This document shows, in pieces, positions 1-64,000 of a stretch of DNA of 64,000 nucleotides. This stretch comes from Streptomyces gardneri. Its GTDB lineage: Bacteria > Actinomycetota > Actinomycetes > Streptomycetales > Streptomycetaceae. Below the pieces are notes generated by a model. The model saw nothing but the letters and a program-made list of their open reading frames with translations. It was not told the DNA's origin and made no database searches. The stretch is from contig NZ_BJMN01000005.1 of assembly GCF_006539185.1 (NCBI RefSeq), positions 1-64,000 on the forward strand, in the 5' to 3' direction. Numbering within the stretch: position 1 is the stretch's first letter; every line of letters begins with the position of its first letter. Position numbers and translations under genes: made by a program.

Positions 1-156
1 CTCTCCCGGTGGCGGGATCCGTCGCCTGCTTGCCGCGTCGGCCCGTGATGATGAACGCCTCGCTGGGCCCGGCGACCTTGTAGCGGGTGATGACGGTGAG
101 GCCGAGGAGCACGACGAGGACGACGATGCCCACGACGGCGGCCAGGACAGGACTCA
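1..156 (-). CDS. Flotillin-like SPFH-domain membrane protein, N-terminal fragment
   Basis: Only the first 52 codons are in the window; the gene runs off the left edge. The start is an ATG preceded by AGGGGAG on the minus strand. The protein opens with one hydrophobic segment (about residues 4-22, rich in V, L and I) followed by TRYKVAGPSEAFIITG, which is how flotillin/SPFH proteins begin (a membrane anchor, then a beta-rich SPFH domain). It lies directly downstream of an NfeD-like gene on the same strand, and NfeD-flotillin pairs are a known association in which NfeD is thought to act with the flotillin scaffold in membrane microdomains. The identification rests on this N-terminus and the neighbour, so the family call is good but full-length integrity cannot be judged. 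Confidence 0.7.
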
Positions 157-248
157 TGGTGAACTCCCCTTGGATGGAAGGAAACGTGAAGAGGGCGGCA
201 GCGGGGCCGGGGCAGGCCTCGACGGGCCGAGGTTCGACGGGGCCGGGG

Positions 249-764
249 TCAGCGTTCGACGGGCCGGACGGTCACCGACGTCGGCGACAGCACGGACTCC
301 ACCCACACCTCGGCGCCCCGCGCCACGGGTTCCGCGGCCTTCGCCGCGTACTTCACCGGCTGCCCGGCCAGATACAGCAGGACCTCGCCGTAGCCGTCGG
401 CGGGAATGGCCGTGACCACGGCGCCCGACGTCCCCATGAGGTCCTCGCCCCGTGGCGCGGGCGCCGCGCCGTCCCGGAGCAGCGCCCGGCTGAACCGCCA
501 GGTGAGCCAGGCCACGAGCACGCCCACGGCGATGCCCGTGAGGGTCGCGGCCACCACACCGGCCCCCGCGGCGCCCGTGGCGATGGCCCCCGTGAACCCG
601 AGGGCCGAGACGAAGCCGGCGATCACCGGGAGCGAGAGGACCCCGTCGAGTACGTCGAGCCCGCCGCCGATCGAGTCGAAGAACCCTTCGAGGAGGCCGT
701 CGAAGACCAGGGAGAGAGCCAGCAGGACGAGACCCGCGCTGCCGAGACCCAGAAACCACCCCAT
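249..764 (-). CDS. NfeD-like membrane protein, flotillin partner
   Basis: A protein of 171 residues with an N-terminal hydrophobic segment, a glycine/alanine-rich membrane region at about 45-95 with two likely spans, then a soluble C-terminal domain (about 110-171) containing LMGTSGAVVTAIPADGYGEV, typical of the OB-fold of short NfeD proteins. It precedes the flotillin gene with a gap of about 90 bases, so the two are probably cotranscribed. ATG at 764 was chosen because GGGGTGG lies 5 bases upstream; an in-frame GTG three codons earlier is possible. Function is inferred from the family (membrane microdomain organisation with flotillin), not shown here. No catalytic protease domain of long NfeD proteins is present. 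Confidence 0.7.
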   Translation of the reverse strand: MGWFLGLGSAGLVLLALSLVFDGLLEGFFDSIGGGLDVLDGVLSLPVIAGFVSALGFTGAIATGAAGAGVVAATLTGIAVGVLVAWLTWRFSRALLRDGAAPAPRGEDLMGTSGAVVTAIPADGYGEVLLYLAGQPVKYAAKAAEPVARGAEVWVESVLSPTSVTVRPVER

Positions 765-882
765 GCGCGCCACCCCGTTCCGTACGACCGTTCCGCCCCC
801 GGAAGGAGGCTTTCACGGAACGGCACGGATGTTCATTGCCGGATTCCGGCAATCTTTACGTGTTCTTGATGCCGTCGGAAAT

Positions 883-952
883 GAGGAACGAGGAACGAGG
901 AACGAGGAGCGGGGAACGAGGAGCGGGGAGCGGGGAGCGGGGAGCGAGGGGC
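883..952. repeat. Ten tandem 7-bp units, purine-rich on the plus strand
   Basis: Ten consecutive heptamers of the form G(A/G)GGA(A/G)C, the last one GAGGGGC. The array lies between the end of the PucR gene and the start of the NfeD-flotillin pair, so it falls in the upstream region of that pair. The strong purine/pyrimidine strand bias is unlike the flanking DNA. A protein-binding array or simple slippage repeat are both possible. Confidence 0.8.
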
Positions 953-972
953 GGGGCGGGAAGCTCAGGGAG

Positions 973-2046
973 CTACAGCGGCTGGTCGGGCCAGCCGAGG
1001 AGCCGGGCCCCGACGGTGGCCGTCTGCAGGGTGTAGCGCTGGACCGGATCGCCGGGGTCCGAGCCCGTCAGACGGTGGATGCGGTCGAGGCGGTACGTCA
1101 TCGCCCGCACGCTCAGGCTGAGGCGCCGGGCCGCCTGCGCGGTGACGCAGCCGGTGTCGAAGTACGCGGTGAGGGTGTCGAGCAGGGGCTTCGGGCCCCC
1201 GCGCGCCTCCTTGAGTGGGCCCAGCACGGTCCGGACGAGATCGGCCATGGCCTGCCGGTCGCGGGCGAGGACCGGGTAGACGAGGAGGTCCGCCGCGTGG
1301 AGGACCGGGGCGTCCAGGTCCATGTGGACGGCGAGGTCCAGGGCGTTGAGGGCCTCCTCGTAGGAGTGGACGACGCCGCCGGCGCCGGGGTGCGCGCGGC
1401 CGACCGCGACCTGGCCGCCGTCGGTCGCCGCGTACGCCTGCTTGGCGAAGTGGGCGAGCACCTCGGGCTCGTCCGCCGGGGCCAGACAGACGAGTCGCCC
1501 GTCCTTGGTGGTGAGCAGGATGCGGCGGTCGCCGAAGCGGGCGAGGAGCGAGGACTCGACGGCCCGGGTGACCGCGCAGCCGTCGTCGTACGGCTCCGGG
1601 CCCCGCGCCACGGCCACGGCGTGGGCGTGGGACAGGAGCAGCCCGAAGCGCACGGCGCGTTCGGCGAGCCTCCCGAGGTCGCTGCGCCCGTAGAGCAGGT
1701 CGTCGACGAACTCGCGTCGCGCGGCCTCCTCCTGGCGGATCGCCAGTCGCTGTGCCCGCTCGTGCCCCTCGGCGAAGGCGTCGACGGCCTGCTCGACGGC
1801 GCTCAGGAGGTGTCCGACGGCGGAGTGGGGCACCTCGGGGAGGACCCCCTGTGCGGCCGAGAGGTGGGCGCGGACGAGGACCCGCAGGCCGATGCCGACC
1901 TCCGCGGCCCGCTCCCCCCGGGAGCGCAGGGCCTCGCGCTCGTCACGGGTGAGCCTGCGGCGCTCCGCGCACACCCCGGTCAGGATCTCGGCGTACCCCT
2001 CCAGGTACCCCTCGACCGGCTCCCTCTCCCTGTCCGTCTCCGTCAC
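973..2046 (-). CDS. PucR/CdaR-family transcriptional regulator
   Basis: A 357-residue regulator. The C-terminus carries the PucR helix-turn-helix: LLDTLTAYFDTGCVTAQAAR followed by LSLSVRAMTYRLDRIHRLTG, the classical pattern for this family (a Tyr-Phe-Asp segment, recognition helix, then RLxRI). The middle part (about 120-260) resembles the GGDEF-like domain of CdaR-type proteins. The GTG start is preceded by GGGAGGGG with 4 bases spacing. It is transcribed away from the EamA transporter gene, and the intervening DNA contains an A-B-B-A set of repeats, so control of that transporter is a reasonable guess. The ligand is unknown; family members respond to purine catabolites, sugars acids or amino acids. 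Confidence 0.85.
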   Translation of the reverse strand: MTETDREREPVEGYLEGYAEILTGVCAERRRLTRDEREALRSRGERAAEVGIGLRVLVRAHLSAAQGVLPEVPHSAVGHLLSAVEQAVDAFAEGHERAQRLAIRQEEAARREFVDDLLYGRSDLGRLAERAVRFGLLLSHAHAVAVARGPEPYDDGCAVTRAVESSLLARFGDRRILLTTKDGRLVCLAPADEPEVLAHFAKQAYAATDGGQVAVGRAHPGAGGVVHSYEEALNALDLAVHMDLDAPVLHAADLLVYPVLARDRQAMADLVRTVLGPLKEARGGPKPLLDTLTAYFDTGCVTAQAARRLSLSVRAMTYRLDRIHRLTGSDPGDPVQRYTLQTATVGARLLGWPDQPL

Positions 2047-2143
2047 GGCCCCTCCCGCCCTGCCCTGCGCGTCCTGACGAGTTCTTGACGCGCGCGGGGA
2101 TCAAGGGTGACACGCCACGCGCGAGGCCGAGGAACGGCGGAGG

Positions 2144-2256
2144 CACGGAGGTGGTCCCCGAAGACGTATGCAAGCGGCCCCCGGACACCCCGCGCAAGCG
2201 GCTCCGAACACTCCACGGAAGTGGTCCCCGATGATGCGGGGAAAGTGGACCTCCAC
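2144..2256. repeat. Mirror-ordered repeat pairs between PucR regulator and EamA gene
   Basis: Two 18-bp copies of CACGGAGGTGGTCCCCGA (2144 and 2214, one mismatch) enclose two copies of an element beginning GCAAGCGGC (2170 and 2194), giving the order A-B-B-A. Further right, GTGGA-CC-TCCAC (2245-2256) is a short inverted repeat, and TAACGT at 2275 is a possible -10 for the EamA gene lying 7 bases before its ATG. The set sits between divergent genes and may be an operator for the PucR-family protein. Confidence 0.55.
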
Positions 2257-2287
2257 CAGGACCGCGCCGCTTCCTAACGTCGGGACC

Positions 2288-3448
2288 ATGAACGCGAACT
2301 CCCTGCGCGGCGTCCTGCTCGTGACCCTCGCCTACGCCCTCGTCGGCGCCTCCTTCACCGCCAACAGCCTCCTCGGCGCCTATCCGTACGCGGGCGGGCA
2401 GGCGCTGCGGTACGCGGCGGCCTGTCTGCTCCTGCTCCCGCTCCTCGGCCGTGGCGGACTGGCCCCGCTCCGGGTCCTGACGCCCCGCCACTGGCTGCGG
2501 CTCGCCGCGGTCGCGGCCGTCGGCATGGTCGGCTTCAACCTCGCGGTGCTCGCCGCCGAACGGACCGCCGAACCGGCCGTCCCCGGCGTCCTGGTCGGGT
2601 GCGCCCCGGTCGTCGTCGCCGTCCTCGTCCCGCTGACCGAGGGCCGCAGGCCCGCCCCCGCCGTCCTGTACGGGGCGCTGCTCGTCGCGGCCGGTGCCTT
2701 CACCGTGCAGGGCTGGGGGCGGACGGACCCGGCCGGGATCGGCTGGTCGGTGGCGGCGCTCGTGGGCGAGGTGGGGTTCACCGTGCTCGCCGTACCGGTG
2801 CTGCGGCTGCTCGGGCCGAAGCTGCTGACCGCCGCCGTGTGCGGGATCGGCGCGGTCGAGGCGACACTCCTCGGCCTCGTCGTCGACGGGGCCGGATTCG
2901 TCCGGATGCCGACGGCCGTGGAGACGGGCGCCCTGGTCTGGCAGGCCGCCCTGGCCACCGTCGTCGGATTCGTCCTCTTCTACATGGGCGTCCAGCGGAT
3001 CGGCATGGAGCGGGCCACCCTCTACACCGGGGCGATCCCGGTGGCCGCCGCGCTCAGTGCCGCCGTCGTCGCGGGCGCCGCCTTCGGGCTCCCGCAGGCG
3101 GCGGGCAGTCTCCTCGTGGGGGCCGGGGCCGCGCTGGGCACCGGTCTGTTCGGACGTGCGGGATCAGCGGCTGCCGTCCAGGACGACGCGGGCGACGAGA
3201 GCCGGGTCGTCGTTCATGGGCACGTGGCCGCAGCCGGGCAGCCGCACGAGCCGGGCGTCGGGCAGGGCGTGCTTGGCGCGGACGCCCTGGCGGCGCAGGA
3301 GCAGCCGGTCCCTGGTGCCCCAGGCGACGGTCACCGGGACGGCGGGCACGTCGTCGCGGAAGCGGGCGGCCCGGCCCGCGGCCAGGGTCTGGTGGAAGCC
3401 GGTGGCCTCGCGCAGCGCGAGGGTCTCGGCGACGACCGCCTCGGGTGA
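2288..3448 (+). CDS. EamA/DMT-family transporter with antisense-overlapping tail
   Basis: Inner-membrane drug/metabolite transporter. About ten hydrophobic segments fill residues 1-292, with the two-fold EamA repeat pattern and typical turns such as ALRYAAACLLLL and YMGVQRIGMERATLY. A normal EamA protein would end near residue 295. Here the frame stays open for about 94 more residues, all of them antisense to the 3' part of the alpha/beta hydrolase gene and of low-complexity hydrophilic composition. This suggests a lost stop codon or frameshift, or a base-calling error near 3160. The ATG has no strong ribosome-binding site, but TAACGT 7 bases upstream fits a leaderless transcript. Substrate unknown; possible target of the divergent PucR regulator. 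Confidence 0.8.
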   Translation: MNANSLRGVLLVTLAYALVGASFTANSLLGAYPYAGGQALRYAAACLLLLPLLGRGGLAPLRVLTPRHWLRLAAVAAVGMVGFNLAVLAAERTAEPAVPGVLVGCAPVVVAVLVPLTEGRRPAPAVLYGALLVAAGAFTVQGWGRTDPAGIGWSVAALVGEVGFTVLAVPVLRLLGPKLLTAAVCGIGAVEATLLGLVVDGAGFVRMPTAVETGALVWQAALATVVGFVLFYMGVQRIGMERATLYTGAIPVAAALSAAVVAGAAFGLPQAAGSLLVGAGAALGTGLFGRAGSAAAVQDDAGDESRVVVHGHVAAAGQPHEPGVGQGVLGADALAAQEQPVPGAPGDGHRDGGHVVAEAGGPARGQGLVEAGGLAQREGLGDDRLG

Positions 3449-3994
3449 ACGGCGGCCGGGGCGCGCGTAGATGGTGCTGGTGAGCACGGTCCGTCCGGCG
3501 GGCGTACGGGAGAGCCGCTCGATCAGCGGCACGGGCAGCGACAGGGCCGCGCCCCGCATGGCCCGCAGTGTCCCGAAGGCGTACCGCCGCTCGGCCTCCG
3601 ACCAGAAGCCGGCGGGGGAGAGGGCGGTCACCGAGCGGACCAGCTTCTCCCGGCCGAGTTCGAGCGCGAGCAGTCCGCCCAGGGAGTTCCCCGCGACGTG
3701 CGGCCGGTCGAAGCCGACGGCCTCGCAGAAGGCGCCGAGCACCGGGACGACGGAGGGCAGGTCGTAGGGGCAGTCCTCGGGGAGACCGTCCGAGGCGCCG
3801 AAGCCGGGCAGGTCGACGGCGATCACCTCGCGCTCGCCGGCGAGGATGTCGAGCACCGGCTCCCAGGCCTGCCAGTGGTGCCCGATGCCGTGGAGGAGCA
3901 GCAGCGGTTCCCCCGCGCCCCTCCGCTCGTACGTCAGGGACGTCGTACGGGGACCCGAAGGGGTCTCGATCGAGAACGCGATCCGTGCGGGCAT
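3164..3994 (-). CDS. Alpha/beta hydrolase
   Basis: A 276-residue serine hydrolase of the alpha/beta fold. The oxyanion motif LLLLHGIGHH is at about 31-40, the nucleophile elbow AGNSLGG puts the catalytic serine at residue 104, and GCGHVPMNDD near the C-terminus supplies the catalytic histidine; the acid is probably in WGTRDRLLL. No signal peptide is present, so it acts in the cytoplasm. The closest families are haloperoxidase/epoxide hydrolase-like esterases, but the substrate cannot be told. Its 3' 285 bases lie under the readthrough tail of the EamA gene on the opposite strand. A short palindrome and the sigma factor gene lie upstream, divergent. Confidence 0.88.
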   Translation of the reverse strand: MPARIAFSIETPSGPRTTSLTYERRGAGEPLLLLHGIGHHWQAWEPVLDILAGEREVIAVDLPGFGASDGLPEDCPYDLPSVVPVLGAFCEAVGFDRPHVAGNSLGGLLALELGREKLVRSVTALSPAGFWSEAERRYAFGTLRAMRGAALSLPVPLIERLSRTPAGRTVLTSTIYARPGRRSPEAVVAETLALREATGFHQTLAAGRAARFRDDVPAVPVTVAWGTRDRLLLRRQGVRAKHALPDARLVRLPGCGHVPMNDDPALVARVVLDGSR

Positions 3995-4036
3995 GCCGGC
4001 TCCCTGCGGTTACTTAGACGACTCGTCAGCTAGAAT

Positions 4037-4048
4037 TACCGTTCGGTA
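4037..4048. promoter_or_regulatory. Short palindrome between hydrolase and sigma factor genes
   Basis: TACCG-TT-CGGTA, a 12-bp inverted repeat, lies between divergent genes. A related half (CCGGTAG) follows at 4050-4056 and GACGA-C-TCGTC lies at 4017-4027. The arrangement looks like an operator for a TetR-type regulator, but no such gene is adjacent. Confidence 0.4.
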
Positions 4049-4091
4049 GCCGGTAGTTCAAGACCAGGGGCCGAAACTGGACAGGGCGGCG

Positions 4092-5021
4092 GTGGTCGGC
4101 TGGGATGGACCGGTGCCCACCGATACCCCGACCACGTCGACCGACACCCTCACCGACCTCTTCGAGGAACACCGCCGGATGCTCCTCGGTGTCGCCTACC
4201 GGATGCTCGGACGCGCCGCCGACGCCGAGGACGTCGTCCAGGAGGCCTGGCTCCGCTGGACCGCCGAGGACCGCGCCGCCGTCCGCGAGCCGCGCGCCTT
4301 CCTCGTACGCATCACCACCAGGCTCGCCATCGACCGGCTGCGGCAGGCCCAGGCGCGCCGCGAGTCCTACGTCGGCCCCTGGCTGCCGGAACCCGTCGTC
4401 ACCGACTTCGGGTCGACCGCACCCGACACCGTCGAGCGCGCCCTGCTGGCCGACTCCGTCTCGCTGGCGGTCCTCGTCGTCCTGGAATCCCTCTCCCCCC
4501 TGGAGCGGGCCGTCTTCGTGCTGCGCGAGGCCTTCGGCTTCCCCTTCGCGGAGATCGCCACCGCGCTCGACCGGTCCGAGGCGGCCGTGCGCCAGCTCGC
4601 CGGCCGGGCCCGGCGGCACGTCGACGAGGGCAAGCCGCGCTACGACGTCGACCCGACCGAGCGCCGCGACCTCACCGAGCGCTTCCTCGCCGCCGCGGCC
4701 GGCGGCGACCTCGCCGAGCTCCTCTCCCTGCTCGCCCCGGACGCGCGCCTCGTCGGCGACAGCGGAGGCAAGTCGAAGGCCCCGCTGCGGATCATCGACA
4801 CCGCCGACAAGGTCGGCCGCTTCCTCTGCGGCGTGGCGAAGGGGTCGGAGAGCGTGTACGAGTACCGCTTCGCCGAGCTCAACGGCGGCCCCGCCGTGGT
4901 CGCCTTCCTGGACGGCAGGCCGGACTCGGTCTTCCAGGTCGAGGTGCGCGACGGTCGCGTCCAGTGCGTCTACATCATCCGCAACCCCGACAAGCTCCAG
5001 AGCCTCGCCACCGACCTCTGA
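4092..5021 (+). CDS. sigJ: ECF sigma factor, SigJ/ECF41-like, with SnoaL-like C-terminal domain
   Basis: RNA polymerase sigma factor of the extracytoplasmic-function class. Sigma-2 is at about residues 22-85 (FEEHRRMLLGVAYRMLG, DAEDVVQEAWLRW) and sigma-4 at about 120-180 (SPLERAVFVLREAFGFPFAEIA, recognition helix SEAAVRQLAGRARRHV). After it comes an extra domain of about 110 residues (RFLAAAAGGDLAELLSLLAPDA onward), a SnoaL-like module that in ECF41 sigma factors tunes activity in place of a separate anti-sigma factor. No anti-sigma gene is adjacent. The start is uncertain: GTG at 4092 has AGGG five bases upstream, while GTG at 4113 is equally plausible and fits homolog N-termini. A terminator follows. 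Genes controlled are unknown; ECF41 factors often sit by carboxymuconolactone decarboxylase or oxidoreductase genes, not seen here. Confidence 0.9.
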   Translation: MVGWDGPVPTDTPTTSTDTLTDLFEEHRRMLLGVAYRMLGRAADAEDVVQEAWLRWTAEDRAAVREPRAFLVRITTRLAIDRLRQAQARRESYVGPWLPEPVVTDFGSTAPDTVERALLADSVSLAVLVVLESLSPLERAVFVLREAFGFPFAEIATALDRSEAAVRQLAGRARRHVDEGKPRYDVDPTERRDLTERFLAAAAGGDLAELLSLLAPDARLVGDSGGKSKAPLRIIDTADKVGRFLCGVAKGSESVYEYRFAELNGGPAVVAFLDGRPDSVFQVEVRDGRVQCVYIIRNPDKLQSLATDL

Positions 5022-5072
5022 GGATCACCAGGTCCCGGACCCCCCCCCGGACCACCCCGGCTCTGCCTCCGG

Positions 5073-5101
5073 CCCCGTCTCCCGTCCCCCCGGAGACGGG
5101 G
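5073..5101 (+). terminator. Hairpin terminator after the sigma factor gene
   Basis: Perfect 10-bp arms CCCCGTCTCC and GGAGACGGGG around a 9-base loop, followed by TCGTTTG. It lies about 50 bases after the sigma factor stop. Confidence 0.75.
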
Positions 5102-5189
5102 TCGTTTGCTGCGCCGGGCACACAAGGGCGCGAACGTCCTGTGAACGATCTAGGTCAGAGGGTCACATTCGGGGTCGTTTGACGGAGGA

Positions 5190-5224
5190 TTGGTCTTGAC
5201 CAAGGGGGTGGCTCGCCTTATGGT
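5190..5224 (+). promoter_or_regulatory. Promoter with DasR-type (dre-like) operator for the GntR gene
   Basis: The inverted repeat TTGGTC-TT-GACCAA (5190-5203) matches the core of the DasR responsive element, TGGTCTAGACCA, at 11 of 12 positions. It overlaps a good -35 box, TTGACC (5196-5201), which is followed after 17 bases by TATGGT (5219-5224). A repressor bound here would block the promoter. The next gene encodes a HutC-subfamily GntR protein of the same family as DasR, so autoregulation or DasR control is likely. Confidence 0.65.
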
Positions 5225-5304
5225 CGCAGAGTTAGTGCAGGAACCTTTAATAAACAAGGGCGCGGAAAAACGCCGCGGGACACGGCGAATTGCGGAGGAT
5301 CAGG

Positions 5305-6045
5305 GTGGGGACCACGCAGCTGGAATCGGTACCGGAGCCGAAGTACCAGCACCTCAAGACAGTGATCGGCGAAGCGCTCGACTCGGACTTCGCCGTCGGA
5401 GAGATCCTGCCCAACGAGCGGGAGCTCGCGGCGCGCTTCGGCGTCGCCCGTGCCACGCTCCGCCAGGCCCTGGAGCAGCTGGAGCTGGAAGGCCGCCTCC
5501 AGCGCCGCCGCGGCGTCGGCACCACGGTCGCCCCGCCGCGCGTCGGCGTGGACGTCTCCACCGCCCAGCACGCCTGGCCCGGCGTCGGCGACGAGACCTG
5601 GCAGCCCCAGGACTCCGCCTCGGACGTCGTTCCGGCCGCCGTCGCGCGCGTCCTGGAGACCGAAGCCGGCGAGCGCGTGCACATCGTCCGCCGCATCCGC
5701 GTCACCCAGGGCCAGCCGGTCGCCGCCGAGCTGCTGTACGTGCCCGCCGCGTCCGTGCCGGGCCTCAGCGCCATCGACGCCCCCGCCGGACCCGCCCGGG
5801 CCCGCACGGTGCTGCGCGAGCTCCAGCACCTCGCGCTCGACGGCCAGGACCGCTCCGTGGAGCTCGGTTCGGCCCGCGCCGACGACGCCAAGGAGCTCGA
5901 CCGGCTGCCCGGCGCGCCCGTCCTCGTCGTGACGACCCGCTACCTCTCCGAGGGGCGCACCGCCGCCGTCTCGGTGGCCACGTACCGCGCCGACACCTGC
6001 CGCCTCACCTTCGGCGACTCGGTCGACCTGGTGATGGCCTCCTGA
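5305..6045 (+). CDS. GntR-family (HutC subfamily) regulator with UTRA domain, DasR-like
   Basis: A 246-residue regulator. The N-terminal winged helix (PKYQHLKTVIGEAL, LPNERELAARFGVARATLRQ, then GRLQRRRGVGTTV) is typical of GntR proteins, and residues about 90-240 form a UTRA effector domain as in DasR/NagR, which bind phosphorylated amino sugars. GTG at 5305 is chosen because GGAGG lies 6 bases upstream; a TTG five codons earlier lacks this. The promoter carries a dre-like operator. The ROK-family regulator gene converges on it 50 bases downstream, a pairing that also points to sugar sensing. Whether it is DasR itself is doubtful: the wing and effector sequence differ from what I recall of DasR. 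Confidence 0.87.
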   Translation: MGTTQLESVPEPKYQHLKTVIGEALDSDFAVGEILPNERELAARFGVARATLRQALEQLELEGRLQRRRGVGTTVAPPRVGVDVSTAQHAWPGVGDETWQPQDSASDVVPAAVARVLETEAGERVHIVRRIRVTQGQPVAAELLYVPAASVPGLSAIDAPAGPARARTVLRELQHLALDGQDRSVELGSARADDAKELDRLPGAPVLVVTTRYLSEGRTAAVSVATYRADTCRLTFGDSVDLVMAS

Positions 6046-6097
6046 CACCCGCGCTCCGCGCGCACCGGCCCGTCGAGGGACCGCCACGACCGGCGGT

Positions 6098-7255
6098 TCA
6101 GCGGCGGGCCGTCACCGTTCCGTCGACCGCGAAGAGCTGCTCCTCGACGTGGTCCAGGGCGAGGCGCAGCGCACCCGTGCCCACGGCGGCCTCGCCCAGC
6201 AGCGAGAGCACCACGCGCGGCGGCCGCAGGCAGAAGCGCGCCAGCTCCTCACGGAGCGGCGGGAGGACCCCGTCGAGCCCGGCGGCCCAGCCGCCGACGA
6301 CCACCAGCTCGGGGTCGATCGCGAGCACCAGCGCCGCGACGTCGTGCACGAGCCGCTGGATGAACCGGTCCACCGCGGCCTCCGCCCGCGCGTCGCCCTT
6401 CCGGGCCAGCGCGAACACCTCGGCGACCGCCTGCTCGTCCAGCGGGTGCAGCGGCTCGTCGGTGGTCGACAGCAGGTGCTCGGGGGTGACCCCGCGGCCC
6501 AGGAGGTGCAGGGCGCCGATCTCCCCGGCCGCGCCGCCGTAGCCGCGGTGCAGCCGGCCGCCGATCAGCGAACCGGCGCCCGGGCTCAGCCCGGCAAGGA
6601 CGAAGACGATGTCGTCCGAATCGGTCGCGGCACCCTTCCAGTGCTCGGCGACCGCCGCCGCGTTCGCGTCGTTCTCGACGATCACCGGGCAGCGGAAGGA
6701 GCGGCGCAGCCGCTCGCCGAGCGCGAGGCCCGTCCAGCCGGGCAGCGCCGTGCCGAGGCGAACCGTGCCGTCGGCCTCCACGATGCCGGGCGTCCCGACG
6801 CCGACGGCCCGCAGATTGGACCGGGCGACCCCGGCCCTGCGCAGCACGTCAGCGACGACCGCGCGCACCTTGTCCAGGCGCTCGTCCTCGGGGGCGGTCT
6901 CCGAAACCTCGCGGGAGCCGGCGCCGATGATCCGGCCGTCCAGACCGGACAGCAGCGCGGCCACGCGGTGCGGGCCGATCTCGATGCCGAGGAGGTGGCC
7001 GGCCTCCGCACGGAAGCGGAACCTCCGCGCCGGACGCCCCTGGCGCCGGGCCTCGCCCTCCTCGGGCGCGGACTCGACGACGAGCCCGCCCTCCATGAGT
7101 CCCTCGACGACACCTTCGACCGTCGGCCGGGACAGACCCGTGATCCGGGTCAGGTCCGTGAGCGTGGGCGCGTCGGCGCCGCGCAGCGCATGGAGTACCA
7201 CCGCGGAGTTGATCCGCCGCAGCAGAGACGGATCCCCGCCGGTCAGCCGCCCCAC
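6098..7255 (-). CDS. ROK-family transcriptional repressor
   Basis: A 385-residue protein with an N-terminal winged helix-turn-helix (PTLTDLTRITGLSRPTVEGV) and a sugar kinase-like ROK domain. The glycine-rich ATP-like site and VENDANAAAVAEHWKG segment are present. The zinc motif of glucokinase-type ROK proteins (CxCGxxGC after EIGH) is absent: the equivalent stretch is GEIGALHLLGRGVTPEHLL with no cysteine or zinc histidine. This makes catalysis unlikely and a purely regulatory role likely. GTG at 7255 is preferred because GGGAGG lies 7 bases upstream; an upstream GTG at 7279 has poor spacing. Likely senses a sugar or sugar phosphate. It converges on the DasR-like GntR gene. Confidence 0.87.
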   Translation of the reverse strand: MGRLTGGDPSLLRRINSAVVLHALRGADAPTLTDLTRITGLSRPTVEGVVEGLMEGGLVVESAPEEGEARRQGRPARRFRFRAEAGHLLGIEIGPHRVAALLSGLDGRIIGAGSREVSETAPEDERLDKVRAVVADVLRRAGVARSNLRAVGVGTPGIVEADGTVRLGTALPGWTGLALGERLRRSFRCPVIVENDANAAAVAEHWKGAATDSDDIVFVLAGLSPGAGSLIGGRLHRGYGGAAGEIGALHLLGRGVTPEHLLSTTDEPLHPLDEQAVAEVFALARKGDARAEAAVDRFIQRLVHDVAALVLAIDPELVVVGGWAAGLDGVLPPLREELARFCLRPPRVVLSLLGEAAVGTGALRLALDHVEEQLFAVDGTVTARR

Positions 7256-7418
7256 AGTGTGTCCTCCCAGCTCGTGCACCTCTTCGGCGGATGGTACTCA
7301 ATGGGCCCCGGCGCGGCGAGTGCCGCCCCCATCACGCTGTGGATTCGCCCGCGGTCCGTCGGCCCCCTTGCTTTCTGACGCGACGCCAACTGTCAGTGGT
7401 GGGGGCTTTACTGGAGCC

Positions 7419-7829
7419 ATGACCACGGCAGACCATCTGGCAGCGATCGACTTACTCAGGGCCCGGGGGTTCGGAGGCGGCCCGGACCACCACCTGGCGG
7501 AGCTCGCGACCAGCGAGGACTTCTGGGAGGACGACGGCACGCGCCGCCCGATCGTCGAGGACCAGTACGAGGCGGAACGGGACGGGCTCGGCGCCCTGCT
7601 CACCGCGCGCTGGGGCGAGCCCCGGGAGCTCGACCTGGGGCCCGTCCTGGAGCGGAGCATGGAGGACGAGTCGATACCCGAGCCCTGGTCCACCCTCAGC
7701 TGCCACACCCCGGACCTGCGCCTGTGGCGGGCCGACGGGCTGTGGATCGGCCTCGGCGTCTCCCAGTGGGACAAGGAACTGCCGTTCCAGCTGCTCGCCG
7801 TGCTCACTACAGTCGACCCGCCGGCGTGA
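7419..7829 (+). CDS. Hypothetical protein with a TTA codon (136 aa)
   Basis: No family recognised. The protein is acidic and soluble, with ARGFGGGPDHHLAELA near the start and a C-terminal half (LWRADGLWIGLGVSQWDKELPFQLLAVL) that looks like a compact alpha-beta domain. The ATG has CTGGAG five bases upstream. Codon 12 is TTA (7452-7454), the rarest codon in Streptomyces and read only by the bldA tRNA, so translation should depend on development. I saw no other TTA codon in the genes of this window, though I did not scan every gene exhaustively. It is divergent from the ROK repressor gene and convergent with another unknown gene, 10 bases away. Confidence 0.75.
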   Translation: MTTADHLAAIDLLRARGFGGGPDHHLAELATSEDFWEDDGTRRPIVEDQYEAERDGLGALLTARWGEPRELDLGPVLERSMEDESIPEPWSTLSCHTPDLRLWRADGLWIGLGVSQWDKELPFQLLAVLTTVDPPA

Positions 7830-7839
7830 CGGTCGGCGC

Positions 7840-8370
7840 TCAGGCGTACAGGACGGCCGAGTCGACGAAGTTCCGGAAGCTGCCCCGCGCGTCACGACCC
7901 CCGAGCGAGCTGCCACCCGTGCCGACCGCGAAGGGGAACGGGTCGACGTTGTAGCGCTTGTTCCGGAGCCGGGTGAACCCCATGATCACCGGGTGCTGAT
8001 GCGCGACGTCGCGCGCTCCCGCCCGCGACCTGTAGAAGGTCCAGGAGAGCCCGGGAGCCCGCGCGATGATCGTGTCGCCCAGGTGGAGTCCCAGGTCGTA
8101 GGCGACCGCGATCCACAGCGGTCGTGGCCGTGTGGCCCCCTCTGCCTCGGGCTCGACCTGGGCGAGGTACCAGCCCTCCAGCGAGTCGAGCGCCTCGTCG
8201 TCCGTGCCGAGCCGCAGCCCGTTCGCGCCGACCAGAGTGGCGAGCACCGCGAGCCGCTCGTCCTTGGTCGCCATCCGGTGCTCGTACTCCCGGCGCGCGG
8301 CCACCGGGGCCATGCCCTCCATCGGACCGTCCTCGACCGGCTGGAACGGCCGGTAGTCGCCCCACTCCAC
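7840..8370 (-). CDS. Hypothetical protein (176 aa)
   Basis: Family not recognised. Starts at GTG 8370 with GGGAG five bases upstream; the frame is open further back but that region is antisense-like and overlaps the mug gene. Features: an N-terminal acidic stretch, LDSLEGWYLAQVEPE, WIAVAYDLGLHLGDTII, and a C-terminal NKRYNVDPFPFAVG segment. The composition with several Trp and Tyr and no membrane spans or signal peptide suggests a small cytoplasmic domain, possibly an immunity-like or DUF protein. It lies 11 bases downstream of mug on the same strand and is probably cotranscribed with purB-mug. Confidence 0.6.
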   Translation of the reverse strand: MEWGDYRPFQPVEDGPMEGMAPVAARREYEHRMATKDERLAVLATLVGANGLRLGTDDEALDSLEGWYLAQVEPEAEGATRPRPLWIAVAYDLGLHLGDTIIARAPGLSWTFYRSRAGARDVAHQHPVIMGFTRLRNKRYNVDPFPFAVGTGGSSLGGRDARGSFRNFVDSAVLYA

Positions 8371-8381
8371 GGGCGCTCCCT

Positions 8382-8945
8382 TCACGGACCGGGCGCCCGC
8401 GCGGCCTCCCGGAGCCTGGCGTACTCCTCGGCCATCGTCGCCGCCGTCCAGTGGGCGTTGAGGCCGCTCGGGTTGGGCAGGGCCCAGACCCGGGTGGAAC
8501 CGATCATGCGCTCCTGCGGCCCGATGACGGCCTTCGGCTCGCCGAAGGCCGTGCGATACGCCGTGACCCCGACGACCGCGAGCCACCGCGGCGCGAGGCG
8601 CTCGACCTTGGCGGTCAGGATCCGGCCGCCCTCGACGTACTCCTCCCGGCTCAGCTCGTCGGCCCGCGCGGTCGCCCGCGCCACGACGTTCGTGATCCCG
8701 AGCCCGTACGACAGGAGCTCCGCCTGCTCGTCCGGCCGCAGCTGCCTCGGAGTGAACCCGGACAGGTGGAGGACCGGCCAGAACCGGTTGCCTGGGCGGG
8801 CGAAGTGGTGGCCCGTCGCCGCCGTCATGAGACCCGGGTTGATCCCGCAGAAGAGCACGGAAAGGCCGCCCGCCACCACGTCGGGAACGACGCGGTCGCG
8901 GGCGGCCTCCAGCTCGGCCTTGGTGAACCGGGGGGTTCGGGTCAG
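8382..8945 (-). CDS. mug: G/U mismatch-specific uracil-DNA glycosylase
   Basis: DNA repair enzyme that removes uracil (and ethenocytosine) mispaired with guanine. The family motif is intact: LFCGINPGL early in the protein (the water-activating Asn of MUG/TDG enzymes is in GINPG), GHHFARPGNRFWPVLHLSG, and the C-terminal WALPNPSGLNAHW DNA-intercalating motif. The start is unusual. No ATG, GTG or TTG is available before the conserved N-terminal helix; the first candidate is CTG at 8945, which overlaps the purB stop codon as CTGA. A GTG at 8879 would remove 22 residues of conserved N-terminus. Translational coupling to purB is suggested. Confidence 0.85.
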   Translation of the reverse strand: MTRTPRFTKAELEAARDRVVPDVVAGGLSVLFCGINPGLMTAATGHHFARPGNRFWPVLHLSGFTPRQLRPDEQAELLSYGLGITNVVARATARADELSREEYVEGGRILTAKVERLAPRWLAVVGVTAYRTAFGEPKAVIGPQERMIGSTRVWALPNPSGLNAHWTAATMAEEYARLREAARAPGP

Positions 8946-10384
8946 AGGATCGCGCCCGGGGCGTAGGCGGCGGCCTCCGGGTGCTGCTTGAGGATCTCCT
9001 CGATACGGGAGACCACGACCGCGACCTGGTCGGCGGCCGCGCCCGTGAAGGACAGCTTGTCGGCCATCAGCTCGTCGAGCTGCGCCCGGTCCAGCGGGAT
9101 CCGGTCGTCGGCGGCCAGCTTGTCGAGGAGCTCGTTGCGCTCGGCGCCCTGCTCGCGCATGGCGAGGGCGGAGGCGACGGCGTTCTCCTTGATGGCCTCG
9201 TGGGCGACCTCGCGGCCGACCCCGGCGCGCACGGCGCCCATGAGGACCTTGGTGGTCGCCAGGAAGGGGAGGTACCGGTCGAGCTCGCGGGCGACGACGG
9301 CCGGGAAGGCGCCGAACTCGTCGAGCACGGTCAGGAAGGTCTCCAGGAGGCCGTCCAGCGCGAAGAAGGCGTCCGGCAGGGCGACGCGGCGGACCACGGA
9401 GCAGGACACGTCGCCCTCGTTCCACTGGTCGCCGGCCAGCTCGCCGGTCATGGACGCGTAGCCGCGCAGGATGACCATCAGGCCGTTGACGCGCTCGCAG
9501 GAGCGGGTGTTCATCTTGTGCGGCATCGCCGAGGAGCCGACCTGGCCGGGCTTGAAGCCCTCCGTGACCAGCTCGTGGCCCGCCATCAGGCGGATCGTCT
9601 TGGCGATCGACGACGGCGCGGCGGCCAGCTGCACCAGCGAGGTGACCACGTCGTAGTCGAGCGAGCGCGGGTAGACCTGGCCGACCGAGGTGAAGGCGTT
9701 GGCGAAGCCGAGGTGACCGGCGATCCGCTGCTCCAGGTCCGCCAGCTTGCCGGCGTCGCCGCCGAGCAGGTCCAGCATGTCCTGGGCGGTGCCGACCGGG
9801 CCCTTGATGCCGCGCAGCGGGTAGCGGCCGAGGAGCTCCTCAAGACGCGCGTACGCCACGAGCAGCTCGTCCGAGGCGGTCGCGAAACGCTTGCCGAGGG
9901 TGGTCGCCTGGGCGGCGACGTTGTGCGAGCGGCCCGCCATGACCAGCTCCGCGTACTCGGCGGAGAGCTTGCCGAGGCGGCCGAGTACGGCGACCGTACG
10001 GTCGCGCATCAGCTCCAGGGAGAGGCGGATCTGGAGCTGCTCGACGTTCTCGGTGAGGTCGCGCGAGGTCATGCCCTTGTGGACGTGCTCGTGGCCGGCG
10101 AGGGCGTTGAACTCCTCGATCCGGGCCTTCACGTCGTGCCGGGTGACCTTCTCGCGCTCGGCGATGGAGCCGAGGTCGACCTGGTCGAGAACGCGCTCGT
10201 AGTCGGCGAGGGCGGCGTCCGGAACCTCGATCCCGAGGTCCTTCTGCGCTCGCAGCACGGCGAGCCACAGCTGACGCTCCAGCTTCACCTTCTGCTCGGG
10301 GGACCAGAGGACGGCGAGCTCCGCGGAGGCGTAGCGGCCGGCCAGAACGTTGGGGATGCGGGGCTTCGCAGTCACAGCAGTCAC
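8942..10384 (-). CDS. purB: Adenylosuccinate lyase
   Basis: Purine biosynthesis enzyme that releases fumarate from SAICAR and from adenylosuccinate. The 480-residue protein carries the fumarase-superfamily signature GSSAMPHKMNT with the catalytic serine loop, the TSRDLTENVEQLQIR segment and SHNVAAQATTLGKR (catalytic histidine region), matching the longer actinobacterial type of PurB. GTG at 10384 is used; a second GTG lies three codons in. No Shine-Dalgarno is visible, but TAGACT lies 8 bases before the start, which suggests a leaderless transcript. It is followed by mug with overlapping stop/start. Confidence 0.95.
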   Translation of the reverse strand: MTAVTAKPRIPNVLAGRYASAELAVLWSPEQKVKLERQLWLAVLRAQKDLGIEVPDAALADYERVLDQVDLGSIAEREKVTRHDVKARIEEFNALAGHEHVHKGMTSRDLTENVEQLQIRLSLELMRDRTVAVLGRLGKLSAEYAELVMAGRSHNVAAQATTLGKRFATASDELLVAYARLEELLGRYPLRGIKGPVGTAQDMLDLLGGDAGKLADLEQRIAGHLGFANAFTSVGQVYPRSLDYDVVTSLVQLAAAPSSIAKTIRLMAGHELVTEGFKPGQVGSSAMPHKMNTRSCERVNGLMVILRGYASMTGELAGDQWNEGDVSCSVVRRVALPDAFFALDGLLETFLTVLDEFGAFPAVVARELDRYLPFLATTKVLMGAVRAGVGREVAHEAIKENAVASALAMREQGAERNELLDKLAADDRIPLDRAQLDELMADKLSFTGAAADQVAVVVSRIEEILKQHPEAAAYAPGAIL

Positions 10385-10481
10385 GTGGAGAGAGTCTACT
10401 GGCGGTTTCTGCAGGCCAGCGCCACGGTCCTATGTGGAGCTTGCTACGAGACGCAGGTCACGGAGGTGACCCGCCGTCGGC

Positions 10482-11264
10482 TCACGGACCGGCCGGCGAC
10501 TCGTAGGGCAGCAGCTGGGGGCGCTTGGGCGCGCGGCCGTCGCCGGAGGAACGGCCGGTCAGTCGCCGTCCGATCCACGGGCCCAGGTGCTCCTTGGCGA
10601 AGCGGGCGTCCGCGATCCGCCGGCTCGCCCAGGCGGGCCGCCCGGCCGCGGGCAGCGGGACCCGCCAGTCCTCCTCCGCGGGGAGGCCCAGCGTCTGCCA
10701 CACGGCCTCGGCCACCCGCCGGTGCCCGTCGCCGGTCAGATGGAGCCGGTCCACGTCCCACAGCCGGGGATCGCCGAGCGCCGGCGTCCCGTACAGGTCG
10801 ACGACCAGGGCGCCGTGCCGCGCGGCGAGCTCGTCGAGGTGGATGAAGAGCTCCTCCATGCGGGGGCGGAAGCGCTCCATCACCGGCCCCTCGCGACCGG
10901 GGCTGCGCATCAGGACCAGCTGCTTGCAGGAGGGTGTGAGGCGTTCCACTGCCTCGGTGAGCAGGTCCCGCACGCGGACCATGTCGACCTTGGGCCGGAG
11001 GGTGTCGTTGAGGCCGCCGACCAGGGTCACCACATCGGCCTTCATGCCTGCGGCCAGGTCGACTTGTTCGTCGACGATCTGGCCGATGAGCTTTCCGCGC
11101 ACGGCGAGGTTCGCGTAGCGGAAGTCGGGCGTACGGGCGGCGAGCCGGCCCGCGAGGACGTCGGCCCAGCCCCGGTACGAGCCGTCGGGCTTCAGGTCCG
11201 ACATACCCTCGGTGAAGCTGTCGCCGAGGGCGACGAGACTGGTGTAGGTGGCATTGATCTCCAT
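10482..11264 (-). CDS. SGNH/GDSL-family hydrolase
   Basis: A 260-residue esterase-like protein. Block I is ALGDSFTEG (nucleophile Ser16), block III is LVGGLNDTLRP (oxyanion Asn) and block V DRLHLTGDGH supplies Asp and His, so the catalytic set is complete. No signal peptide is present, unlike secreted GDSL lipases, so it probably acts on a cytoplasmic ester such as an acetylated sugar or lipid. The ATG follows TATGAT by only 9 bases, pointing to leaderless translation. A perfect 16-bp palindrome overlaps that -10 box and separates it from the divergent DinB-like gene. Confidence 0.87.
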   Translation of the reverse strand: MEINATYTSLVALGDSFTEGMSDLKPDGSYRGWADVLAGRLAARTPDFRYANLAVRGKLIGQIVDEQVDLAAGMKADVVTLVGGLNDTLRPKVDMVRVRDLLTEAVERLTPSCKQLVLMRSPGREGPVMERFRPRMEELFIHLDELAARHGALVVDLYGTPALGDPRLWDVDRLHLTGDGHRRVAEAVWQTLGLPAEEDWRVPLPAAGRPAWASRRIADARFAKEHLGPWIGRRLTGRSSGDGRAPKRPQLLPYESPAGP

Positions 11265-11275
11265 GGCGGAGAGAT

Positions 11276-11291
11276 CATACCGCGCGGTATG
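11276..11291. promoter_or_regulatory. Perfect 16-bp palindromic operator between divergent genes
   Basis: CATACCGCGCGGTATG reads the same on both strands. On the minus strand its first bases form part of the -10 TATGAT of the SGNH hydrolase gene, so a bound dimeric repressor would block that promoter and probably the divergent one. The shape fits a TetR-family operator; no regulator gene is adjacent. Confidence 0.6.
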
Positions 11292-11329
11292 CGCGGGATG
11301 CCGTGGAGGACCCGGAGGGGAAAGATCCG

Positions 11330-12361
11330 ATGAGCGACGCGCTCCTGAGCACACTGGCGGAGGCCCTGGCCGAGCTGGTGACGGCCGTCGAGACGAGCGA
11401 CGACGAGGTCCTGGACCCCGACACGGCCGTGAAGTGGCTGGAGGGCACCGCGGCCACGCTCTCCGCGCTCCCGGCGGCCGACCGCCGCGCCCTCGACGGG
11501 CACTTCCGCGCGGCGGCCCTGCGCCACCCGGAAGGCCCCTGGCGGGACGAACTGCTCAAGGTCTCCGAAGGCTTCGGCCTCACCGAGGACACCCACGCCG
11601 CCGCCTGCGAGGCCCTCGCCCGGCAGGCCCGCCGCTTCGTCGCCACCGTCCGGGACGCCGACCCCGCCACCCCCGTGCCCACCTGCCCCGGCTGGACCCT
11701 CGCCGAGCTGACCCGGCACCTCGGCACCGTCCACCACTGGGCCGAGCACCTCGTCCGCACCCGGGCCACCGCCCGCGTCTCCGCCCAGGACGTCCCGCTC
11801 GACCTGCCGGGGCACCCCGCCGCGTACCCCGGCTGGCTCGCCGCCGGCGCCGAGGCCCTCGTCACGACCCTGCGCGCCGCCGACCCGGACACCCCGCTCT
11901 GGTCCCCGGGACCCGAACCGCGCGCCGGCTACTACCCGCGCCATGTGCTCTTCGAGGCCGTCGTGCACCTCGCCGACGCCCAGATCGCCCTGGCCGGGAC
12001 GGCGGAACCGGTCGACCCCGACACGGCCGCCGAGGGCATCGAGCACCACCTCGCCACCCTCCTGTACGTGCCGTGGACCGCCGAGCGGATCGCCCACCTC
12101 GACCGCGACGCCGACCTGCTCCGGCTCACGGCCCGCGACACCGGGACCGTCTGGACGCTCATGCTCGGCGGGGGCGGCTTCACCTGGCGGCGCGGAAGCG
12201 AGGCGTCCGCCGCCCGTACGGAACCGACCGCGAGCGTCACCGGCGACAGCGGCGACCTGCTCCTCCTCCTGCACCGCCGCTACGCCGCCGACGACCCGCG
12301 CTTCGCCCACACCGGCGACCGCGCCCTCCTCGACGCCTGGCTGACCGCCACCGCGCTCTGA
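11330..12361 (+). CDS. Two-domain maleylpyruvate isomerase-like (TIGR03083, DinB fold) protein
   Basis: A 343-residue protein. Residues 90-343 are a mycothiol-dependent-isomerase-like DinB domain: VPTCPGWTLAELTRHLGTVHHWAEHLV is the typical first helix with its metal-site histidine, and a second histidine lies in FEAVVHLADAQIA. Before it sits an extra helical, acidic domain of about 88 residues (SDALLSTLAEALAELV to GFGL) that I do not recognise; its W-L-E-G and F-R-A-A-A-L-R-H pattern suggests a small helical bundle. ATG at 11330 is preferred, with GGAGGGG upstream; GTG at 11303 is an alternative. The reaction is unknown; the family includes mycothiol S-transferases. A strong terminator follows. 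Confidence 0.78.
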   Translation: MSDALLSTLAEALAELVTAVETSDDEVLDPDTAVKWLEGTAATLSALPAADRRALDGHFRAAALRHPEGPWRDELLKVSEGFGLTEDTHAAACEALARQARRFVATVRDADPATPVPTCPGWTLAELTRHLGTVHHWAEHLVRTRATARVSAQDVPLDLPGHPAAYPGWLAAGAEALVTTLRAADPDTPLWSPGPEPRAGYYPRHVLFEAVVHLADAQIALAGTAEPVDPDTAAEGIEHHLATLLYVPWTAERIAHLDRDADLLRLTARDTGTVWTLMLGGGGFTWRRGSEASAARTEPTASVTGDSGDLLLLLHRRYAADDPRFAHTGDRALLDAWLTATAL

Positions 12362-12386
12362 GCCCTCGTACGCCCCCGAGAACCCC

Positions 12387-12417
12387 GAAGGGCCCCGGAA
12401 GAAATCCGGGGCCCTTC
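12387..12417. terminator. Bidirectional hairpin terminator
   Basis: Perfect 12-bp arms GAAGGGCCCCGG and CCGGGGCCCTTC around a 7-base loop, between the convergent DinB-like and CNNM genes. Confidence 0.85.
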
Positions 12418-12447
12418 GTCATGGCGCGCAGTCGGCGTTCACACGGC

Positions 12448-13467
12448 TCACGGTGCCGCCGGGCGCCCCACCAGTTCGCGCAGCACGTCCTCCATCGTCA
12501 CGAGACCGCTCGGCTTGCCGTCCTCGTCGAGGACCGCCGCCAGATGCGTCCGGCTCCGGCGCATCGCGGTCAGGACGTCGTCCAGCGGCGTCTCCGCCCG
12601 GACCCGGGCGATCGGCCGCAGCGCCGACACCGGGAACGGCAGATCGCGCGGGGTGACGTCCAGGGCGTCCTTGACGTGCAGATAGCCGAGGATCCTGCGC
12701 TCCGCGTCGACCACCGGGAAGCGCGAGTAGCCCGTCGAGGCCGACAGGACCTCCAGCTCCTCCGGAGTGGTGCCGACCTGCGCGTACACGACCTTCTCCG
12801 CCGGCATCACGACGTCCCGCACCGGACGGCGGCCCAGCTCCAGGGCGTCGTGCAGCCGCTCGGCGGCCCGGTCGTCCAGGAGCCCGGCATGACCCGCGTC
12901 GGTGACCATACGGGCCAGCTCGTCGTCCGAGAACGTCGCGGCGACCTCGTCCTTGACCTCCACCCGCAGCAGCTTGAGCAGCGCGTTGGCGAAGGCGTTG
13001 ATCGTGAAGATCACCGGCCGCAGCGCCCGGGCGAGCGTCACCAGCGGCGGGCCGAGGGCCAGCGCGGTGCGCGTCGGCTCGGCGAGCGCGATGTTCTTCG
13101 GGACCATCTCGCCGAGCAGCATGTGCAGATAGGTGGCCACGCTCAGCGCGATCACGAACGAGATCGGGTGCACCAGGCCGTGCGGCACGCCCACCGCGTC
13201 GAAGACCGGCTCCAGGAGGTGCGCGATGGCCGGCTCGGCGACGATGCCGAGGACCAGGGTGCAGAGCGTGATGCCGAGCTGGGCCGCCGCGAGCAGCGCG
13301 GAGACGTGCTCCAGGCCCCAGACGACGCTGCGCGCCCGCCGGTTCCCGGCCTCGGCCAGCGGCTCGACCTGACTGCGGCGGACCGAGATCAGGGCGAACT
13401 CGGCGCCGACGAAGAACGCGTTGACGACCAGGGTCAGCAGACCGATCAACAGCTGGATCACGATCAT
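12448..13467 (-). CDS. CNNM/CBS-domain membrane protein (CorC/HlyC type), second of a pair
   Basis: A 339-residue membrane protein of the CNNM/DUF21 family, linked to magnesium or cobalt efflux and homeostasis. Residues 1-180 form the DUF21 transmembrane domain (three spans, with AQLGITLCTLVLG and LGEMVPKNIALAEP, the hallmark VPKN loop). Two CBS motifs follow at about 205-335 (RDVVMPAEKVVYAQV, TGYSRFPVV, LVTMEDVLRELVG). It lacks the C-terminal CorC/HlyC extension that its upstream partner has. Its ATG overlaps the partner's stop as ATGA, so the two are translationally coupled and may form a heteromer. Confidence 0.9.
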   Translation of the reverse strand: MIVIQLLIGLLTLVVNAFFVGAEFALISVRRSQVEPLAEAGNRRARSVVWGLEHVSALLAAAQLGITLCTLVLGIVAEPAIAHLLEPVFDAVGVPHGLVHPISFVIALSVATYLHMLLGEMVPKNIALAEPTRTALALGPPLVTLARALRPVIFTINAFANALLKLLRVEVKDEVAATFSDDELARMVTDAGHAGLLDDRAAERLHDALELGRRPVRDVVMPAEKVVYAQVGTTPEELEVLSASTGYSRFPVVDAERRILGYLHVKDALDVTPRDLPFPVSALRPIARVRAETPLDDVLTAMRRSRTHLAAVLDEDGKPSGLVTMEDVLRELVGRPAAP

Positions 13468-14813
13468 CGGCCGGCCTCCCCGGTCTCGTCGGAGTCGTGC
13501 GAGGCGGTGTGTGCGGGGGCGTGCATCAGCACGCGCGCCGCGCGCCGCCCGGAGGCGTCCACGACGTCCAGCCGCCAGCCCGCCAGCTCCACGGTGTCGC
13601 CGACGGCCGGGATACGTCCCAGCTCGTTGGCGACGACACCCGCGAGCGTCTCGTACGGGCCGTCCGGCACCCGGAGGCCGATGGCCCCCACCTGGTCCGT
13701 ACGGGCGGCGCCGTCGGCGGACCACAGCTCGCGGCCGTCCGCGTCCTCGCCCGCTCGGGCCAGGTCGGGCGTCTCGTGCGGGTCGTGCTCGTCGCGGACC
13801 TCGCCGACGACCTCCTCGACGATGTCCTCCAGGGTCACGACCCCGGCCGTGCCGCCGTACTCGTCGATGACGACGGCCATCGTCTGCTTGCCGGAGAGCC
13901 GGTCGAGGAGACGGTCCACGGTCAGGGTCTCCGGGACGAGCAGCGGCTCGCGCAGCATCTCGCCGATGCGGCGGCGCGCCCGCTCGCCGGCCGGTATGGC
14001 CAGCACGTCCTTGATGTGGGCGATGCCGACGACCGAGTCGAGGTTGCCCCGGTAGACGGGGAAGCGGGAGAGGCCGGTCGCGCGGGTCGCGTTCGCCACG
14101 TCCTCGGCGGTGGCCTGCACCTCCAGGGCGGTGACCTGGACGCGGGGCGTCATCACGTTCTCGGCGGTCAGCTCCGCCAGGTTGAGCGTACGGACGAACA
14201 GCTCGGCCGTGTCCGCCTCCAGGGCGCCCTCCTTCGCGGAGTGCCGGGCGAGCGCCACGAGCTCCTGCGGGGAGCGCGCGGAGGCCAGCTCCTCGGTCGG
14301 CTCCATGCCGAGCCGGCGCAGGATGCGGTTCGCGGTGTTGTTGAGGTGGCTGATCAGCGGCTTGAAGGCGGCCGTGAACACCCGCTGCGGGGTCGCCACC
14401 ACCTTCGCGACCGCGAGGGGCGAGGAGATCGCCCAGTTCTTCGGGACCAGCTCGCCGACGACCATCAGGACGACGGTCGACAGGGCGGTGCCGAGGACGA
14501 GGGCGACCGAGGAGGCCACCGCGGGGGAGAGGCCGAGGGCCTCGACCGGGCCCTGGATCAGCTTGGCGACCGAGGGCTCGGCGAGCATGCCGACGACCAG
14601 GTTGGTGACGGTGATGCCGAGCTGGGCTCCGGAGAGCTGGAAGGTCAGCGAACGGACGGCCTTGAGGGCGCCCGCCGCGCCGCGCTCGCCGCGCTCGGCG
14701 GCGGCTTCGAGCTCGCCGCGCTCGACCGTCGTCAGCGAGAACTCGGCCGCGACGAAGGCGCCGCACGCGAGCGAGAGCAGGAGCGCCAGCACGAGCAGAA
14801 GCACTTCGGTCAT
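13464..14813 (-). CDS. CNNM/CBS-domain membrane protein with CorC_HlyC domain, first of a pair
   Basis: A 449-residue protein with DUF21 membrane domain (FVAAEFSLTTVERGELE, AQLGITVTNLVVGMLAEPS, GELVPKNWAIS), a CBS pair (NVMTPRVQVTALEVQ, GLSRFPVY, VVIDEYGGTAGVVTLEDIVEEVVG) and a C-terminal CorC_HlyC domain (about 355-435, ending VELAGWRLDVVDASGRR). Family role: sodium-coupled magnesium (or other divalent cation) efflux, with ATP/AMP sensing by the CBS pair. GGAGGTGA lies four bases before the ATG. The leader of about 130 bases upstream contains two neat hairpins and could be regulatory. The next gene overlaps by four bases. Confidence 0.92.
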   Translation of the reverse strand: MTEVLLLVLALLLSLACGAFVAAEFSLTTVERGELEAAAERGERGAAGALKAVRSLTFQLSGAQLGITVTNLVVGMLAEPSVAKLIQGPVEALGLSPAVASSVALVLGTALSTVVLMVVGELVPKNWAISSPLAVAKVVATPQRVFTAAFKPLISHLNNTANRILRRLGMEPTEELASARSPQELVALARHSAKEGALEADTAELFVRTLNLAELTAENVMTPRVQVTALEVQATAEDVANATRATGLSRFPVYRGNLDSVVGIAHIKDVLAIPAGERARRRIGEMLREPLLVPETLTVDRLLDRLSGKQTMAVVIDEYGGTAGVVTLEDIVEEVVGEVRDEHDPHETPDLARAGEDADGRELWSADGAARTDQVGAIGLRVPDGPYETLAGVVANELGRIPAVGDTVELAGWRLDVVDASGRRAARVLMHAPAHTASHDSDETGEAGR

Positions 14814-14945
14814 CGGTTCACCTCCGTCCCATGATCAGCCAGAGGGGAGAGGATCGCTCGATGTCGGAACGTGGAACCAGTGCTACTGGGAGGCTCGCCC
14901 ATGGGCGGACGCTCACACCTTTCGGTCGTCGGGATGAAGAACCAT
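14814..14945 (-). promoter_or_regulatory. Structured 5' leader of the CNNM gene pair
   Basis: A candidate -10, TACTAT, lies at about 14943-14948 on the minus strand, leaving an untranslated leader of about 125 bases. It holds a 12-bp perfect palindrome CGCCCATGGGCG (14896-14907) followed by CCAGT-AGC-ACTGG (14877-14889), then a purine/pyrimidine-rich stretch before the ribosome-binding site. A cation-sensing riboswitch would fit the function of the genes, but the sequence does not match the M-box or yybP-ykoY motifs as I know them. Confidence 0.4.
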
Positions 14946-14974
14946 AGTAAAGGACGGGCAAAGTGCAGTCGTGA

Positions 14975-15400
14975 TCAGCCGTTGAGCGGTTTCACCCACC
15001 GGCGCCAGCGCTCCTCGCGCTCGTACCCGGAGGCCGCCCACAGTCGTCGGCCCGTCTCGTTCGCCTCCAGGACCATCGCGTCCGCGCGCCGGCCGCCGAG
15101 CGAGGCGAACCGCTCCTCCGCCGCGCGCAGCAGTGCGGTGGAGATCCCGCGCCGACGCTGGGAGGGCAGCACGGCGAGCCGGTAGAGGGAGGCGCGCCAG
15201 CCGTCCCAGCCGGCGATCACGGAGCCCACGATCACCCCGTCGGCGACCGCGAGGATGAGCGCGTCCGGATCCCGCTCGACGAGCCGGGCGACCCCGTGCA
15301 CGTCGTCCGAGATGGACGTCCCCTCGGCGGACTCCTGCCAGAAGGCCAGGACGGCTTCGGCCTCGTCGGGCCGGGCGGAACGTATCTGCGGATCGGTCAT
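14975..15400 (-). CDS. GNAT-family N-acetyltransferase
   Basis: A 141-residue single-domain acetyltransferase. Motif A, LYRLAVLPSQRRRGISTALL, contains the QxRRxG(I/A) acetyl-CoA pyrophosphate loop, and GYEREERWRRWVKP is a normal motif B end. An N-terminal RSARPDEAEAVLAFWQ helix is typical. Cytoplasmic; the acceptor substrate is unknown. It stands alone with its own ATG and lies upstream of the CNNM leader on the same strand. Confidence 0.9.
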   Translation of the reverse strand: MTDPQIRSARPDEAEAVLAFWQESAEGTSISDDVHGVARLVERDPDALILAVADGVIVGSVIAGWDGWRASLYRLAVLPSQRRRGISTALLRAAEERFASLGGRRADAMVLEANETGRRLWAASGYEREERWRRWVKPLNG

Positions 15401-15465
15401 GGCCGGATCCCATCACGCGCGTCGGAGCCGGTGCCACGGAGTTCCGGCGGGTGGGACGGCGCCGC

Positions 15466-16125
15466 TCACCGTCGGGCCGTGCCCAGCACGCACGGGGAAC
15501 TCGGCAGGCGCGGCCCGCTCTCCGGGAGGTCGAAGGAGCGGTACGGGCCGAGGGCGAACCCCGCCGCCCCGATCGCCGCGACCGCATCCCGCGAGGTGTG
15601 GCAGCCGCCGAAGAGCAGCGGCCAGACCGTACGGTCCAGACCCCGTTGTACGCGCGCGAGCCCCGGTGTCCCCGCCGCCACGTGTTCGAAGAAACGGAGC
15701 TCGCCGCCGGGACGCAGGACGCGCCGCGCCTCCGCGAGGGCCTGCGGCACGCTCCGTACCGTGCAGAGCACCAGCGAGGCCACGGCCGCGTCGAAGACAC
15801 CGTCCTCCGCGGGCAGGGCCTCGGCCGTGCCGGGCCGGACGGTCACCGGGACGGTCGCCCGCCGAGCGGCCTCCTCGGCGAGCCGTCGCAGCCGGGGTTC
15901 CGGTTCGACGGCCACGACCTCCGAGACGCCGGCCGGGTAGTACGCGAAGTTCAGCCCGTTCCCGGCCCCGATCTCGACGACCCGGCCGGTGAGCCCGGAG
16001 AGCAGCTCCCGGCGCAGGGCGGCGAGCCCGCCACGCGCGTCGGCCGACACACTGACGCGGGCGTAGAAGCGCGCGAAGAGCGGGTGGTGGACCCGGGGCG
16101 CCGGGGGAGTCGGAGAGGTCGTCAT
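15466..16125 (-). CDS. Class I SAM-dependent methyltransferase
   Basis: A 219-residue protein with Rossmann motif I VVEIGAGNGLNFAYYP at about 49-64, motif II VVAVEPEP, and post-I region AEALPAEDGVFDAAVASLVLC, the pattern of methyltransferase-11/METTL7-like small-molecule methyltransferases. RRVLRPGGELRFFEHV follows as usual. GAGGGA lies before the ATG. It is directly upstream of nothing obvious; the VOC gene sits 10 bases upstream on the same strand, and the two may be cotranscribed. Substrate unknown. Confidence 0.9.
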   Translation of the reverse strand: MTTSPTPPAPRVHHPLFARFYARVSVSADARGGLAALRRELLSGLTGRVVEIGAGNGLNFAYYPAGVSEVVAVEPEPRLRRLAEEAARRATVPVTVRPGTAEALPAEDGVFDAAVASLVLCTVRSVPQALAEARRVLRPGGELRFFEHVAAGTPGLARVQRGLDRTVWPLLFGGCHTSRDAVAAIGAAGFALGPYRSFDLPESGPRLPSSPCVLGTARR

Positions 16126-16135
16126 CGGACGTCCC

Positions 16136-16480
16136 TCACCCGGTCACGAAGCAGAACTCGTTGCCCTCCGGGTCCCGCATGACCTGGAAGGAGCCCTGCT
16201 CGTCGGTCACGAGACCGCCGACGCGGACCGCACCGGCGGGACCCGCCTCCGTGGCGGCCCGGTCCGGGTCCGCCACCTCCAGGTCGAGATGGACCCGGTT
16301 CTTCACCGACTTGCCCTCCGGCACACGCTGGAAGGCGAGCCGGACGAACTCCGGCGGATCGACGTACGACCAGTCGCCGGAGCGGTCGACCGGGTCACCT
16401 CCGAGGAGGCCCGCCCAGAAACGCACGAGGGCAGCCGGATCGGCACAGTCGAAGACGATCTCCTGAACACGAGCGCGCAT
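16136..16480 (-). CDS. VOC-superfamily (glyoxalase-like) protein
   Basis: A 114-residue protein of the vicinal-oxygen-chelate fold, one paired beta-alpha-beta-beta-beta unit plus a second half: IVFDCADPAALVRFWAGLLGG at the N-terminus, VKNRVHLDLEVAD in the middle, and VMRDPEGNEFCFV at the end. The HLDLEV and EGNEF positions match the metal-binding sites of this Glyoxalase_6-type subfamily. A second member of the same subfamily lies elsewhere in the window at 43555-44022. Its reaction is unknown. Confidence 0.87.
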   Translation of the reverse strand: MRARVQEIVFDCADPAALVRFWAGLLGGDPVDRSGDWSYVDPPEFVRLAFQRVPEGKSVKNRVHLDLEVADPDRAATEAGPAGAVRVGGLVTDEQGSFQVMRDPEGNEFCFVTG

Positions 16481-16494
16481 GCGCCCAGCCTAGA

Positions 16495-16591
16495 GGGTGC
16501 CTCGCCGATCAGGCCCGGCTCGCGGGGCCCTGTCCCGCGGATGACGGCCGGACAGGGCCTCGGGGTGCCTCGCCGATCAGGCCCGCCTCGC
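16495..16591. repeat. 29-bp direct repeats flanking a hairpin
   Basis: Two 29-bp copies starting GGGTGCCTCGCCGATCAGGC (16495-16523 and 16563-16591) differ at one base. Between them is an inverted repeat with perfect 10-bp arms, GGCCCTGTCC (16526-16535) and GGACAGGGCC (16550-16559). The unit lies between the end of bioD and the start of the VOC gene. The hairpin could terminate the bio operon; the duplication is unexplained. Confidence 0.7.
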
Positions 16592-16641
16592 CGGGTCTCG
16601 ACTGATCCACAGGACACCCCCCCTTGGAGTCCGCCGCCGGA

Positions 16642-17409
16642 TCAGCCCCGGAGGCCGTCGTCCCCGGAGTCGGCGGCGGATTCCGCCCGGAACTCGGCGG
16701 CGAACTCCGTACGGAACGCCTCCGCGTCCCACGCCCCGCCGAGCGCCGGGGCCAGCCAGTCGGCCGCCGCCGCGCGGAACTCCGCAGGACCGAGCGACCC
16801 CGAACCCTCCGGTACGGCCCCGAGCAGGGGCGCGCCCGCCGACTCCGGCAGGTCCGCCAGGTTGCAGCGGGCCGCCAGGTCCGGCTCGGCCGGCCAGCTG
16901 CCGACCACCACGCCGAGCTGCTCGATGCCGCGCGCCGCCAGCGCCTCGGCCGTCAGAGCCGTCGTGTTGAGCGTCCCGAGACCCGCGGGGACCACGCACA
17001 GGACGGGGGCGCCCATCAGCGCCGCCGCGTCCGCGAGCGTGCCGCCCGCCTCGTCGAAGCGGACGAGCAGACCGCCCGCCCCCTCCACGAGCACCAGATC
17101 GTGCGAGGCGGCCAGCGCGTGGGCCGCCTCGGCCACCTGCCGGGGTCCGACCGGGGCGAGCCCGGCCCGCTTGGCGGCCGTGCCCGGAGCCAGCGGCTCG
17201 GGGAAACGCCCCAGCTCGACCGAGGCCGCGGCGCCGGACAGCCGGACCACCTCGTCCGCGTCCCCCGTCTCGTCCGGCCCGACCCCGGTCTGCGCCGGCT
17301 TCAGAACCGCGACCGACCGGCCCGCGGCCGTGGCGACGGCGGCCACCGCCGCGGTCACGACCGTCTTGCCGATCTCCGTCCCCGTACCGGAGACCACGAC
17401 GATTCCCAC
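16642..17409 (-). CDS. bioD: Dethiobiotin synthetase
   Basis: Third enzyme of biotin synthesis: forms the ureido ring of dethiobiotin from diaminopelargonic acid, CO2 and ATP. The 255-residue protein starts MGIVVVSGTGTEIGKTVV with the P-loop GTGTEIGKT, followed by LKPAQTG (catalytic Lys) and VEGAGGLLV, all diagnostic for BioD. A C-terminal tail of about 25 residues rich in Glu, Ala and Asp is longer than usual. It is the last gene of bioB-bioA-bioD, 35 bases after bioA. Confidence 0.95.
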   Translation of the reverse strand: MGIVVVSGTGTEIGKTVVTAAVAAVATAAGRSVAVLKPAQTGVGPDETGDADEVVRLSGAAASVELGRFPEPLAPGTAAKRAGLAPVGPRQVAEAAHALAASHDLVLVEGAGGLLVRFDEAGGTLADAAALMGAPVLCVVPAGLGTLNTTALTAEALAARGIEQLGVVVGSWPAEPDLAARCNLADLPESAGAPLLGAVPEGSGSLGPAEFRAAAADWLAPALGGAWDAEAFRTEFAAEFRAESAADSGDDGLRG

Positions 17410-17444
17410 TGCTGTCCCTGTCCTTCCGTCCGTCTGTCTGTCGT

Positions 17445-18725
17445 TCAGCCCGCCGCGGCGGCCGCGTGGACCCCCGCGCAGATCCGGGCCAGGTCCTCGT
17501 CACCGGTCACGAACGGCGGCATCGTGTAGATGAGGTCCCGGAAGGGGCGGAGCCACACGCCCGCCCGGACCGCCGCCCGCGTCGCAGCCGCCATGTCGAC
17601 GTCGTGGTCGAGCTGGACGACCCCGATCGCGCCGCACACCCGCACGTCCTTCACGCCCGGGAGGTCGGCGACCGGAGCGAGGCCGTCGCGCAGCCCCGCC
17701 TCGATCCGCTTGACGTCCACGGCCCAGTCCCGCGAGAGGAGCAGGTCGATCGAGGCGAGAGCCACCGCCGAGGCCAGCGGGTTCCCCATGAAGGTCGGCC
17801 CGTGCGCCAGGACCGGGACCTCGCCCTGGGAGATCCCGTCGGCGACCCGGCTCGTGCAGAGCGTCGCCGCCATCGACAGATAGCCGCCGGTCAGCGCCTT
17901 GCCCACACACATCACATCGGGGGAGACCCCCGCCTGGTCCGCGGCGAACAGCGTGCCCGTGCGGCCGAAGCCGGTCGCGATCTCGTCGAAGACGAGCAGG
18001 ACGTCGTGCGCGTCGCAGGCCTCGCGCAGCACCTTCAGATACGCCGGGTCGTGGAACCGCATCCCGCCCGCGCCCTGCACGACCGGTTCGACGATCACCG
18101 CGGCCAGCTCGTCCGCGTGCCGCGCGATCTCGGTCCGCAGCAGCTCGGCGTAAGACTCCTCGTACGCGACCGGAGGGGCGTCCACGAACACCTGCCGCTG
18201 GAGCACCCCCGACCACAGTTCGTGCATGCCGCCCTCGGGGTCGCACACCGACATCGGCTGCCAGGTGTCCCCGTGGTAGCCACCGCGCCAGGTGAGCAGC
18301 CGCTGCTTGCCGGGGCGGCCCACCGAGCGCCAGTGCTGGAGGCACATCTTGACCGCGACCTCGACGGCGACCGAACCCGAGTCGCTGAGGAAGACGTGCC
18401 GCAGCGGCTCGGGGGTGATCTCGACGAGACGGGCGGCGAGGCGGACGGCCGGCTCGTGGGTGAGCCCGCCGAACATGACGTGGCTCATCCGGTCGAGCTG
18501 GCCGCGCACCGCCTCGTTGAGCACGGGGTGGTTGTAGCCGTGGATCGCCGACCACCACGAGGACATGCCGTCGATCAACTCGTCGCGGCCCTCGGCGGCT
18601 TCGGCGAGCCGGAGCCGCACCCCGGACGCGGACGCGACGACCAGCGGGTCCGTGCGGCCCGGCATGGGGCCGTACGGGTGCCAGACGTGCGCCCGGTCCA
18701 GGGCGAGGAGTTCGTCGTTACGCAT
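17445..18725 (-). CDS. bioA: Adenosylmethionine-8-amino-7-oxononanoate aminotransferase
   Basis: PLP enzyme that converts KAPA to diaminopelargonic acid with SAM as amino donor. The 426-residue protein has the BioA hallmarks: HVWHPYGPM near the start, [16 protein letters not shown] (substrate pocket Trp-Trp), [29 protein letters not shown] and the PLP-lysine segment [11 protein letters not shown]. The ATG lies inside the end of bioB with an 8-base overlap (ATGCGTAA), so it is translationally coupled. bioD follows. Confidence 0.96.
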
Positions 18726-20010
18726 TCGGCGCCAGGTCCGTGCCGGCGCCCCGGCGGCGTACCGCGACCAGGTCGGTCCGCGCCGTGTTCGCCGCGGGGA
18801 CCGTCTCGGTCGTCGCAGCAGCCTCGGCCGCCACCGGCTCGGCCGCCGGCGCCGCGTGGCCACCGCAGGGACCGCAGCCGCCGCCCGCGTGCGAACCGCA
18901 GCCGCCGCCCTCCGCCGGAGCCTGCGAGCCGCAGCCCGCGCCCTCCGCCGAGGCGTGCGAACCGCAGCCGCCGGCCGCGGCGGCGCCCGCCGCCGCGAGC
19001 GCGTCCGCCCGGTGCGCGGGCAGCGTCGTCGTGCCCGCGCCCTCCACCTCGAAGCCCGCGTCCGCGATCATGTCGAGGTCGGCCTGGCCGGCCTGGCCCT
19101 CGCTCGTCAGGTAGTCGCCGAGGAAGATCGAGTTCGCGATGTTCAGCGCCAGCGGCTGCATCGAGCGCAGGTGCACCTCACGGCCGCCGGCGATGCGGAC
19201 CTCGACGTCGGGGCAGACGAACCGCACCATCGCGAGGATCCGCAGGCAGCGCTGCGGGGTGAGGTTCCACTCCTTGGCGAGCGGCGTGCCCTCGAAGGGG
19301 ATGAGGAAGTTGACCGGCACCGAGTCCGAGTCGAGCTCGCGCAGCGCGTACACGACGTCGACCAGGTCCTCGTCGGTCTCGCCCATGCCCGCGATCAGAC
19401 CGGAGCAGGCCGACAGACCGGCGGCGTGCGCCTTCTGCACGGTGTCCACCCGGTCGGCGTACGTGTGGGTCTTGGTGATCCCCTCGTACGTCGCCTCGGA
19501 GGTGTTCAGGTTGTGGTTGTACGCGTCGGCGCCGGCATCCCGCAGCCGCTCAGCCTGGCCGTCCGAGAGGAGACCGAGGCAGGCGCACACCTCGATGCCC
19601 TCGTTCTGCTCCTTGATCGCCTCGATGGTCTTGCCGACCCGCTCGACGTCGCGGTCCGTCGGACCGCGCCCGCTCGCCACCAGGCAGACCCGCTTGGCCC
19701 CGCCCGCGACACCCGCGGCGGCGGCCTGGGACGCCTCGTCCGGCTTGAGCCACGTGTACTTGAGGATCTCGGCCTTGGAGCCGAGCCGCTGCGAACAGTA
19801 CGAGCAGTCCTCGGGGCACAGCCCCGACTTCAGGTTGACCAGGTAGTTGAGCTTCACCCGCCGTCCGAACCACTGACGGCGCACCTTCCCGGCAGCCGCC
19901 ACCACATCGAGCAGCTCGTCGTCGGATGTCGCCAGTACGGCGAGCGCTTCTTCACGGGTCGGCAGCTCGCGCCGCAGCCCCTTCTCCACCAGCGTGTTCA
20001 GCAGGTCCAT
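18718..20010 (-). CDS. bioB: Biotin synthase with Cys/His-rich C-terminal tail
   Basis: Radical-SAM enzyme that inserts sulfur into dethiobiotin. Cys65, Cys69 and Cys72 (CPEDCSYC) hold the 4Fe-4S cluster; conserved segments such as YNHNLNTS and the [2Fe-2S] arginine region [11 protein letters not shown] are present. After about 346 residues, the normal end, comes an 84-residue tail. Its first 40 residues repeat GGGCGSH-like units with five cysteines and three histidines, and the rest is Ala/Pro/Glu-rich. The tail has no counterpart in E. coli BioB; a role in cluster repair, metal binding or sulfur supply is a guess. The start is ATG 20010, with AAGGA nine bases upstream. It leads bioB-bioA-bioD. 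Confidence 0.95.
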
Positions 20011-20153
20011 AAACGCTGATCCTTGCCTACCGCCCGCCCTCGGGCCAAGGAGGATCCGAACAAACGCCTCCGAACGAGGTGTGTGGATGACCACATCACG
20101 ACCTCGGCGGACTCCGGTTAGGGTCTGTGGGCTGCCTACAAAAGGATCGCCGC
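20011..20153. promoter_or_regulatory. Divergent promoter region between bioB and bioF
   Basis: This 143-base gap must hold promoters for both biotin units. On the plus strand TAGGGT (20119-20124) is a plausible -10 for bioF, with a weak -35 (TCACGA) 17 bases upstream. CTCCGAACGAGG repeats part of the sequence ATCCGAACAAAC just to its left. I could not recognise a BioQ-type or BirA-type operator. Confidence 0.4.
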
Positions 20154-21332
20154 ATGCCACAGGCCGACGACGCCCGGGCCGAGGGCCCGCGCCGGACCGC
20201 GTTCGACTGGACCGACGCCGAGGCGCGCCGCCGGGCGGAAGCCGGTCTCGTCCGTACGCTGCGGCCCCGCGCCGCCGAGTCGGAGCTCCTCGACCTGGCG
20301 AGCAACGACTACCTGGGCCTCACCCGCCGTGCGGAGGTCACCGAGGCGGCGGCCGAGGCGGCGAGGCGCTGGGGCGCGGGCGCCACCGGCTCACGGCTCG
20401 TCACCGGAACGACCCGGCTGCACACCCGCCTGGAGCGCGAACTCGCCGATTTCTGCGGCTTCGAGGCGGCCCTCGTCTTCTCCTCCGGCTACGCCGCCAA
20501 CCTGGCCGCGCTCACCGCGCTCGGCGGCCGGGACTCGCTGATCGTCTCGGACGCCTCCAACCACGCCTCCATCGTGGACGGCTGCCGGCTCGCGCGCGCC
20601 GAGACGGCCGTCGTGCCGCACGCCGACCCCGAGGCCGTGCGCAAGACCCTGGAGGCGCGGCCGGCGCACCGGGCGCTCGTGGTCAGCGACTCCGTCTTCT
20701 CCGTCGACGGCGACAAGGCGCCCCTGCCGGAGCTCGCCGACGCCTGCCGTGCCCACGGCGCCGGGTTCGTCGTCGACGACGCCCATGGCTTCGGTGTCCT
20801 CGGCGAAGGCGGCCAGGGCGCTCTGCACGAGGCCGGTCTCGCGGGCGACGAGGACGTCGTCGCCACGCTCACCCTCTCCAAGTCCCTGGGCAGCCAGGGC
20901 GGCGCGGTCCTCGGCCCGGCCCGTGTCATCGAGCACCTGGTGAACGCGGCGCGCACCTTCATCTTCGACACCGGGCTCGCCCCGGCGGCCGCGGGCGGCG
21001 CGCTCGCGAGCCTGCGGCTGATCGCCGCCGAACCGGCGCTCGCCGGGCGGGCGCGGACCGTCGCCACCACGCTGTACGAGCTCCTCACGGCGGCCGGGCT
21101 GACCGCGGCGCGGCCGGACGCGGCCGTCGTCTCGGTGCGCGCCCCCTCGCCCGAGGCGGCGCTGCGCTGGGCGGCGGACTGCCGCGAACAGGGCCTGGCG
21201 GTCGGGTGCTTCCGTCCCCCGTCCGTCCCGGACGGCATCTCGCGACTGCGGCTCACGGCCCGCGCGGACCTGACGGACTCCGAACTCGACCGGGCGGTGC
21301 GGACGATCCTGCGTACCGCACCCGCCGCCTGA
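20154..21332 (+). CDS. bioF: 8-amino-7-oxononanoate synthase
   Basis: PLP enzyme that condenses pimeloyl thioester with L-alanine to KAPA, the first committed step of biotin synthesis. The 392-residue protein has [27 protein letters not shown], the FSSGYAAN loop, [12 protein letters not shown] (PLP ring Asp-His) and [12 protein letters not shown] with the PLP lysine, all diagnostic for alpha-oxoamine synthases of BioF type. It is transcribed divergently from bioBAD. AAAGGA precedes the ATG by eight bases. No gene for pimeloyl supply (bioC, bioH, bioW) is nearby. Confidence 0.95.
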
Positions 21333-21504
21333 CCGCGTCGACTCGACTGCCCAAGAGCGTTTCCGGGCAGCAGAGTTCACTGCTTCGGGCGATAGATGCG
21401 CACATATCGTGGTGGAACGCCGTACGGGGCGGCACGATCGGTGGCACTCTGACGCGAAGCGCAATCCGGGGTGGTGTCCCCGGCGGGAAAGGGACAGCGC
21501 CGCC

Positions 21505-21948
21505 ATGGCAGACCATCAGGAAGTATCCGTCACTCTGCCGAGCGATCCCGCCTCGGTCCGCACGGCACGCAGATACGTCGCGGACGTGCTGGGGGACTGG
21601 GGGCTCGACGGCGACGCGGAGATCGCGGACTCGATCCGGCTGATCATCTCGGAGCTGGCAACCAACGCCGTCCAGCACACCTTCGGGCAGTCGCCGACCT
21701 TCACGGTCGACCTCCGCCTGGAGCGGGAGGAGCGTCTGCACATCGGTGTGACGGACAGCCATCCCCGCTGGCCCCGCCGCCTTCCGGCGGCGGTCCAGCA
21801 GGACAACGGGCGGGGCATGGTCATCATCCGCGTGCTCGCGGCGGAGGCCGGTGGCCGCCTTTCGGTCACACCGACCGAAGAGGGCGGCAAGACGGTCTGG
21901 ATCACCCTGCCGTGGACGATGGCCCCGCTGTCGGGCTCGTACCGCTGA
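21505..21948 (+). CDS. RsbW/SpoIIAB-like ATP-binding regulatory protein
   Basis: A 147-residue HATPase_c domain protein of the anti-sigma factor/serine kinase type, numerous in Streptomyces. The N-box is LIISELATNAVQHT and the G1 box DNGRGMVIIRVLA; between them lies the usual HIGVTDSHPRWP segment. It may bind a sigma factor or an anti-sigma antagonist, but none is adjacent. The ATG has a weak site (AAAGGGA, ten bases upstream). It converges on the NlpC/P60 gene with a shared terminator. Confidence 0.88.
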   Translation: MADHQEVSVTLPSDPASVRTARRYVADVLGDWGLDGDAEIADSIRLIISELATNAVQHTFGQSPTFTVDLRLEREERLHIGVTDSHPRWPRRLPAAVQQDNGRGMVIIRVLAAEAGGRLSVTPTEEGGKTVWITLPWTMAPLSGSYR

Positions 21949-21950
21949 GG

Positions 21951-21982
21951 CGAGGGGTGTGGCGGCGCCACCGCACCCCTCG
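21951..21982. terminator. Bidirectional hairpin terminator
   Basis: A 32-base near-perfect palindrome, from CGAGGGGTG to CACCCCTCG, with two non-Watson-Crick pairs, lies between the convergent RsbW-like and NlpC/P60 genes. Confidence 0.75.
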
Positions 21983-22006
21983 TCGGAGGTCAGCGCCCGG
22001 GGGCCG

Positions 22007-22483
22007 TCACCGGACGCGGCCGTAGTAGACCTTCGACGACCAGATCTTGTCGAGCTTCACCCAGGAACCCGTCTTGGGCGAGTGCCAGATCTTGCCGCTG
22101 CCGGCGTAGATGCCGACGTGGTACACCTTCCCACCGGAGTGGAAGAAGACCAGGTCCCCCTTCTGTCTGCTGGCCTTGGAGATGTGCCGGGTCTTGTTGT
22201 ACTGCTGCTGCGCGGTGCGTGGCAGCGACTTGCCCGCCTTCTTGTACGCGTAGAGCGTCAGGCCGGAGCAGTCGAACCGCGAGGGTCCGGCGGATCCGTA
22301 CCGGTAGGGCGATCCCTTCTTGGACACGGCGACGCTCAGTGCCTTGTTCGCGTGCGTCGTCGCTGCCTGGGCCTCCGGTGCCGCACCTGGTGCGAACAGC
22401 GTGCCGCCGACGGCGGCGAGGGTGAGAGCCGAGACGGCTCCGGCCCGGGACAGCAGGGACGGGACATGCATCTGCGCGGTCAT
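22007..22483 (-). CDS. Secreted NlpC/P60 peptidoglycan endopeptidase
   Basis: A 158-residue secreted cysteine peptidase expected to cut the stem peptide of peptidoglycan. A signal peptide spans about residues 1-38 (hydrophobic core AVSALTLAAVGGTLFA, cleavage after AQA-A). The NlpC/P60 domain follows at once: GSPYRYGSAGPSRFDCSGLT carries the catalytic cysteine and KVYHVGIYAG the histidine. It has no SH3, LysM or coiled-coil targeting domain, so it is a minimal enzyme. The leader carries a ydaO-type riboswitch, a combination known in Streptomyces for cell-wall hydrolases, so expression should fall or rise with c-di-AMP. Confidence 0.9.
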   Translation of the reverse strand: MTAQMHVPSLLSRAGAVSALTLAAVGGTLFAPGAAPEAQAATTHANKALSVAVSKKGSPYRYGSAGPSRFDCSGLTLYAYKKAGKSLPRTAQQQYNKTRHISKASRQKGDLVFFHSGGKVYHVGIYAGSGKIWHSPKTGSWVKLDKIWSSKVYYGRVR

Positions 22484-22489
22484 GCGCAA

Positions 22490-22635
22490 CCCTTCGTCAG
22501 CCGCCTGCGAAGGATGACCTGTCGGGTTCGGGCTGGCGAAGATGCCCGGCCGCGGCTGCGGCTTCACCCCAAGGGACGGCCCTCGCTGTCGTGACAGCGC
22601 GAACGCCCCGTACTGATTGGGTCCTCCACTCCTGC
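22490..22635 (-). ncRNA. ydaO-yuaA (c-di-AMP) riboswitch
   Basis: Read on the minus strand, CCCGAACCCGACAGGTCATC followed by CTTCGCAGGCGG (complement of 22501-22532) matches the conserved 3' core of the ydaO-type riboswitch as found in Streptomyces. GGGGTGAAG (complement of 22562-22570) matches the conserved GGGGUGAAU box. A hairpin with arms CGCTGTC/GACAGCG (22584-22599) forms an outer stem. It ends just before the NlpC/P60 start codon. The 5' boundary is approximate. Confidence 0.8.
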
Positions 22636-23008
22636 CGATCCACTCCTGTCGACCAGACGTCCGGGACAGCGGCAGGACTCGGCGTCCGCCCGGACCGCCC
22701 CGCCGCGGTGGCGGGGGCTTGTCGTCGACAGGGATCTTGACCCACGACATGGGCGAAAACCGAGCTGAAACGGCGATATGTGAGGCTCCTCACGACTGAT
22801 CCGTTCGGGTGGACAGACCGCCTTTGTGATCTTCGGAGGTTTGGCCTACGAGCCGCGTACCAGCGATGGAACGTTCGATTCCGCCAAATGCGTACACCTG
22901 TTGCGCAACTTCCCCGCTTCATGTGTCGACTCATCGACTACGCCGAACGAGGGAGGGATTCTGCGGTGCGTGTCGGCCGACCGGACCTCGACACGACACG
23001 CGTTTATG
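22636..23008. other. Intergenic stretch, no supported gene
   Basis: This region should hold the promoter of the riboswitch transcript. Visible signals are only a short inverted repeat GTGAGG-CT-CCTCAC (22781-22794) and an AT-richer patch around 22800-22880. Open frames here lack codon bias and ribosome-binding sites, so I call no gene. Confidence 0.5.
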
Positions 23009-23314
23009 TCAACTCGCCGGGGTACGGGGGACGGTGACCCGGTCGGCCCGGCGCTCCCCGTCCAACACCCTTAGAGCACGCGCCAATGTGTCCGCGTGGA
23101 CCTCGGCCTCGCCCCGCATATGCATGAGCGTCAGGGCCTCGCGCAGCGCCTCCGCGCGTCCCACCAGGGCCTGGGCCGCGCGCAACGCCCCATAAGTATG
23201 CGTGCTTCTGGATGGATTGATCTTCCCCAGGAGGTCGACGACTGCGAGGTACGCGTCGACGAGTTCACCCTCGGCCCGCGTCAGGGCCGGCAGCGGCGGC
23301 AGTTCCGGGACCAC
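23009..23314 (-). CDS. Hypothetical protein downstream of ClpP-like gene (101 aa)
   Basis: Not recognised. The protein is helical and charged: ALTRAEGELVDAYLAVVDLLG, ALRAAQALVGRAEALREALTLM, then HADTLARALRVLDGE. This heptad-rich pattern suggests a small helical bundle or coiled coil. It follows the ClpP-like gene on the same strand with only 7 bases between, so it is almost certainly its operon partner, perhaps an adaptor or cofactor. No signal peptide, membrane span or metal motif. Confidence 0.7.
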   Translation of the reverse strand: MVPELPPLPALTRAEGELVDAYLAVVDLLGKINPSRSTHTYGALRAAQALVGRAEALREALTLMHMRGEAEVHADTLARALRVLDGERRADRVTVPRTPAS

Positions 23315-23321
23315 GGCCGGC

Positions 23322-23945
23322 TCACCGCTCCGTACCGCCGACGGTGGCCCGCCGGTTCACGACCACGTGGTCCGCCAGGCCGTACGCGACGGCCGCCGGT
23401 GCGTCCAGGACGGTCAGCCGGTCGGTGTCGGCGTCGATCCGCTCCCGGTCCTGTCCGGTGTGCTCGGCGAGCATCCCGGCGACCAGTGCGCGCAGGCGCA
23501 GCAGCTCGGCGGCCTGGAGGTCGAGGTCGCTGAGCTGACCCTGGAGGGGTTCTTCCAGGGTCGGCTGCCGGAGCGTGACCCGGGCGCCCGGCAGGATCAG
23601 GCGCTTGCCCGGGGTGCCGGCCGCGAGCAGGACGGCCGCGGTGGAGACGGCCTGGCCCAGGCAGGTGGTCTCCACGTCGCAGGAGAGCGTCCGCATCGTG
23701 TCGTAGATCGAGGTCATGGCGCTGATGGAGCCGCCGGGGGAGTTGATGTAGAGGGAGATGTCCTGGCCGGGTGCCGCGTGGTCGAGATACAGGAACTGGG
23801 CGATGGCGTCGTTGGCCGAGGTCTCGTCGACCGGCGTGCCGAGGAAGACGATCCGGGACTCGAGGAGCTTCGAGTACGGGTCGAGGGTCCGGGTCCCGAA
23901 GCTGGTCCGCTCCGTGAACTCGGGCAGAACGTAGCGCGCGTCCAT
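23322..23945 (-). CDS. ClpP-like protein lacking the catalytic histidine
   Basis: A 207-residue ClpP-fold protein. It keeps [14 protein letters not shown], the nucleophile in CLGQAVS (Ser101), [10 protein letters not shown] and the acid segment ADTDR (Asp173). The MIHQP motif that carries the catalytic His in active ClpP is LRQP here, so Arg126 replaces it. The alignment is unambiguous because flanking GARV and [18 protein letters not shown] match ClpP. A proteolytically dead, ClpR-like subunit is the likely role, either in mixed rings with an active ClpP encoded elsewhere or as a scaffold. GGAGGT lies eight bases before the ATG. The next gene downstream (101 aa) is coupled; a Phd antitoxin gene is divergent. 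Confidence 0.85.
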
Positions 23946-24003
23946 GGCTGAGCACCTCCATCGAACTGTCTGTAAAAAATGTACAGGACGTACAGGCCGT
24001 AAG
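23946..24003. promoter_or_regulatory. AT-rich divergent promoter between ClpP-like and antitoxin genes
   Basis: The 58-base gap contains TGTAAAAAATGTACA and the direct repeat GTACAGGACGTACAGG. For the antitoxin gene TACAGG (23991-23996) is a possible -10 seven bases before ATG 24004. Phd-type antitoxins usually bind palindromes of this TGTA/TACA kind in their own promoter, so both genes may be controlled by the antitoxin. Confidence 0.45.
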
Positions 24004-24291
24004 ATGGGGAGCATGACCTACGAGATCCCGGTGACGCAAGCGCGGGCTGAGCTCGCCGACCTCATCAACCGCGTCGTGTACGGCGGTGAGCGGGTGGTCG
24101 TCACCCGTCACGGGAAGCCCCTGGTCGCCCTGGTCTCGGCCGCTGACCTGGAGGCTTTGGAGGCGGAGGGCGAGCCGGCGGCGGAGCAGGTGATCAGTTC
24201 GGTCTCCGCGCTGCGGCCCGTCGACTCCGCCACGGGCGAACAGCGCCGCTTCGGCATCGCCGCCCACCACCGCGACCCGGGCGCCTCCTAG
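24004..24291 (+). CDS. Phd/YefM-family antitoxin, no adjacent toxin
   Basis: A 95-residue protein (92 if ATG 24013 is used). [50 protein letters not shown] is the classic Phd/YefM DNA-binding and dimer domain. The C-terminal part, about 40 residues, would normally neutralise a Doc, YoeB or other toxin. No toxin gene follows; a strong terminator and an unrelated membrane protein gene do. It is divergent from a degenerate ClpP-like gene. It may be a stand-alone repressor. ATG 24004 was chosen because a -10-like TACAGG lies 7 bases upstream; 24013 has GGGGAG too close. Confidence 0.82.
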
Positions 24292-24333
24292 AGCTCCGCC
24301 GCCGCGCCCTTCGCCGGCCTTCCTCCGCGCGCA

Positions 24334-24387
24334 CGAAAGAGCCGCGTGCCCCCGTCCGCTACAGCGGGGGCACGCGGCCGTCTTTCG
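24334..24387. terminator. Long bidirectional terminator
   Basis: Perfect 14-bp arms GCCGCGTGCCCCCG (24341-24354) and CGGGGGCACGCGGC (24365-24378) with a 10-base loop, extended by CGAAAGA and TCTTTCG outside. It serves the antitoxin gene and the convergent membrane protein gene. Confidence 0.9.
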
Positions 24388-24399
24388 TCGCCCGCGGGC

Positions 24400-25404
24400 T
24401 CAGCCCACGGGCGCCGGCACCGGAAGGGGAGCCGCCGCCGGCTCCGTACGGCGTCCGCGGGCGCCCAGCAGGGTCGCGGTCAGACCCGCCGCCGCCCAGA
24501 CGGCGAGCACGAGGAGCGGACCGCCGACCGCCGCGCCGTCGAAGAAGGAGACCGACCGCAGGGCCGAGCCCCCGGCGCCCGGCGGCAGCAACTGCCCGAG
24601 CGAGCCGACCGCGGTGGGCAGCAGCTCCGGTGCGCTCGCCACCCCGGAGAAGGGGTTGCCGATCAGGATCATGAGCAGCGCCCCGAGCCCGAAGCCCGGC
24701 TTTCCGATGAGCGCGGCGAGCCCCGCGAACGTCGAGCCGATCGCCAGGACGGTCAGGGACAGGACCCCGGCCTCCGCCCACCAGTCGCCGGTGAGCGCGC
24801 CGAGCCAGCTGTCGGCGAGGGCCGTGCCGACCAGCCCCGCGAGCACCGAGGCACCGACGAGGGTGGCCACCGCCCGGGTCCCGCGCAGCCCGAGCAGGGT
24901 CGTGACGACACCCGCCGCAGCCCCCGCCAGGGCGAGCGGCAGCAGGCTGGAGGCGAGCACGGCCCCGCGCGGGTCGCCGGCCGGGGCGGCGACCACGTCC
25001 GTGACCGGGACGGTCGTGCCCTCCGGGGCCTGCGCGGCCACGGCCTCCCGCAGCAGCCCGGCCGCCACCGGGCTCGCCGCCGAAGCGGTGAGGAGCTCCG
25101 TACCGCCCGGCGTCACGACCACCGCTCCGTATACATCCCGGTCCGCTATCGCGGCGCGGGCCGCGGCGGCGTCCTCGTACCGGTGGACCTCGAAGGCCCC
25201 CTCGTGGCGGCCGAGCTCCCGCTCCACGGCGGTGACCGCCGTGGCGGGGCCGGCGACGCCGATCGGCAGATCGCGGGGGGCCGTCCGGGCCGCCGGCCAG
25301 GCGAAGGCCCAGAGGGCCAGGGCCACGACGGTCGGGATCAGCACCATCACCGCGATGGTTCTGCGCCCCGCGCCGAGGGCGGGGGCGGTGGTGGTGGCGG
25401 ACAT
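24400..25404 (-). CDS. ABC-2/YhgE-like integral membrane protein
   Basis: A 334-residue protein with one N-terminal span (VMVLIPTVVALALWAFAW), an extracellular domain of about 120 residues (RDVYGAVVVTPGGTELLTASAASP, the substrate-like loop of Pip/YhgE and ABC-2 permeases), and five or six spans at about 155-310. There is no ATPase gene next to it. The divergent TetR gene sits 100 bases away with operator-like sequences between, a layout typical of a repressor and the efflux-related membrane protein it controls. Substrate unknown. Confidence 0.75.
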   Translation of the reverse strand: MSATTTAPALGAGRRTIAVMVLIPTVVALALWAFAWPAARTAPRDLPIGVAGPATAVTAVERELGRHEGAFEVHRYEDAAAARAAIADRDVYGAVVVTPGGTELLTASAASPVAAGLLREAVAAQAPEGTTVPVTDVVAAPAGDPRGAVLASSLLPLALAGAAAGVVTTLLGLRGTRAVATLVGASVLAGLVGTALADSWLGALTGDWWAEAGVLSLTVLAIGSTFAGLAALIGKPGFGLGALLMILIGNPFSGVASAPELLPTAVGSLGQLLPPGAGGSALRSVSFFDGAAVGGPLLVLAVWAAAGLTATLLGARGRRTEPAAAPLPVPAPVG

Positions 25405-25431
25405 GGCGTCCTCGATTCAAAGAGAAGGATC

Positions 25432-25507
25432 GTTCGTTTTTCTTGTTGCCACTGTCCTGCGGAGCCCGGGAGTTGTCAAGAATGAATATTCGTTTTAGGT
25501 TCGACGC
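25432..25507 (+). promoter_or_regulatory. Leaderless TetR promoter with operator in its spacer
   Basis: TTGTCA (25473-25478), 17-base spacer, TAGGTT (25496-25501), then six bases to the ATG of the TetR gene, which places the transcript start at or next to the start codon. The spacer holds the near-palindrome AATGAAT-ATTCGTT (25481-25494). A second TTCGTTTT copy lies at 25433-25440 in front of the divergent membrane protein gene. Autorepression and control of the neighbour fit. Confidence 0.65.
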
Positions 25508-26125
25508 ATGGCTCGTGTCTCCCAGGAACACCTCGACGCCCGGCGGCGGCAGATCCTCGACGGCGCGGCGCGCTGCTTCGCCCGCAACGGCTTCCACGCG
25601 ACCTCGATGCAGGACGTACTGGCCGAGGTCGGCCTCTCGGCCGGCGCGGTCTACCGGTACTTCCGCGGCAAGGACGAACTCATCGCGGCCATCGCCACCG
25701 AGGCCTTCGCCGGCATCCGCAGCGCGTTCGAGGAGGCGTCCAGGGCCACCCCGCCGCCCACCCCCGACGTCCTGCTCGGCGCGGTGCTCCGGCTCTTCCT
25801 GGAGGAGCGGATCGAGGGTGCCGACCGGCAGGCCTTCGCGCGCCTGATCATCCAGGTGTGGACGGAGACCCTGCGCGACGAGGAGCTGGCGAAGACCCTC
25901 GCCGAGGGCTACAACGGCATGCGCGCCGCCTGGACCGACCTCGTTACCGCCTACCGCGAGAGCGGCATCCTGAGCGCCGACGTCCCCGCCGACCACGTGG
26001 CCCGCACCCTCATCGCCGTCGCCCAGGGTTTCATCGCCCAGCAGGCGCTCTTCGGGGACGTGGCCGTGGAGATCCTGGAGGACGGGCTCAGGGGTCTGAT
26101 GTCCATGACCGTCGATCCGGTCTGA
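25508..26125 (+). CDS. TetR-family transcriptional regulator
   Basis: A 205-residue repressor. The helix-turn-helix is at about 13-58: RQILDGAARCFARNGFHATSMQDVLAEVGLSAGAVYRYFRGKDEL, an excellent match to the TetR N-domain (note split here by positions only). The C-terminal ligand domain (70-205) is of the TetR_C_6-like type. Promoter sequence suggests leaderless translation and autorepression. The divergent ABC-2-like membrane protein is the probable main target. The gap to the urease genes downstream is 166 bases with its own signals. Confidence 0.92.
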   Translation: MARVSQEHLDARRRQILDGAARCFARNGFHATSMQDVLAEVGLSAGAVYRYFRGKDELIAAIATEAFAGIRSAFEEASRATPPPTPDVLLGAVLRLFLEERIEGADRQAFARLIIQVWTETLRDEELAKTLAEGYNGMRAAWTDLVTAYRESGILSADVPADHVARTLIAVAQGFIAQQALFGDVAVEILEDGLRGLMSMTVDPV

Positions 26126-26149
26126 TGATCATGGAAACGCAAAGCCGGA

Positions 26150-26166
26150 GTTAACGAGCCGGAAAA
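26150..26166 (+). promoter_or_regulatory. GlnR-like half site upstream of urease
   Basis: GTTAAC followed by GAGCCG and GAAAA (26150-26166) resembles the actinobacterial GlnR box unit GTNAC-n6-GAAAC, with one mismatch in each half. A GGAAACG sequence lies just left at 26133-26139. Urease genes are known GlnR targets in streptomycetes, which raises the plausibility. A second full unit was not found. Confidence 0.4.
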
Positions 26167-26291
26167 ACTTCCGCCCTAACGTGCAATGTCTGGCCGCTGA
26201 CCGCTTCTGCGCAGCTCAACAAGGTGTTGACGCTGGGTAGGGTCCGCAGCTGTCCGGGTCCCGTCCCGGTCGACGACTGTGAGGTGGAAGA

Positions 26292-26594
<303 letters not shown>

Positions 26595-26606
26595 GCGGGG
26601 GCGCCG

Positions 26607-27009
26607 ATGATCCCCGGAGAGATCCTCTACGCGGAGGACCCCGTCGCCCTCAACGAGGGGCGCCCCGTCACCCGCCTGACCGTGCTCAACGCCGCCGACC
26701 GGCCCGTCCAGGTCGGCTCCCACTACCACTTCGCCGAGGTCAACCCGGGTCTGGAGTTCGACCGCGCCGCCGCGCGCGGGCAGCGCCTCCACATCGCCGC
26801 CGGGACCGCCGTCCGCTTCGAGCCCGGCATCCCCGTCGAGGTCGAGCTCGTCCCGATCGCGGGCCGCCGGATCGTCCCGGGTCTGCGGGGCGAGACCGCG
26901 GGCCCTCTCGATGCCGATGTCACCGCTGCCGATGCCACCGCCCCCGAAGCCGTCGTCGCCACCGCCACCGCCACCGCCACCGGGGTCACCGGTCCGAACG
27001 GAGGCCCCC

Positions 27010-27017
<8 letters not shown>
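26607..27017 (+). CDS. ureB: Urease beta subunit with C-terminal extension
   Basis: Structural urease subunit. Residues 1-100 are normal ([48 protein letters not shown]). The protein goes on for about 36 residues of Ala, Thr, Val and Gly with an ATATATAT run encoded by four GCCACC units (26958-26981). Such a tail is absent from ordinary UreB. The tail is probably disordered and may have grown by repeat slippage. The stop overlaps the ureC GTG start by eight bases. Confidence 0.96.
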
Positions 27018-28731
<1,714 letters not shown>

Positions 28732-28743
28732 GGGCGCGGAACG

Positions 28744-29406
28744 ATGACACGCTCCGCGCTCCTCGTGCTCGCCGACGGGCGGTTCCCCGCCGGCGGGCAC
28801 GCCCACTCCGGCGGCGCCGAGGCGGCGGTCAAGGCCGGCCGCATCAAGGACGCCGACGACCTGGAGGCCTTCTGCCGCGGCCGCCTCCACACCGCCGGCC
28901 TCACCGCCGCGGGCCTGGCCGCGGCCGCCGCGTACGGACTCGACCCGCACGAGCTCGACGCGGCCGCCGACGCCCGCACGCCCTCACCCGCGCTGCGCGC
29001 CGCCGCCCGCAGGCTCGGCCGCCAGCTGATGCGGGCCGCCCGCGCCACCTGGCCGAGCCCCGAACTCGACGCGCTGGCGGCGGCCTTCCCGCGCGGCGCC
29101 CATCAGCCCGTCGTCCTCGGCGCCACCGCCCGGGCCGCGGGGCTCGGCCCGGAGGACGCCGCCCACTGCGTCGCCTACGAGACGATCGGCGGCCCCGCCA
29201 CCGCGGTCGTACGCCTCCTCGGCCTCGACCCGTACCGGGCGACCGCCGTCCTCGCCCGTCTCGCACCGGAGATGGACCACGTCGCCGCACGCGCGACCGC
29301 CGCGGCCCGCGAGGGCGTCGAAGCGCTGCCGGCCGCCTCCGCGCCGCTGCTCGACCTCACCGCCGAACAGCACGCGTCCTGGCCCGTCCGCCTCTTCGCG
29401 TCCTGA
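28744..29406 (+). CDS. ureF: Urease accessory protein UreF
   Basis: Nickel-insertion chaperone that acts with UreD and UreG as a checkpoint of the GTPase step. The 220-residue, all-helical protein has the family opening [51 protein letters not shown] and the C-terminal [22 protein letters not shown]. It follows ureC by 12 bases in the same operon. Confidence 0.93.
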
Positions 29407-29438
29407 CCCCCGTCCACGACTCGTACAGGAGCCGTCCC

Positions 29439-30130
<692 letters not shown>

Positions 30131-30134
<4 letters not shown>

Positions 30135-30874
30135 GCCTGAGCGCCACCGCACGGATCGCGGCCGCTGCCGACGGCGGGTTGCCGCTCCTGGAGAGCGACG
30201 GCCCGCTCGCCCTGCGCCGCACCAGGGCCGCCACCGGCTGGACCCGGGTCACCGTCGTCGGGGCGATGAGCGCCCCGCTCGGAGGTGACCGGCTCGCGAT
30301 CGAGGCCGAGGTGCGGGACGGGGCCCGGCTCCTGGTCGACTCGGCCGCCGCCACGCTCGCCCTGCCGGGCCGGAGCGCCGAGCCCGCCGCGTACGACGTC
30401 CGGATCGCCGTGGGGGAGTCGGGCGTCCTCCGCTGGCTGCCCGAGCAGCTCGTCTCCGCCCACGGCTCGGACCTGCGGATGCGCACCACCGTCGAGCTCG
30501 CCGCCACGGCCCGGCTCGTCCTGCGCGAGGAGCAGATCCTCGGCCGGCACGGTGAACCGCCCGGCACCCTCGTCACCCGCCTCACCGTCCGCCGCGCCGG
30601 ACGCCCCCTGCTCGACCAGGAACTGGCGTACGGCCCCGGGGCCCCCGGCGGCTGGGACGGCGGCGCGGTCCTCGGCGGCCACCGGGCCACCGGGCAACTC
30701 CTCGTGGTGGATCCCGACTTCACCGACAAACCGGTGGAAACAAGACTCCTCGGCGAAGGGGCCGTGATCGCCCCGCTCGCCGGGCCCGCGGCCCTCGTCA
30801 CCGCCGTCGCCCCCGACGCCCTCGCGCTCCGCCGCCTCCTCGACGCGGCCCTGGCCGAACTCGCCCCGCTCTGA
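30131..30874 (+). CDS. ureD: Urease accessory protein UreD
   Basis: Scaffold chaperone (UreH in some species) that binds urease and conducts nickel from UreG. The 247-residue protein is beta-rich, with [57 protein letters not shown] and the usual weak overall conservation. GTG 30131 overlaps the ureG stop by four bases. It is the last gene of the urease cluster; no nickel permease gene is adjacent. Confidence 0.93.
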
Positions 30875-30936
30875 GGCGAATCCGGGAGATCACCGCTCAG
30901 CGGGACACCGTTCACCGGTTATTGGTTCGGTAAAGA

Positions 30937-30979
30937 ACACGTGTGCGGACTTAACACGCGTGTAGGGGAGCGATAAAGA
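30937..30979 (+). promoter_or_regulatory. Candidate tap promoter with two small palindromes
   Basis: TTAACA (30951-30956), 17 bases, then TAAAGA (30974-30979) is a plausible promoter for the aminopeptidase gene. ACACGTGT (30937-30944) and ACACGCGTGT (30954-30963) are perfect palindromes 17 bases apart, centre to centre about one and a half turns, the second overlapping the -35 box. Confidence 0.4.
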
Positions 30980-31041
30980 TCAACCGGACAACCTGACACA
31001 CGGGGCTGCGACGGGGGCAGCGCCCATTCTGGGGGAGACAC

Positions 31042-32622
31042 GTGAGACGTACGGCAATGCTCGGCTCGGCCGGCACCCTGATAGCGGGCACCCTTGTCGC
31101 GGGCGCCATCGCGGCCCCGGCGGCCAACGCCGACAGCAACCGGCACCTGCGGGACGCGGAGTCGATCGGCGTCGCCGTCGCCGCGGCCCGGGCCGCCCAG
31201 ACGGGCATCGACTGGCAGGACTGTCCGGCCGACTGGGGCCTGGAGAAGCCGATCCAGTGCGGCTGGGTCACCGTCCCGGTCGACTACGCCAAGCCCCACG
31301 GCAAGAAGATCAAGATCGCGGTCGACCGCGCCAACGCCACCGGCACCCCCGCCGAGCGCCAGGGCGCGCTGCTCTACAACCCCGGCGGCCCCGGCGGCTC
31401 CGGCCTGCGCTTCCCGCGCCGCGTCACCACCAAGAACGCGATCTGGGCGAACACCGCCAAGGCCTACGACTTCGTGGGCTTCGACCCCCGCGGCGTCGGC
31501 AAGTCCGCCCCCATCTCCTGCGTCGACCCGACCGCGTTCGTCAAGGGCCCCAAGCCCGACCCGGTCCCCGACAGCGAGGCCGACAAGCGCGCGCAGCGCA
31601 AGCTCGCCGCCGAGTACGCCCAGGGCTGCCAGGAGAAGAGCGGCGACCTCCTGCCGTACATCAACACCCTCAACACCGCGCGCGACCTCGACGTCGTCCG
31701 GGCCGCCCTCGGCGAGAAGAAGCTCAACTTCGTCGGCGTCTCCTACGGCACCTACCTCGGCGCGGTCTACGGCACGCTCTTCCCGACGCACGTCCGCCGC
31801 ATGGTCCTGGACAGCGTCGTCAACCCGTCGAAGCGTTCGATCTGGTACGAGGCCAACCTCGGCCAGGACATCGCCTTCGAGGGCCGGCTCACGGACTGGA
31901 TGACCTGGGTCGCCCAGAACGACGCCACCTACCACCTGGGCGACACCCTGGCGGAGGTCCGGCAGCAGTGGGAGACCCTGCGCGCCGCCGCCAAGAAGGA
32001 GCCCCTGGGCGGCAAGGTCGGACCGGCCGAGCTCATCGGCTTCTTCCAGAACGCCCCCTACTACGACTCCATGTGGGCCCCGGTGGCCGAGGCCTGGAGC
32101 GCGTACGCCGCCGGTGACCCGCAGCCGCTGATCGAGTCGGCCGCCTCGGACCCCACCGACACGGCCGGCAACATCGCCTCGGAGAACGGCAACGCCGTCT
32201 ACACCGCGGTCGAGTGCAACGACGCCCCCTGGCCGACCAGCTGGAAGAAGTGGGACCGGGACAACTCCCGCCTCCACGAGCAGTACCCGTTCATGACCTG
32301 GGCCAACGCGTGGATGAACCTGCCCTGCGCGACCTGGTCCGGCCCGCGCCAGCGCCCGACCGAGGTGAAGACCGGCAAGGGCCTGCCGCCCGTGCTCATC
32401 GCCCAGTCCGAGCGCGACGCCGCCACGCCGTACGAGGGCGCGGTCGAGCTGCACAAGCGCTTCAAGGGCTCGCGCCTGATCACGGAGAAGGACGCCGGCT
32501 CGCACGGCATCACCGGCCTGCTCAACCCGTGCGTCAACACCAAGGTCGAGGCCTACCTGCTGAGCGGCAAGCTGGACGCGACGGACCAGACGTGCGCACC
32601 GCACGCCACTCCGAAGCCGTAA
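31042..32622 (+). CDS. tap: Secreted tripeptidyl aminopeptidase
   Basis: Exported serine peptidase that removes tripeptides from protein N-termini. A signal peptide covers about residues 1-30 (RR, then GTLIAGTLVAGAIAAPAANA). The alpha/beta hydrolase body has the oxyanion segment NPGGPGGSG, FDPRGVGKS, the nucleophile elbow GVSYGTYLG (Ser234), SERDAATP (acid) and KDAGSHGI (histidine), exactly the Tap/SlpD/SlpE pattern of Streptomyces. The 526-residue length is normal. GTG start after GGGGGAG. A strong terminator follows. Probably secreted during growth on protein. Confidence 0.95.
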   Translation: MRRTAMLGSAGTLIAGTLVAGAIAAPAANADSNRHLRDAESIGVAVAAARAAQTGIDWQDCPADWGLEKPIQCGWVTVPVDYAKPHGKKIKIAVDRANATGTPAERQGALLYNPGGPGGSGLRFPRRVTTKNAIWANTAKAYDFVGFDPRGVGKSAPISCVDPTAFVKGPKPDPVPDSEADKRAQRKLAAEYAQGCQEKSGDLLPYINTLNTARDLDVVRAALGEKKLNFVGVSYGTYLGAVYGTLFPTHVRRMVLDSVVNPSKRSIWYEANLGQDIAFEGRLTDWMTWVAQNDATYHLGDTLAEVRQQWETLRAAAKKEPLGGKVGPAELIGFFQNAPYYDSMWAPVAEAWSAYAAGDPQPLIESAASDPTDTAGNIASENGNAVYTAVECNDAPWPTSWKKWDRDNSRLHEQYPFMTWANAWMNLPCATWSGPRQRPTEVKTGKGLPPVLIAQSERDAATPYEGAVELHKRFKGSRLITEKDAGSHGITGLLNPCVNTKVEAYLLSGKLDATDQTCAPHATPKP

Positions 32623-32644
32623 CCGCCTTCGCGGAGCGATGAGG

Positions 32645-32675
32645 AGAGGGGCGGCCGTCCGACGGCCGCCCCTCT
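32645..32675. terminator. Bidirectional hairpin terminator
   Basis: Perfect arms AGAGGGGCGGCCGTC and GACGGCCGCCCCTCT separated by one base (effective loop TCCGA), followed by TCCTC. It lies between tap and the convergent epimerase gene. Confidence 0.88.
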
Positions 32676-32685
32676 TCCTCGTACG

Positions 32686-33720
32686 TCAGCCCCGGGCCTT
32701 CAGCCAGGCGTCCTCCGCCGCGTAGTCGAAGAAGTCGACGCCGTACTTCGCGAGCCCCGTGAAGGCCTCCCGCCAGTCCCGGTCGCCCAGGTGCTCCGTC
32801 AGCCACGCCACCGTCTCCGGCAGCGTCTCGGCGTACGACACCACCGGCCGGTACCCCAGCTCCCGCTCGGCCGCCGTCATGTCGTAGACGACGGGATGCG
32901 GCGCGGTCCACGGAGTGGACCCCACCGTGCCGTCCGGCGCCCCGTCCATCAGCACCGTCTCGCTCGTCACCCCCATGACCGCGTCGATCGCCGCCCCGAT
33001 CTCCGCCACCGTCGGCGCCTCGGGGTCGGCGCCGTTGAGCACCCGGCTCCCCGGCTTCGACGCCGCGAGCCGGACGAGCTCGGCGAGGTTGTCCACGTGG
33101 GCCGGATGGAACCGCGAGGCACCGCCGTACGCGAGGACGCGCACCGGCCGCCCGTCGAGCGCCCGCTTGACGAACCACAGCTCGCGCGGGCCCGGGCTGA
33201 ACCGCCCGTGGATCGCGCCCGCGCGCAGCAGCGTCGTCGGCAGCGCGTCGCCCGCCGCCAGCAGCTCCTGCTCCAGGGCGATCTTCCGCGTGCTGTACGT
33301 GGTGTCGCCCGGCGCCACGGTCCGCCAGTCCTCCGGGGTGGGCAACGGGAAGGCGGGGAAGCCGTCGGGCCGGTCCTGGGTGTCGAAGCTGCGGCCCTCC
33401 TCGTCCTCGTAGACGGCGCCGCTCGACACCACCACCGCCGAGCCGATCCGGTCGGCGAGACCGGTCAGCTGCCGGCCGTGCCCACCGTCGTACGCGACGA
33501 TGTCGACGAGCACGTCACAGCCGTCGCCGAGCCCCGCCGCGAGCGCCCCCTCCTCGGTCCGGTCGAGCCGCACCGTCCGGACCTCGTCCGGCCACCTCTC
33601 GTCCCGCGCGCCGCCCCGCGAGGCGGCCGTCACCTCCCAGCCGTCGGCGACGAGGGCCCGCACGGCCGCCCGCCCCACCTGTCCCGACCCACCCAGTACG
33701 AACGCGTTTCCCTTGGTCAT
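32686..33720 (-). CDS. NAD-dependent epimerase/dehydratase family protein
   Basis: A 344-residue short-chain dehydrogenase/reductase of the extended type. The nucleotide site is FVLGGSGQVGRAA near the N-terminus, and the active-site tyrosine and lysine appear as YSTRK (YxxxK) near residue 145. DVLVDIVAYDGGHGRQL and FHPAHVDNLAELVRLA are typical of extended SDR proteins related to plant CSP41/isoflavone reductase types. ATG 33720 is used, though a GTG lies two codons upstream and TAGCGT upstream suggests little or no leader. Substrate unknown; it stands alone. Confidence 0.85.
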   Translation of the reverse strand: MTKGNAFVLGGSGQVGRAAVRALVADGWEVTAASRGGARDERWPDEVRTVRLDRTEEGALAAGLGDGCDVLVDIVAYDGGHGRQLTGLADRIGSAVVVSSGAVYEDEEGRSFDTQDRPDGFPAFPLPTPEDWRTVAPGDTTYSTRKIALEQELLAAGDALPTTLLRAGAIHGRFSPGPRELWFVKRALDGRPVRVLAYGGASRFHPAHVDNLAELVRLAASKPGSRVLNGADPEAPTVAEIGAAIDAVMGVTSETVLMDGAPDGTVGSTPWTAPHPVVYDMTAAERELGYRPVVSYAETLPETVAWLTEHLGDRDWREAFTGLAKYGVDFFDYAAEDAWLKARG

Positions 33721-33784
33721 GATCACGACGCTACGGGCACCGGGACCGCAGCCACCGGCGATTGCGCCGTGCGCGGATCCGCCC

Positions 33785-34531
33785 TCAGCGTTCCCGGCGG
33801 CGGAACTTTCTCGCGGGCACGTCGTTCCCCGCCTCCGCCGCCTTCACCACCGCCGCGTACTCGTCCACGTACTCCTGACCGGACAGCCGCAGGATCTCGT
33901 ACATGATCTCGTCGGTCACCGCGCGGACCACCGCCCGCTCGTCCGCGGACCCCGCGAAGCGGGAGAAGTCCAGCGGCGCCCCGAAGCGGATCGAGACCCG
34001 GCGGATCCGCGGCACGACCTTCCCCGGCGGCTGGATCTCGAACGTGCCGACCATGGCGCACGGCACCACCGGCACCCCGGCGGTCAGTGCCATCACCGCC
34101 ACCCCGACCTTGCCCTTGTAGAGCCGCCCGTCGTGGGAGCGCGTCCCCTCGGGATAGATCCCGAGGAGCTCACCCTTGCCCAGGACACCGAGCCCCTCAC
34201 GGATCGCCGCCTGCCCGGCCTCCTTCCCGGACCGGTCCACCGGGATCTGGCCGGCGGTCCGGAAGAACGCGGCCGTGAGCCGCCCCTTGATGCCGGGCCC
34301 CGTGAAGTACTCCTGTTTGGCGAGGAAGGTGATCCGCCGGTCGAGCACGACCGGCATCAGGAAGTGGTCGGAGAAGGAGAGGTGATTGCCCGCGACGATC
34401 GCCGCGCCCTCCTCCGGGATGTGCTCGAGCCCCTCGATCCGCGGCCGGAAGAGCAGCCTGAGCAGCGGCCCCAGCAGTACGTGCTTCAACAGGTGGTAGA
34501 ACACCCGCGACCCCCGTTCGTCGTCCGTCAT
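33785..34531 (-). CDS. 1-acylglycerol-3-phosphate acyltransferase (PlsC-like)
   Basis: Membrane-associated lysophospholipid acyltransferase of 248 residues. Motif I NHLSFSDHF (His-X4-Asp catalytic pair), motif III YPEGTRS and VVPCAMVGTFE (motif IV) are all present. A hydrophobic N-terminal segment (FYHLLKHVLLGPLLRLLF) probably anchors it to the membrane. Expected role: second acylation in phosphatidic acid synthesis. A charged C-terminal tail (RKFRRRER) ends it. It is divergent from the DUF3048 lipoprotein gene, with about 50 bases between starts. Confidence 0.9.
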   Translation of the reverse strand: MTDDERGSRVFYHLLKHVLLGPLLRLLFRPRIEGLEHIPEEGAAIVAGNHLSFSDHFLMPVVLDRRITFLAKQEYFTGPGIKGRLTAAFFRTAGQIPVDRSGKEAGQAAIREGLGVLGKGELLGIYPEGTRSHDGRLYKGKVGVAVMALTAGVPVVPCAMVGTFEIQPPGKVVPRIRRVSIRFGAPLDFSRFAGSADERAVVRAVTDEIMYEILRLSGQEYVDEYAAVVKAAEAGNDVPARKFRRRER

Positions 34532-34583
34532 GCCCGTTGTATCGGCGCGAGGGCCCGTGGTCCACTGGTGGGGGAGCGTCACG

Positions 34584-35630
34584 ATGACGGGCGAACGCGG
34601 AACGAGACGTCCCGGCCGTGTCCTCACCGCGCTGCTCTGCGCGGCGACGGCGGCCGGTCTGTACGGCTGCTCCGACCCAGGACCACGCGAGCCGAGCCCC
34701 ACACCGACGCCCCCGCCCGCCACCACGGCCCCCCGCACCACGACTCCGGCGCCCGTCACCACGACCCCGGTGCCCGCCGGCCGGTCACCGCTCACCGGAC
34801 TCCCCGCGCGGCCCGCCCCCGTCGTCGCCGTGAAGATCGACAACGTGGCGGCGGCCCGCCCCCACACCGGCCTGGGCGCCGCCGACCTCGTCTACGTCGA
34901 ACAGGTCGAGGGCGGTGTGACCCGGCTCCTCGCGGTGTACTCCTCCCGCCTCCCCGAGCTCACCGGCCCCGTCCGCAGCGCCCGGGAGTCCGACATATCG
35001 CTCCTCGCGCCCTTCGGCCGGCCGGTGCTCGCCTACTCCGGTGCGCAGAGCGCCCTGAACCCCCTGCTGGACGCCGCACCGCTGCACCTCGTCACCGAGA
35101 GCACCGCCCCCGGGGCCTTCCGGCGCTCCCCGGACCGGGCCGCCCCGCACAACCTCTACCTCCGCCCGGAACGCGCCCTCGCCACCGATCCGGCAGCGCG
35201 GAACGCCCAGGACATCGGCTTCCGCTTCGGGGCCGCGCCGCCCGGCGGCACCCCGGTCGACACCTCGACCGTCCGCTTCCCGGCAGCCCGCTACACCTTC
35301 ACCTGGTCCGCGGCCGACCGCGCCTGGCGGGTCGCGATGGACGGCCGCGAGGCCCGCGCCACGGACACCGGACCGCTCACCCCGGAGACGGTCGTCGTCC
35401 AGCGCGTCACCATCCGCCCGTCCGAGTTCCAGGACAAGTTCGGCTCGGTCTCCCCGTACACCGAGACCACCGGCAGCGGCACCGCGCTGGTCCTGCGCGA
35501 CGGCCGCTCGTACGAGGCCCGCTGGTCCCGGCCCACTGCCGACGCGGGCACCACCTTCACCACCCCGGACGGGGCGCCCCTCACCTTCGCCCCGGGCCAG
35601 ACCTGGGTCGTCCTCGCCCCGCGCGGGTAG
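34584..35630 (+). CDS. DUF3048 (YerB-like) lipoprotein
   Basis: A 348-residue exported lipoprotein. The signal peptide ends in a lipobox LYGC, followed by a Pro/Thr-rich linker (about 30-65). The DUF3048 domains follow: PLTGLPARPAPVVAVKIDNV, ADLVYVEQVEGGVTRLLAVY, GPVRSARESDISLLAPF and the C-terminal FTTPDGAPLTFAPGQTWVVL. B. subtilis YerB is the named relative; function is unknown, though the fold is thought to be cell-surface. ATG chosen with GGGGGAG seven bases upstream. Confidence 0.9.
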   Translation: MTGERGTRRPGRVLTALLCAATAAGLYGCSDPGPREPSPTPTPPPATTAPRTTTPAPVTTTPVPAGRSPLTGLPARPAPVVAVKIDNVAAARPHTGLGAADLVYVEQVEGGVTRLLAVYSSRLPELTGPVRSARESDISLLAPFGRPVLAYSGAQSALNPLLDAAPLHLVTESTAPGAFRRSPDRAAPHNLYLRPERALATDPAARNAQDIGFRFGAAPPGGTPVDTSTVRFPAARYTFTWSAADRAWRVAMDGREARATDTGPLTPETVVVQRVTIRPSEFQDKFGSVSPYTETTGSGTALVLRDGRSYEARWSRPTADAGTTFTTPDGAPLTFAPGQTWVVLAPRG

Positions 35631-35675
35631 CGATCAGGGGCGCCCGGTATCAGGGGCGCCCGGCACATCAGGTGG

Positions 35676-35897
35676 TCAGGGCTGTGTCGTGCCCGGCCGG
35701 CCGGGACCGCCCGGTGGGCGACGGCGCGGAGAGGCGGGGACCGAGCTGTCCGCCGCCGCCATGCCGATCGTGGCCACCACCAGCACCACGAGGCCGAACC
35801 ACAGCCAGCCGCTGCTGCCGAGCGCCACCGTGTACGTCGTCGTCAGAACCAGTGCCGCGCCGGTGAGCGCCGCCATCGTCTTCGTGGGACCGGACAT
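35676..35897 (-). CDS. Small membrane protein (73 aa)
   Basis: Two hydrophobic segments (about 7-26 and 31-49: MAALTGAALVLTTTYTVAL, WLWFGLVVLVVATIGMAA) followed by a Pro/Arg/Gly-rich tail. Composition and size are like the many short two-span proteins of Streptomyces; no family recognised. The start has weak upstream sequence, so both start and reality are less certain than for neighbours. Confidence 0.6.
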   Translation of the reverse strand: MSGPTKTMAALTGAALVLTTTYTVALGSSGWLWFGLVVLVVATIGMAAADSSVPASPRRRPPGGPGRPGTTQP

Positions 35898-36018
35898 CGG
35901 TCCGCCTCCTCCCGACCGGGGCCGCGGAAGTCGCCGTCCCTATCGTGACCCCGGAAGGGGGGCGCGCGCTACTCCCTGGACGCTCCCGCGTGCGCCGGTG
36001 CCGGAAGCGGGCCGGTCG

Positions 36019-36969
36019 TCACTGGCTCCTGGCCCGGAGCGAGGCCAGGTAGGCGTTGTACTCCTCCAGCTCCTTGTCCCCGTTCCGGTCGGCGGCCCGG
36101 TCCATGCGGACGGCCTGCCGCTGCTCGGAGTGGTACCACTGGTAGACCAGCGCGATCAGGACGAGCACGGACGGGATCTCGCTGAACGCCCAGGCGATGC
36201 CGCCCGCCGCGTTCTGGTCGGTGAGGGCGTCGATCCCCAGCGAGGCGGGCGGGCTCTTGTACGTCCCGACCATCGGCTCGCTCGCCATCATCAGCGCGAT
36301 GCCGAAGAACGCGTGGAACGGCATGCCCGCGAACAGCTCCAGCATCCGCATCACGTAGCCCGGCCGGTGCGGGCCCGGGTCCACGCCCATGATCGGCCAG
36401 AAGAAGACCACGCCGACCATCAGGAAGTGCACCATCATCCCGATGTGCCCCGGCTTGGAGCCCATGAGGAAGTCGAAGAGCGGCGTGAAGTACAGCGCGT
36501 ACAGGCTCGCGATGAACATCGGGATCGTGAAGCCGGGGTGCGTGATCACCTTCATGTACCGGCTGTGCAGCAGCTTCAGGAGCAGCTCGCGCGGCCCGAC
36601 CGAGCCCCGGTCCGCCACCGGCAGCGCCCGCAGCGCCAGCGTCACCGGCGCGCCGAGGAGCAGAAGGATCGGCGACAGCATGGAGATCACCATGTGCTGC
36701 ACCATGTGCACGCTGAACATGACCATGCCGTAGTCGTTGAGCTTGGTGCACGTCACCAGGGCGATGGACAGGACACCGACGGTGAAGAACACCGTCCGGC
36801 TCACCGGCCACGCGTCACCGCGCCGCCGCAGCCGCGCCACACCCCAGCCGTAGAGGCCGAGCCCCGCGAGGCAGCCGATGAGGAAGAAGAGGTCGGGAGA
36901 GAACTCCAGGCCCCGCGCCAGCGTGAACGGCGGCAGATCCGTGGTCATGCCGTGCCCGCTGTGATCCAT
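36019..36969 (-). CDS. CtaG-like cytochrome c oxidase assembly membrane protein
   Basis: A 316-residue protein with about seven spans. The histidine-rich opening (MDHSGHGM) and MFSVHMVQHMVISMLSPILLLLGAPVTLALRAL match the Caa3_CtaG family, as do MMVHFLMVGVVFFWP and PFHAFFGIALM. Family members help insert copper or otherwise assemble cytochrome c oxidase. The second ATG (36969) is preferred: GGAG lies seven bases upstream, while the ATG at 36975 is only one base from it. No copper chaperone gene is next to it. A perfect 40-base palindrome separates it from pfkA upstream. Confidence 0.88.
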   Translation of the reverse strand: MDHSGHGMTTDLPPFTLARGLEFSPDLFFLIGCLAGLGLYGWGVARLRRRGDAWPVSRTVFFTVGVLSIALVTCTKLNDYGMVMFSVHMVQHMVISMLSPILLLLGAPVTLALRALPVADRGSVGPRELLLKLLHSRYMKVITHPGFTIPMFIASLYALYFTPLFDFLMGSKPGHIGMMVHFLMVGVVFFWPIMGVDPGPHRPGYVMRMLELFAGMPFHAFFGIALMMASEPMVGTYKSPPASLGIDALTDQNAAGGIAWAFSEIPSVLVLIALVYQWYHSEQRQAVRMDRAADRNGDKELEEYNAYLASLRARSQ

Positions 36970-37016
36970 CTGCATACTCCTGGAGCCCGATTCGCGCTTG
37001 TTGTCCGCACCAGACT

Positions 37017-37056
37017 AGAACCGCCCCCGGTCGCGATCGCGACCGGGGGCGGTTCT
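37017..37056 (-). terminator. Perfect 40-base palindromic terminator after pfkA
   Basis: Arms begin AGAACCGCCCCCGGTCGCGA and continue as the exact complement with no loop. It lies between pfkA and the CtaG-like gene, both on the minus strand, and should end pfkA transcription. Confidence 0.88.
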
Positions 37057-37071
37057 GGACTCATGGCGTCG

Positions 37072-38097
37072 TCAGAGCACGCACTCGGCCTCGCTGTAGC
37101 GGTCCTCGGGGACCGTCTTGAGGGACTCGACGGCCTGCGCCAGCGGGACCATGACGATGTCCGTGCCGCGCAGCGCGGTCAGCATGCCGAACTCGCCGCG
37201 GTGCGCCGCCTCCACCGCGTGCCAGCCGAAGCGGGTGGCGAGGACGCGGTCGTACGCGGTCGGGGTGCCGCCGCGCTGGACGTGGCCGAGGATGACCGGG
37301 CGGGCCTCCTTGCCGAGGCGCCGCTCCAGCTCCACGGAGAGCTGGTTGGCGATGCCGGTGAACCGCTCGTGGCCGTAGATGTCCGTGCCCGCGGACTTGA
37401 AGTCCATCGAGCCCTCGCGCGGCTTGGCGCCCTCGGCGACCACCACGATCGCGAACCGCTTGCCGGCCTCGAACCGCGCGCCGACGCGGGAGGTCAGCTC
37501 GTCGATGTCGAAGGGGCGCTCCGGGACGACGACGGCGTGCGCGCCGGCGGCCATGCCGGAGTGCAGCGCGATCCACCCGGTGTGGCGGCCCATGACCTCG
37601 ACGACGAGGACCCGCTGGTGCGACTCGGCCGTCGTCTTCAGCCGGTCGAGCGCCTCGGTGGCGACGGTGACGGCCGTGTCGAAGCCGAAGGTGACGTCGG
37701 TGGACGCTATGTCGTTGTCGATGGTCTTGGGGACCCCGACGATCGGCAGGCCCGCCTCGGAGAGGAGGTTCGCCGCCTTCAGGGTGCCCTCGCCGCCGAT
37801 CGGGATGATGGCGTCGAGGCCCAGGTCCGCGACATGGCCGCGGGCGCGCTCGACGCCGCCGACCAGGTGCGCGGGCTGGACTCGGGAGGAGCCGAGGATG
37901 GTGCCGCCGCGGGCGAGTATGCCGCCCACCGCGTCGAGGTCGAGCTTGCGGTAATCGCACTCCAGCAGGCCCTTCCACCCGTCGTGGAAGCCGATGACCT
38001 CGTCACCGTGGTCGACGACGGCGCGGTGCACGACGGAACGGATGACGGCATTCAGACCGGGGCAGTCTCCGCCGGAGGTGAGCACACCAATGCGCAT
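37072..38097 (-). CDS. pfkA: 6-phosphofructokinase
   Basis: Glycolytic kinase that phosphorylates fructose 6-phosphate. The 341-residue protein has LTSGGDCPGLNAVIR, the phosphoryl-donor loop IGGEGTLKAA and the catalytic PKTIDNDI. Gly after GGE (equivalent to E. coli position 104) fits ATP use, while Lys in PKTIDND (position 124) is the form seen in PPi enzymes and in actinomycete group III PFKs. ATP is therefore likely but not certain. GRHTGWIALHSG and the C-terminal HVQRGGTPTAYDR are normal. No partner gene; a terminator follows. Confidence 0.95.
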   Translation of the reverse strand: MRIGVLTSGGDCPGLNAVIRSVVHRAVVDHGDEVIGFHDGWKGLLECDYRKLDLDAVGGILARGGTILGSSRVQPAHLVGGVERARGHVADLGLDAIIPIGGEGTLKAANLLSEAGLPIVGVPKTIDNDIASTDVTFGFDTAVTVATEALDRLKTTAESHQRVLVVEVMGRHTGWIALHSGMAAGAHAVVVPERPFDIDELTSRVGARFEAGKRFAIVVVAEGAKPREGSMDFKSAGTDIYGHERFTGIANQLSVELERRLGKEARPVILGHVQRGGTPTAYDRVLATRFGWHAVEAAHRGEFGMLTALRGTDIVMVPLAQAVESLKTVPEDRYSEAECVL

Positions 38098-38153
38098 AGC
38101 CCAAAAACCTTTGCAACGTGGGCCGACTCCCGGACCACGTCGTCCGGCTGGAT

Positions 38154-38185
38154 CCCCGCCACCCTATCGGTGCTGGGTGGCGGGG
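38154..38185 (-). terminator. Hairpin terminator after gatD
   Basis: Perfect 11-bp arms CCCCGCCACCC and GGGTGGCGGGG around a 10-base loop, about 60 bases after the gatD stop and before the pfkA start. Confidence 0.8.
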
Positions 38186-38243
38186 CCGAAACGGATGTCC
38201 GCACAGTGGACACCGTAGTTTCCTACGAGTTCGTGAGCGTGCG

Positions 38244-38972
38244 TCAGGCGGGCTGCGTGGCCGCCGCGATGCGCTCGGCGCGCAGCGCCTCGTACCACCG
38301 GTCGTCGGTCGGCGGCAGCGCGTTCACATCGAGGGCCAGCTTCAGGAGCAGGTCCGCGATCTGCGGGTTCCGGGCCATGACGGGGCCGTGCATGTACGTA
38401 CCGAAGACGGTGTCGTTGTACGCGCCCTCGGTGCCGTCGCCGGTGCCGTTGCCGTTGCCGAAGACGGTCCGGGCGAACGGCCGGGCCGTCGGGCCGAGGT
38501 GGGTGATGCCCTGGTGGTTCTCGAACCCGGTCAGCTGGGGCAGGCCGAGGCGCGGGTCGATGTCCGCGAGGACGTCGCCGACGCACCGCGCGCCCTCGCC
38601 GCGGGTGGAGATCACGTCGATCAGACCCAGGCCGGTCTCGCGCTCGCCGAGGTCGTTGATGAACTCGTGGCCCAGGATCTGGTAGCCGGCACAGACCGAG
38701 AAGATGATCGCGCCGTTGGACGCGGCCCGGCTGAGCCCGCCGTCACGCCGCAGCCGCTCGGCCGCCAGCCGCTGCGGACGGTCCTCACCGCCACCGATCA
38801 GGTAGATGTCGCCCGAGGTCGGCACCGGCTGGTCGCTGCGGACGTCGACGCGCTCGACGTGGAGGCCGCGCTGCTCGGCGCGGCGCTGGACGACGAGGAC
38901 GTTGCCCTGGTCGCCGTAGGTGCTGAGCAGGTCCGGGTAGACCCAGACCAGGCGCAGGCTGCTGTCACTCAT
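38244..38972 (-). CDS. gatD: Lipid II isoglutaminyl synthase, glutaminase subunit
   Basis: Class I glutamine amidotransferase that feeds ammonia to MurT so that the glutamate of the peptidoglycan stem becomes isoglutamine. The 242-residue protein has the nucleophile motif FSVCAGYQILG and the histidine in YMHGPVMARNPQIAD; the opening VWVYPDLLSTYGDQGN is the GatD/CobB-CobQ-like signature. It follows murT by 19 bases with GAGGA upstream of the ATG, forming the usual two-gene operon. Confidence 0.95.
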   Translation of the reverse strand: MSDSSLRLVWVYPDLLSTYGDQGNVLVVQRRAEQRGLHVERVDVRSDQPVPTSGDIYLIGGGEDRPQRLAAERLRRDGGLSRAASNGAIIFSVCAGYQILGHEFINDLGERETGLGLIDVISTRGEGARCVGDVLADIDPRLGLPQLTGFENHQGITHLGPTARPFARTVFGNGNGTGDGTEGAYNDTVFGTYMHGPVMARNPQIADLLLKLALDVNALPPTDDRWYEALRAERIAAATQPA

Positions 38973-38991
38973 GCTGCATGTCCTCTACGGG

Positions 38992-40239
38992 TCAGTTGCC
39001 GACGCGGCGGCGGACGTCCTGGAAGGCGGTGTAGTTGGCGATCAGCTCGATCTGCCCGGGCGGGGCCATGGAGACGGCCTCGTCGAGCGTCTCGCAGACG
39101 CGGAAGTCCACACCCGCGACCTCCAGGCGGACCGCCAGGTCCAGCTTCCGGTCGCCGATCACCATGATCGGGTGGCCCGCGAGCCGCCCGTAGTCCACGT
39201 CCCACAGCCAGGAGGTGTCCGTGCCGTCGGCGCCGCGCGCGTTGACGGAGAGGATCACCGGGGTCGGCGGCTGGTCGATGAGGGAGAAGGTCTCCAGCCA
39301 GCCGGCCGGGTTCTTCGCGAGCAGCAGTCGCAGGTCGCGGCCCTGGAACGAGACGACGTCGTAGCGTCCCGCGACGGCCTGCACCTGGTACATGCGCTCC
39401 AGGGCCACCTGCGGCGGCACACCGAAGACGGCGGCGACCGCGGCCGAGGTGGCGGCGTTCGCCTTGTTGGCGCGGCCGGGCAGCTGGAGCCGGATCGGCC
39501 AGGCCGAGCCGTGCGGGTCGAGCACGTGGTCGCCGTTGAGCGCCCAGCTCGGCGCGGGACGGCGGAAGCCGCACTCGCCGCAGAACCAGTCGTCGCCCGG
39601 ACGCTGCATCACACCGCCGCAGGCGGGGCACGACCAGGCGTCGTCCTTCCACTCCTGGCCGGCGGCCACCCACACCACGTTGGGGGAGGAGGAGGCGGCC
39701 CACACGATGAGCGGGTCGTCGGCGTTGGCGACGACGACGGCCTTCGTGCCGCTGAGGCCCTCGCGCCACTTCTCGGCGAGCATGCGGGTCTCGGCGGCGC
39801 GGTCGAGCTGGTCGCGCGAGAGGTTGAGCAGCGCGATGACCTTGGGCGTGGTGTCGCGGGCGACGCCGGCGAGGTACTTCTCGTCGACCTCGATGACGCC
39901 GTACTTGGAGTCCGAGCCGCCGGCGAGGGCCGAGGTGATGCCCGCGGGCATGTTGGCGCCGAGGGCGTTCGAGACCACGGGGCCGGCAGCGCGCAGTGCC
40001 TCGGCGATCAGCCGGGTCGTCGTCGTCTTGCCGTTGGTCGCCGACACCAGGACGACGTCCAGATGCTGCGCGAGCCGACCCAGGAGGTCCGGGTCGAGCT
40101 TCAGCGCGACCTTGCCGCCGATCACCGATCCGCTGCCGCGCCCCGCCGCCCGCGACACCGCGGCCGCGGCCCTGCCCGCCGTCACGGCCAGCTTGGCACG
40201 CGGCGACAGCGGCTCTGGATTACCGGGGTGTCCTGACAT
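38992..40239 (-). CDS. murT: Lipid II isoglutaminyl synthase, Mur ligase-like subunit
   Basis: Catalytic subunit that activates the stem glutamate of lipid II for amidation. The 415-residue Mur-ligase-type protein has the P-loop VLVSATNGKTTTTRLIAEAL, VIEVDEKYL, NLSRDQLDR and a four-cysteine zinc ribbon (CPACGG and CGECG, about 206-226) that is specific for MurT among Mur ligases. C-terminal domain DUF1727-like (QLPGRANKANAATSAA, NPAGWLETF). Partner gatD follows. Confidence 0.96.
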   Translation of the reverse strand: MSGHPGNPEPLSPRAKLAVTAGRAAAAVSRAAGRGSGSVIGGKVALKLDPDLLGRLAQHLDVVLVSATNGKTTTTRLIAEALRAAGPVVSNALGANMPAGITSALAGGSDSKYGVIEVDEKYLAGVARDTTPKVIALLNLSRDQLDRAAETRMLAEKWREGLSGTKAVVVANADDPLIVWAASSSPNVVWVAAGQEWKDDAWSCPACGGVMQRPGDDWFCGECGFRRPAPSWALNGDHVLDPHGSAWPIRLQLPGRANKANAATSAAVAAVFGVPPQVALERMYQVQAVAGRYDVVSFQGRDLRLLLAKNPAGWLETFSLIDQPPTPVILSVNARGADGTDTSWLWDVDYGRLAGHPIMVIGDRKLDLAVRLEVAGVDFRVCETLDEAVSMAPPGQIELIANYTAFQDVRRRVGN

Positions 40240-40364
40240 CGTTCTTGTTCCTCCTTGCGTCGGTCCGGGCTCAGCCTATCGAGATCCGGCCAGCAGCCCG
40301 AACAGCGGCACCGTGAGAGGCCGTGCGAAACAGCCTGGTCACGGCGGACCGTACCCTTACGGCC

Positions 40365-40925
40365 ATGCGAAACCGCCCCATCCCCGGCAGTTCCGGCCTC
40401 GCCCGAGCGATGACTCTGCTCGGCGACCCCGTACTGCACACCCCCTGCGCGCCCGTCACCGACTTCGGCCCCGAACTGGCCCGCCTCGTCGAGGACATGT
40501 TCGCCACGATGTACGCGGCGCACGGCGTGGGCCTGGCGGCGAACCAGGTCGGTGTGGGCCTGCGGGTCTTCGTATACGACTGCCCCGACGACGAGGACAC
40601 GCGCCACCTGGGCCATGTGGTGAATCCGACGTTGGTGGAGGCCGACGGCGACGTGATCCGGGGCCCCGAGGGCTGTCTCTCCCTGCCGGGCCTGGAGGCG
40701 CCGACGCCCCGTTTCGACCGTGCCGTGGTGGAGGGCGTCCGGCTGGACGGCACTCCGGTACGGATCGAGGGCACGGGTTTCTTCGCCCGCTGCCTCCAGC
40801 ACGAGACGGACCACCTGAGGGGCGGGGTCTACGCCGACCATGTGACGGGGTGGCGCAAGTCACGTCTGCTGCGGACGATCCGCAAGCAGCCGTGGGGCGG
40901 TGACGCGTCCGTGCTGGAGGGTTGA
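40365..40925 (+). CDS. def: Peptide deformylase
   Basis: Removes the formyl group from nascent protein N-termini. All three motifs are intact: HGVGLAANQVG (G-X-G-L-A-A-X-Q), EGCLSLPG with metal Cys104, and QHETDHLRG with His146 and His150. The 186-residue length is normal. ATG 40365 is chosen because TACCCT lies about 8 bases upstream, suggesting leaderless translation; GTG 40323 is an alternative. It is probably one of several deformylases in the genome. Divergent from murT, convergent with a TetR gene 8 bases away. Confidence 0.95.
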   Translation: MRNRPIPGSSGLARAMTLLGDPVLHTPCAPVTDFGPELARLVEDMFATMYAAHGVGLAANQVGVGLRVFVYDCPDDEDTRHLGHVVNPTLVEADGDVIRGPEGCLSLPGLEAPTPRFDRAVVEGVRLDGTPVRIEGTGFFARCLQHETDHLRGGVYADHVTGWRKSRLLRTIRKQPWGGDASVLEG

Positions 40926-40933
40926 GCGTCCGG

Positions 40934-41581
40934 TCAGAAGCCCGGACCGCCGGGCAGGTCGTCGGCCATCGCGAGCCGGCCCCACAGGAGGTCGGCCAGG
41001 CTGCTGACCAGCTCGGCGCGGGAGCAGGGGCGCTCGCCGAGCCACCAGTCGCCGGCCGCGTGCATCATGCCGACGATGCCGTGGCCCCAGATGCGGGCCT
41101 GGACGTCGGCGGCGGGTCCCAGGTCGACGCGCTCGGCGATGACCTGGCCGAGCTCCTCGCCCATGCGGCGCAGCAGCGGGGCCGAGTGGCGGCCGACGTC
41201 GAAGCTCTGCTCGGACTGGTGCGACTCCTCCGCCGGGTGCATGAGGAAGCGGTAGACCTGGGGCATCGCCTCGATCGAGGCGAGATAGGTGTCGAGGGTG
41301 GACTCGACGCGGCGGCGCCGGTCGGAGGGGGCGTCGAGCGCGGCCCGGAGCGCCGACAGGAGCGCGTCCGTGTGGCGGGTGGCGAGGGCGCGGTAGAGGC
41401 CGCCCTTGTCGCCGAAGTGCCGGTAGAGGATCGGCTTGGTGATGCCGGCCTCCGCCGCGATGGCGTTCATGGACGCCTTGGGCCCGTCCCGGAGCACCAC
41501 CCGGTCCGCCGCCTCCAGCAGTTCGCGCCGGCGCTGTTCCGCGGGCTTCTGCTGGTCGGTGGTCCGGTGTGTGATGTCCAT
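40934..41581 (-). CDS. TetR-family regulator next to acyl-CoA dehydrogenase
   Basis: A 215-residue repressor. RELLEAADRVVLRDGPKASM, NAIAAEAGITKPILYRHFGDK is the N-terminal DNA-binding domain, and a ligand domain (about 70-200) contains IWGHGIVGMMHAAGDWWLGE. GGGAG lies eight bases before the ATG. A 22-base palindrome lies between it and the divergent acyl-CoA dehydrogenase gene, so it probably represses that gene in response to an acyl-CoA or fatty acid. Confidence 0.92.
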   Translation of the reverse strand: MDITHRTTDQQKPAEQRRRELLEAADRVVLRDGPKASMNAIAAEAGITKPILYRHFGDKGGLYRALATRHTDALLSALRAALDAPSDRRRRVESTLDTYLASIEAMPQVYRFLMHPAEESHQSEQSFDVGRHSAPLLRRMGEELGQVIAERVDLGPAADVQARIWGHGIVGMMHAAGDWWLGERPCSRAELVSSLADLLWGRLAMADDLPGGPGF

Positions 41582-41678
41582 AAGCGTGTCTCCCCGCCCG
41601 TGCGATTCCGTGAGGCTGTCGCAACGTAACACCCGCCCGGCACTCGGTGCCGGGCGGCCCGAAGTGCTCCGCCGCAGG

Positions 41679-41718
41679 TTGACAGCCCGTACCCACCGGT
41701 AACAGACTGCTGTTACCG
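41679..41718. promoter_or_regulatory. Promoter and palindromic operator of the acyl-CoA dehydrogenase gene
   Basis: TTGACA (41679-41684) is a perfect -35 box. Just downstream lies the inverted repeat CGGTAACAG-ACTG-CTGTTACCG (41697-41718) covering the expected -10 region. It is a textbook repressor site for the adjacent TetR protein. The -10 itself is not clear. Confidence 0.7.
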
Positions 41719-41745
41719 CAAGTAACGTACTGCTGGGAGGGAACT

Positions 41746-42966
41746 ATGGCCGAGTTCACGCTCGAACTCAACGACGACCAGAAGCAGGTCCGCGACTGGC
41801 TGCACGGTTTCGCCGCCGATGTGATGCGTCCGGCCGCGGCCGAGTGGGACGAGCGTGAGGAGACCCCCTGGCCGATCATCCAGGAAGCCGCCAAGCTCGG
41901 AATCTACTCCCTCGACTTCTACGCCCAGCAGTTCTTCGACCCGACCGGCCTCGGCGTCCCCATGACCATGGAGGAGCTCTTCTGGGGCGACGCGGGCATC
42001 GCCCTCTCCATCGTCGGCACCGGCCTCGCCGCCGTCGGCGTCCTCGCCAACGGCACCGAGGAGCAGATCGGCACCTGGGTCCCGCAGATGTACGGCGACG
42101 CGAACGACGTGAAGGTCGCCGCCTTCTGCTCCTCCGAGCCCGACGCCGGCTCCGACGTCGCCGCCATGCGCACCCGGGCCGTGTACGACGAGGGCAAGGA
42201 CGAGTGGGTCCTCAACGGCACCAAGACCTGGGCGACCAACGGCGGCATCGCCAACGTCCACGTCGTCGTCGCCGTCGTGGACGCCGAGCTCGGCTCCCGG
42301 GGCCACGCCTCCTTCATCGTGCCGCCGAACACCCCGGGCCTCTCGCAGGGGCAGAAGTTCCAGAAGCACGGCATCCGCGCCTCCCACACCGCCGAGGTCG
42401 TCCTGGAGGACGTCCGCGTCCCCGGTCACTGCCTCCTCGGCGGCAAGGAGAAGCTCGACGAGCGCCTCGCCAGGGCCCGGGAGAAGGCCAAGGCGGGTGG
42501 CGGCGGCGCGAGCGTGAAGAACGCCGCCATGGCCACCTTCGAGGCCTCGCGCCCGGCGGTCGGCGCCATGGCCGTCGGCACGGCCCGCGCCGCGTACGAG
42601 GTCGCCCTCGACTACGCGAAGACCCGCGTGCAGTTCGGCCGCCCGATCATCGAGAACCAGGGCATCGCCTTCCAGCTCGCCGACATGCGCACCCAGATCG
42701 ACGCGGCACGGCTCCTCGTCTGGCGCGCCTCCTGGATGGCGACCGCCGGCAAGCCCTTCACCTCGGCCGAGGGCTCCATGTCCAAGCTGTACGCGAGCGA
42801 GGTCGCCAAGCAGGTCACCGGCCAGGCCATCCAGATCCTCGGCGGCAACGGCTACACCCGGGAGTACCCGGTGGAGCGGATGCACCGCGACGCGGCCATC
42901 TACACGATCTTCGAGGGCACGAGCGAGATCCAGCGGATGGTCATCAGCCGCGCGCTCGCGAAGTAG
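41746..42966 (+). CDS. Acyl-CoA dehydrogenase
   Basis: FAD enzyme that introduces the alpha-beta double bond in acyl-CoA. The 406-residue protein shows AAFCSSEPDAGSDVAAM (FAD loop), LNGTKTWATNGGIA, RVQFGRPIIENQGIAFQLADM, QILGGNGYTREYPVERMHRDA and the catalytic glutamate in FEGTSEIQRMVI. Chain-length preference cannot be told. GGGAGG lies six bases before the ATG. The divergent TetR gene and its operator imply induction by a substrate. A terminator follows. Confidence 0.95.
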   Translation: MAEFTLELNDDQKQVRDWLHGFAADVMRPAAAEWDEREETPWPIIQEAAKLGIYSLDFYAQQFFDPTGLGVPMTMEELFWGDAGIALSIVGTGLAAVGVLANGTEEQIGTWVPQMYGDANDVKVAAFCSSEPDAGSDVAAMRTRAVYDEGKDEWVLNGTKTWATNGGIANVHVVVAVVDAELGSRGHASFIVPPNTPGLSQGQKFQKHGIRASHTAEVVLEDVRVPGHCLLGGKEKLDERLARAREKAKAGGGGASVKNAAMATFEASRPAVGAMAVGTARAAYEVALDYAKTRVQFGRPIIENQGIAFQLADMRTQIDAARLLVWRASWMATAGKPFTSAEGSMSKLYASEVAKQVTGQAIQILGGNGYTREYPVERMHRDAAIYTIFEGTSEIQRMVISRALAK

Positions 42967-42985
42967 CGGACCGATCGATGCGCAC

Positions 42986-43014
42986 AGGGCCTGTACCCCT
43001 TCGGTACGGGCCCT
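42986..43014 (+). terminator. Hairpin terminator after acyl-CoA dehydrogenase
   Basis: Arms AGGGCCTGTACC and GGTACGGGCCCT (one G-U type pair) around loop CCTTC. Confidence 0.82.
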
Positions 43015-43029
43015 GCCTCGTTCGTGTCG

Positions 43030-43130
43030 ATGCACCCGAACGGCTTCTGGCACAGGAAGGCAGGGGCAGGGACTTCATCCTTCAGGCGTTTCTCGCCATT
43101 CCTCTACCGGCTGGCTGGATTCGGGTGCAT
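43030..43130. repeat. Spaced 11-bp inverted repeat in an intergenic gap
   Basis: ATGCACCCGAA (43030-43040) and TTCGGGTGCAT (43120-43130) are exact complements 79 bases apart. The enclosed DNA has no good reading frame. The gap 42967-43221 otherwise shows a terminator and nothing else. Confidence 0.55.
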
Positions 43131-43221
43131 GCTGTCGCCACGGCCTCCCCGCCACCCCCGTCGGGGGGATCCGCTACGGCTCCGCCTGCTGCTGCGATGC
43201 AGGCGGGGCCGAGCACTGCCC

Positions 43222-43401
43222 TCAGGCGGCGAGTTCCTGCTCGGCGTCCTTGGCCTCGGCCCAGGCGGCCACGAGTACCTGATAGATCCGCTGCTCGTCG
43301 GTGGTCAGCGAGCGGCGTTGTTCGCCGGCGCGGGCCCACAGGGTGCGGATGGCGTCGTTCAGGGCTTCGGGGCTGGGGGTCTCTCTGTGGTGATCGGACA
43401 T
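43222..43401 (-). CDS. Small helical hypothetical protein (59 aa)
   Basis: Not recognised. MSDHHRETPSPEALNDAIRT leads into LWARAGEQRRSLTTDEQRIYQVLVAAW, giving two amphipathic helices, and it ends AKDAEQELAA. Length and charge suggest a small DNA-associated or adaptor protein. ATG 43401 is preferred over an upstream in-frame start because TAGCCT lies 7 bases before it (leaderless). Codon use is normal for the genome. Confidence 0.6.
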   Translation of the reverse strand: MSDHHRETPSPEALNDAIRTLWARAGEQRRSLTTDEQRIYQVLVAAWAEAKDAEQELAA

Positions 43402-43517
43402 GTATTCAAGGCTAGGGCCCGGGTCTGACATAGCGGGCATCCGGCGGGCGTGCGATCCGCCACGCTCTCGGCCTGGACGGTTGCGTTCTCGGCGGGGCGC
43501 ATCTCCGGCAAGCGGTG

Positions 43518-43548
43518 CCGGGGCGGGGCGCGGGGCGCCCCGCCCCGG
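43518..43548 (-). terminator. GC-rich terminator after the second VOC gene
   Basis: Arms CCGGGGCGGGGCG and CGCCCCGCCCCGG around loop CGGGG, six bases after the VOC gene stop. Confidence 0.8.
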
Positions 43549-43554
43549 ACGTCG

Positions 43555-44022
43555 TCATACGAGACAGAATTCGTTGCCCTCCGGGTCCTGGAGCACCACC
43601 GCGTAGTAGTCCATGCCGTTCGGCTCGTCCATCGCGTACAGGATCGTGGCGCCCAGGGCCGTCAGGCGGGCCACCTCGCCGTCCACCCGCTCCCGGCGCA
43701 GCGCGAGCGGGACCTCGCGGCCGCCGCCGACCTTGAGGTCGAGGTGGACGCGGTTCTTGACGGTCTTGGGCTCCGGGACCTGCTGGAACCAGACGCGGGG
43801 GCCCACGCCCTTCGGGTCCACGATGGACTCGGGCAGCTCCCCGGCGTCCTCGCCCAGCTCGTCCTCGGGCACCCCGATCGCCTGCCAGTACTCCCGCCAG
43901 GAGGCGTGTCCGGCGGGCGGCGGGTCGGGGACGTACCGCAGGGCCTCCAGCCAGAAGGGCACGAGCCGCTGGGGGTCCGCACAGTCGATCGTCAGTTGCA
44001 GCGTGAGCTCGGGTCGGTCCAT
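43555..44022 (-). CDS. VOC-superfamily (glyoxalase-like) protein
   Basis: A 155-residue protein with the same architecture as the VOC protein at 16136-16480: LTIDCADPQRLVPFWLEALRY, then VKNRVHLDLKVGG, and VVLQDPEGNEFCLV at the end. It has an extra loop of about 40 residues (PAGHASWREYWQAIG to PESIVDPKGVGPRVWFQQ) in the first half. Metal-binding positions in HLDLKV and EGNEF are kept. Function unknown. Confidence 0.87.
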   Translation of the reverse strand: MDRPELTLQLTIDCADPQRLVPFWLEALRYVPDPPPAGHASWREYWQAIGVPEDELGEDAGELPESIVDPKGVGPRVWFQQVPEPKTVKNRVHLDLKVGGGREVPLALRRERVDGEVARLTALGATILYAMDEPNGMDYYAVVLQDPEGNEFCLV

Positions 44023-44165
44023 GCAGCGAGCCTTGCAGACACCACTGACAGTCGCCCGAGCCGGACCAACCGGCCGTATTCGGACGGGTGTTCAGCCCGG
44101 TCTACTTGTGGGTTACTTCCTGGGGGAGAATCACCCCGCCGGTGACGATCAAGGGGGAACCGATC

Positions 44166-45539
44166 ATGGCCACCACCACGGGGGCGGAAGCGCCCGAGCT
44201 CGCGGGACGACCGCTGCTCGGCTCCCTGCTCGACCTCAAGAACGACTCGCTGGGCACCTTCCTGCGCGCCCAGCGCGAGCACGGCGACGTCGTCCGGATC
44301 ACCGCCGGGCCGCCGGGGATGCGCGCCACCGTCTACGGCGTCTTCTCCGCAGCGGGCGCGCAGCAGGTCCTCGCCGGCGAGTCGGCCAACTTCCGCAAGG
44401 ACAACGCCTTCTACCAGGAGATCCGCGAGTCCTTCGGCAACGGCCTGCTCACCAGCCAGGACGAGGACTATCTGCGCCAGCGCCGACTCGTCCAGCCCCT
44501 CTTCACCAAGCGCCACGTCGACGGATACGCCGCCGCCATCGCCGCCGAGGTCACCGCCCTCACCGCGGAGTGGGACGAGGACGGCGCCTTCACCGTCGAC
44601 GTCCTCCAGCAGATGGCCCGGCTCGCGCTCCGCGCCGTCGCCCGCATCCTCTTCGGCACCGACGTCGACGCGGCCGTCGAGGTCGTCGAGCGCTGCTTCC
44701 CCGAGGTCGGCGCCTACGTCCTCCGCCGCGGCTACTCGCCGCTCAAGACGCCCCGCGACTGGCCCACCCCCGGCAACCGCCGGGCCGCCGCCGTCCACCA
44801 GGCGCTGTACGAGGTCTGCGACCGGATCATCGCCGACCGCCGGGAGTCCGGCCGCGCCCCCGGCGACGGGCAGGACCTCCTCACGCTCCTCGCCGAGGCC
44901 GAGAGCGCCGAGGACGGCAGCTTCAGCGCCACCGAGCTGCGCGAGCAGGTCCTCGTCTTCCTCGTCGCCGGCCACGAGACGACCGCGACCTCCCTCGGCT
45001 TCGCCCTCCACCTCCTCGGCCTGCACCCGGAGGTCCGGAAGCGGGCGCACGAGGAGGTCGACCGGGTGCTCGCGGGACGTACCCCCGGCGCCGCCGACCT
45101 GGACTCCCTGCCGTATGTCACCCAGGTCCTCAAGGAGGCCATGCGGCTCTTCCCGGCCGCGCCCGCCATCGGCCGCCGAGCCGTCGCCGCCACCGAGATC
45201 GACGGCGTCACCGTCCCGGCCGGCGCGGACGTCATCGTCGTGCCCTGGGTCACCCACCGGCACCCCGCCTACTGGGAGGACCCGGAGCGCTTCGACCCCG
45301 ACCGCTTCACGCCCGAGGCGGAGGCCGCCCGCCCCCGGTACGCCTGGTTCCCCTTCGGCGGCGGCCCGCGTGCCTGCATAGGCCAGCACTTCTCGATGCT
45401 GGAGTCGGTGGTCGCCCTGGCGATGCTCCTCCAGAAGTACGAGTTCGAGGCCGTCGACACCGAGGTCCCGGTCGCCCCCGCGATCACCCTCCAGGCGGCG
45501 GGCCCGGCCCGCTGCCGGCTCCGCCCCCGCACCGCCTGA
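44166..45539 (+). CDS. Cytochrome P450
   Basis: A 457-residue soluble P450. The I-helix oxygen motif is VAGHETTATS, the ExxR is KEAMR, and the heme loop FGGGPRACIG places the ligand at Cys404. PERFDPDRFTPEAEAARPRYAWFPFGGG is the standard meander. The sequence looks more like fatty-acid or terpene P450s of the CYP102/CYP4-like branch than CYP105/107 macrolide types. ATG 44166 has AAGGGGG eight bases upstream. No ferredoxin, reductase or biosynthetic genes are adjacent, so its substrate is open. A terminator follows. Confidence 0.95.
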   Translation: MATTTGAEAPELAGRPLLGSLLDLKNDSLGTFLRAQREHGDVVRITAGPPGMRATVYGVFSAAGAQQVLAGESANFRKDNAFYQEIRESFGNGLLTSQDEDYLRQRRLVQPLFTKRHVDGYAAAIAAEVTALTAEWDEDGAFTVDVLQQMARLALRAVARILFGTDVDAAVEVVERCFPEVGAYVLRRGYSPLKTPRDWPTPGNRRAAAVHQALYEVCDRIIADRRESGRAPGDGQDLLTLLAEAESAEDGSFSATELREQVLVFLVAGHETTATSLGFALHLLGLHPEVRKRAHEEVDRVLAGRTPGAADLDSLPYVTQVLKEAMRLFPAAPAIGRRAVAATEIDGVTVPAGADVIVVPWVTHRHPAYWEDPERFDPDRFTPEAEAARPRYAWFPFGGGPRACIGQHFSMLESVVALAMLLQKYEFEAVDTEVPVAPAITLQAAGPARCRLRPRTA

Positions 45540-45557
45540 GCGGCCCGGCACCGAAAC

Positions 45558-45592
45558 GCCCCCGGACACCGTCACCCGACGGCGCCGGGGGC
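45558..45592. terminator. Bidirectional hairpin terminator
   Basis: GCCCCCGG/CCGGGGGC outer arms and CCGTC/GACGG inner arms around loop ACCC, between the convergent P450 and glutathione peroxidase genes. Confidence 0.82.
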
Positions 45593-45603
45593 CACGGCCC
45601 GCC

Positions 45604-46086
45604 TCAGGCGAGCTGCGCCTCGATCGCGGAGAGGACCTCCGGGGCCTCCGGCTCGGTGCGCGGACGGAAGCGGGTGACCCCGCCGTCCTTGCCGACGAGG
45701 AACTTCTCGAAGTTCCACTGCACGTCGCCGGCCTCGCCGTCGGCGTCCGCGACCTTGGTCAGCTCCGTGTAGAGCGGGTGGCGGCCCTCGCCGTTGACGT
45801 CCGTCTTCTCCAGGAGCGGGAAGGACACCCCGTAGGTCACCGAGCAGAAGGTCTGGATCTCGTCCGCACCGCCCGGCTCCTGGCCCGCGAACTGGTTGCA
45901 GGGCACGCCGAGCACGGTGAGGCCACGCTCCCCGTACTCCTTCTGCAGCCGCTCCAGACCCGCGTACTGCGGGGTCAGACCGCACTTCGAGGCCACGTTC
46001 ACGACGAGGACCGCGCGGTCCCGGTAGTCGGCGAGGGAGACGGCCTCCCCGGTCAGGGTCTTCAGGGGGATGTCGTACAGGCTCAT
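45604..46086 (-). CDS. Glutathione peroxidase-family thiol peroxidase
   Basis: A 160-residue peroxidase with cysteine in place of selenocysteine: ASKCGLTPQY (Cys35), GVPCNQFAGQEPG with Gln65, and VQWNFEKFLVGKDG with the catalytic Trp-Asn. The GVPCNQF cysteine could act as resolving residue, as in thioredoxin-dependent members; Streptomyces make mycothiol rather than glutathione, so the reductant is probably thioredoxin or mycothiol. The ATG is divergent from the DUF6011 gene by 36 bases. Confidence 0.95.
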   Translation of the reverse strand: MSLYDIPLKTLTGEAVSLADYRDRAVLVVNVASKCGLTPQYAGLERLQKEYGERGLTVLGVPCNQFAGQEPGGADEIQTFCSVTYGVSFPLLEKTDVNGEGRHPLYTELTKVADADGEAGDVQWNFEKFLVGKDGGVTRFRPRTEPEAPEVLSAIEAQLA

Positions 46087-46122
46087 GGACCGCTCCTGGT
46101 CGAAATGGGGTTTGATCTCAGC

Positions 46123-46347
46123 ATGGGTGAAGAACGACTGGCGCTCGCGATCGATTCCGCGACGGAGGAAGAGCCCCACCGGGTGTGCTGCCGACTCTGC
46201 GGCCGCCCGCTCACCGGCGCGGACTCCCGCCGCACGGGCCTCGGCCCGACCTGCGACGCCAAACTCCACCCGCCGGGCCCCGACATCCGCTCCCGCCGCC
46301 ACGAGGTCGTCCAGGACGCCCTCCCGGGGATCGACGACACACCGTAG
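46123..46347 (+). CDS. DUF6011-type zinc-ribbon protein (74 aa)
   Basis: A small protein with RVCCRLCGRPLTGADSRRTGLGPTC, a four-cysteine motif (CRLCGRPL and GLGPTC) of the DUF6011 type that probably binds zinc. Such modules occur in phage and actinobacterial proteins tied to nucleic acids. No ribosome-binding site is visible; TTTGAT 6 bases upstream suggests leaderless translation. An RNA ligase gene follows on the same strand after 126 bases; a functional link is a guess. Confidence 0.75.
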   Translation: MGEERLALAIDSATEEEPHRVCCRLCGRPLTGADSRRTGLGPTCDAKLHPPGPDIRSRRHEVVQDALPGIDDTP

Positions 46348-46473
46348 CGAAGGGGGTGGCCACGGTACGGGAACCCGGCGACGCTACCAGGCGAGAAAAC
46401 GATGGCCCAGGGAAATTCGCGTCGGCACAGTGATCACCGATGAGAACGAAACCCGAGCCACCGGAGTCCTGAC

Positions 46474-47544
46474 ATGTCGACCCTGCGCGTCACCGCCGAA
46501 GTCCTCACCGTCCACCCCCACCCCAACGCCGACGCCCTGGAACTCGCCCAGGTCGGCCTCTACCGCGCCGTCGTCGCCAAGGGCGCCTACCGGACCGGCG
46601 ACGCGGCCCTCTACATACCGGAGCAGGCGGTGCTGCCCGCCCCCCTCGTCGACGAGCTCGGGCTGACGGGCCGCCTGGCAGGGAAGGACTCCGACCGGGT
46701 CAGGGCCGTACGACTGCGCGGCGAGCTGTCGCAGGGCATCGTGTGCCGCCCCGGCGCGCTCGCCGACACCGACCTCGCCCGGGCCGCGGCCGAGCGGACC
46801 GACTTCGCGGAGACGCTCGGCATCACCAAATGGGTCCCACCGATCCCGACCACCATGAACGGCGACGTCGAGTCGGCACCCGACCTGCTGCCCTGGGTCG
46901 ACATCGAGAACCTCCAGCGCTACCCGGACATCTTCGAGCCCGGCGAGCCCGTCGTCCTGACGGAGAAGCTCCACGGCACGGCCTGCCTGCTGACCTGGCA
47001 CGCCGAGGACGGGCGCGTCCAGGTCTCCTCCAAGGGGTACGGGGCGAAGGGCCTCGCGCTCCAGGAGGACCCCCGCAACCTGTACTGGCGCGCCGTCCAC
47101 GCGCACGGACTGCCCGCCGTCGCGGAGCGGCTCGCCGAGCGCCTCGGCGCCCGGCGGATCGGCTTCTTCGGCGAGGTCTACGGAGCCGGGGTGCAGGACC
47201 TCACCTACGGCGCCGACGGCCGCTCCGGGACCGTCGGCTACGCGCTCTTCGACCTGTCGGCCGAGATCGACGGCCAGGTCCACTGGCTGACCCCCGCCGA
47301 GGTCCTCGAACCCGGCGAGGTGCCGCTCGTCCCGAGTCTGTACAGCGGCCCGTACGACCTGGACACCGTCCTCGCGCACGCCAGCGGCCGGGAGACCGTC
47401 TCCGGGCGCGAGGCGCACCTGCGGGAGGGTGTCGTCATCCGCCCCGCCACCGAGCGGTACAGCCCGGTCGTCGGCGGCCGGGCCATCGCCAAGGCGGTCA
47501 GCCCGGCCTACCTGACCCGGAAGGGCGGCACGGAGTACGAGTGA
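46474..47544 (+). CDS. RNA ligase, DRB0094 (Rnl5) family
   Basis: A 356-residue ATP-dependent RNA ligase. An N-terminal OB-like domain (about 1-145: TAEVLTVHPHPNADALELAQVG, VLPAPLVDELGL) precedes the nucleotidyltransferase domain. Motif I TEKLHGTACLL puts the adenylated lysine at residue 165; motif III is IGFFGEVYG, motif IV REGVVIRPA and motif V IAKAVS. The order OB-fold then ligase core is that of Deinococcus DraRnl, which seals 5'-phosphate/3'-OH RNA ends with a DNA template preference. Substrate in this organism is unknown: RNA repair, tRNA repair or defence. It stands between a zinc-ribbon gene and a convergent tesB, 9 bases away. Confidence 0.85.
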   Translation: MSTLRVTAEVLTVHPHPNADALELAQVGLYRAVVAKGAYRTGDAALYIPEQAVLPAPLVDELGLTGRLAGKDSDRVRAVRLRGELSQGIVCRPGALADTDLARAAAERTDFAETLGITKWVPPIPTTMNGDVESAPDLLPWVDIENLQRYPDIFEPGEPVVLTEKLHGTACLLTWHAEDGRVQVSSKGYGAKGLALQEDPRNLYWRAVHAHGLPAVAERLAERLGARRIGFFGEVYGAGVQDLTYGADGRSGTVGYALFDLSAEIDGQVHWLTPAEVLEPGEVPLVPSLYSGPYDLDTVLAHASGRETVSGREAHLREGVVIRPATERYSPVVGGRAIAKAVSPAYLTRKGGTEYE

Positions 47545-47553
47545 CCGGACCGC

Positions 47554-48417
47554 TCAGAGCTTCCTGAACAGGCCCTCCTGGACCACCGACACCAGGAGCT
47601 GCCCCTCGCGGTCGTAGATCCGGCCCCGGGCCAGGCCGCGTCCGCCGGTCGCGATCGGCGACTCCTGGTCGTACAGGAACCACTCGTCGGCCCGGAAAGG
47701 CCGGTGGAACCACATCGCGTGGTCCAGCGACGCCATGTCGAAACCGCGGGGGCCCCACAGGGGCTCCACCGGGATGCGGACCGCGTCCAGCAGGGTCATG
47801 TCCGAGGCGTACGTCAGGGCGCAGGTGTGGATCAGCGGGTCGTCGCCCAGCGGCCCCACGGCCCGCATCCACACCGCCGAGCGCGGGTCCGCGCCCTTGA
47901 CCTCGTCCTGGGTCCAGCGCAGCCGGTCCACGTACCGGATCTGGAACGGTTGGCGACGGGCCATCCGCTCCAGGGCCTCCGGCAGCGCGCCGAGGTGTTC
48001 GCGGATCTCGTCGGCGAGGTCCGGAAGGCTCTCCGGGTCGGTCAGGTGCCGGGGCGGCAGCTGATGCTCGAAGGCGCCCTCCTCCGGCTTGTGGAAGGAG
48101 GCCGTGAGATTGAAGATCGTCCGGCCCTCCTGCACGGCCGTGACCCGACGGGTCGTGAACGACCGCCCGTCCCGCACCCGCTCCACCTGATACACGATCG
48201 GCACGCCCGGCCGGCCCGGCCGCAGGAAGTAGGAGTGCAGCGAATGGACCGGCCGGTCGCCCTCCGTGGTGCGCCCGGCCGCGACGAGGGCCTGCCCGGC
48301 GACCTGCCCGCCGAAGACCCGTTGCAGCGACTCCTGCGGGCTCCGCCCACGGAAGATGTTGACCTCGATCTGCTCCAGGTCGAGCAGATCGACGAGCCTC
48401 TCGGCGGGATTGGTCAC
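47554..48417 (-). CDS. tesB: Acyl-CoA thioesterase II
   Basis: Double-hotdog thioesterase that hydrolyses acyl-CoA. The 287-residue protein has RVFGGQVAGQALVAAG and HSLHSYFLRPG in the first hotdog, LIHTCALTYASDMTLLD with the catalytic Asp in the second, and VSVVQEGLFR with the catalytic Gln at the end. Ends two residues after FRKL. It lies 14 bases downstream of the helicase gene on the same strand, so the two may be cotranscribed. Confidence 0.94.
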   Translation of the reverse strand: MTNPAERLVDLLDLEQIEVNIFRGRSPQESLQRVFGGQVAGQALVAAGRTTEGDRPVHSLHSYFLRPGRPGVPIVYQVERVRDGRSFTTRRVTAVQEGRTIFNLTASFHKPEEGAFEHQLPPRHLTDPESLPDLADEIREHLGALPEALERMARRQPFQIRYVDRLRWTQDEVKGADPRSAVWMRAVGPLGDDPLIHTCALTYASDMTLLDAVRIPVEPLWGPRGFDMASLDHAMWFHRPFRADEWFLYDQESPIATGGRGLARGRIYDREGQLLVSVVQEGLFRKL

Positions 48418-48431
48418 GTCAGGTCTCTCCT

Positions 48432-50945
48432 CTACAGCTGTCCGACGGACGTCACGCGTACGACCGCGCGGCCCTCCTCGTCGGAGGCGGCGAGATCCAC
48501 CTCCGCGCTGATGCCCCAGTCATGGTCGCCGTTCGGGTCGGCGAAGGTCTGCCGGACGCGCCACAGGCCGTGCGCCGCGTCCTCCTCGATGGCCAGCAGC
48601 TTCGGGCCGCGCGCGTCCGGGCCCGTACCGAGATCGTCGTACTCGTCCCAGTAGGCGTCCATCGCCTCGCCCCACGCGTCCGCGTCCCAGCCGGACTCCG
48701 CGTCCAGCTCGCCGAGCGCGTCCACGTTGTCGAGGGCCGCCAGCTCCACCCGGCGGAACATCGCGTTGCGCACGAGGACCCGGAAGGCGCGGGCGTTCGC
48801 CGTGACCGGCTTGACCTGGTCGGCCTTCTCCTGGGCCTCCTCGGCCGTCTGGATCTCCGGGTTCGCCAGCTGCTCCCACTCGTCGAGCAGCGAGGAGTCC
48901 ACCTGTCGCACCATCTCGCCCAGCCAGGCGATCAGGTCCTCCAGGTCCTCGGTCTTCAGGTCGTCCGGGATGGTGTGGTCGAGCGCCTTGTACGCGCTCG
49001 CGAGGTAGCGCAGGACGATGCCCTCGGTCCGCGCCAGCTCGTACCAGGACGTGAACTCCGTGAAGGTCATGGCGCGTTCGTACATGTCACGGATGACCGA
49101 CTTCGGCGACACCGGGTGGTCGCCGACCCACGGGTGGGACTTCCGGTAGACGTCGTACGCGTGCCAGAGCAGCTCCTCCAGCGGCTTCGGGTACGAGATC
49201 TCCTGGAGCCGCTCCATCCGCTCCTCGTACTCGACGCCGTCGCGCTTCATCTGCCCGACGGCCTCCCCGCGCGCCTTGTTCTGCATCGCGGCGAGGATCT
49301 GGCGCGGGTCGTCGAGCGTCGACTCGACGACCGACACCATGTCGAGGGCGTACGACGGGGACTCCGGGTCCAGCAGGTCGAAGGCGGCGAGCGCGAAGGT
49401 CGACAGCGGCTGGTTCAGCGCGAAGTCCTGCTGGAGGTCGACCGTCAGCCGGATCGTGCGGCCCTCGGCGTCCGGTGTGTCCAGCTGCTCCACCACACCG
49501 CCGTCGAGCAGCGAGCGGTAGATCGCGATGGCCCGGCGGATGTGCCGCAGCTGCGCCTTGCGCGGCTCGTGGTTGTCCTCCAGGAGCTTGCGCATCGCGT
49601 CGAAGGCGTTGCCCGGCCGGGCGATCACCGAGAGCAGCATGATGTTGGTGACCTTGAAGCGCGAGGTCAGCGGCTCGGGCTCGGAGCCGATCAGCTTCTC
49701 GAAGGTGGTGTCGCTCCAGGCGACGAAGCCTTCCGGGGCCTTCTTGCGGACGACCTTGCGGCGCTTCTTCGGGTCGTCGCCGGCCTTTGCGAGCGCCTTC
49801 TCGTTCTCGATGACGTGCTCGGGCGCCTGCGCGACCACGTAACCCGCCGTGTCGAAGCCGGCCCGTCCGGCCCGGCCCGCGATCTGGTGGAACTCACGGG
49901 CCCGGAGGGTGCGCACCCGGCTGCCGTCGTACTTCGTCAGCGCCGTGAACAGCACCGTACGGATGGGCACGTTGACACCGACGCCCAGCGTGTCCGTCCC
50001 GCAGATGACCTTCAGCAGACCGGCCTGGGCCAGCTTCTCGACGAGCCGCCGGTACTTGGGCAGCATGCCCGCGTGGTGCACGCCGATGCCGTGGCGGACG
50101 TACCGCGAGAGGTTCTGCCCGAACTTGGTGGTGAAGCGGAAGTTGCCGATCAGCTCGGCGATCCTGTCCTTCTCCTCACGCGTGCACATGTTGATGCTCA
50201 TGAGCGACTGGGCCCGCTCGACGGCCTGCGCCTGCGTGAAGTGGACGATGTAGACCGGAGCCTGCTTGGTCTCCAGGAGCTCCGTCAGGGTGTCCGTGAT
50301 CGGCGTCAGCTCGTACTCGTAAGAGAGGGGCACCGGCCGCGTCGCCGAGCGGACCACCGAGGTCGGCCGTCCGGTCCGCCGCGTCAGGTCCTTCTCGAAC
50401 ATCGACACGTCGCCGAGCGTCGCCGACATGAGGACGAACTGCGCCTGCGGCAGTTCGAGGATCGGGATCTGCCAGGCCCAGCCGCGGTCGGCCTCGGCGT
50501 AGAAGTGGAACTCGTCCATGACGACCTGGCCGATGTCGGCGTACTTGCCGTCCCGCAGCGCGATCGAGGCGAGCACCTCGGCGGTGCAGCAGATGACCGG
50601 CGCGTCCGCGTTCACGGAGGCGTCGCCGGTGAGCATGCCGACGTTCTCGGTGCCGAAGATCTTGCACAGGTCGAAGAACTTCTCCGACACCAGCGCCTTG
50701 ATCGGCGCCGTGTAGAAGGTGACCTGGTCGTTCGCGAGCGCCGTGAAGTGCGCCCCCGCGGCGACCAGCGACTTCCCCGAGCCGGTGGGGGTGGACAGGA
50801 TCACGTTCGCCCCGGACACCACCTCGATGAGCGCCTCCTCCTGGGCCGGGTAGAGCGTGATGCCCTGGTCCTCGGCCCATGAGGAGAAGGCCTCGAAGAG
50901 GGCGTCGGGGTCGGCGGTCGGCGGAAGACGATCGATAAGGGTCAC
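48432..50945 (-). CDS. DEAD/DEAH-box helicase with DUF3516 domain (HelY/Ski2-like)
   Basis: An 837-residue superfamily 2 helicase. Walker A STPTGSGKSLVAAG is near 50, motif II VMDEFHFYA (DEFH rather than DEAD), motif III LMSATLG and motif VI HQIAGRAGRAGFD near 390. The C-terminal half (about 450-837) is DUF3516, all-helical and charged. Actinobacterial members are probable RNA helicases; a role in mRNA decay or ribosome rescue is inference. The start is GTG 50945 by comparison with the conserved TLIDRLPPTADPDALFEAF opening; ATG 50954 is also possible, and neither has a well-spaced ribosome-binding site. Confidence 0.93.
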   Translation of the reverse strand: MTLIDRLPPTADPDALFEAFSSWAEDQGITLYPAQEEALIEVVSGANVILSTPTGSGKSLVAAGAHFTALANDQVTFYTAPIKALVSEKFFDLCKIFGTENVGMLTGDASVNADAPVICCTAEVLASIALRDGKYADIGQVVMDEFHFYAEADRGWAWQIPILELPQAQFVLMSATLGDVSMFEKDLTRRTGRPTSVVRSATRPVPLSYEYELTPITDTLTELLETKQAPVYIVHFTQAQAVERAQSLMSINMCTREEKDRIAELIGNFRFTTKFGQNLSRYVRHGIGVHHAGMLPKYRRLVEKLAQAGLLKVICGTDTLGVGVNVPIRTVLFTALTKYDGSRVRTLRAREFHQIAGRAGRAGFDTAGYVVAQAPEHVIENEKALAKAGDDPKKRRKVVRKKAPEGFVAWSDTTFEKLIGSEPEPLTSRFKVTNIMLLSVIARPGNAFDAMRKLLEDNHEPRKAQLRHIRRAIAIYRSLLDGGVVEQLDTPDAEGRTIRLTVDLQQDFALNQPLSTFALAAFDLLDPESPSYALDMVSVVESTLDDPRQILAAMQNKARGEAVGQMKRDGVEYEERMERLQEISYPKPLEELLWHAYDVYRKSHPWVGDHPVSPKSVIRDMYERAMTFTEFTSWYELARTEGIVLRYLASAYKALDHTIPDDLKTEDLEDLIAWLGEMVRQVDSSLLDEWEQLANPEIQTAEEAQEKADQVKPVTANARAFRVLVRNAMFRRVELAALDNVDALGELDAESGWDADAWGEAMDAYWDEYDDLGTGPDARGPKLLAIEEDAAHGLWRVRQTFADPNGDHDWGISAEVDLAASDEEGRAVVRVTSVGQL

Positions 50946-51078
50946 GCCCCCCATCTTGCCTGGATTCCGCTCGGATGAGGGAACCGGCCGGAGGCCTTCT
51001 TGATCACGGACGGTAGGCTCGTCCGTCGACCGGTCGTCAACTGAGCGCCGGCGCACGAGAAACGGGGCGGCAGCGACC

Positions 51079-51870
51079 ATGATGGGACCGGCGCACTCAC
51101 TGTCCGGAGCGGCGGCCTGGCTGGGTGTCGGAGCGGCGGCCGCCGCCTTCGACCGTCCCATGCCCTGGCCGGTCCTCCTCGTCGGCGCGCTCATCTGCGC
51201 CGGCGCCGCCCTCGCCCCTGACCTCGACCACAAGTCGGCGACCATCTCCCGCGCCTTCGGGCCGGTCTCCCGGCTCCTCTGCGAGGTCGTCGACAAGCTC
51301 TCGTACGCCGTCTACAAGGCCACCCGCTCCGCCGCCGACCCCCGCAGGTCCGGCGGGCACCGGACGCTCACCCACACCTGGCTCTGGGCCGTCCTGATCG
51401 GTGCCGCAGCCTCCGCCGCGGCGGTCACCGGCGGCCGGTGGGCGGTCCTGGCCATCCTCTTCGTCCACCTGGTCCTCGCCGTGGAAGGGCTGTTGTGGCG
51501 GGCCGCCCGGATGTCCAGCGACGTCCTGGTCTGGCTGCTCGGCGCCACCAGCGCCTGGATCCTCGCGGGCGTCCTCGACAAGCCCGGCAACGGCGCGGAC
51601 TGGTTCTTCACCGGCCCCGGCCAGGAGTACCTCTGGCTCGGCCTGCCGATCGTCCTCGGCGCCCTCGTCCACGACATCGGCGACGCCCTGACGGTCTCCG
51701 GCTGCCCGATCCTGTGGCCCATCCCGGTGGGCCGCAAGCGCTGGTACCCGATCGGCCCGCCCAAGGGGATGCGCTTCCGGGCCGGCAGCTGGGTCGAGCT
51801 CAAGGTCCTCATGCCTGCCTTCATGGTGCTCGGCGGCGTCGGCGGGGCCTCGGCGCTCGGCTTCTTCTAG
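51079..51870 (+). CDS. YdjM-family membrane-bound metal-dependent hydrolase
   Basis: A 263-residue protein with about five spans. MMGPAHSLSGAAAWLG, APDLDHKSATISRAFG and GGHRTLTHTWLWAVL contain the HxxxG, DxDH and HRxxTH metal-site motifs of the YdjM/DUF457 family, whose E. coli member is induced by DNA damage (LexA). VGRKRWYPIGPPKGMRFRAGSWVE near the end is also conserved. No LexA box could be identified upstream. Divergent from the helicase gene, convergent with the LysR gene. Confidence 0.88.
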   Translation: MMGPAHSLSGAAAWLGVGAAAAAFDRPMPWPVLLVGALICAGAALAPDLDHKSATISRAFGPVSRLLCEVVDKLSYAVYKATRSAADPRRSGGHRTLTHTWLWAVLIGAAASAAAVTGGRWAVLAILFVHLVLAVEGLLWRAARMSSDVLVWLLGATSAWILAGVLDKPGNGADWFFTGPGQEYLWLGLPIVLGALVHDIGDALTVSGCPILWPIPVGRKRWYPIGPPKGMRFRAGSWVELKVLMPAFMVLGGVGGASALGFF

Positions 51871-51883
51871 GGCCGGACACCCC

Positions 51884-52822
51884 CTAGCCGCCCGGCGGAT
51901 TCGGGGACGGTTTCGGGAGCGCCTCGCGCAGACGGTCGAGGAGTTTCCGGGCCGCGGGGCTGGAGGGACCCGTGGCCTGCCATGCGAGCGCGACACGGGC
52001 CCGCATCTCGGGCCGGACGATCCGCAGGGTGCGGAGGTGTCCGTCGAGCGGGGACCCGTCCTCTCCGGCGGGCAGCACGGCGATGCCCAGGCCCCGCGCG
52101 GCGAGTTGTACGAGCAGGTGGGGGGCTGCCGCCTCGAAGGTGACCCGGGGGCGGAATCCTGCCTGCGAACAGCCGCGTTCGAGCGCCGCGCGCACCCCGG
52201 TGCCACGGGGCAGGCAGATCAGCGGCCGATCGCGGAGTGCGGCGAGCGGGATGCTCGTGCCGTCGAGGCTGTCGAGGCCGTCGAGCAGCGGACCGCCAGG
52301 TGCGACAACGGCGACGAGCGGGACGTCGATCACCGTTTGGAAGGCCGTTCCCGGTGGTGGCACCTCCTCTGCCGTCCCGAGTACGGCGATGTCGAGCTCG
52401 CCCGTCACGAGCGCGGCCTGCATCCGTTCCGTGCTGTCCTCGGTGAGCGCCACCTCCACCGAGGGGTGGTCGTCGTGGAAGTCCGCGAGCAGGGCGGCGA
52501 TGTCGAATGCGTGACCGGCGGCACCGGAGACCATCCCCAGCGTGACCCGGCCACGCAGCAGGCCCGTGTACGCATCCACCGTCTGCTGCACCGCGTCCGC
52601 CGCGGCCAGTGCGGCGCGGGCGTAGGGAAGGACCGCCCTGCCCACCTCGGTCGGCGTCACCGATCGGCCGGAGCGGTCGAGCAAGGGCTGCCCCAGCTCC
52701 TTCTCCAGCTGGCGGATCTGGGCGCTGAGGCCGGGCTGCGACAGATGCAGCCGGGCGGCGGCGCGGGTGAATCCGCCTTCCTCCACCACGCAGACGAGGT
52801 AGCGCAGCTGACGAAGCTCCAT
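51884..52822 (-). CDS. LysR-family transcriptional regulator
   Basis: A 312-residue regulator. The winged helix is MELRQLRYLVCVVEEGGFTR followed by AAARLHLSQPGLSAQIRQLEKELGQPLLDR. The effector domain (about 90-300) has two Rossmann-like lobes (TLGMVSGAAG, LDIAVLGTAEE, GLGIAVLPAGED). TAGAAT lies eight bases before the ATG, pointing to a leaderless transcript. The divergent gene at 52894 is the expected target, with the inverted repeat at 52851-52865 between them. Confidence 0.92.
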   Translation of the reverse strand: MELRQLRYLVCVVEEGGFTRAAARLHLSQPGLSAQIRQLEKELGQPLLDRSGRSVTPTEVGRAVLPYARAALAAADAVQQTVDAYTGLLRGRVTLGMVSGAAGHAFDIAALLADFHDDHPSVEVALTEDSTERMQAALVTGELDIAVLGTAEEVPPPGTAFQTVIDVPLVAVVAPGGPLLDGLDSLDGTSIPLAALRDRPLICLPRGTGVRAALERGCSQAGFRPRVTFEAAAPHLLVQLAARGLGIAVLPAGEDGSPLDGHLRTLRIVRPEMRARVALAWQATGPSSPAARKLLDRLREALPKPSPNPPGG

Positions 52823-52850
52823 AACTCGTGATTCTAGGTGGCAGTACAAC

Positions 52851-52865
52851 TATCTATTGGAGATA
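52851..52865. promoter_or_regulatory. Inverted repeat between LysR gene and its divergent neighbour
   Basis: TATCT-ATTGG-AGATA, a 15-bp inverted repeat in the 71-base gap between starts, is the best candidate binding site for the LysR protein. Confidence 0.55.
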
Positions 52866-52893
52866 TCGCCCGGTCGGCCGCAGGCTTGATCAC

Positions 52894-53556
52894 ATGGAGA
52901 ACGGGACAGCCCGCAAGGGCACGAGGGCCGCGATCAGGGCCGCGATCGCGGCGGAACGCCGAGAACTGGCCGACCTGTTCGACACGCTGCGAACCGAGCA
53001 GTGGGACGAACAGAGCCTCTGCACGGGATGGCGAGTGCGCGAGGTCGTGGCGCACATGTCGATGGGGTTCCGGCTCTCCCTGCCCGCCACGTTGGGCGAG
53101 TTGGTCAAGGCGCGCGGGAACCTCCACCGGATGACCGACCGGGTCGCGCGCAGGGATGCGGAAGCCCATTCCACCACCGCGCTCTCCGCCTTTGTCCGGG
53201 ACAACGCCCACCACCCCTGGACCCCACCGGTCGGTGGCTTCGCGGCGGCGCTCGGCCACGACGTGGTGCACGGGCTGGACGTCACGCTCGCCCTCGGCCA
53301 CGATCGGCGTGTCCCCGAGGACCGGCTGCACATCCTGCTCGACGAGATCCGGCCCAGCGGCCTGAGGTTCTTCGGCTGCGACCTCGACGGTGTGCGGCTG
53401 TGCGCCGAGGACCTCGACTGGTCGTACGGCTCCGGTGCGCCCGTGTACGGCGCGGCCCAGGACCTCCTGTCGGTGGCCTACGGCCGCAGACTTCCGGTCG
53501 GCCGACTCCGGGGCGAGCCGAGCGACCGTTTCACCCGACCCGCCGAGGAGGCATGA
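52894..53556 (+). CDS. Maleylpyruvate isomerase-like (TIGR03083, DinB fold) protein
   Basis: A 220-residue DinB-fold protein. RELADLFDTLRTEQWDEQSLCTGWRVREVVAHMSMG is the first helix pair with its putative metal histidine, and LGHDVVHGLDVTLALGHDR has the second. Unlike the other family member in the window (11330-12361) it has no extra N-terminal domain. Probable role: mycothiol-dependent isomerisation or conjugation, but no partner genes show a pathway. Divergent from a LysR regulator. Confidence 0.82.
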   Translation: MENGTARKGTRAAIRAAIAAERRELADLFDTLRTEQWDEQSLCTGWRVREVVAHMSMGFRLSLPATLGELVKARGNLHRMTDRVARRDAEAHSTTALSAFVRDNAHHPWTPPVGGFAAALGHDVVHGLDVTLALGHDRRVPEDRLHILLDEIRPSGLRFFGCDLDGVRLCAEDLDWSYGSGAPVYGAAQDLLSVAYGRRLPVGRLRGEPSDRFTRPAEEA

Positions 53557-53561
53557 AAGCG

Positions 53562-54362
53562 TCAGCGAGCCGTGCTCCGGCCGCCCTGTCCTCGTCCTTG
53601 CGACGGGCCGTCGGTCGGCGCGTCGGTGCGCGGGACGCCGAGGGTGGTCACGAGCCGGGTCAGCTCCTCCTGGAAGAGCTTGTCCGGGCTTGTCGTCTGG
53701 CGGCCGAGATGCCCGTACACCTCCAGGGCGACGAGCCCGTGCAGGTGCCCCCACAGCCGTAGCGCGAGGGCGACTCCGGCCGGCGGGAGGTCGGGGAAGG
53801 CCGGGCGCACCTTGTCGAGGAGTCCGGCGTCGAAGTCGGTCCAGGTGAACGCGCTGTCCCGGTAGAGGGGTTCGGCGTACGGCCAGGCCGCCGCGGCGAG
53901 TCCGGCGAGGCCGGTGCACACCCGGCGGGCCGCGTCCGGGGCGGGACCTTCCTCGGGGGCGCGGTAGCCGGGGACGGGGTCGCCGTACACGAGCCGGAAG
54001 CCCTCGGGGTTCGTCAGGGCCCAGGCTCGGAAGGCGCGGGTCCAGGCCAGGATCCGGGCGGCCGGGTCCTCGGCAGGGGTGTTCGCCCAGGCGGCGTCCA
54101 CGGCGTCGGCGAGCGCCGAGTACACGTCGTCGATGAGCGTGGTGACCAGGTCGTCGCGGGTGGCGAAGTAGCCGTAGATCGCGTTGGCCGTCATGCCCAT
54201 CTCGCGGGCGATGGCCCGCAGTGTGATCGCGTCGGGCCCGCCGGAGGCCATCAGCCGCAGAGCCGTGTCCTTGATCTCCGCCGTGGTCTCGGCCCGTAGC
54301 CGCTCACGGCGTCCCCGGCCGGCCGGCGGCGTCCCTGTCCGTGCTTCCGAAGTCCCGGTCAT
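53562..54362 (-). CDS. TetR-family regulator (TetR_C_13-like)
   Basis: A 266-residue repressor with Arg/Gly-rich tails. The DNA-binding domain is TAEIKDTALRLMASGGPDAI and TLRAIAREMGMTANAIYGYFATRDDLVT; the ligand domain contains FRAWALTNPEGFRLVYGDPVPGY and LRLWGHLHGLVALEVYGHL. These are the conserved marks of the TetR_C_13 group. Divergent from an SDR-type gene, with a 39-base palindrome between, so it likely represses that gene and itself. Confidence 0.92.
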   Translation of the reverse strand: MTGTSEARTGTPPAGRGRRERLRAETTAEIKDTALRLMASGGPDAITLRAIAREMGMTANAIYGYFATRDDLVTTLIDDVYSALADAVDAAWANTPAEDPAARILAWTRAFRAWALTNPEGFRLVYGDPVPGYRAPEEGPAPDAARRVCTGLAGLAAAAWPYAEPLYRDSAFTWTDFDAGLLDKVRPAFPDLPPAGVALALRLWGHLHGLVALEVYGHLGRQTTSPDKLFQEELTRLVTTLGVPRTDAPTDGPSQGRGQGGRSTAR

Positions 54363-54395
54363 CCGGGAACCCTACCGCTCCGCTGAGGGGTGTAG

Positions 54396-54434
54396 GAAAA
54401 CTGCACGCCGTGAACTTCACGGCGTATAGTTTTC
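54396..54434. promoter_or_regulatory. 39-base palindromic operator
   Basis: Centred on 54415, the inner arms ACGCCGTGAA and TTCACGGCGT are perfect around one base, and the outer arms GAAAACT and AGTTTTC are also perfect; only two base pairs between them fail. It overlaps TATAGT (54425-54430), a likely -10 of the divergent SDR-type gene. The adjacent TetR protein is the expected ligand. Confidence 0.8.
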
Positions 54435-54483
54435 GCACGGCGTCACGTGAGTCGCGTCGTGGATGTGATCACAGGGGAGAGTC

Positions 54484-55191
54484 ATGCGCATCGGAGTCAT
54501 CGGAGCCACCGGCACCATCGGCAGCCGCGTCGTCGCGGAGGCCCTCGCACGCGGGCACGACATCAGGGCCTTCGGCCGCGACACCACCGGGGCCGCGGCC
54601 GCCGAGACCCGCGAGAACATCACCTGGACGAGCCTCGACGTCCTCGACCCCGAGGGCATCGCCGCCGTCCTGCCGGGACTCGACGTCCTGATCAGCGCCT
54701 TCCAGCCCGGAAACGCCGCCCGGGACCTCGCGGACACCATCGAGCGCTCCATCGCCGACGCCGGCGTCTACGCCACCGCGGCCCGGGCCCTGCTCAAGGC
54801 CCTGGAGACCCATCCCAGGACCCGGCTGATCGTCGTAGGCGGCGCCGGCAGCCTGGAGATCGAGCCCGGAGTGGTGCTCGCCGACGCGGAGGAGCGTCTC
54901 CACGAGACCCTCGACTCCGTCGGGCTGCCCCGTGCCTACGCGGCGGCGGTACGCGGCCACCGGGACGCCCTGAACGTGCTGCGCACCTCGAACCGTCGAT
55001 GGACCTACTTCAGCCCCGCCGAGGACATCGCGCCCGGCGAGCGCACCGGCCGCTTCCGTATAGGCGAGGACCAGCCGGTCAGGGACGCCGAGGGACGCAG
55101 CCGCGTCTCGGCCGAGGACGCCGCCGTGGCGCTCGTCGACGAGGCGGAGCTGCCCCGCTTCGTCCAGCGCCGCTTCACCATCGGTTACTGA
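54484..55191 (+). CDS. NAD(P)-binding SDR-like (NmrA/YwnB-type) protein
   Basis: A 235-residue protein that starts MRIGVIGATGTIGSRVVAEAL, a GxxGxxG dinucleotide-binding site, followed by ITWTSLDVLDP and GLDVLISAFQPG. ALKALETHPRTRLIVVGGAGSLE and WTYFSPAEDIAPGERTGRFRIG are typical of the YwnB/NmrA-like atypical SDR group, often redox sensors or small reductases. GGGGAGA before the ATG. The operator upstream suggests control by the divergent TetR protein. A terminator follows. Confidence 0.88.
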   Translation: MRIGVIGATGTIGSRVVAEALARGHDIRAFGRDTTGAAAAETRENITWTSLDVLDPEGIAAVLPGLDVLISAFQPGNAARDLADTIERSIADAGVYATAARALLKALETHPRTRLIVVGGAGSLEIEPGVVLADAEERLHETLDSVGLPRAYAAAVRGHRDALNVLRTSNRRWTYFSPAEDIAPGERTGRFRIGEDQPVRDAEGRSRVSAEDAAVALVDEAELPRFVQRRFTIGY

Positions 55192-55227
55192 ACCATCGGC
55201 TCCTGAGCGATCCGCTGCCGAGAGGAA

Positions 55228-55255
55228 TGGGGGCGCGCCGGCCGGCGCGCCCCCA
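55228..55255. terminator. Perfect 28-base palindromic terminator
   Basis: TGGGGGCGCGCCGG pairs exactly with CCGGCGCGCCCCCA. It lies between the convergent SDR-like gene and the ABC exporter genes. Confidence 0.88.
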
Positions 55256-55264
55256 CCGCGCGGG

Positions 55265-57046
55265 TCAGCCGTGCCAGGACCGCCACAGCGCCGCGTACGC
55301 GCCGTCCGCCGCCACCAGCTCGTCGTGGCTGCCCAGCTCGCTGATCCGGCCGGCCTCGACCACCGCGATCAGATCGGCGTCGTGCGCGGTGTGCAGCCGG
55401 TGCGCGATGGCCACGACCGTACGCCCGTCGAGGACCCGGGCGAGCGACCGCTCCAGATGCCGGGCCGCCCTCGGGTCGAGGAGCGAGGTCGCCTCGTCCA
55501 GGACCAGCGTGTGCGGGTCCGCCAGGACGAGCCGGGCCAGCGCCACCTGCTGGGCCTGCGCCGGGGTGAGCGAACGGCCGCCCGAGCCGACCTCCGTGTC
55601 CAGGCCCTCGTCGAGGCCCCGGGCCCACCCGTCCGCGTCCACCGCGGACAGGGCCTCCCACAGGTCGGCGTCGGCGGCGCCGGTCCGGGCGAGCAGCAGA
55701 TTGTCCCGGAGCGAGCCGACGAAGACGTGGTGCTCCTGATTGACCAGGGCCACGTGCTCGCGGACCCGCTCGGCGGGCATCCGCGCCAGCTCGGCGGCGC
55801 CGAGGGTGACCGAGCCCGTCCTCGGGGCGTAGATGCCCGCGAGCAGCCGGCCGAGCGTGGACTTGCCCGCGCCCGACGGGCCCACGAGGGCGAGCCGGGT
55901 GCCCGGCGCCACCTTCAGGGACACCTCGTGCAGCACGTCGACGCCCTCGCGGTAGCCGAACCGGACCTCGTCCGCCCGGACGGCCCGCCCGTCCGGGCGT
56001 ACCTCGTGGTCGCCCGCGGCCGGTTCGATGTCCCGGACGCCGACCAGCCGGCCCAGCGAGACCTGCGCGACCTGGAGCTCGTCGTACCAGCGGAGCACGA
56101 TCCCGATCGGGTCCACCAGCATCTGGGCGAGCAACGCACCCGTCGTCAGCTGGCCCACGTCGATCCAGCCCTGGAAGACGAAGACCCCGCCGAGGAGGAG
56201 GACACCGCACAGCACCGTCGTGTGGGTGAGCGTGACGACCGGGAAGAGCACCGACCGCAGGAAGAGCGTGTACCTCTCCCACGCGACCCACTCGGTGATG
56301 CGCCGGTCGGAGAGGGCGACGCGCTCCGCGCCGAGGCGGTGCGACTCGACGGTGCGCCCCGCGTCGACCGTCTCGGCCAGCGCGGCGGCCACCGCCGCGT
56401 ACCCCGCGGACTCCGAGCGGTACGCGGACGGCGCCCGCTTGAAGTACCAGCGGCAGCCCACGACGAGCACCGGCGCCGCGAGCAGCGCCGCGAGCGCGAG
56501 CGGGGGCGCGGTCACGGCGAGCCCGCCGAGCAGCAGTCCCACCCAGACGACGCCGATGGCCAGCTGGGGCACGGCCTCGCGCATGGCGTTGGCGAGCCGG
56601 TCGATGTCCGTGGTGATACGGGAGAGCAGGTCGCCCGTGCCGGCCCGTTCGAGGACGCCGGGCGGCAGGCCGACGGAGCGGACGAGGAAGTCCTCTCGCA
56701 GATCGGCGAGCATCTCCTCGCCGAGCATCGCCCCGCGCAGCCGGACGAGCCGGACGAAGACCGTCTGGACGATCAGGGCGACCGCGAACAGCGCGACCGT
56801 CCGCTCCAGATGGAGGTCGCGGGCCCCGGCGCTCAGCTCGTCGACCACCGAACCGAGGAGGTACGGGCCGGTCATCGAGGCGATCACGGCGACCGCGTTC
56901 ACCCCGATGAGCAGGGCGAACGCCCTGCGGTGACGGCGCAGCAGCTCCCGTACGTAGATCCGTACGGTCGGGCCGGCCGCGACGGGCAGCGTCGTCGCCG
57001 TCGTGGGGGCCGCCGGGTCGTACTCCGGTGGCGCCAGGCCGATCAT
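55265..57046 (-). CDS. ABC exporter half-transporter with degenerate signature motif
   Basis: A 593-residue half transporter: membrane domain with six spans (about 35-320) and an ATPase domain (about 360-590). Walker A GPSGAGKST, Q-loop LVNQEHH, Walker B TLVLDEATS and the switch AIAHRL are all intact, but the signature that should be LSGGQ reads LTPAQ (in RSLTPAQAQQVALARL). It therefore needs a partner to supply a working signature. The gene starts inside the stop codon of the upstream partner (ATGA, 4-base overlap), which carries the complementary defects. Substrate unknown; heterodimeric exporters of this kind carry drugs, lipids or peptides. Confidence 0.94.
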   Translation of the reverse strand: MIGLAPPEYDPAAPTTATTLPVAAGPTVRIYVRELLRRHRRAFALLIGVNAVAVIASMTGPYLLGSVVDELSAGARDLHLERTVALFAVALIVQTVFVRLVRLRGAMLGEEMLADLREDFLVRSVGLPPGVLERAGTGDLLSRITTDIDRLANAMREAVPQLAIGVVWVGLLLGGLAVTAPPLALAALLAAPVLVVGCRWYFKRAPSAYRSESAGYAAVAAALAETVDAGRTVESHRLGAERVALSDRRITEWVAWERYTLFLRSVLFPVVTLTHTTVLCGVLLLGGVFVFQGWIDVGQLTTGALLAQMLVDPIGIVLRWYDELQVAQVSLGRLVGVRDIEPAAGDHEVRPDGRAVRADEVRFGYREGVDVLHEVSLKVAPGTRLALVGPSGAGKSTLGRLLAGIYAPRTGSVTLGAAELARMPAERVREHVALVNQEHHVFVGSLRDNLLLARTGAADADLWEALSAVDADGWARGLDEGLDTEVGSGGRSLTPAQAQQVALARLVLADPHTLVLDEATSLLDPRAARHLERSLARVLDGRTVVAIAHRLHTAHDADLIAVVEAGRISELGSHDELVAADGAYAALWRSWHG

Positions 57047-58866
57047 GCCGTTTCCCCTTCCAGTGCGTCGAGTTCGTCCGTGTCGATGCCGTGGAGGCGG
57101 CTGCCCGCCGCGGCGAGCTCCTCGTCCGTCTCGCGGGTGACGACCGCGCGGTAGCGGGGCTCCTTCGCGAGCAGTTCACGGTGGGTGCCGACGGCGACCG
57201 CCTGCCCGTCGTGGACCAGGACCACCCGGTCGGCGCGGTCGAGGAGCAGCGGCGAGGAGGCGAGGACCACGGTGGTCCCGCCCTCGCGCAGCCGGGCGAT
57301 GCCGTCCGCCACCCGGGACTCGGTGTGCGAGTCGACCGCCGAGGTGGGCTCGTCCAGGACGAGCACCTCCGGATCGGTCACCAGGGAGCGGGCGAGCGCG
57401 AGCCGCTGGCGCTGGCCGCCGGAGAGCGACCGGCCCCGCTCGGTGATCCGCGTCCGCATCGGGTCCCCGTCGGTGTCGACGGAGGCCTGGGCGAGTGCGT
57501 CGAGGACGTCGCCGCACTGGGCGGCGGCGAGCGCGTCCTCGGCCCGGACCGCGCCCGAGGAAGGCACGTCGAGGAGCTCCCGCAGGGTGCCCGAGAGCAG
57601 GACCGGGTCCTTGTCCTGCACGAGGACGGCCGTACGGGCGGCCGCCAGCGGCAGCTCGTCCAGCGGGACCCCGCCGAGCAGGACGGAGGTGTGCCCCTCG
57701 GCCGGTTCGGTCGGGTGTCCGCCGAGCCGGTCCGCGAGCCGTCCGGCCACGTCCGGGTCGCCGCAGACGACGGCGGTGAAGCGGCCGGCCGGGGCGACGA
57801 GCCCGGTCAGCGGGTCGTACAGGTCGCCGGTCGCCTCGCGCTCCTCGCCCGCGGCGTCGGTGGTGGTCGTGGTGCGGGTCAGCGCGAGAACCCGGGCGGC
57901 CCGCTTCGCCGACGGCCGGGAGAAGGAGAAGGCCATCGCGATCTCCTCGAAGTTCCTCATCGGGTGATGGGTGAGGGCCACGGCGCCGTAGACGGTGACG
58001 AGTTCGCCGACCGTGATCCGCCCGTCGAGCGCGAGCCGAGCGCCGTACGCCACGACGACGATGAGCAGGACGCCGGGCAGGAGGACCTGGATCGCGGCGA
58101 TCAGCGCCCACATCCGCGCGCTGTGCACGGCGGCCTTGCGGACCTCCTGGGAGGCGGCGCGGTAGCGGCCGAGGAACAGCTCCTCGCCGCCGATGCCGCG
58201 CAGGACGCGGAGTCCGGCGACGGTGTCGGAGGCCAGCTCCGTGGCCTTGCCCGCCTTCTCGCGCTGGACGTCCGCACGCCGCGTCGCGCGGGGGAGGAGC
58301 GGCAGCACGGCGAGGGCGAGGACGGGGACGCCGATCGCGACGACGATGCCCAGGGCGGGCTGGTAGACGACGAGGGCGACGCAGACGATCAGCAGGGAGA
58401 GGGCGGCGGCGGCGAACCGGGACAGCGCCTCGACGAACCAGCCGATCTTCTCGACGTCGCCCGTGGACACGGAGACGACTTCGCCCGCTGCGACCCGTCG
58501 GGTCAGGACCGAGCCCAGCTCGGCGGTCTTGCGGGAGAGGAGCTGCTGGACCCGGGCGGCGGCGGTGATCCAGTTGGTGACGGCGACGCGGTGGAGCATC
58601 GTGTCGCCGACCGCGATGGCGAGCCCGCAGCCCACGAGCAGCCCGGCGGCGAGTGCGAGCCGCCCGCCGTCACGGTCCACGACCGCCTGCACGGCGACGC
58701 CGACGCCGAGCGGCAGTCCGGCGATGCCCAGCTGGAGGAGCAGCCCCCAGAGCAGGGCCTTCACCTGTCCGCCGAGCTGGTTGCGGCCGAGCCAGAGGAG
58801 GAACCGGGTGCCCGAGCGGACATCGGGTGCCCCTGGGTCGGCGTAGGGAAGATCTCGAATCTGCAT
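57043..58866 (-). CDS. ABC exporter half-transporter with degenerate Walker A
   Basis: A 607-residue half transporter with six spans (about 45-330) and an ATPase domain whose signature ERGRSLSGGQRQR and Walker B VLVLDEPTS are perfect. The Walker A position reads VVCGDPDVAGRLADRLGG: it has no GxxGxGK(S/T) and no lysine, so it cannot bind ATP normally. The switch histidine is also missing (LASSPLL). With the downstream partner, these lesions combine into one canonical and one dead ATP site. Start ATG 58866. The pair probably exports a compound; no regulator is adjacent. Confidence 0.93.
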   Translation of the reverse strand: MQIRDLPYADPGAPDVRSGTRFLLWLGRNQLGGQVKALLWGLLLQLGIAGLPLGVGVAVQAVVDRDGGRLALAAGLLVGCGLAIAVGDTMLHRVAVTNWITAAARVQQLLSRKTAELGSVLTRRVAAGEVVSVSTGDVEKIGWFVEALSRFAAAALSLLIVCVALVVYQPALGIVVAIGVPVLALAVLPLLPRATRRADVQREKAGKATELASDTVAGLRVLRGIGGEELFLGRYRAASQEVRKAAVHSARMWALIAAIQVLLPGVLLIVVVAYGARLALDGRITVGELVTVYGAVALTHHPMRNFEEIAMAFSFSRPSAKRAARVLALTRTTTTTDAAGEEREATGDLYDPLTGLVAPAGRFTAVVCGDPDVAGRLADRLGGHPTEPAEGHTSVLLGGVPLDELPLAAARTAVLVQDKDPVLLSGTLRELLDVPSSGAVRAEDALAAAQCGDVLDALAQASVDTDGDPMRTRITERGRSLSGGQRQRLALARSLVTDPEVLVLDEPTSAVDSHTESRVADGIARLREGGTTVVLASSPLLLDRADRVVLVHDGQAVAVGTHRELLAKEPRYRAVVTRETDEELAAAGSRLHGIDTDELDALEGETA

Positions 58867-59061
58867 GGCGTCCCAGGATCTCCGGGTCTGTCTGGGTGGG
58901 GGATCGCGCGCCGGGGGTGCGACGGCGGAGTGGAAACCGTGCAAGGTTCGCTTTTTCCCCAGGGAGCGGCAATCGATTTTCCCCAAGAGGGAACAGATCG
59001 CGCCATGTCCGCTCATCGTCCTCTGGACCGCGCCGCGGTGACCGCGCTTCACTTCCGCCCC

Positions 59062-60678
59062 ATGAGATCACTCAAGATCATGAGCATGCTCAGCGGTCTG
59101 GTCCTGGCCGCCGGGGCGCTGCTCACCGCCCACCCGGCCGCCGCCGAGGGTCCGAACGGCCCGACGCCCCCGGCCGAGTTCGCCAGCGACTGGCACGACC
59201 CGGTCACCGCCGCCCCGCCCGTCGAGACCCCCGGCACCCGCAGCTGCGAGGTCACCCTCGCCGCCGCGCAGTTCCGCGACTTCACCCCGTACCAGGGCCG
59301 GTACACCCCGCCGAAGGAGTGCGGCACCCGCTGGAACAAGGTCGTCCTCCGGCTCGAAGGCAGCGTCAAGGGCCGTCAGTACGACCGGCTCGGCTACCTC
59401 ACCGTCGGCGGCGTGGAGATCCTCCGCACCTCCACGCCCCAGCCCTCGCCCGACGGCATCTCCTGGTCCGTCGAGAAGGACGTCACCCGCTACCGCGACA
59501 CCCTCAGCCGTCCGCAGCCCGTCGAGATGCTCATCGGCAATGTCGTGAACGAGACGTACACGGGCGTCCTCGACGTCCGGGTCACCCTCACCTTCCACAC
59601 CGCCGAGGGCCGCGTGAAGCCCGCCGCCGGCACCCCCGACCGGGTGATCCCCCTCACCGGCCCCACCCTCACCACCCCGCGCAACACCGAACGGCTCCTC
59701 GCCGAGGTGTACGCCACCGGCTCCGGCGGCGGCTGCGAGGAGTACTGGTACCTCTCCGTCCCCGACACCGCCCCCTACTCCTGCCGGGCGACCGACGGCC
59801 CGCACCGCGAGGTCCGGATCGCCGTCGACGGCCGGCTCGCGGGCATCGCGGCCCCCTTCCCCACGGTCTGGACCGGAGGCTGGTCCAACCCCTTCCTCTG
59901 GTACGTCACCCCCGGCCCGCGCGCCTTCGACGTCCAGCCGGTCGTCTACGACCTCACGCCCTTCGCCGCCCTCCTCAACGACGGCCGGGCCCACCGCGTG
60001 GAGGTCTCCGTCGCCGGCGTCCCGGCCGGCCTGAGCGGCTGGTCCGTCCCCACCAACGTGCTGCTCTGGCAGGACGAGGGCAGTCGGGTCGTCACCGGCG
60101 GGCTCGACCGGCACGAGGAGAGCGTCCCGCGCAACTCCTCCGTGTACACGGCGGCCTCCGGGACCGCCCCGCACACCGTCGACACCGGGGCGGGACACCG
60201 GCTCACCGTCGCGGGTCACCTGAACACCTCGCACGGCCGGATCACCACCACCGTCGACCGGACCGTCGGCCACACCTCGGTCCACCGCTGGGGCGAGGGC
60301 GAGAACCCGGACGCGTTCACCGGGCGCTGGACGGACGACGAGACCGTGACCAGCGGCCGTACCGTCACCCGCGTCCAGCGCGCGTACACCATGGACGGCG
60401 AGACGACGATCGGCACGGGCGACCGGCTGCGGACGGTCCTCACCCTCGGGGACCGCGCCGACACCCTCGTCCTGCGCGACGGGCGACGCCTCTCCTGGTC
60501 GCGCCTGGACGACACGTACACCGGGGACGCGACCTACACCACCGGTGTGCCGCGCGACCAGCGGCACGCGGTCGGCACCACCACCGAGCGCTACCGGCTG
60601 TACGGCTCCGAGGGCTGCTGGGACCGGAGCCTGACGACGGTTCAGGGGACGCTCACCGAGGACCGGCGGCGCTGCTGA
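59062..60678 (+). CDS. Secreted peptide N-glycosidase A-like protein
   Basis: An exported protein of 538 residues. The signal peptide runs about 1-28 (MRSLKIMSMLSGLVLAAGALL, AHPAAAE). The PNGase A family core follows: FTPYQGRYTPPKECGTRWNK, VVLRLEGSVKGRQYDRLGYLTVGG, VEILRTSTPQPSPDGISWSV, EKDVTRYR and NVVNETYTGVLDVRVTL, which in plant and fungal relatives release N-glycans from asparagine. The C-terminal part is beta-rich. An upstream ATG at 59005 is possible. A convergent GH109 glycosidase gene follows after a terminator. Substrate specificity and activity are inference from family. Confidence 0.85.
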   Translation: MRSLKIMSMLSGLVLAAGALLTAHPAAAEGPNGPTPPAEFASDWHDPVTAAPPVETPGTRSCEVTLAAAQFRDFTPYQGRYTPPKECGTRWNKVVLRLEGSVKGRQYDRLGYLTVGGVEILRTSTPQPSPDGISWSVEKDVTRYRDTLSRPQPVEMLIGNVVNETYTGVLDVRVTLTFHTAEGRVKPAAGTPDRVIPLTGPTLTTPRNTERLLAEVYATGSGGGCEEYWYLSVPDTAPYSCRATDGPHREVRIAVDGRLAGIAAPFPTVWTGGWSNPFLWYVTPGPRAFDVQPVVYDLTPFAALLNDGRAHRVEVSVAGVPAGLSGWSVPTNVLLWQDEGSRVVTGGLDRHEESVPRNSSVYTAASGTAPHTVDTGAGHRLTVAGHLNTSHGRITTTVDRTVGHTSVHRWGEGENPDAFTGRWTDDETVTSGRTVTRVQRAYTMDGETTIGTGDRLRTVLTLGDRADTLVLRDGRRLSWSRLDDTYTGDATYTTGVPRDQRHAVGTTTERYRLYGSEGCWDRSLTTVQGTLTEDRRRC

Positions 60679-60685
60679 ACACGGC

Positions 60686-60719
60686 GGTGCCCGGCCCCCG
60701 CACTCGGAGGCCGGGCACC
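60686..60719. terminator. Bidirectional hairpin terminator
   Basis: Arms GGTGCCCGGCC and GGCCGGGCACC around a 12-base loop, between the convergent PNGase A-like and GH109 genes. Confidence 0.85.
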
Positions 60720-60726
60720 ACACACC

Positions 60727-62163
60727 TCAGGCGGGCTTGACCGAGTCCACGCCCGAGCGGGCGTTGCTCCACTCGCCGCGCGTGAAGTCGGGGATCGCCT
60801 GCGGCGCGCCCTTCGCCTTGATCGAGGCATGGCTCAGCGGCACCGGAGCCGTCCACGTGGCCGCGTCGTACACGTCGAAGTCCGGGACCAGGCCCAGCTG
60901 CACGCACTGCATCAGCCGGTAGATCATGATGTAGTCCATGCCGCCGTGGCCGCCGGGCGGGTTGGCGTGCTCCTTCCACAGCCAGTGGTCGAACTCGGCG
61001 GCGTACGACGAGAAGTCGGCCCACTGGTCGTTCGTGTGGTCCGGCTCCAGGTAGATCCGGGCCGGGTAGTCCTCGAAGACGCCCTTCGTACCGCCCAGGC
61101 TGTTGATCCGGCTGTACGGGTGCGGGGTGGAGACGTCGTGCTCCAGCCGGATGAGCCGTCCCTTGGCCGTCTGGACCAGACTGATCGTCCGGTCGCTCTC
61201 GATGTACGTCTCCTTCCAGCTCGGGTCGCCGGGCGGCATGTGCTCCGCGCGGTACTCGGCGAGCCCGAGCGCCGGCGTGCCGAAACTGCTGATGCTCACC
61301 ACCCGGTCGCCGCGGTTGACGTCCATGTAGTTGGCGACGGGCCCGAAGCCGTGGTTGGGGTAGAGGTCGCCGCGCAGCCGCGTGTGCCACAGCCGGCGCC
61401 AGGGCCCCTCGTAGTAGGTCGGCGAGAACATCAGGCCGCGCAGGTCGTGGTTGTACGCCCCCGCGCCGTGCAGCAGTTGGCCGAACTTGCCGGCGTGCGC
61501 CATGCGCAGGACCCGCATCTCGTTCCGCCCGTAGCAGCAGTTCTCCAGCTGCATGCAGTGGCGGCGGGTCTGCTCCGAGAGGTCGACCAGCTCCCAGAGC
61601 TCGGCGATCGTCATCGCGATCGGACACTCGACGCCGACGTGCTTGCCGTTCAGCATCGCCGCCTTGGCCATCGGGAAGTGCTGGTCCCAGGGGGTGGCCA
61701 CGTAGACGAAGTCGAGGTCGGAACGGGCGCAGAGGTTCTCGTAGTCGTCCTCGCCGTTCGTGTACACGGCGGGCGCGGGCTGACCGGCGGCGACGACCTT
61801 GGCGGCGGCCCGCTCGGCCTTCTCCCGCACCGGGTCGCAGACGGCCACCACCCGCACCCAGGGGAGCGCGAGGAAGAGGCCGATCATGCCGTTGCCCCGG
61901 TTGCCGAGGCCGACGATCCCGACACGGACCGTGGAACGGCCGTCGAAGGGAACCCCGGCCATGGTCTGTCCGCGACGCCTGGGCGTGCCCCCGGCGGCGG
62001 TCTCCGTCGTCGCTTCCGCCGTGGTCGTGGTGGCGGCCGACGCGGTGGCGGCCTGGGCGGCCGGCGCTCCGACGGCGGCGATGCCGAGGCCTGCTCCGGC
62101 CGCGCCCGCGGTGGTCCTGAGGACCTTGCGACGGCTCGGGCTGGGCGGTACCTGCTCGTTCAT
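60727..62163 (-). CDS. Tat-exported Gfo/Idh/MocA-family enzyme, GH109-type glycosidase
   Basis: A 478-residue protein. [17 protein letters not shown] at the N-terminus is a Tat signal, then an Ala/Thr linker. The dinucleotide fold is [17 protein letters not shown], and [16 protein letters not shown] follows as in GH109. [31 protein letters not shown] and [10 protein letters not shown] match the GH109 alpha-N-acetylgalactosaminidase line (Elizabethkingia NagA), which uses bound NAD in a redox-based hydrolysis. GGAGG before the ATG. Export together with NAD binding implies folding before transport, as Tat does. Substrate: terminal GalNAc or similar on glycans. Confidence 0.88.
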
Positions 62164-62308
62164 GGAACCTCCAGGAGCTGTGTGCACGGCTGTTTCATGA
62201 ATCCCGCACAGGACCCTGGCCCCGGTGACCGATGGTGCGCAAGGGCGCGGATAGGACTCTTGCGACGGGTAGTTGGACTTTACTGTTCCGGATATCGCAC
62301 GGAGTCGT

Positions 62309-62372
62309 ACACGACACCGTGTGATCACCCGAACATACGAAGGACCCCTCACCGGCCGGGGTGAGGGGTCCT
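62309..62372 (-). terminator. Upstream region of the GH109 gene with oxidoreductase terminator
   Basis: AGGACCCCTCACC (62341-62353) and GGTGAGGGGTCCT (62360-62372) form the terminator of the oxidoreductase gene on the minus strand. Just left, ACACG-ACAC-CGTGT (62309-62322) is a small inverted repeat in the gap (62164-62394) that must hold the GH109 promoter. Confidence 0.8.
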
Positions 62373-62394
62373 GCGGGGAAGGGCTGACGGAAGG

Positions 62395-64000
62395 TCAGGG
62401 ACGGGTCGCGCGCTCCAGGGCGAGCAGCACCGACTGATAGGTGCGGCCGGTGGCCCGGTCCATCCCGATCTCGCACATCCGGTTGGCCGACAGGTGCGCG
62501 TCGAAGGAGCGGGCCGTGACCTCGGCCGCCTCGCGCGCCGTCGCCGAGGCCGTCAGCTCCGGATGCAGCATGCCGCGGTCGCCCGCGAAGGCGCAGCAGC
62601 CCGCGTCGGCGGGGACGACGACCTCCTCGGCGCACGCCTCGGCCAGCCGGGTCAGCTGCTCCTCGTCGCCCAGGTGGCGCATGGAGCAGGTCGGGTGGAC
62701 CACGGCGGAGGTGACCCGGCGGCGCACGTCGAGCCGGGGGAGCAGCTCGTCCGCCGCCCAGACGAGGGAGTCGAGGACGGTGAGCTCGCCGTGCAGCTCG
62801 CGGTTGTCCGCCGTGAGGTACGGGACGACCTCCTGCGCGATACCGAGCGTGCACGAGGAGGCGTCGACGACGAGGGGCAGTTTCCCGCCGGCGGTCCACC
62901 CCCAGGCGGCCTCGACGATCCGGTTGGCCATCACCTCGTTGCCCCGCTCGTACCCCTTGGAGTGCCAGATCGTGGCGCAGCACGTGCCGGCCACGTCGTC
63001 GGGGATCCACACCGGCTTCCCGGCCCGCGCCGACACGGCGACGACGGCCTCCGGCAGGGAGGGGCCGCGATGGCCGTCGGGCCCGCCGAAGATCCGGTTC
63101 ACACAGGCCGGGTAGTAGACGGCGACGGCCGCAGGACGATGGGTGCGGGGCAGCCGGCGCGCGGCCGCACCCGGGATCTCGGGCAGCCACTCCGGTACGA
63201 GATCGGGGCGGACGGCCTTGCGGGCCAGGCCGGTCACCCTCTCCAGGACCCGGTCGCCGATCCGGTCGGCGGCGGCCACCGCGAGCCGCGCCGAGGCCTC
63301 CACCGCGCGGAAGTTCCTCGCGGCCAGGGCGGCGATCCGCTCCTCGCGCGGCGAGTGCCGCTCGTGCCGGAACTCCTTCATGAGCGCGCCCGTGTCGATC
63401 CCGACCGGGCAGGCCAGCTTGCAGGTGGAGTCGCCGGCGCAGGTGTCGACGGCGTCGTAGCCGTACGCCTCCAGGAGGCGGGCCTCGACGGGTGAGCCGT
63501 CCGGCTGGCGCATCATCTCCCGGCGCAGCACGATCCGCTGGCGCGGAGTGGTCGTCAGGTCCTGGCTGGGACAGGTCGGTTCGCAGAAGCCGCACTCGAT
63601 GCAGGGGTCCACGATCCGCTCCACCGTCGGGATCGTCTTCAGGCCGCGCAGATGGGCCTGCGGATCGCGGTCGAGGACGATCCTGGGGGCGAGGACCCCG
63701 TCGGGGTCGATGATCTCCTTGACCCGCCACATCAGCTCGGTCGCCTTCGTCCCCCACTCCAGCTCCAGGAACGGCGCGATGTTGCGTCCGGTGGCGTGCT
63801 CGGCCTTCAGCGAGCCGTCGAACCGCTCCACGGTCAGCTTGCAGAACTCGTCCATGAAGGCCGCGTACCGCTCGACGTCGGCCGGGTCGCCGGCGTCGAA
63901 CGCGAGAAGGAAGTGGAGGTTCCCGTGGGCCGCGTGGCCGGCGACGGCCGCGTCGAAGCCGTGCCGGGACTGGAGGTCGAGCAGCTCGGCACAGGCCTCC
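62395..64000 (-). CDS. FAD-linked oxidase with Fe-S domain (D-2-hydroxyacid dehydrogenase type), N-terminus cut off
   Basis: The gene runs off the right edge; 535 codons of its 3' part are present. AGHAAHGNLHFLLAFDAG is the end of a FAD-oxidase C-terminal domain. Two 4Fe-4S motifs follow: CIECGFCEPTCPS and CAGDSTCKLACPVGI. Then come two CCG/GlpC-type segments (YYPACVNRIFG, GTCCATIWHSKGYERG, PTCSMRHLG, GCCAFAGDRGM). This order (FAD, ferredoxin, CCG) is that of D-lactate/glycolate dehydrogenases that pass electrons to the respiratory chain. Substrate not determinable. A terminator follows the stop. Confidence 0.9.
   Translation of the reverse strand, partial: EACAELLDLQSRHGFDAAVAGHAAHGNLHFLLAFDAGDPADVERYAAFMDEFCKLTVERFDGSLKAEHATGRNIAPFLELEWGTKATELMWRVKEIIDPDGVLAPRIVLDRDPQAHLRGLKTIPTVERIVDPCIECGFCEPTCPSQDLTTTPRQRIVLRREMMRQPDGSPVEARLLEAYGYDAVDTCAGDSTCKLACPVGIDTGALMKEFRHERHSPREERIAALAARNFRAVEASARLAVAAADRIGDRVLERVTGLARKAVRPDLVPEWLPEIPGAAARRLPRTHRPAAVAVYYPACVNRIFGGPDGHRGPSLPEAVVAVSARAGKPVWIPDDVAGTCCATIWHSKGYERGNEVMANRIVEAAWGWTAGGKLPLVVDASSCTLGIAQEVVPYLTADNRELHGELTVLDSLVWAADELLPRLDVRRRVTSAVVHPTCSMRHLGDEEQLTRLAEACAEEVVVPADAGCCAFAGDRGMLHPELTASATAREAAEVTARSFDAHLSANRMCEIGMDRATGRTYQSVLLALERATRP

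Follow-up and report, generated by a model that had tools for sequence, protein, structure and literature searches.

Introduction

Endo-type release of N-glycans by Streptomyces has long been known, as with Endo H of Streptomyces plicatus. The closest described systems for an amidase route are the relatives of plant PNGase A, for which a bacterial homologue, PNGase H+ of Terriglobus roseus, has been reported (PMC4231336). A homologue panel that included proteins of S. populi and S. albulus has also been tested; the Xt, Ac and Ka enzymes equalled the Tr enzyme and were surpassed by Ft and Dj, whereas deglycosylation by the others was negligible (PMC7348039). By inference from the text, the two Streptomyces homologues were among the negligible ones on horseradish peroxidase. 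Apart from this recombinant test, our literature searches turned up no amidase route for Streptomyces in nature, and among the papers listed there was nothing usable on Streptomyces PNGase A or GH109.

In PNGase F, the residues Trp59, Asp60 and Arg61 form a motif, and Asp60 and Glu206 lie in the active site (PMC12753239). The enzymes with which Bacteroides attacks plant N-glycans include a PNGase active on plant-type N-glycans (PMC9522356), while characterised GH109 enzymes have been described as N-acetylgalactosaminidases, often acting on both anomers (PMC12269599).

Organisation of the locus

In the window, i.e., the whole stretch of 64,000 nucleotides of Streptomyces gardneri DNA that was analysed, a gene of the PNGase A family (gene 1, encoding P0001) faces a GH109-family gene (gene 2, encoding P0002) on the opposite strand (Table 1). 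Both genes lie where the original prediction had placed them, the end of the pair corresponding to the GH109 start codon.

Table 1. Features of the PNGase–GH109 locus and its surroundings in the window.
Feature	Coordinates	Strand	Basis
Two ABC exporter genes, left frame of the slot (ABC_b 55265-57046, ABC_a 57043-58866)	55265..58866	-	Pfam
Conserved box CCGTGCAAGGNTCGC preceding both ABC_a and the PNGase gene	58937..58951	+	locus comparison
PNGase A-family amidase gene, P0001, 538 aa, probably secreted	59062..60678	+	translation, Pfam, 9vla match
Putative Sec signal peptide of P0001, about residues 1-28	59062..59145	+	by eye and hydropathy
Y107-D108-R109 codons, candidate catalytic motif	59380..59388	+	D108 and R109 in 124/124 rows
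E227 codon, second invariant acidic candidate	59740..59742	+	124/124 rows
Hairpin between the two stop codons, which may serve both genes as a bidirectional terminator	60686..60719		-33.1 kcal/mol
GH109-family NAD-dependent glycosidase gene, P0002, 478 aa	60727..62163	-	Pfam, PDB matches
GGHGG loop, residues 404-408, H406 at the AmGH109A His404 position	60940..60954	-	alignment
Putative Tat signal of P0002, about residues 1-38	62050..62163	-	by eye; SRRKVLR, residues 10-16
FAD-linked oxidase / 4Fe-4S protein, right neighbour, optional in the slot	62395..64000, runs off the window	-	Pfam, gene orders

The stop codons of the two convergent genes are only 48 bp apart, and the hairpin between them is strong (z -3.66; none of 200 shuffled sequences was as stable). 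The most natural reading is therefore that the PNGase and GH109 genes are transcribed separately, perhaps sharing a terminator. The conserved box upstream of the PNGase gene was also present in five loci that lack PNGase, and thus goes with ABC_a, a gene for which 232 of 246 Streptomyces genomes gave a match (E <= 1e-100).

Two in-frame ATG codons, at 59080 and 59086, could place the true start of the PNGase gene a few codons downstream of the one adopted here. An extension of the frame to a start at 59005 is improbable, since some relatives have single-base indels in that stretch, and a 1216-codon open reading frame (57028-60678) is an upstream extension of the PNGase frame running antisense to the ABC genes, and not a gene.

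P0001 belongs to the PNGase A family

The sole Pfam domain of P0001 is PNGaseA (PF12222), which scores 208.1 bits (cut-off 25.3) over profile positions 11-330 of 336; the PNGase F domains PF09112 and PF09113 were absent, PF12222 being the only match at E-values up to 0.1. Of the 411 relatives found, the best 80 named ones comprise 79 labelled Streptomyces and a single unclassified actinobacterium; the highest similarity, 96% identity, is to S. narbonensis. The description of this protein as eukaryote-like is correct only insofar as the family takes its name from a plant enzyme; bacterial members have been published as well (PMC4231336 and PMC7348039).

The only relative of known structure identified by sequence was PNGase Bb (PDB 9vla), with an E-value of 5.4e-48 for the single sequence and 2.3e-89 for a profile of 22 sequences. 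The same profile search did not reach PNGase F and returned 9vla alone even at E 10. No paper under the name "PNGase Bb" was found in our literature searches.

The AlphaFold2 model of P0001, for which 22 sequences from Streptomyces loci were used, has a mean pLDDT of 76.3 and a pTM of 0.79, with low-confidence loops at residues 270-286. It matched 9vla nearly end to end (Z 33.4, rmsd 2.8, 473 of 538 residues aligned), while PNGase F (1png, 3pms) matched its N-terminal two domains over 235-237 residues with Z of about 15 (15.2 for 3pms); further PNGases followed in the structure comparison. The two-domain beta-sandwich fold of PNGases is thus present in the predicted model.

An alignment of 124 rows was compiled from 121 of 124 loci passing the filter, together with P0001, 9vla and L162, a distant relative from another genus; it includes copies of the window's own gene and some species taken twice, and two of the PNGase loci have internal stops. 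The residues W91, G104, D108, R109, D140, E227, W229 and D256 are invariant in all 124 rows, 9vla and L162 included. L162 carries W-D-R where P0001 has Y-D-R. Judging from sequence, the D108-R109 motif could correspond to Trp59-Asp60-Arg61 of PNGase F, and the invariant acidic candidates to its Asp60 and Glu206. Our literature searches found no published catalytic-residue assignment for the PF12222 family.

The export signals of both proteins were judged by eye and hydropathy. The N-terminus of P0001 is hydrophobic and Sec-like, with a maximum 12-residue hydropathy of 2.25, and 109 of 120 full-length relatives passed the same hydropathy test at their N-termini.

Distribution in Streptomyces and association with GH85

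The PNGase A and GH109 families are both known and are common in Streptomyces: PF12222 was detected in 115 of 246 genomes and GH109_C in 104 of 246, which contradicts the suggestion that such enzymes are unusual in soil streptomycetes. A draw across the phylum yielded PF12222 in only three of 346 genomes: the window's own, a second Streptomyces genome, and one from outside Streptomyces whose match is weak. PNGase A is therefore typical of Streptomyces within its phylum, and no oddity inside the genus. The source genome contains one PF12222 gene, one GH109_C gene, one GH85 gene (contig C30) and four GH20 genes, with no match to the GH92 mannosidases; the PNGase and GH85 genes are located on different contigs.

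Three families were tried as partners of PNGase, namely GH109, GH92 and GH85. Among the 246 genomes, PNGase and the endo-acting N-glycan enzyme GH85 (ENGase) co-occur in 66 against 45.8 expected (odds ratio 4.17, p 1.5e-7). No association was found with GH92 (87 genomes against 91.6 expected, n = 246), and PNGase and GH109 were found together in 42 genomes against 48.6 expected (odds ratio 0.64, p 0.09, n = 246). As far as GH109 and GH92 are concerned, a dedicated N-glycan utilisation locus is not indicated by these counts, PNGase being associated with neither; the co-occurrence with GH85, which need not be linked to it, is the one sign of such a system.

The associations were also evaluated on an ABC_a tree of 140 genomes, the highest-scoring of the 232 with a match. 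On this tree the two traits of each pair were simulated independently of each other, with two-state models fitted to them. For PNGase and GH85, 0.22% of 5000 simulations and 0.35% of 20,000 attained the phi of 0.366 (P = 0.0022 and 0.0035), under a null that rests on one gene tree and a similarity-ranked sample and takes no account of genome size; GH109 and GH92, used as rough controls, gave phi values of -0.152 and -0.103, neither of them notable. The co-distribution of PNGase with GH85 is the one lead worth testing.

These results bear on the possibility that the PNGase A-like enzymes of Streptomyces have, as a clade, moved from eukaryotic N-glycoproteins to another amide-linked sugar, or are weak or pH-restricted. 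The negligible activity assigned by inference to the S. populi and S. albulus homologues (PMC7348039) points that way and is the strongest result against assuming that P0001 is active. Those negative assays used protein made in E. coli, and poor folding in that host may be an alternative cause of the weakness of the Streptomyces homologues. Moreover, the invariant acidic residues common to PNGase Bb, the nearly full-length match to a structure solved with the MUXF glycopeptide, and the co-distribution with the GH85 ENGase all argue against this reading, and we consider it unlikely.

PNGase and GH109 share a variable slot

The two genes are close and convergent in 18 of the 246 genomes, with a gap between the domain matches of less than 1 kb in 13 and of 2.4-2.6 kb in five. 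In these five loci (L151-L155), an intervening gene was called in four, and it was a dicarboxylate symporter in three. Likewise, at least 33 of the best 80 PNGase loci, some of which end near the gene, carry GH109 downstream on the opposite strand. Adjacency in so many genomes may reflect some coupling between PNGase and GH109.

To describe the surroundings, 119 neighbourhoods (loci of at least 7 kb, with L045 of the 80 PNGase-selected loci omitted) were annotated with a simple custom gene finder. A recurrent frame was observed, consisting of ABC_b and ABC_a on the left and of a MarR gene and an ABC exporter gene on the right, between which a set of optional genes is found: an L,D-transpeptidase-like lipoprotein, PNGase, a sodium:dicarboxylate symporter, GH109, an alpha-amylase, and the FAD-linked oxidase. 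Loci containing both ABC_a and MarR comprised 28 with PNGase and GH109, 23 with PNGase only, and 23 with GH109 only, counts that reflect the choice of loci. A GH109 gene with a shorter match and no adjoining PNGase was present in 45 genomes, 30 of which were fetched as loci; at least one frame gene was found in all 30, and both in 23. Neither frame gene was seen in 23 PNGase loci, some of which are cut short and one group of which lies at another locus. The simplest reading is that there is one variable slot, and that each of its cargo genes comes and goes independently of the others. As PNGase and GH109 are each found alone in this slot, they appear to be neighbours by location rather than by pathway.

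The original prediction had proposed that the two enzymes jointly remove and trim glycans, which would make them a dedicated glycoprotein module, PNGase A freeing N-glycans and GH109 removing GalNAc from these or from glycans associated with them. The convergent adjacency described above and the probable export of both proteins are in line with this idea. It is nevertheless improbable, and membership of one pathway on the grounds of adjacency is rejected, given a co-occurrence at or below chance, also on the tree, and the independent presence of each gene in one slot, every PNGase-less GH109 locus fetched having a frame gene of that slot beside it. The separate, convergent transcription of the genes argues in the same direction, as does the fact that GalNAc lies outside the usual N-glycan core.

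P0002 belongs to the GH109 family

P0002 contains a GH109_C domain (PF21252, 161.1 bits) and the Gfo/Idh/MocA Rossmann domain (PF01408, 65.9 bits), and its best PDB matches are GH109 enzymes, 6t2b (E 1.3e-91) and 2ixa (E 8.6e-80); the identity to the Akkermansia enzyme 6t2b is 39% (159 of 412 residues). The family assignments originally proposed for both proteins are thus confirmed by their Pfam domains and by the PDB and fold matches.

Roles have been given to Tyr226, His259 and His404 of AmGH109A (PMC10755693). These residues align with Y237, H271 and H406 of P0002, each identical in all 82 rows of an alignment comprising 80 of 84 loci past the length filter, P0002 and 6t2b, some rows being copies of the window's own gene or species taken twice. 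The GH109 catalytic residues, whose absence would have refuted the original prediction, are thus conserved. The GGHGG loop around H406 varies little, G405 being replaced by A in five rows and G407 by N in one. In the GH109 enzyme of S. linguale, the His matching H271 is essential, and the H225A variant was inactive (PMC6521355).

The N-terminus of P0002 carries the motif SRRKVLR, consistent with a putative Tat signal. With start codons chosen automatically, an RR-x-hydrophobic motif was present within the first 45 residues in 40 of 41 full-length GH109 proteins whose locus also holds PNGase; for loci without PNGase the count was 30 of 35. Such a motif fits a protein that would fold around NAD before export. 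Taken with the Sec-like N-terminus of P0001, it makes the predicted export of both proteins likely.

That P0002 might be an exported Gfo/Idh/MocA oxidoreductase and no glycosidase, as its Rossmann domain and weak NCBIfam matches to sugar dehydrogenases and other oxidoreductases could suggest, is very unlikely, since these matches are all far under their cut-offs while the GH109_C domain, the GH109 structures as best PDB matches, the GGHGG histidine and the catalytic Tyr and His are all in place.

Proposed roles of the two enzymes

Considering all these data, we regard it as probable that the locus encodes a secreted PNGase A amidase and a Tat-exported GH109 enzyme that are neighbours in a slot, with GH85 the likelier partner of the amidase. 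P0001 would be secreted and would most likely cleave the glycosyl-asparagine bond of plant, fungal or insect N-glycoproteins in soil, using invariant acidic residues, with D108, E227 and D256 as candidates, on a PNGase F-like two-domain beta-sandwich. P0002 is expected to fold around NAD in the cytoplasm, to be exported by the Tat route, and to cleave an N-acetylgalactosaminide-like sugar via transient C3 oxidation, with Y237, H271 and H406 as the catalytic residues suggested by homology. Both genes would be optional occupants of one conserved slot of Streptomyces, which has an ABC exporter pair on one side and a MarR/ABC pair on the other; they would be transcribed convergently towards a hairpin that they may share and brought together by location, whereas the likelier functional partner of PNGase, the GH85 ENGase, would be encoded elsewhere in the genome.

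More tentatively, one could hypothesise that PNGase A and GH85 form a co-selected but unlinked kit for N-glycan foraging, and that PNGase A was acquired at the level of the genus, being nearly a Streptomyces trait within its phylum; we consider this possible, though rather doubtful. In such a kit, PNGase would deal with glycans possibly not accepted by ENGases, for instance the core alpha-1,3-fucosylated ones of plants and insects, and endo cleavage would serve for the rest.

Should the PNGase A proteins prove active, the ability to strip whole N-glycans from plant, fungal or insect proteins in soil could extend to almost half of the Streptomyces species sampled, and the enzymes could be possible reagents for plant-type N-glycans. 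The slot analysis also warns that adjacency of CAZyme-like genes is no guide to function when both are optional cargo of a hotspot.

Comparison with known systems

PNGase Bb, solved with the MUXF glycopeptide (9vla), is 36% identical to P0001 across the 351 residues aligned in the segment compared. The two proteins have D108, D140, E227, E250, D256, D297 and D307 in common (P0001 numbering), while PNGase Bb has Q in place of E215. PNGase H+ and its relatives are PNGase A homologues like P0001, a likeness that follows from family membership; Tr, Ka, Dj and others of them were active, unlike, it seems, the Streptomyces members of the panel (PMC7348039).

PNGase F shares the two-domain fold with residues 59-340 of the P0001 model and resembles it in the Y/W-D-R motif, but lacks the additional C-terminal part that P0001 has in common with 9vla. 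The Bacteroides PNGase 7zgn matches the model through the core fold only (Z 14.3), and its gene adjoins a GH92 mannosidase gene in some species (PMC9522356), in contrast to the source genome, which is without GH92.

P0002 resembles AmGH109A (6t2b) and NagA (2ixa) in its Rossmann and GH109_C domains, the catalytic Tyr, the two His and the GGHGG loop, and differs from them in its putative Tat export and its actinobacterial source.

A variable slot beside an ABC exporter pair

The slot between ABC_a, a gene of the ABC exporter pair, and the MarR and ABC4 exporter genes is a hotspot for optional genes (loci L033-L160), and its cargo, besides the PNGase A and GH109 genes, comprises an L,D-transpeptidase-like lipoprotein, a dicarboxylate symporter, an alpha-amylase, and an FAD-linked oxidase. 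Next to ABC_a lies the box CCGTGCAAGGNTCGC, which is conserved in 38 of the 87 annotated loci holding ABC_a, at a distance of 31–183 bp from the predicted start of this gene; PNGase is absent from five of these 38 loci. The box may act as a promoter or operator for the ABC pair. The TetR and NAD(P)H-binding gene pair was found in 8 of 119 annotated loci, each of them from a close relative of the window.

Features considered in the S. gardneri genome
Feature	Position	Strand	Remark
TetR regulator and divergent NAD(P)H-binding protein	53562-55191		Left of the ABC pair
15-base box CCGTGCAAGGNTCGC	58937-58951		Conserved in 38 of 87 annotated loci with ABC_a
GH85 endo-beta-N-acetylglucosaminidase	G000:C30:68466-69362	-	Other contig than the PNGase A gene

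Distribution of PNGase A and its candidate partner

A further group of streptomycetes carries PNGase A at a different locus (L064-L068, L074, L076, L080, L084, L086, L090, L092, L097, L101, and L107), where the neighbouring genes, judged by eye, appear to encode membrane proteins and a protein kinase. The PF12222 copies of some streptomycetes (G067, G157, and G204) carry in-frame stops, and such stops may reflect gene loss under way. Among 14 control genomes, a PF12222 match was found only in the archaeon Sulfolobus acidocaldarius. The GH85 enzyme encoded in the S. gardneri genome itself is a candidate functional partner for PNGase A.
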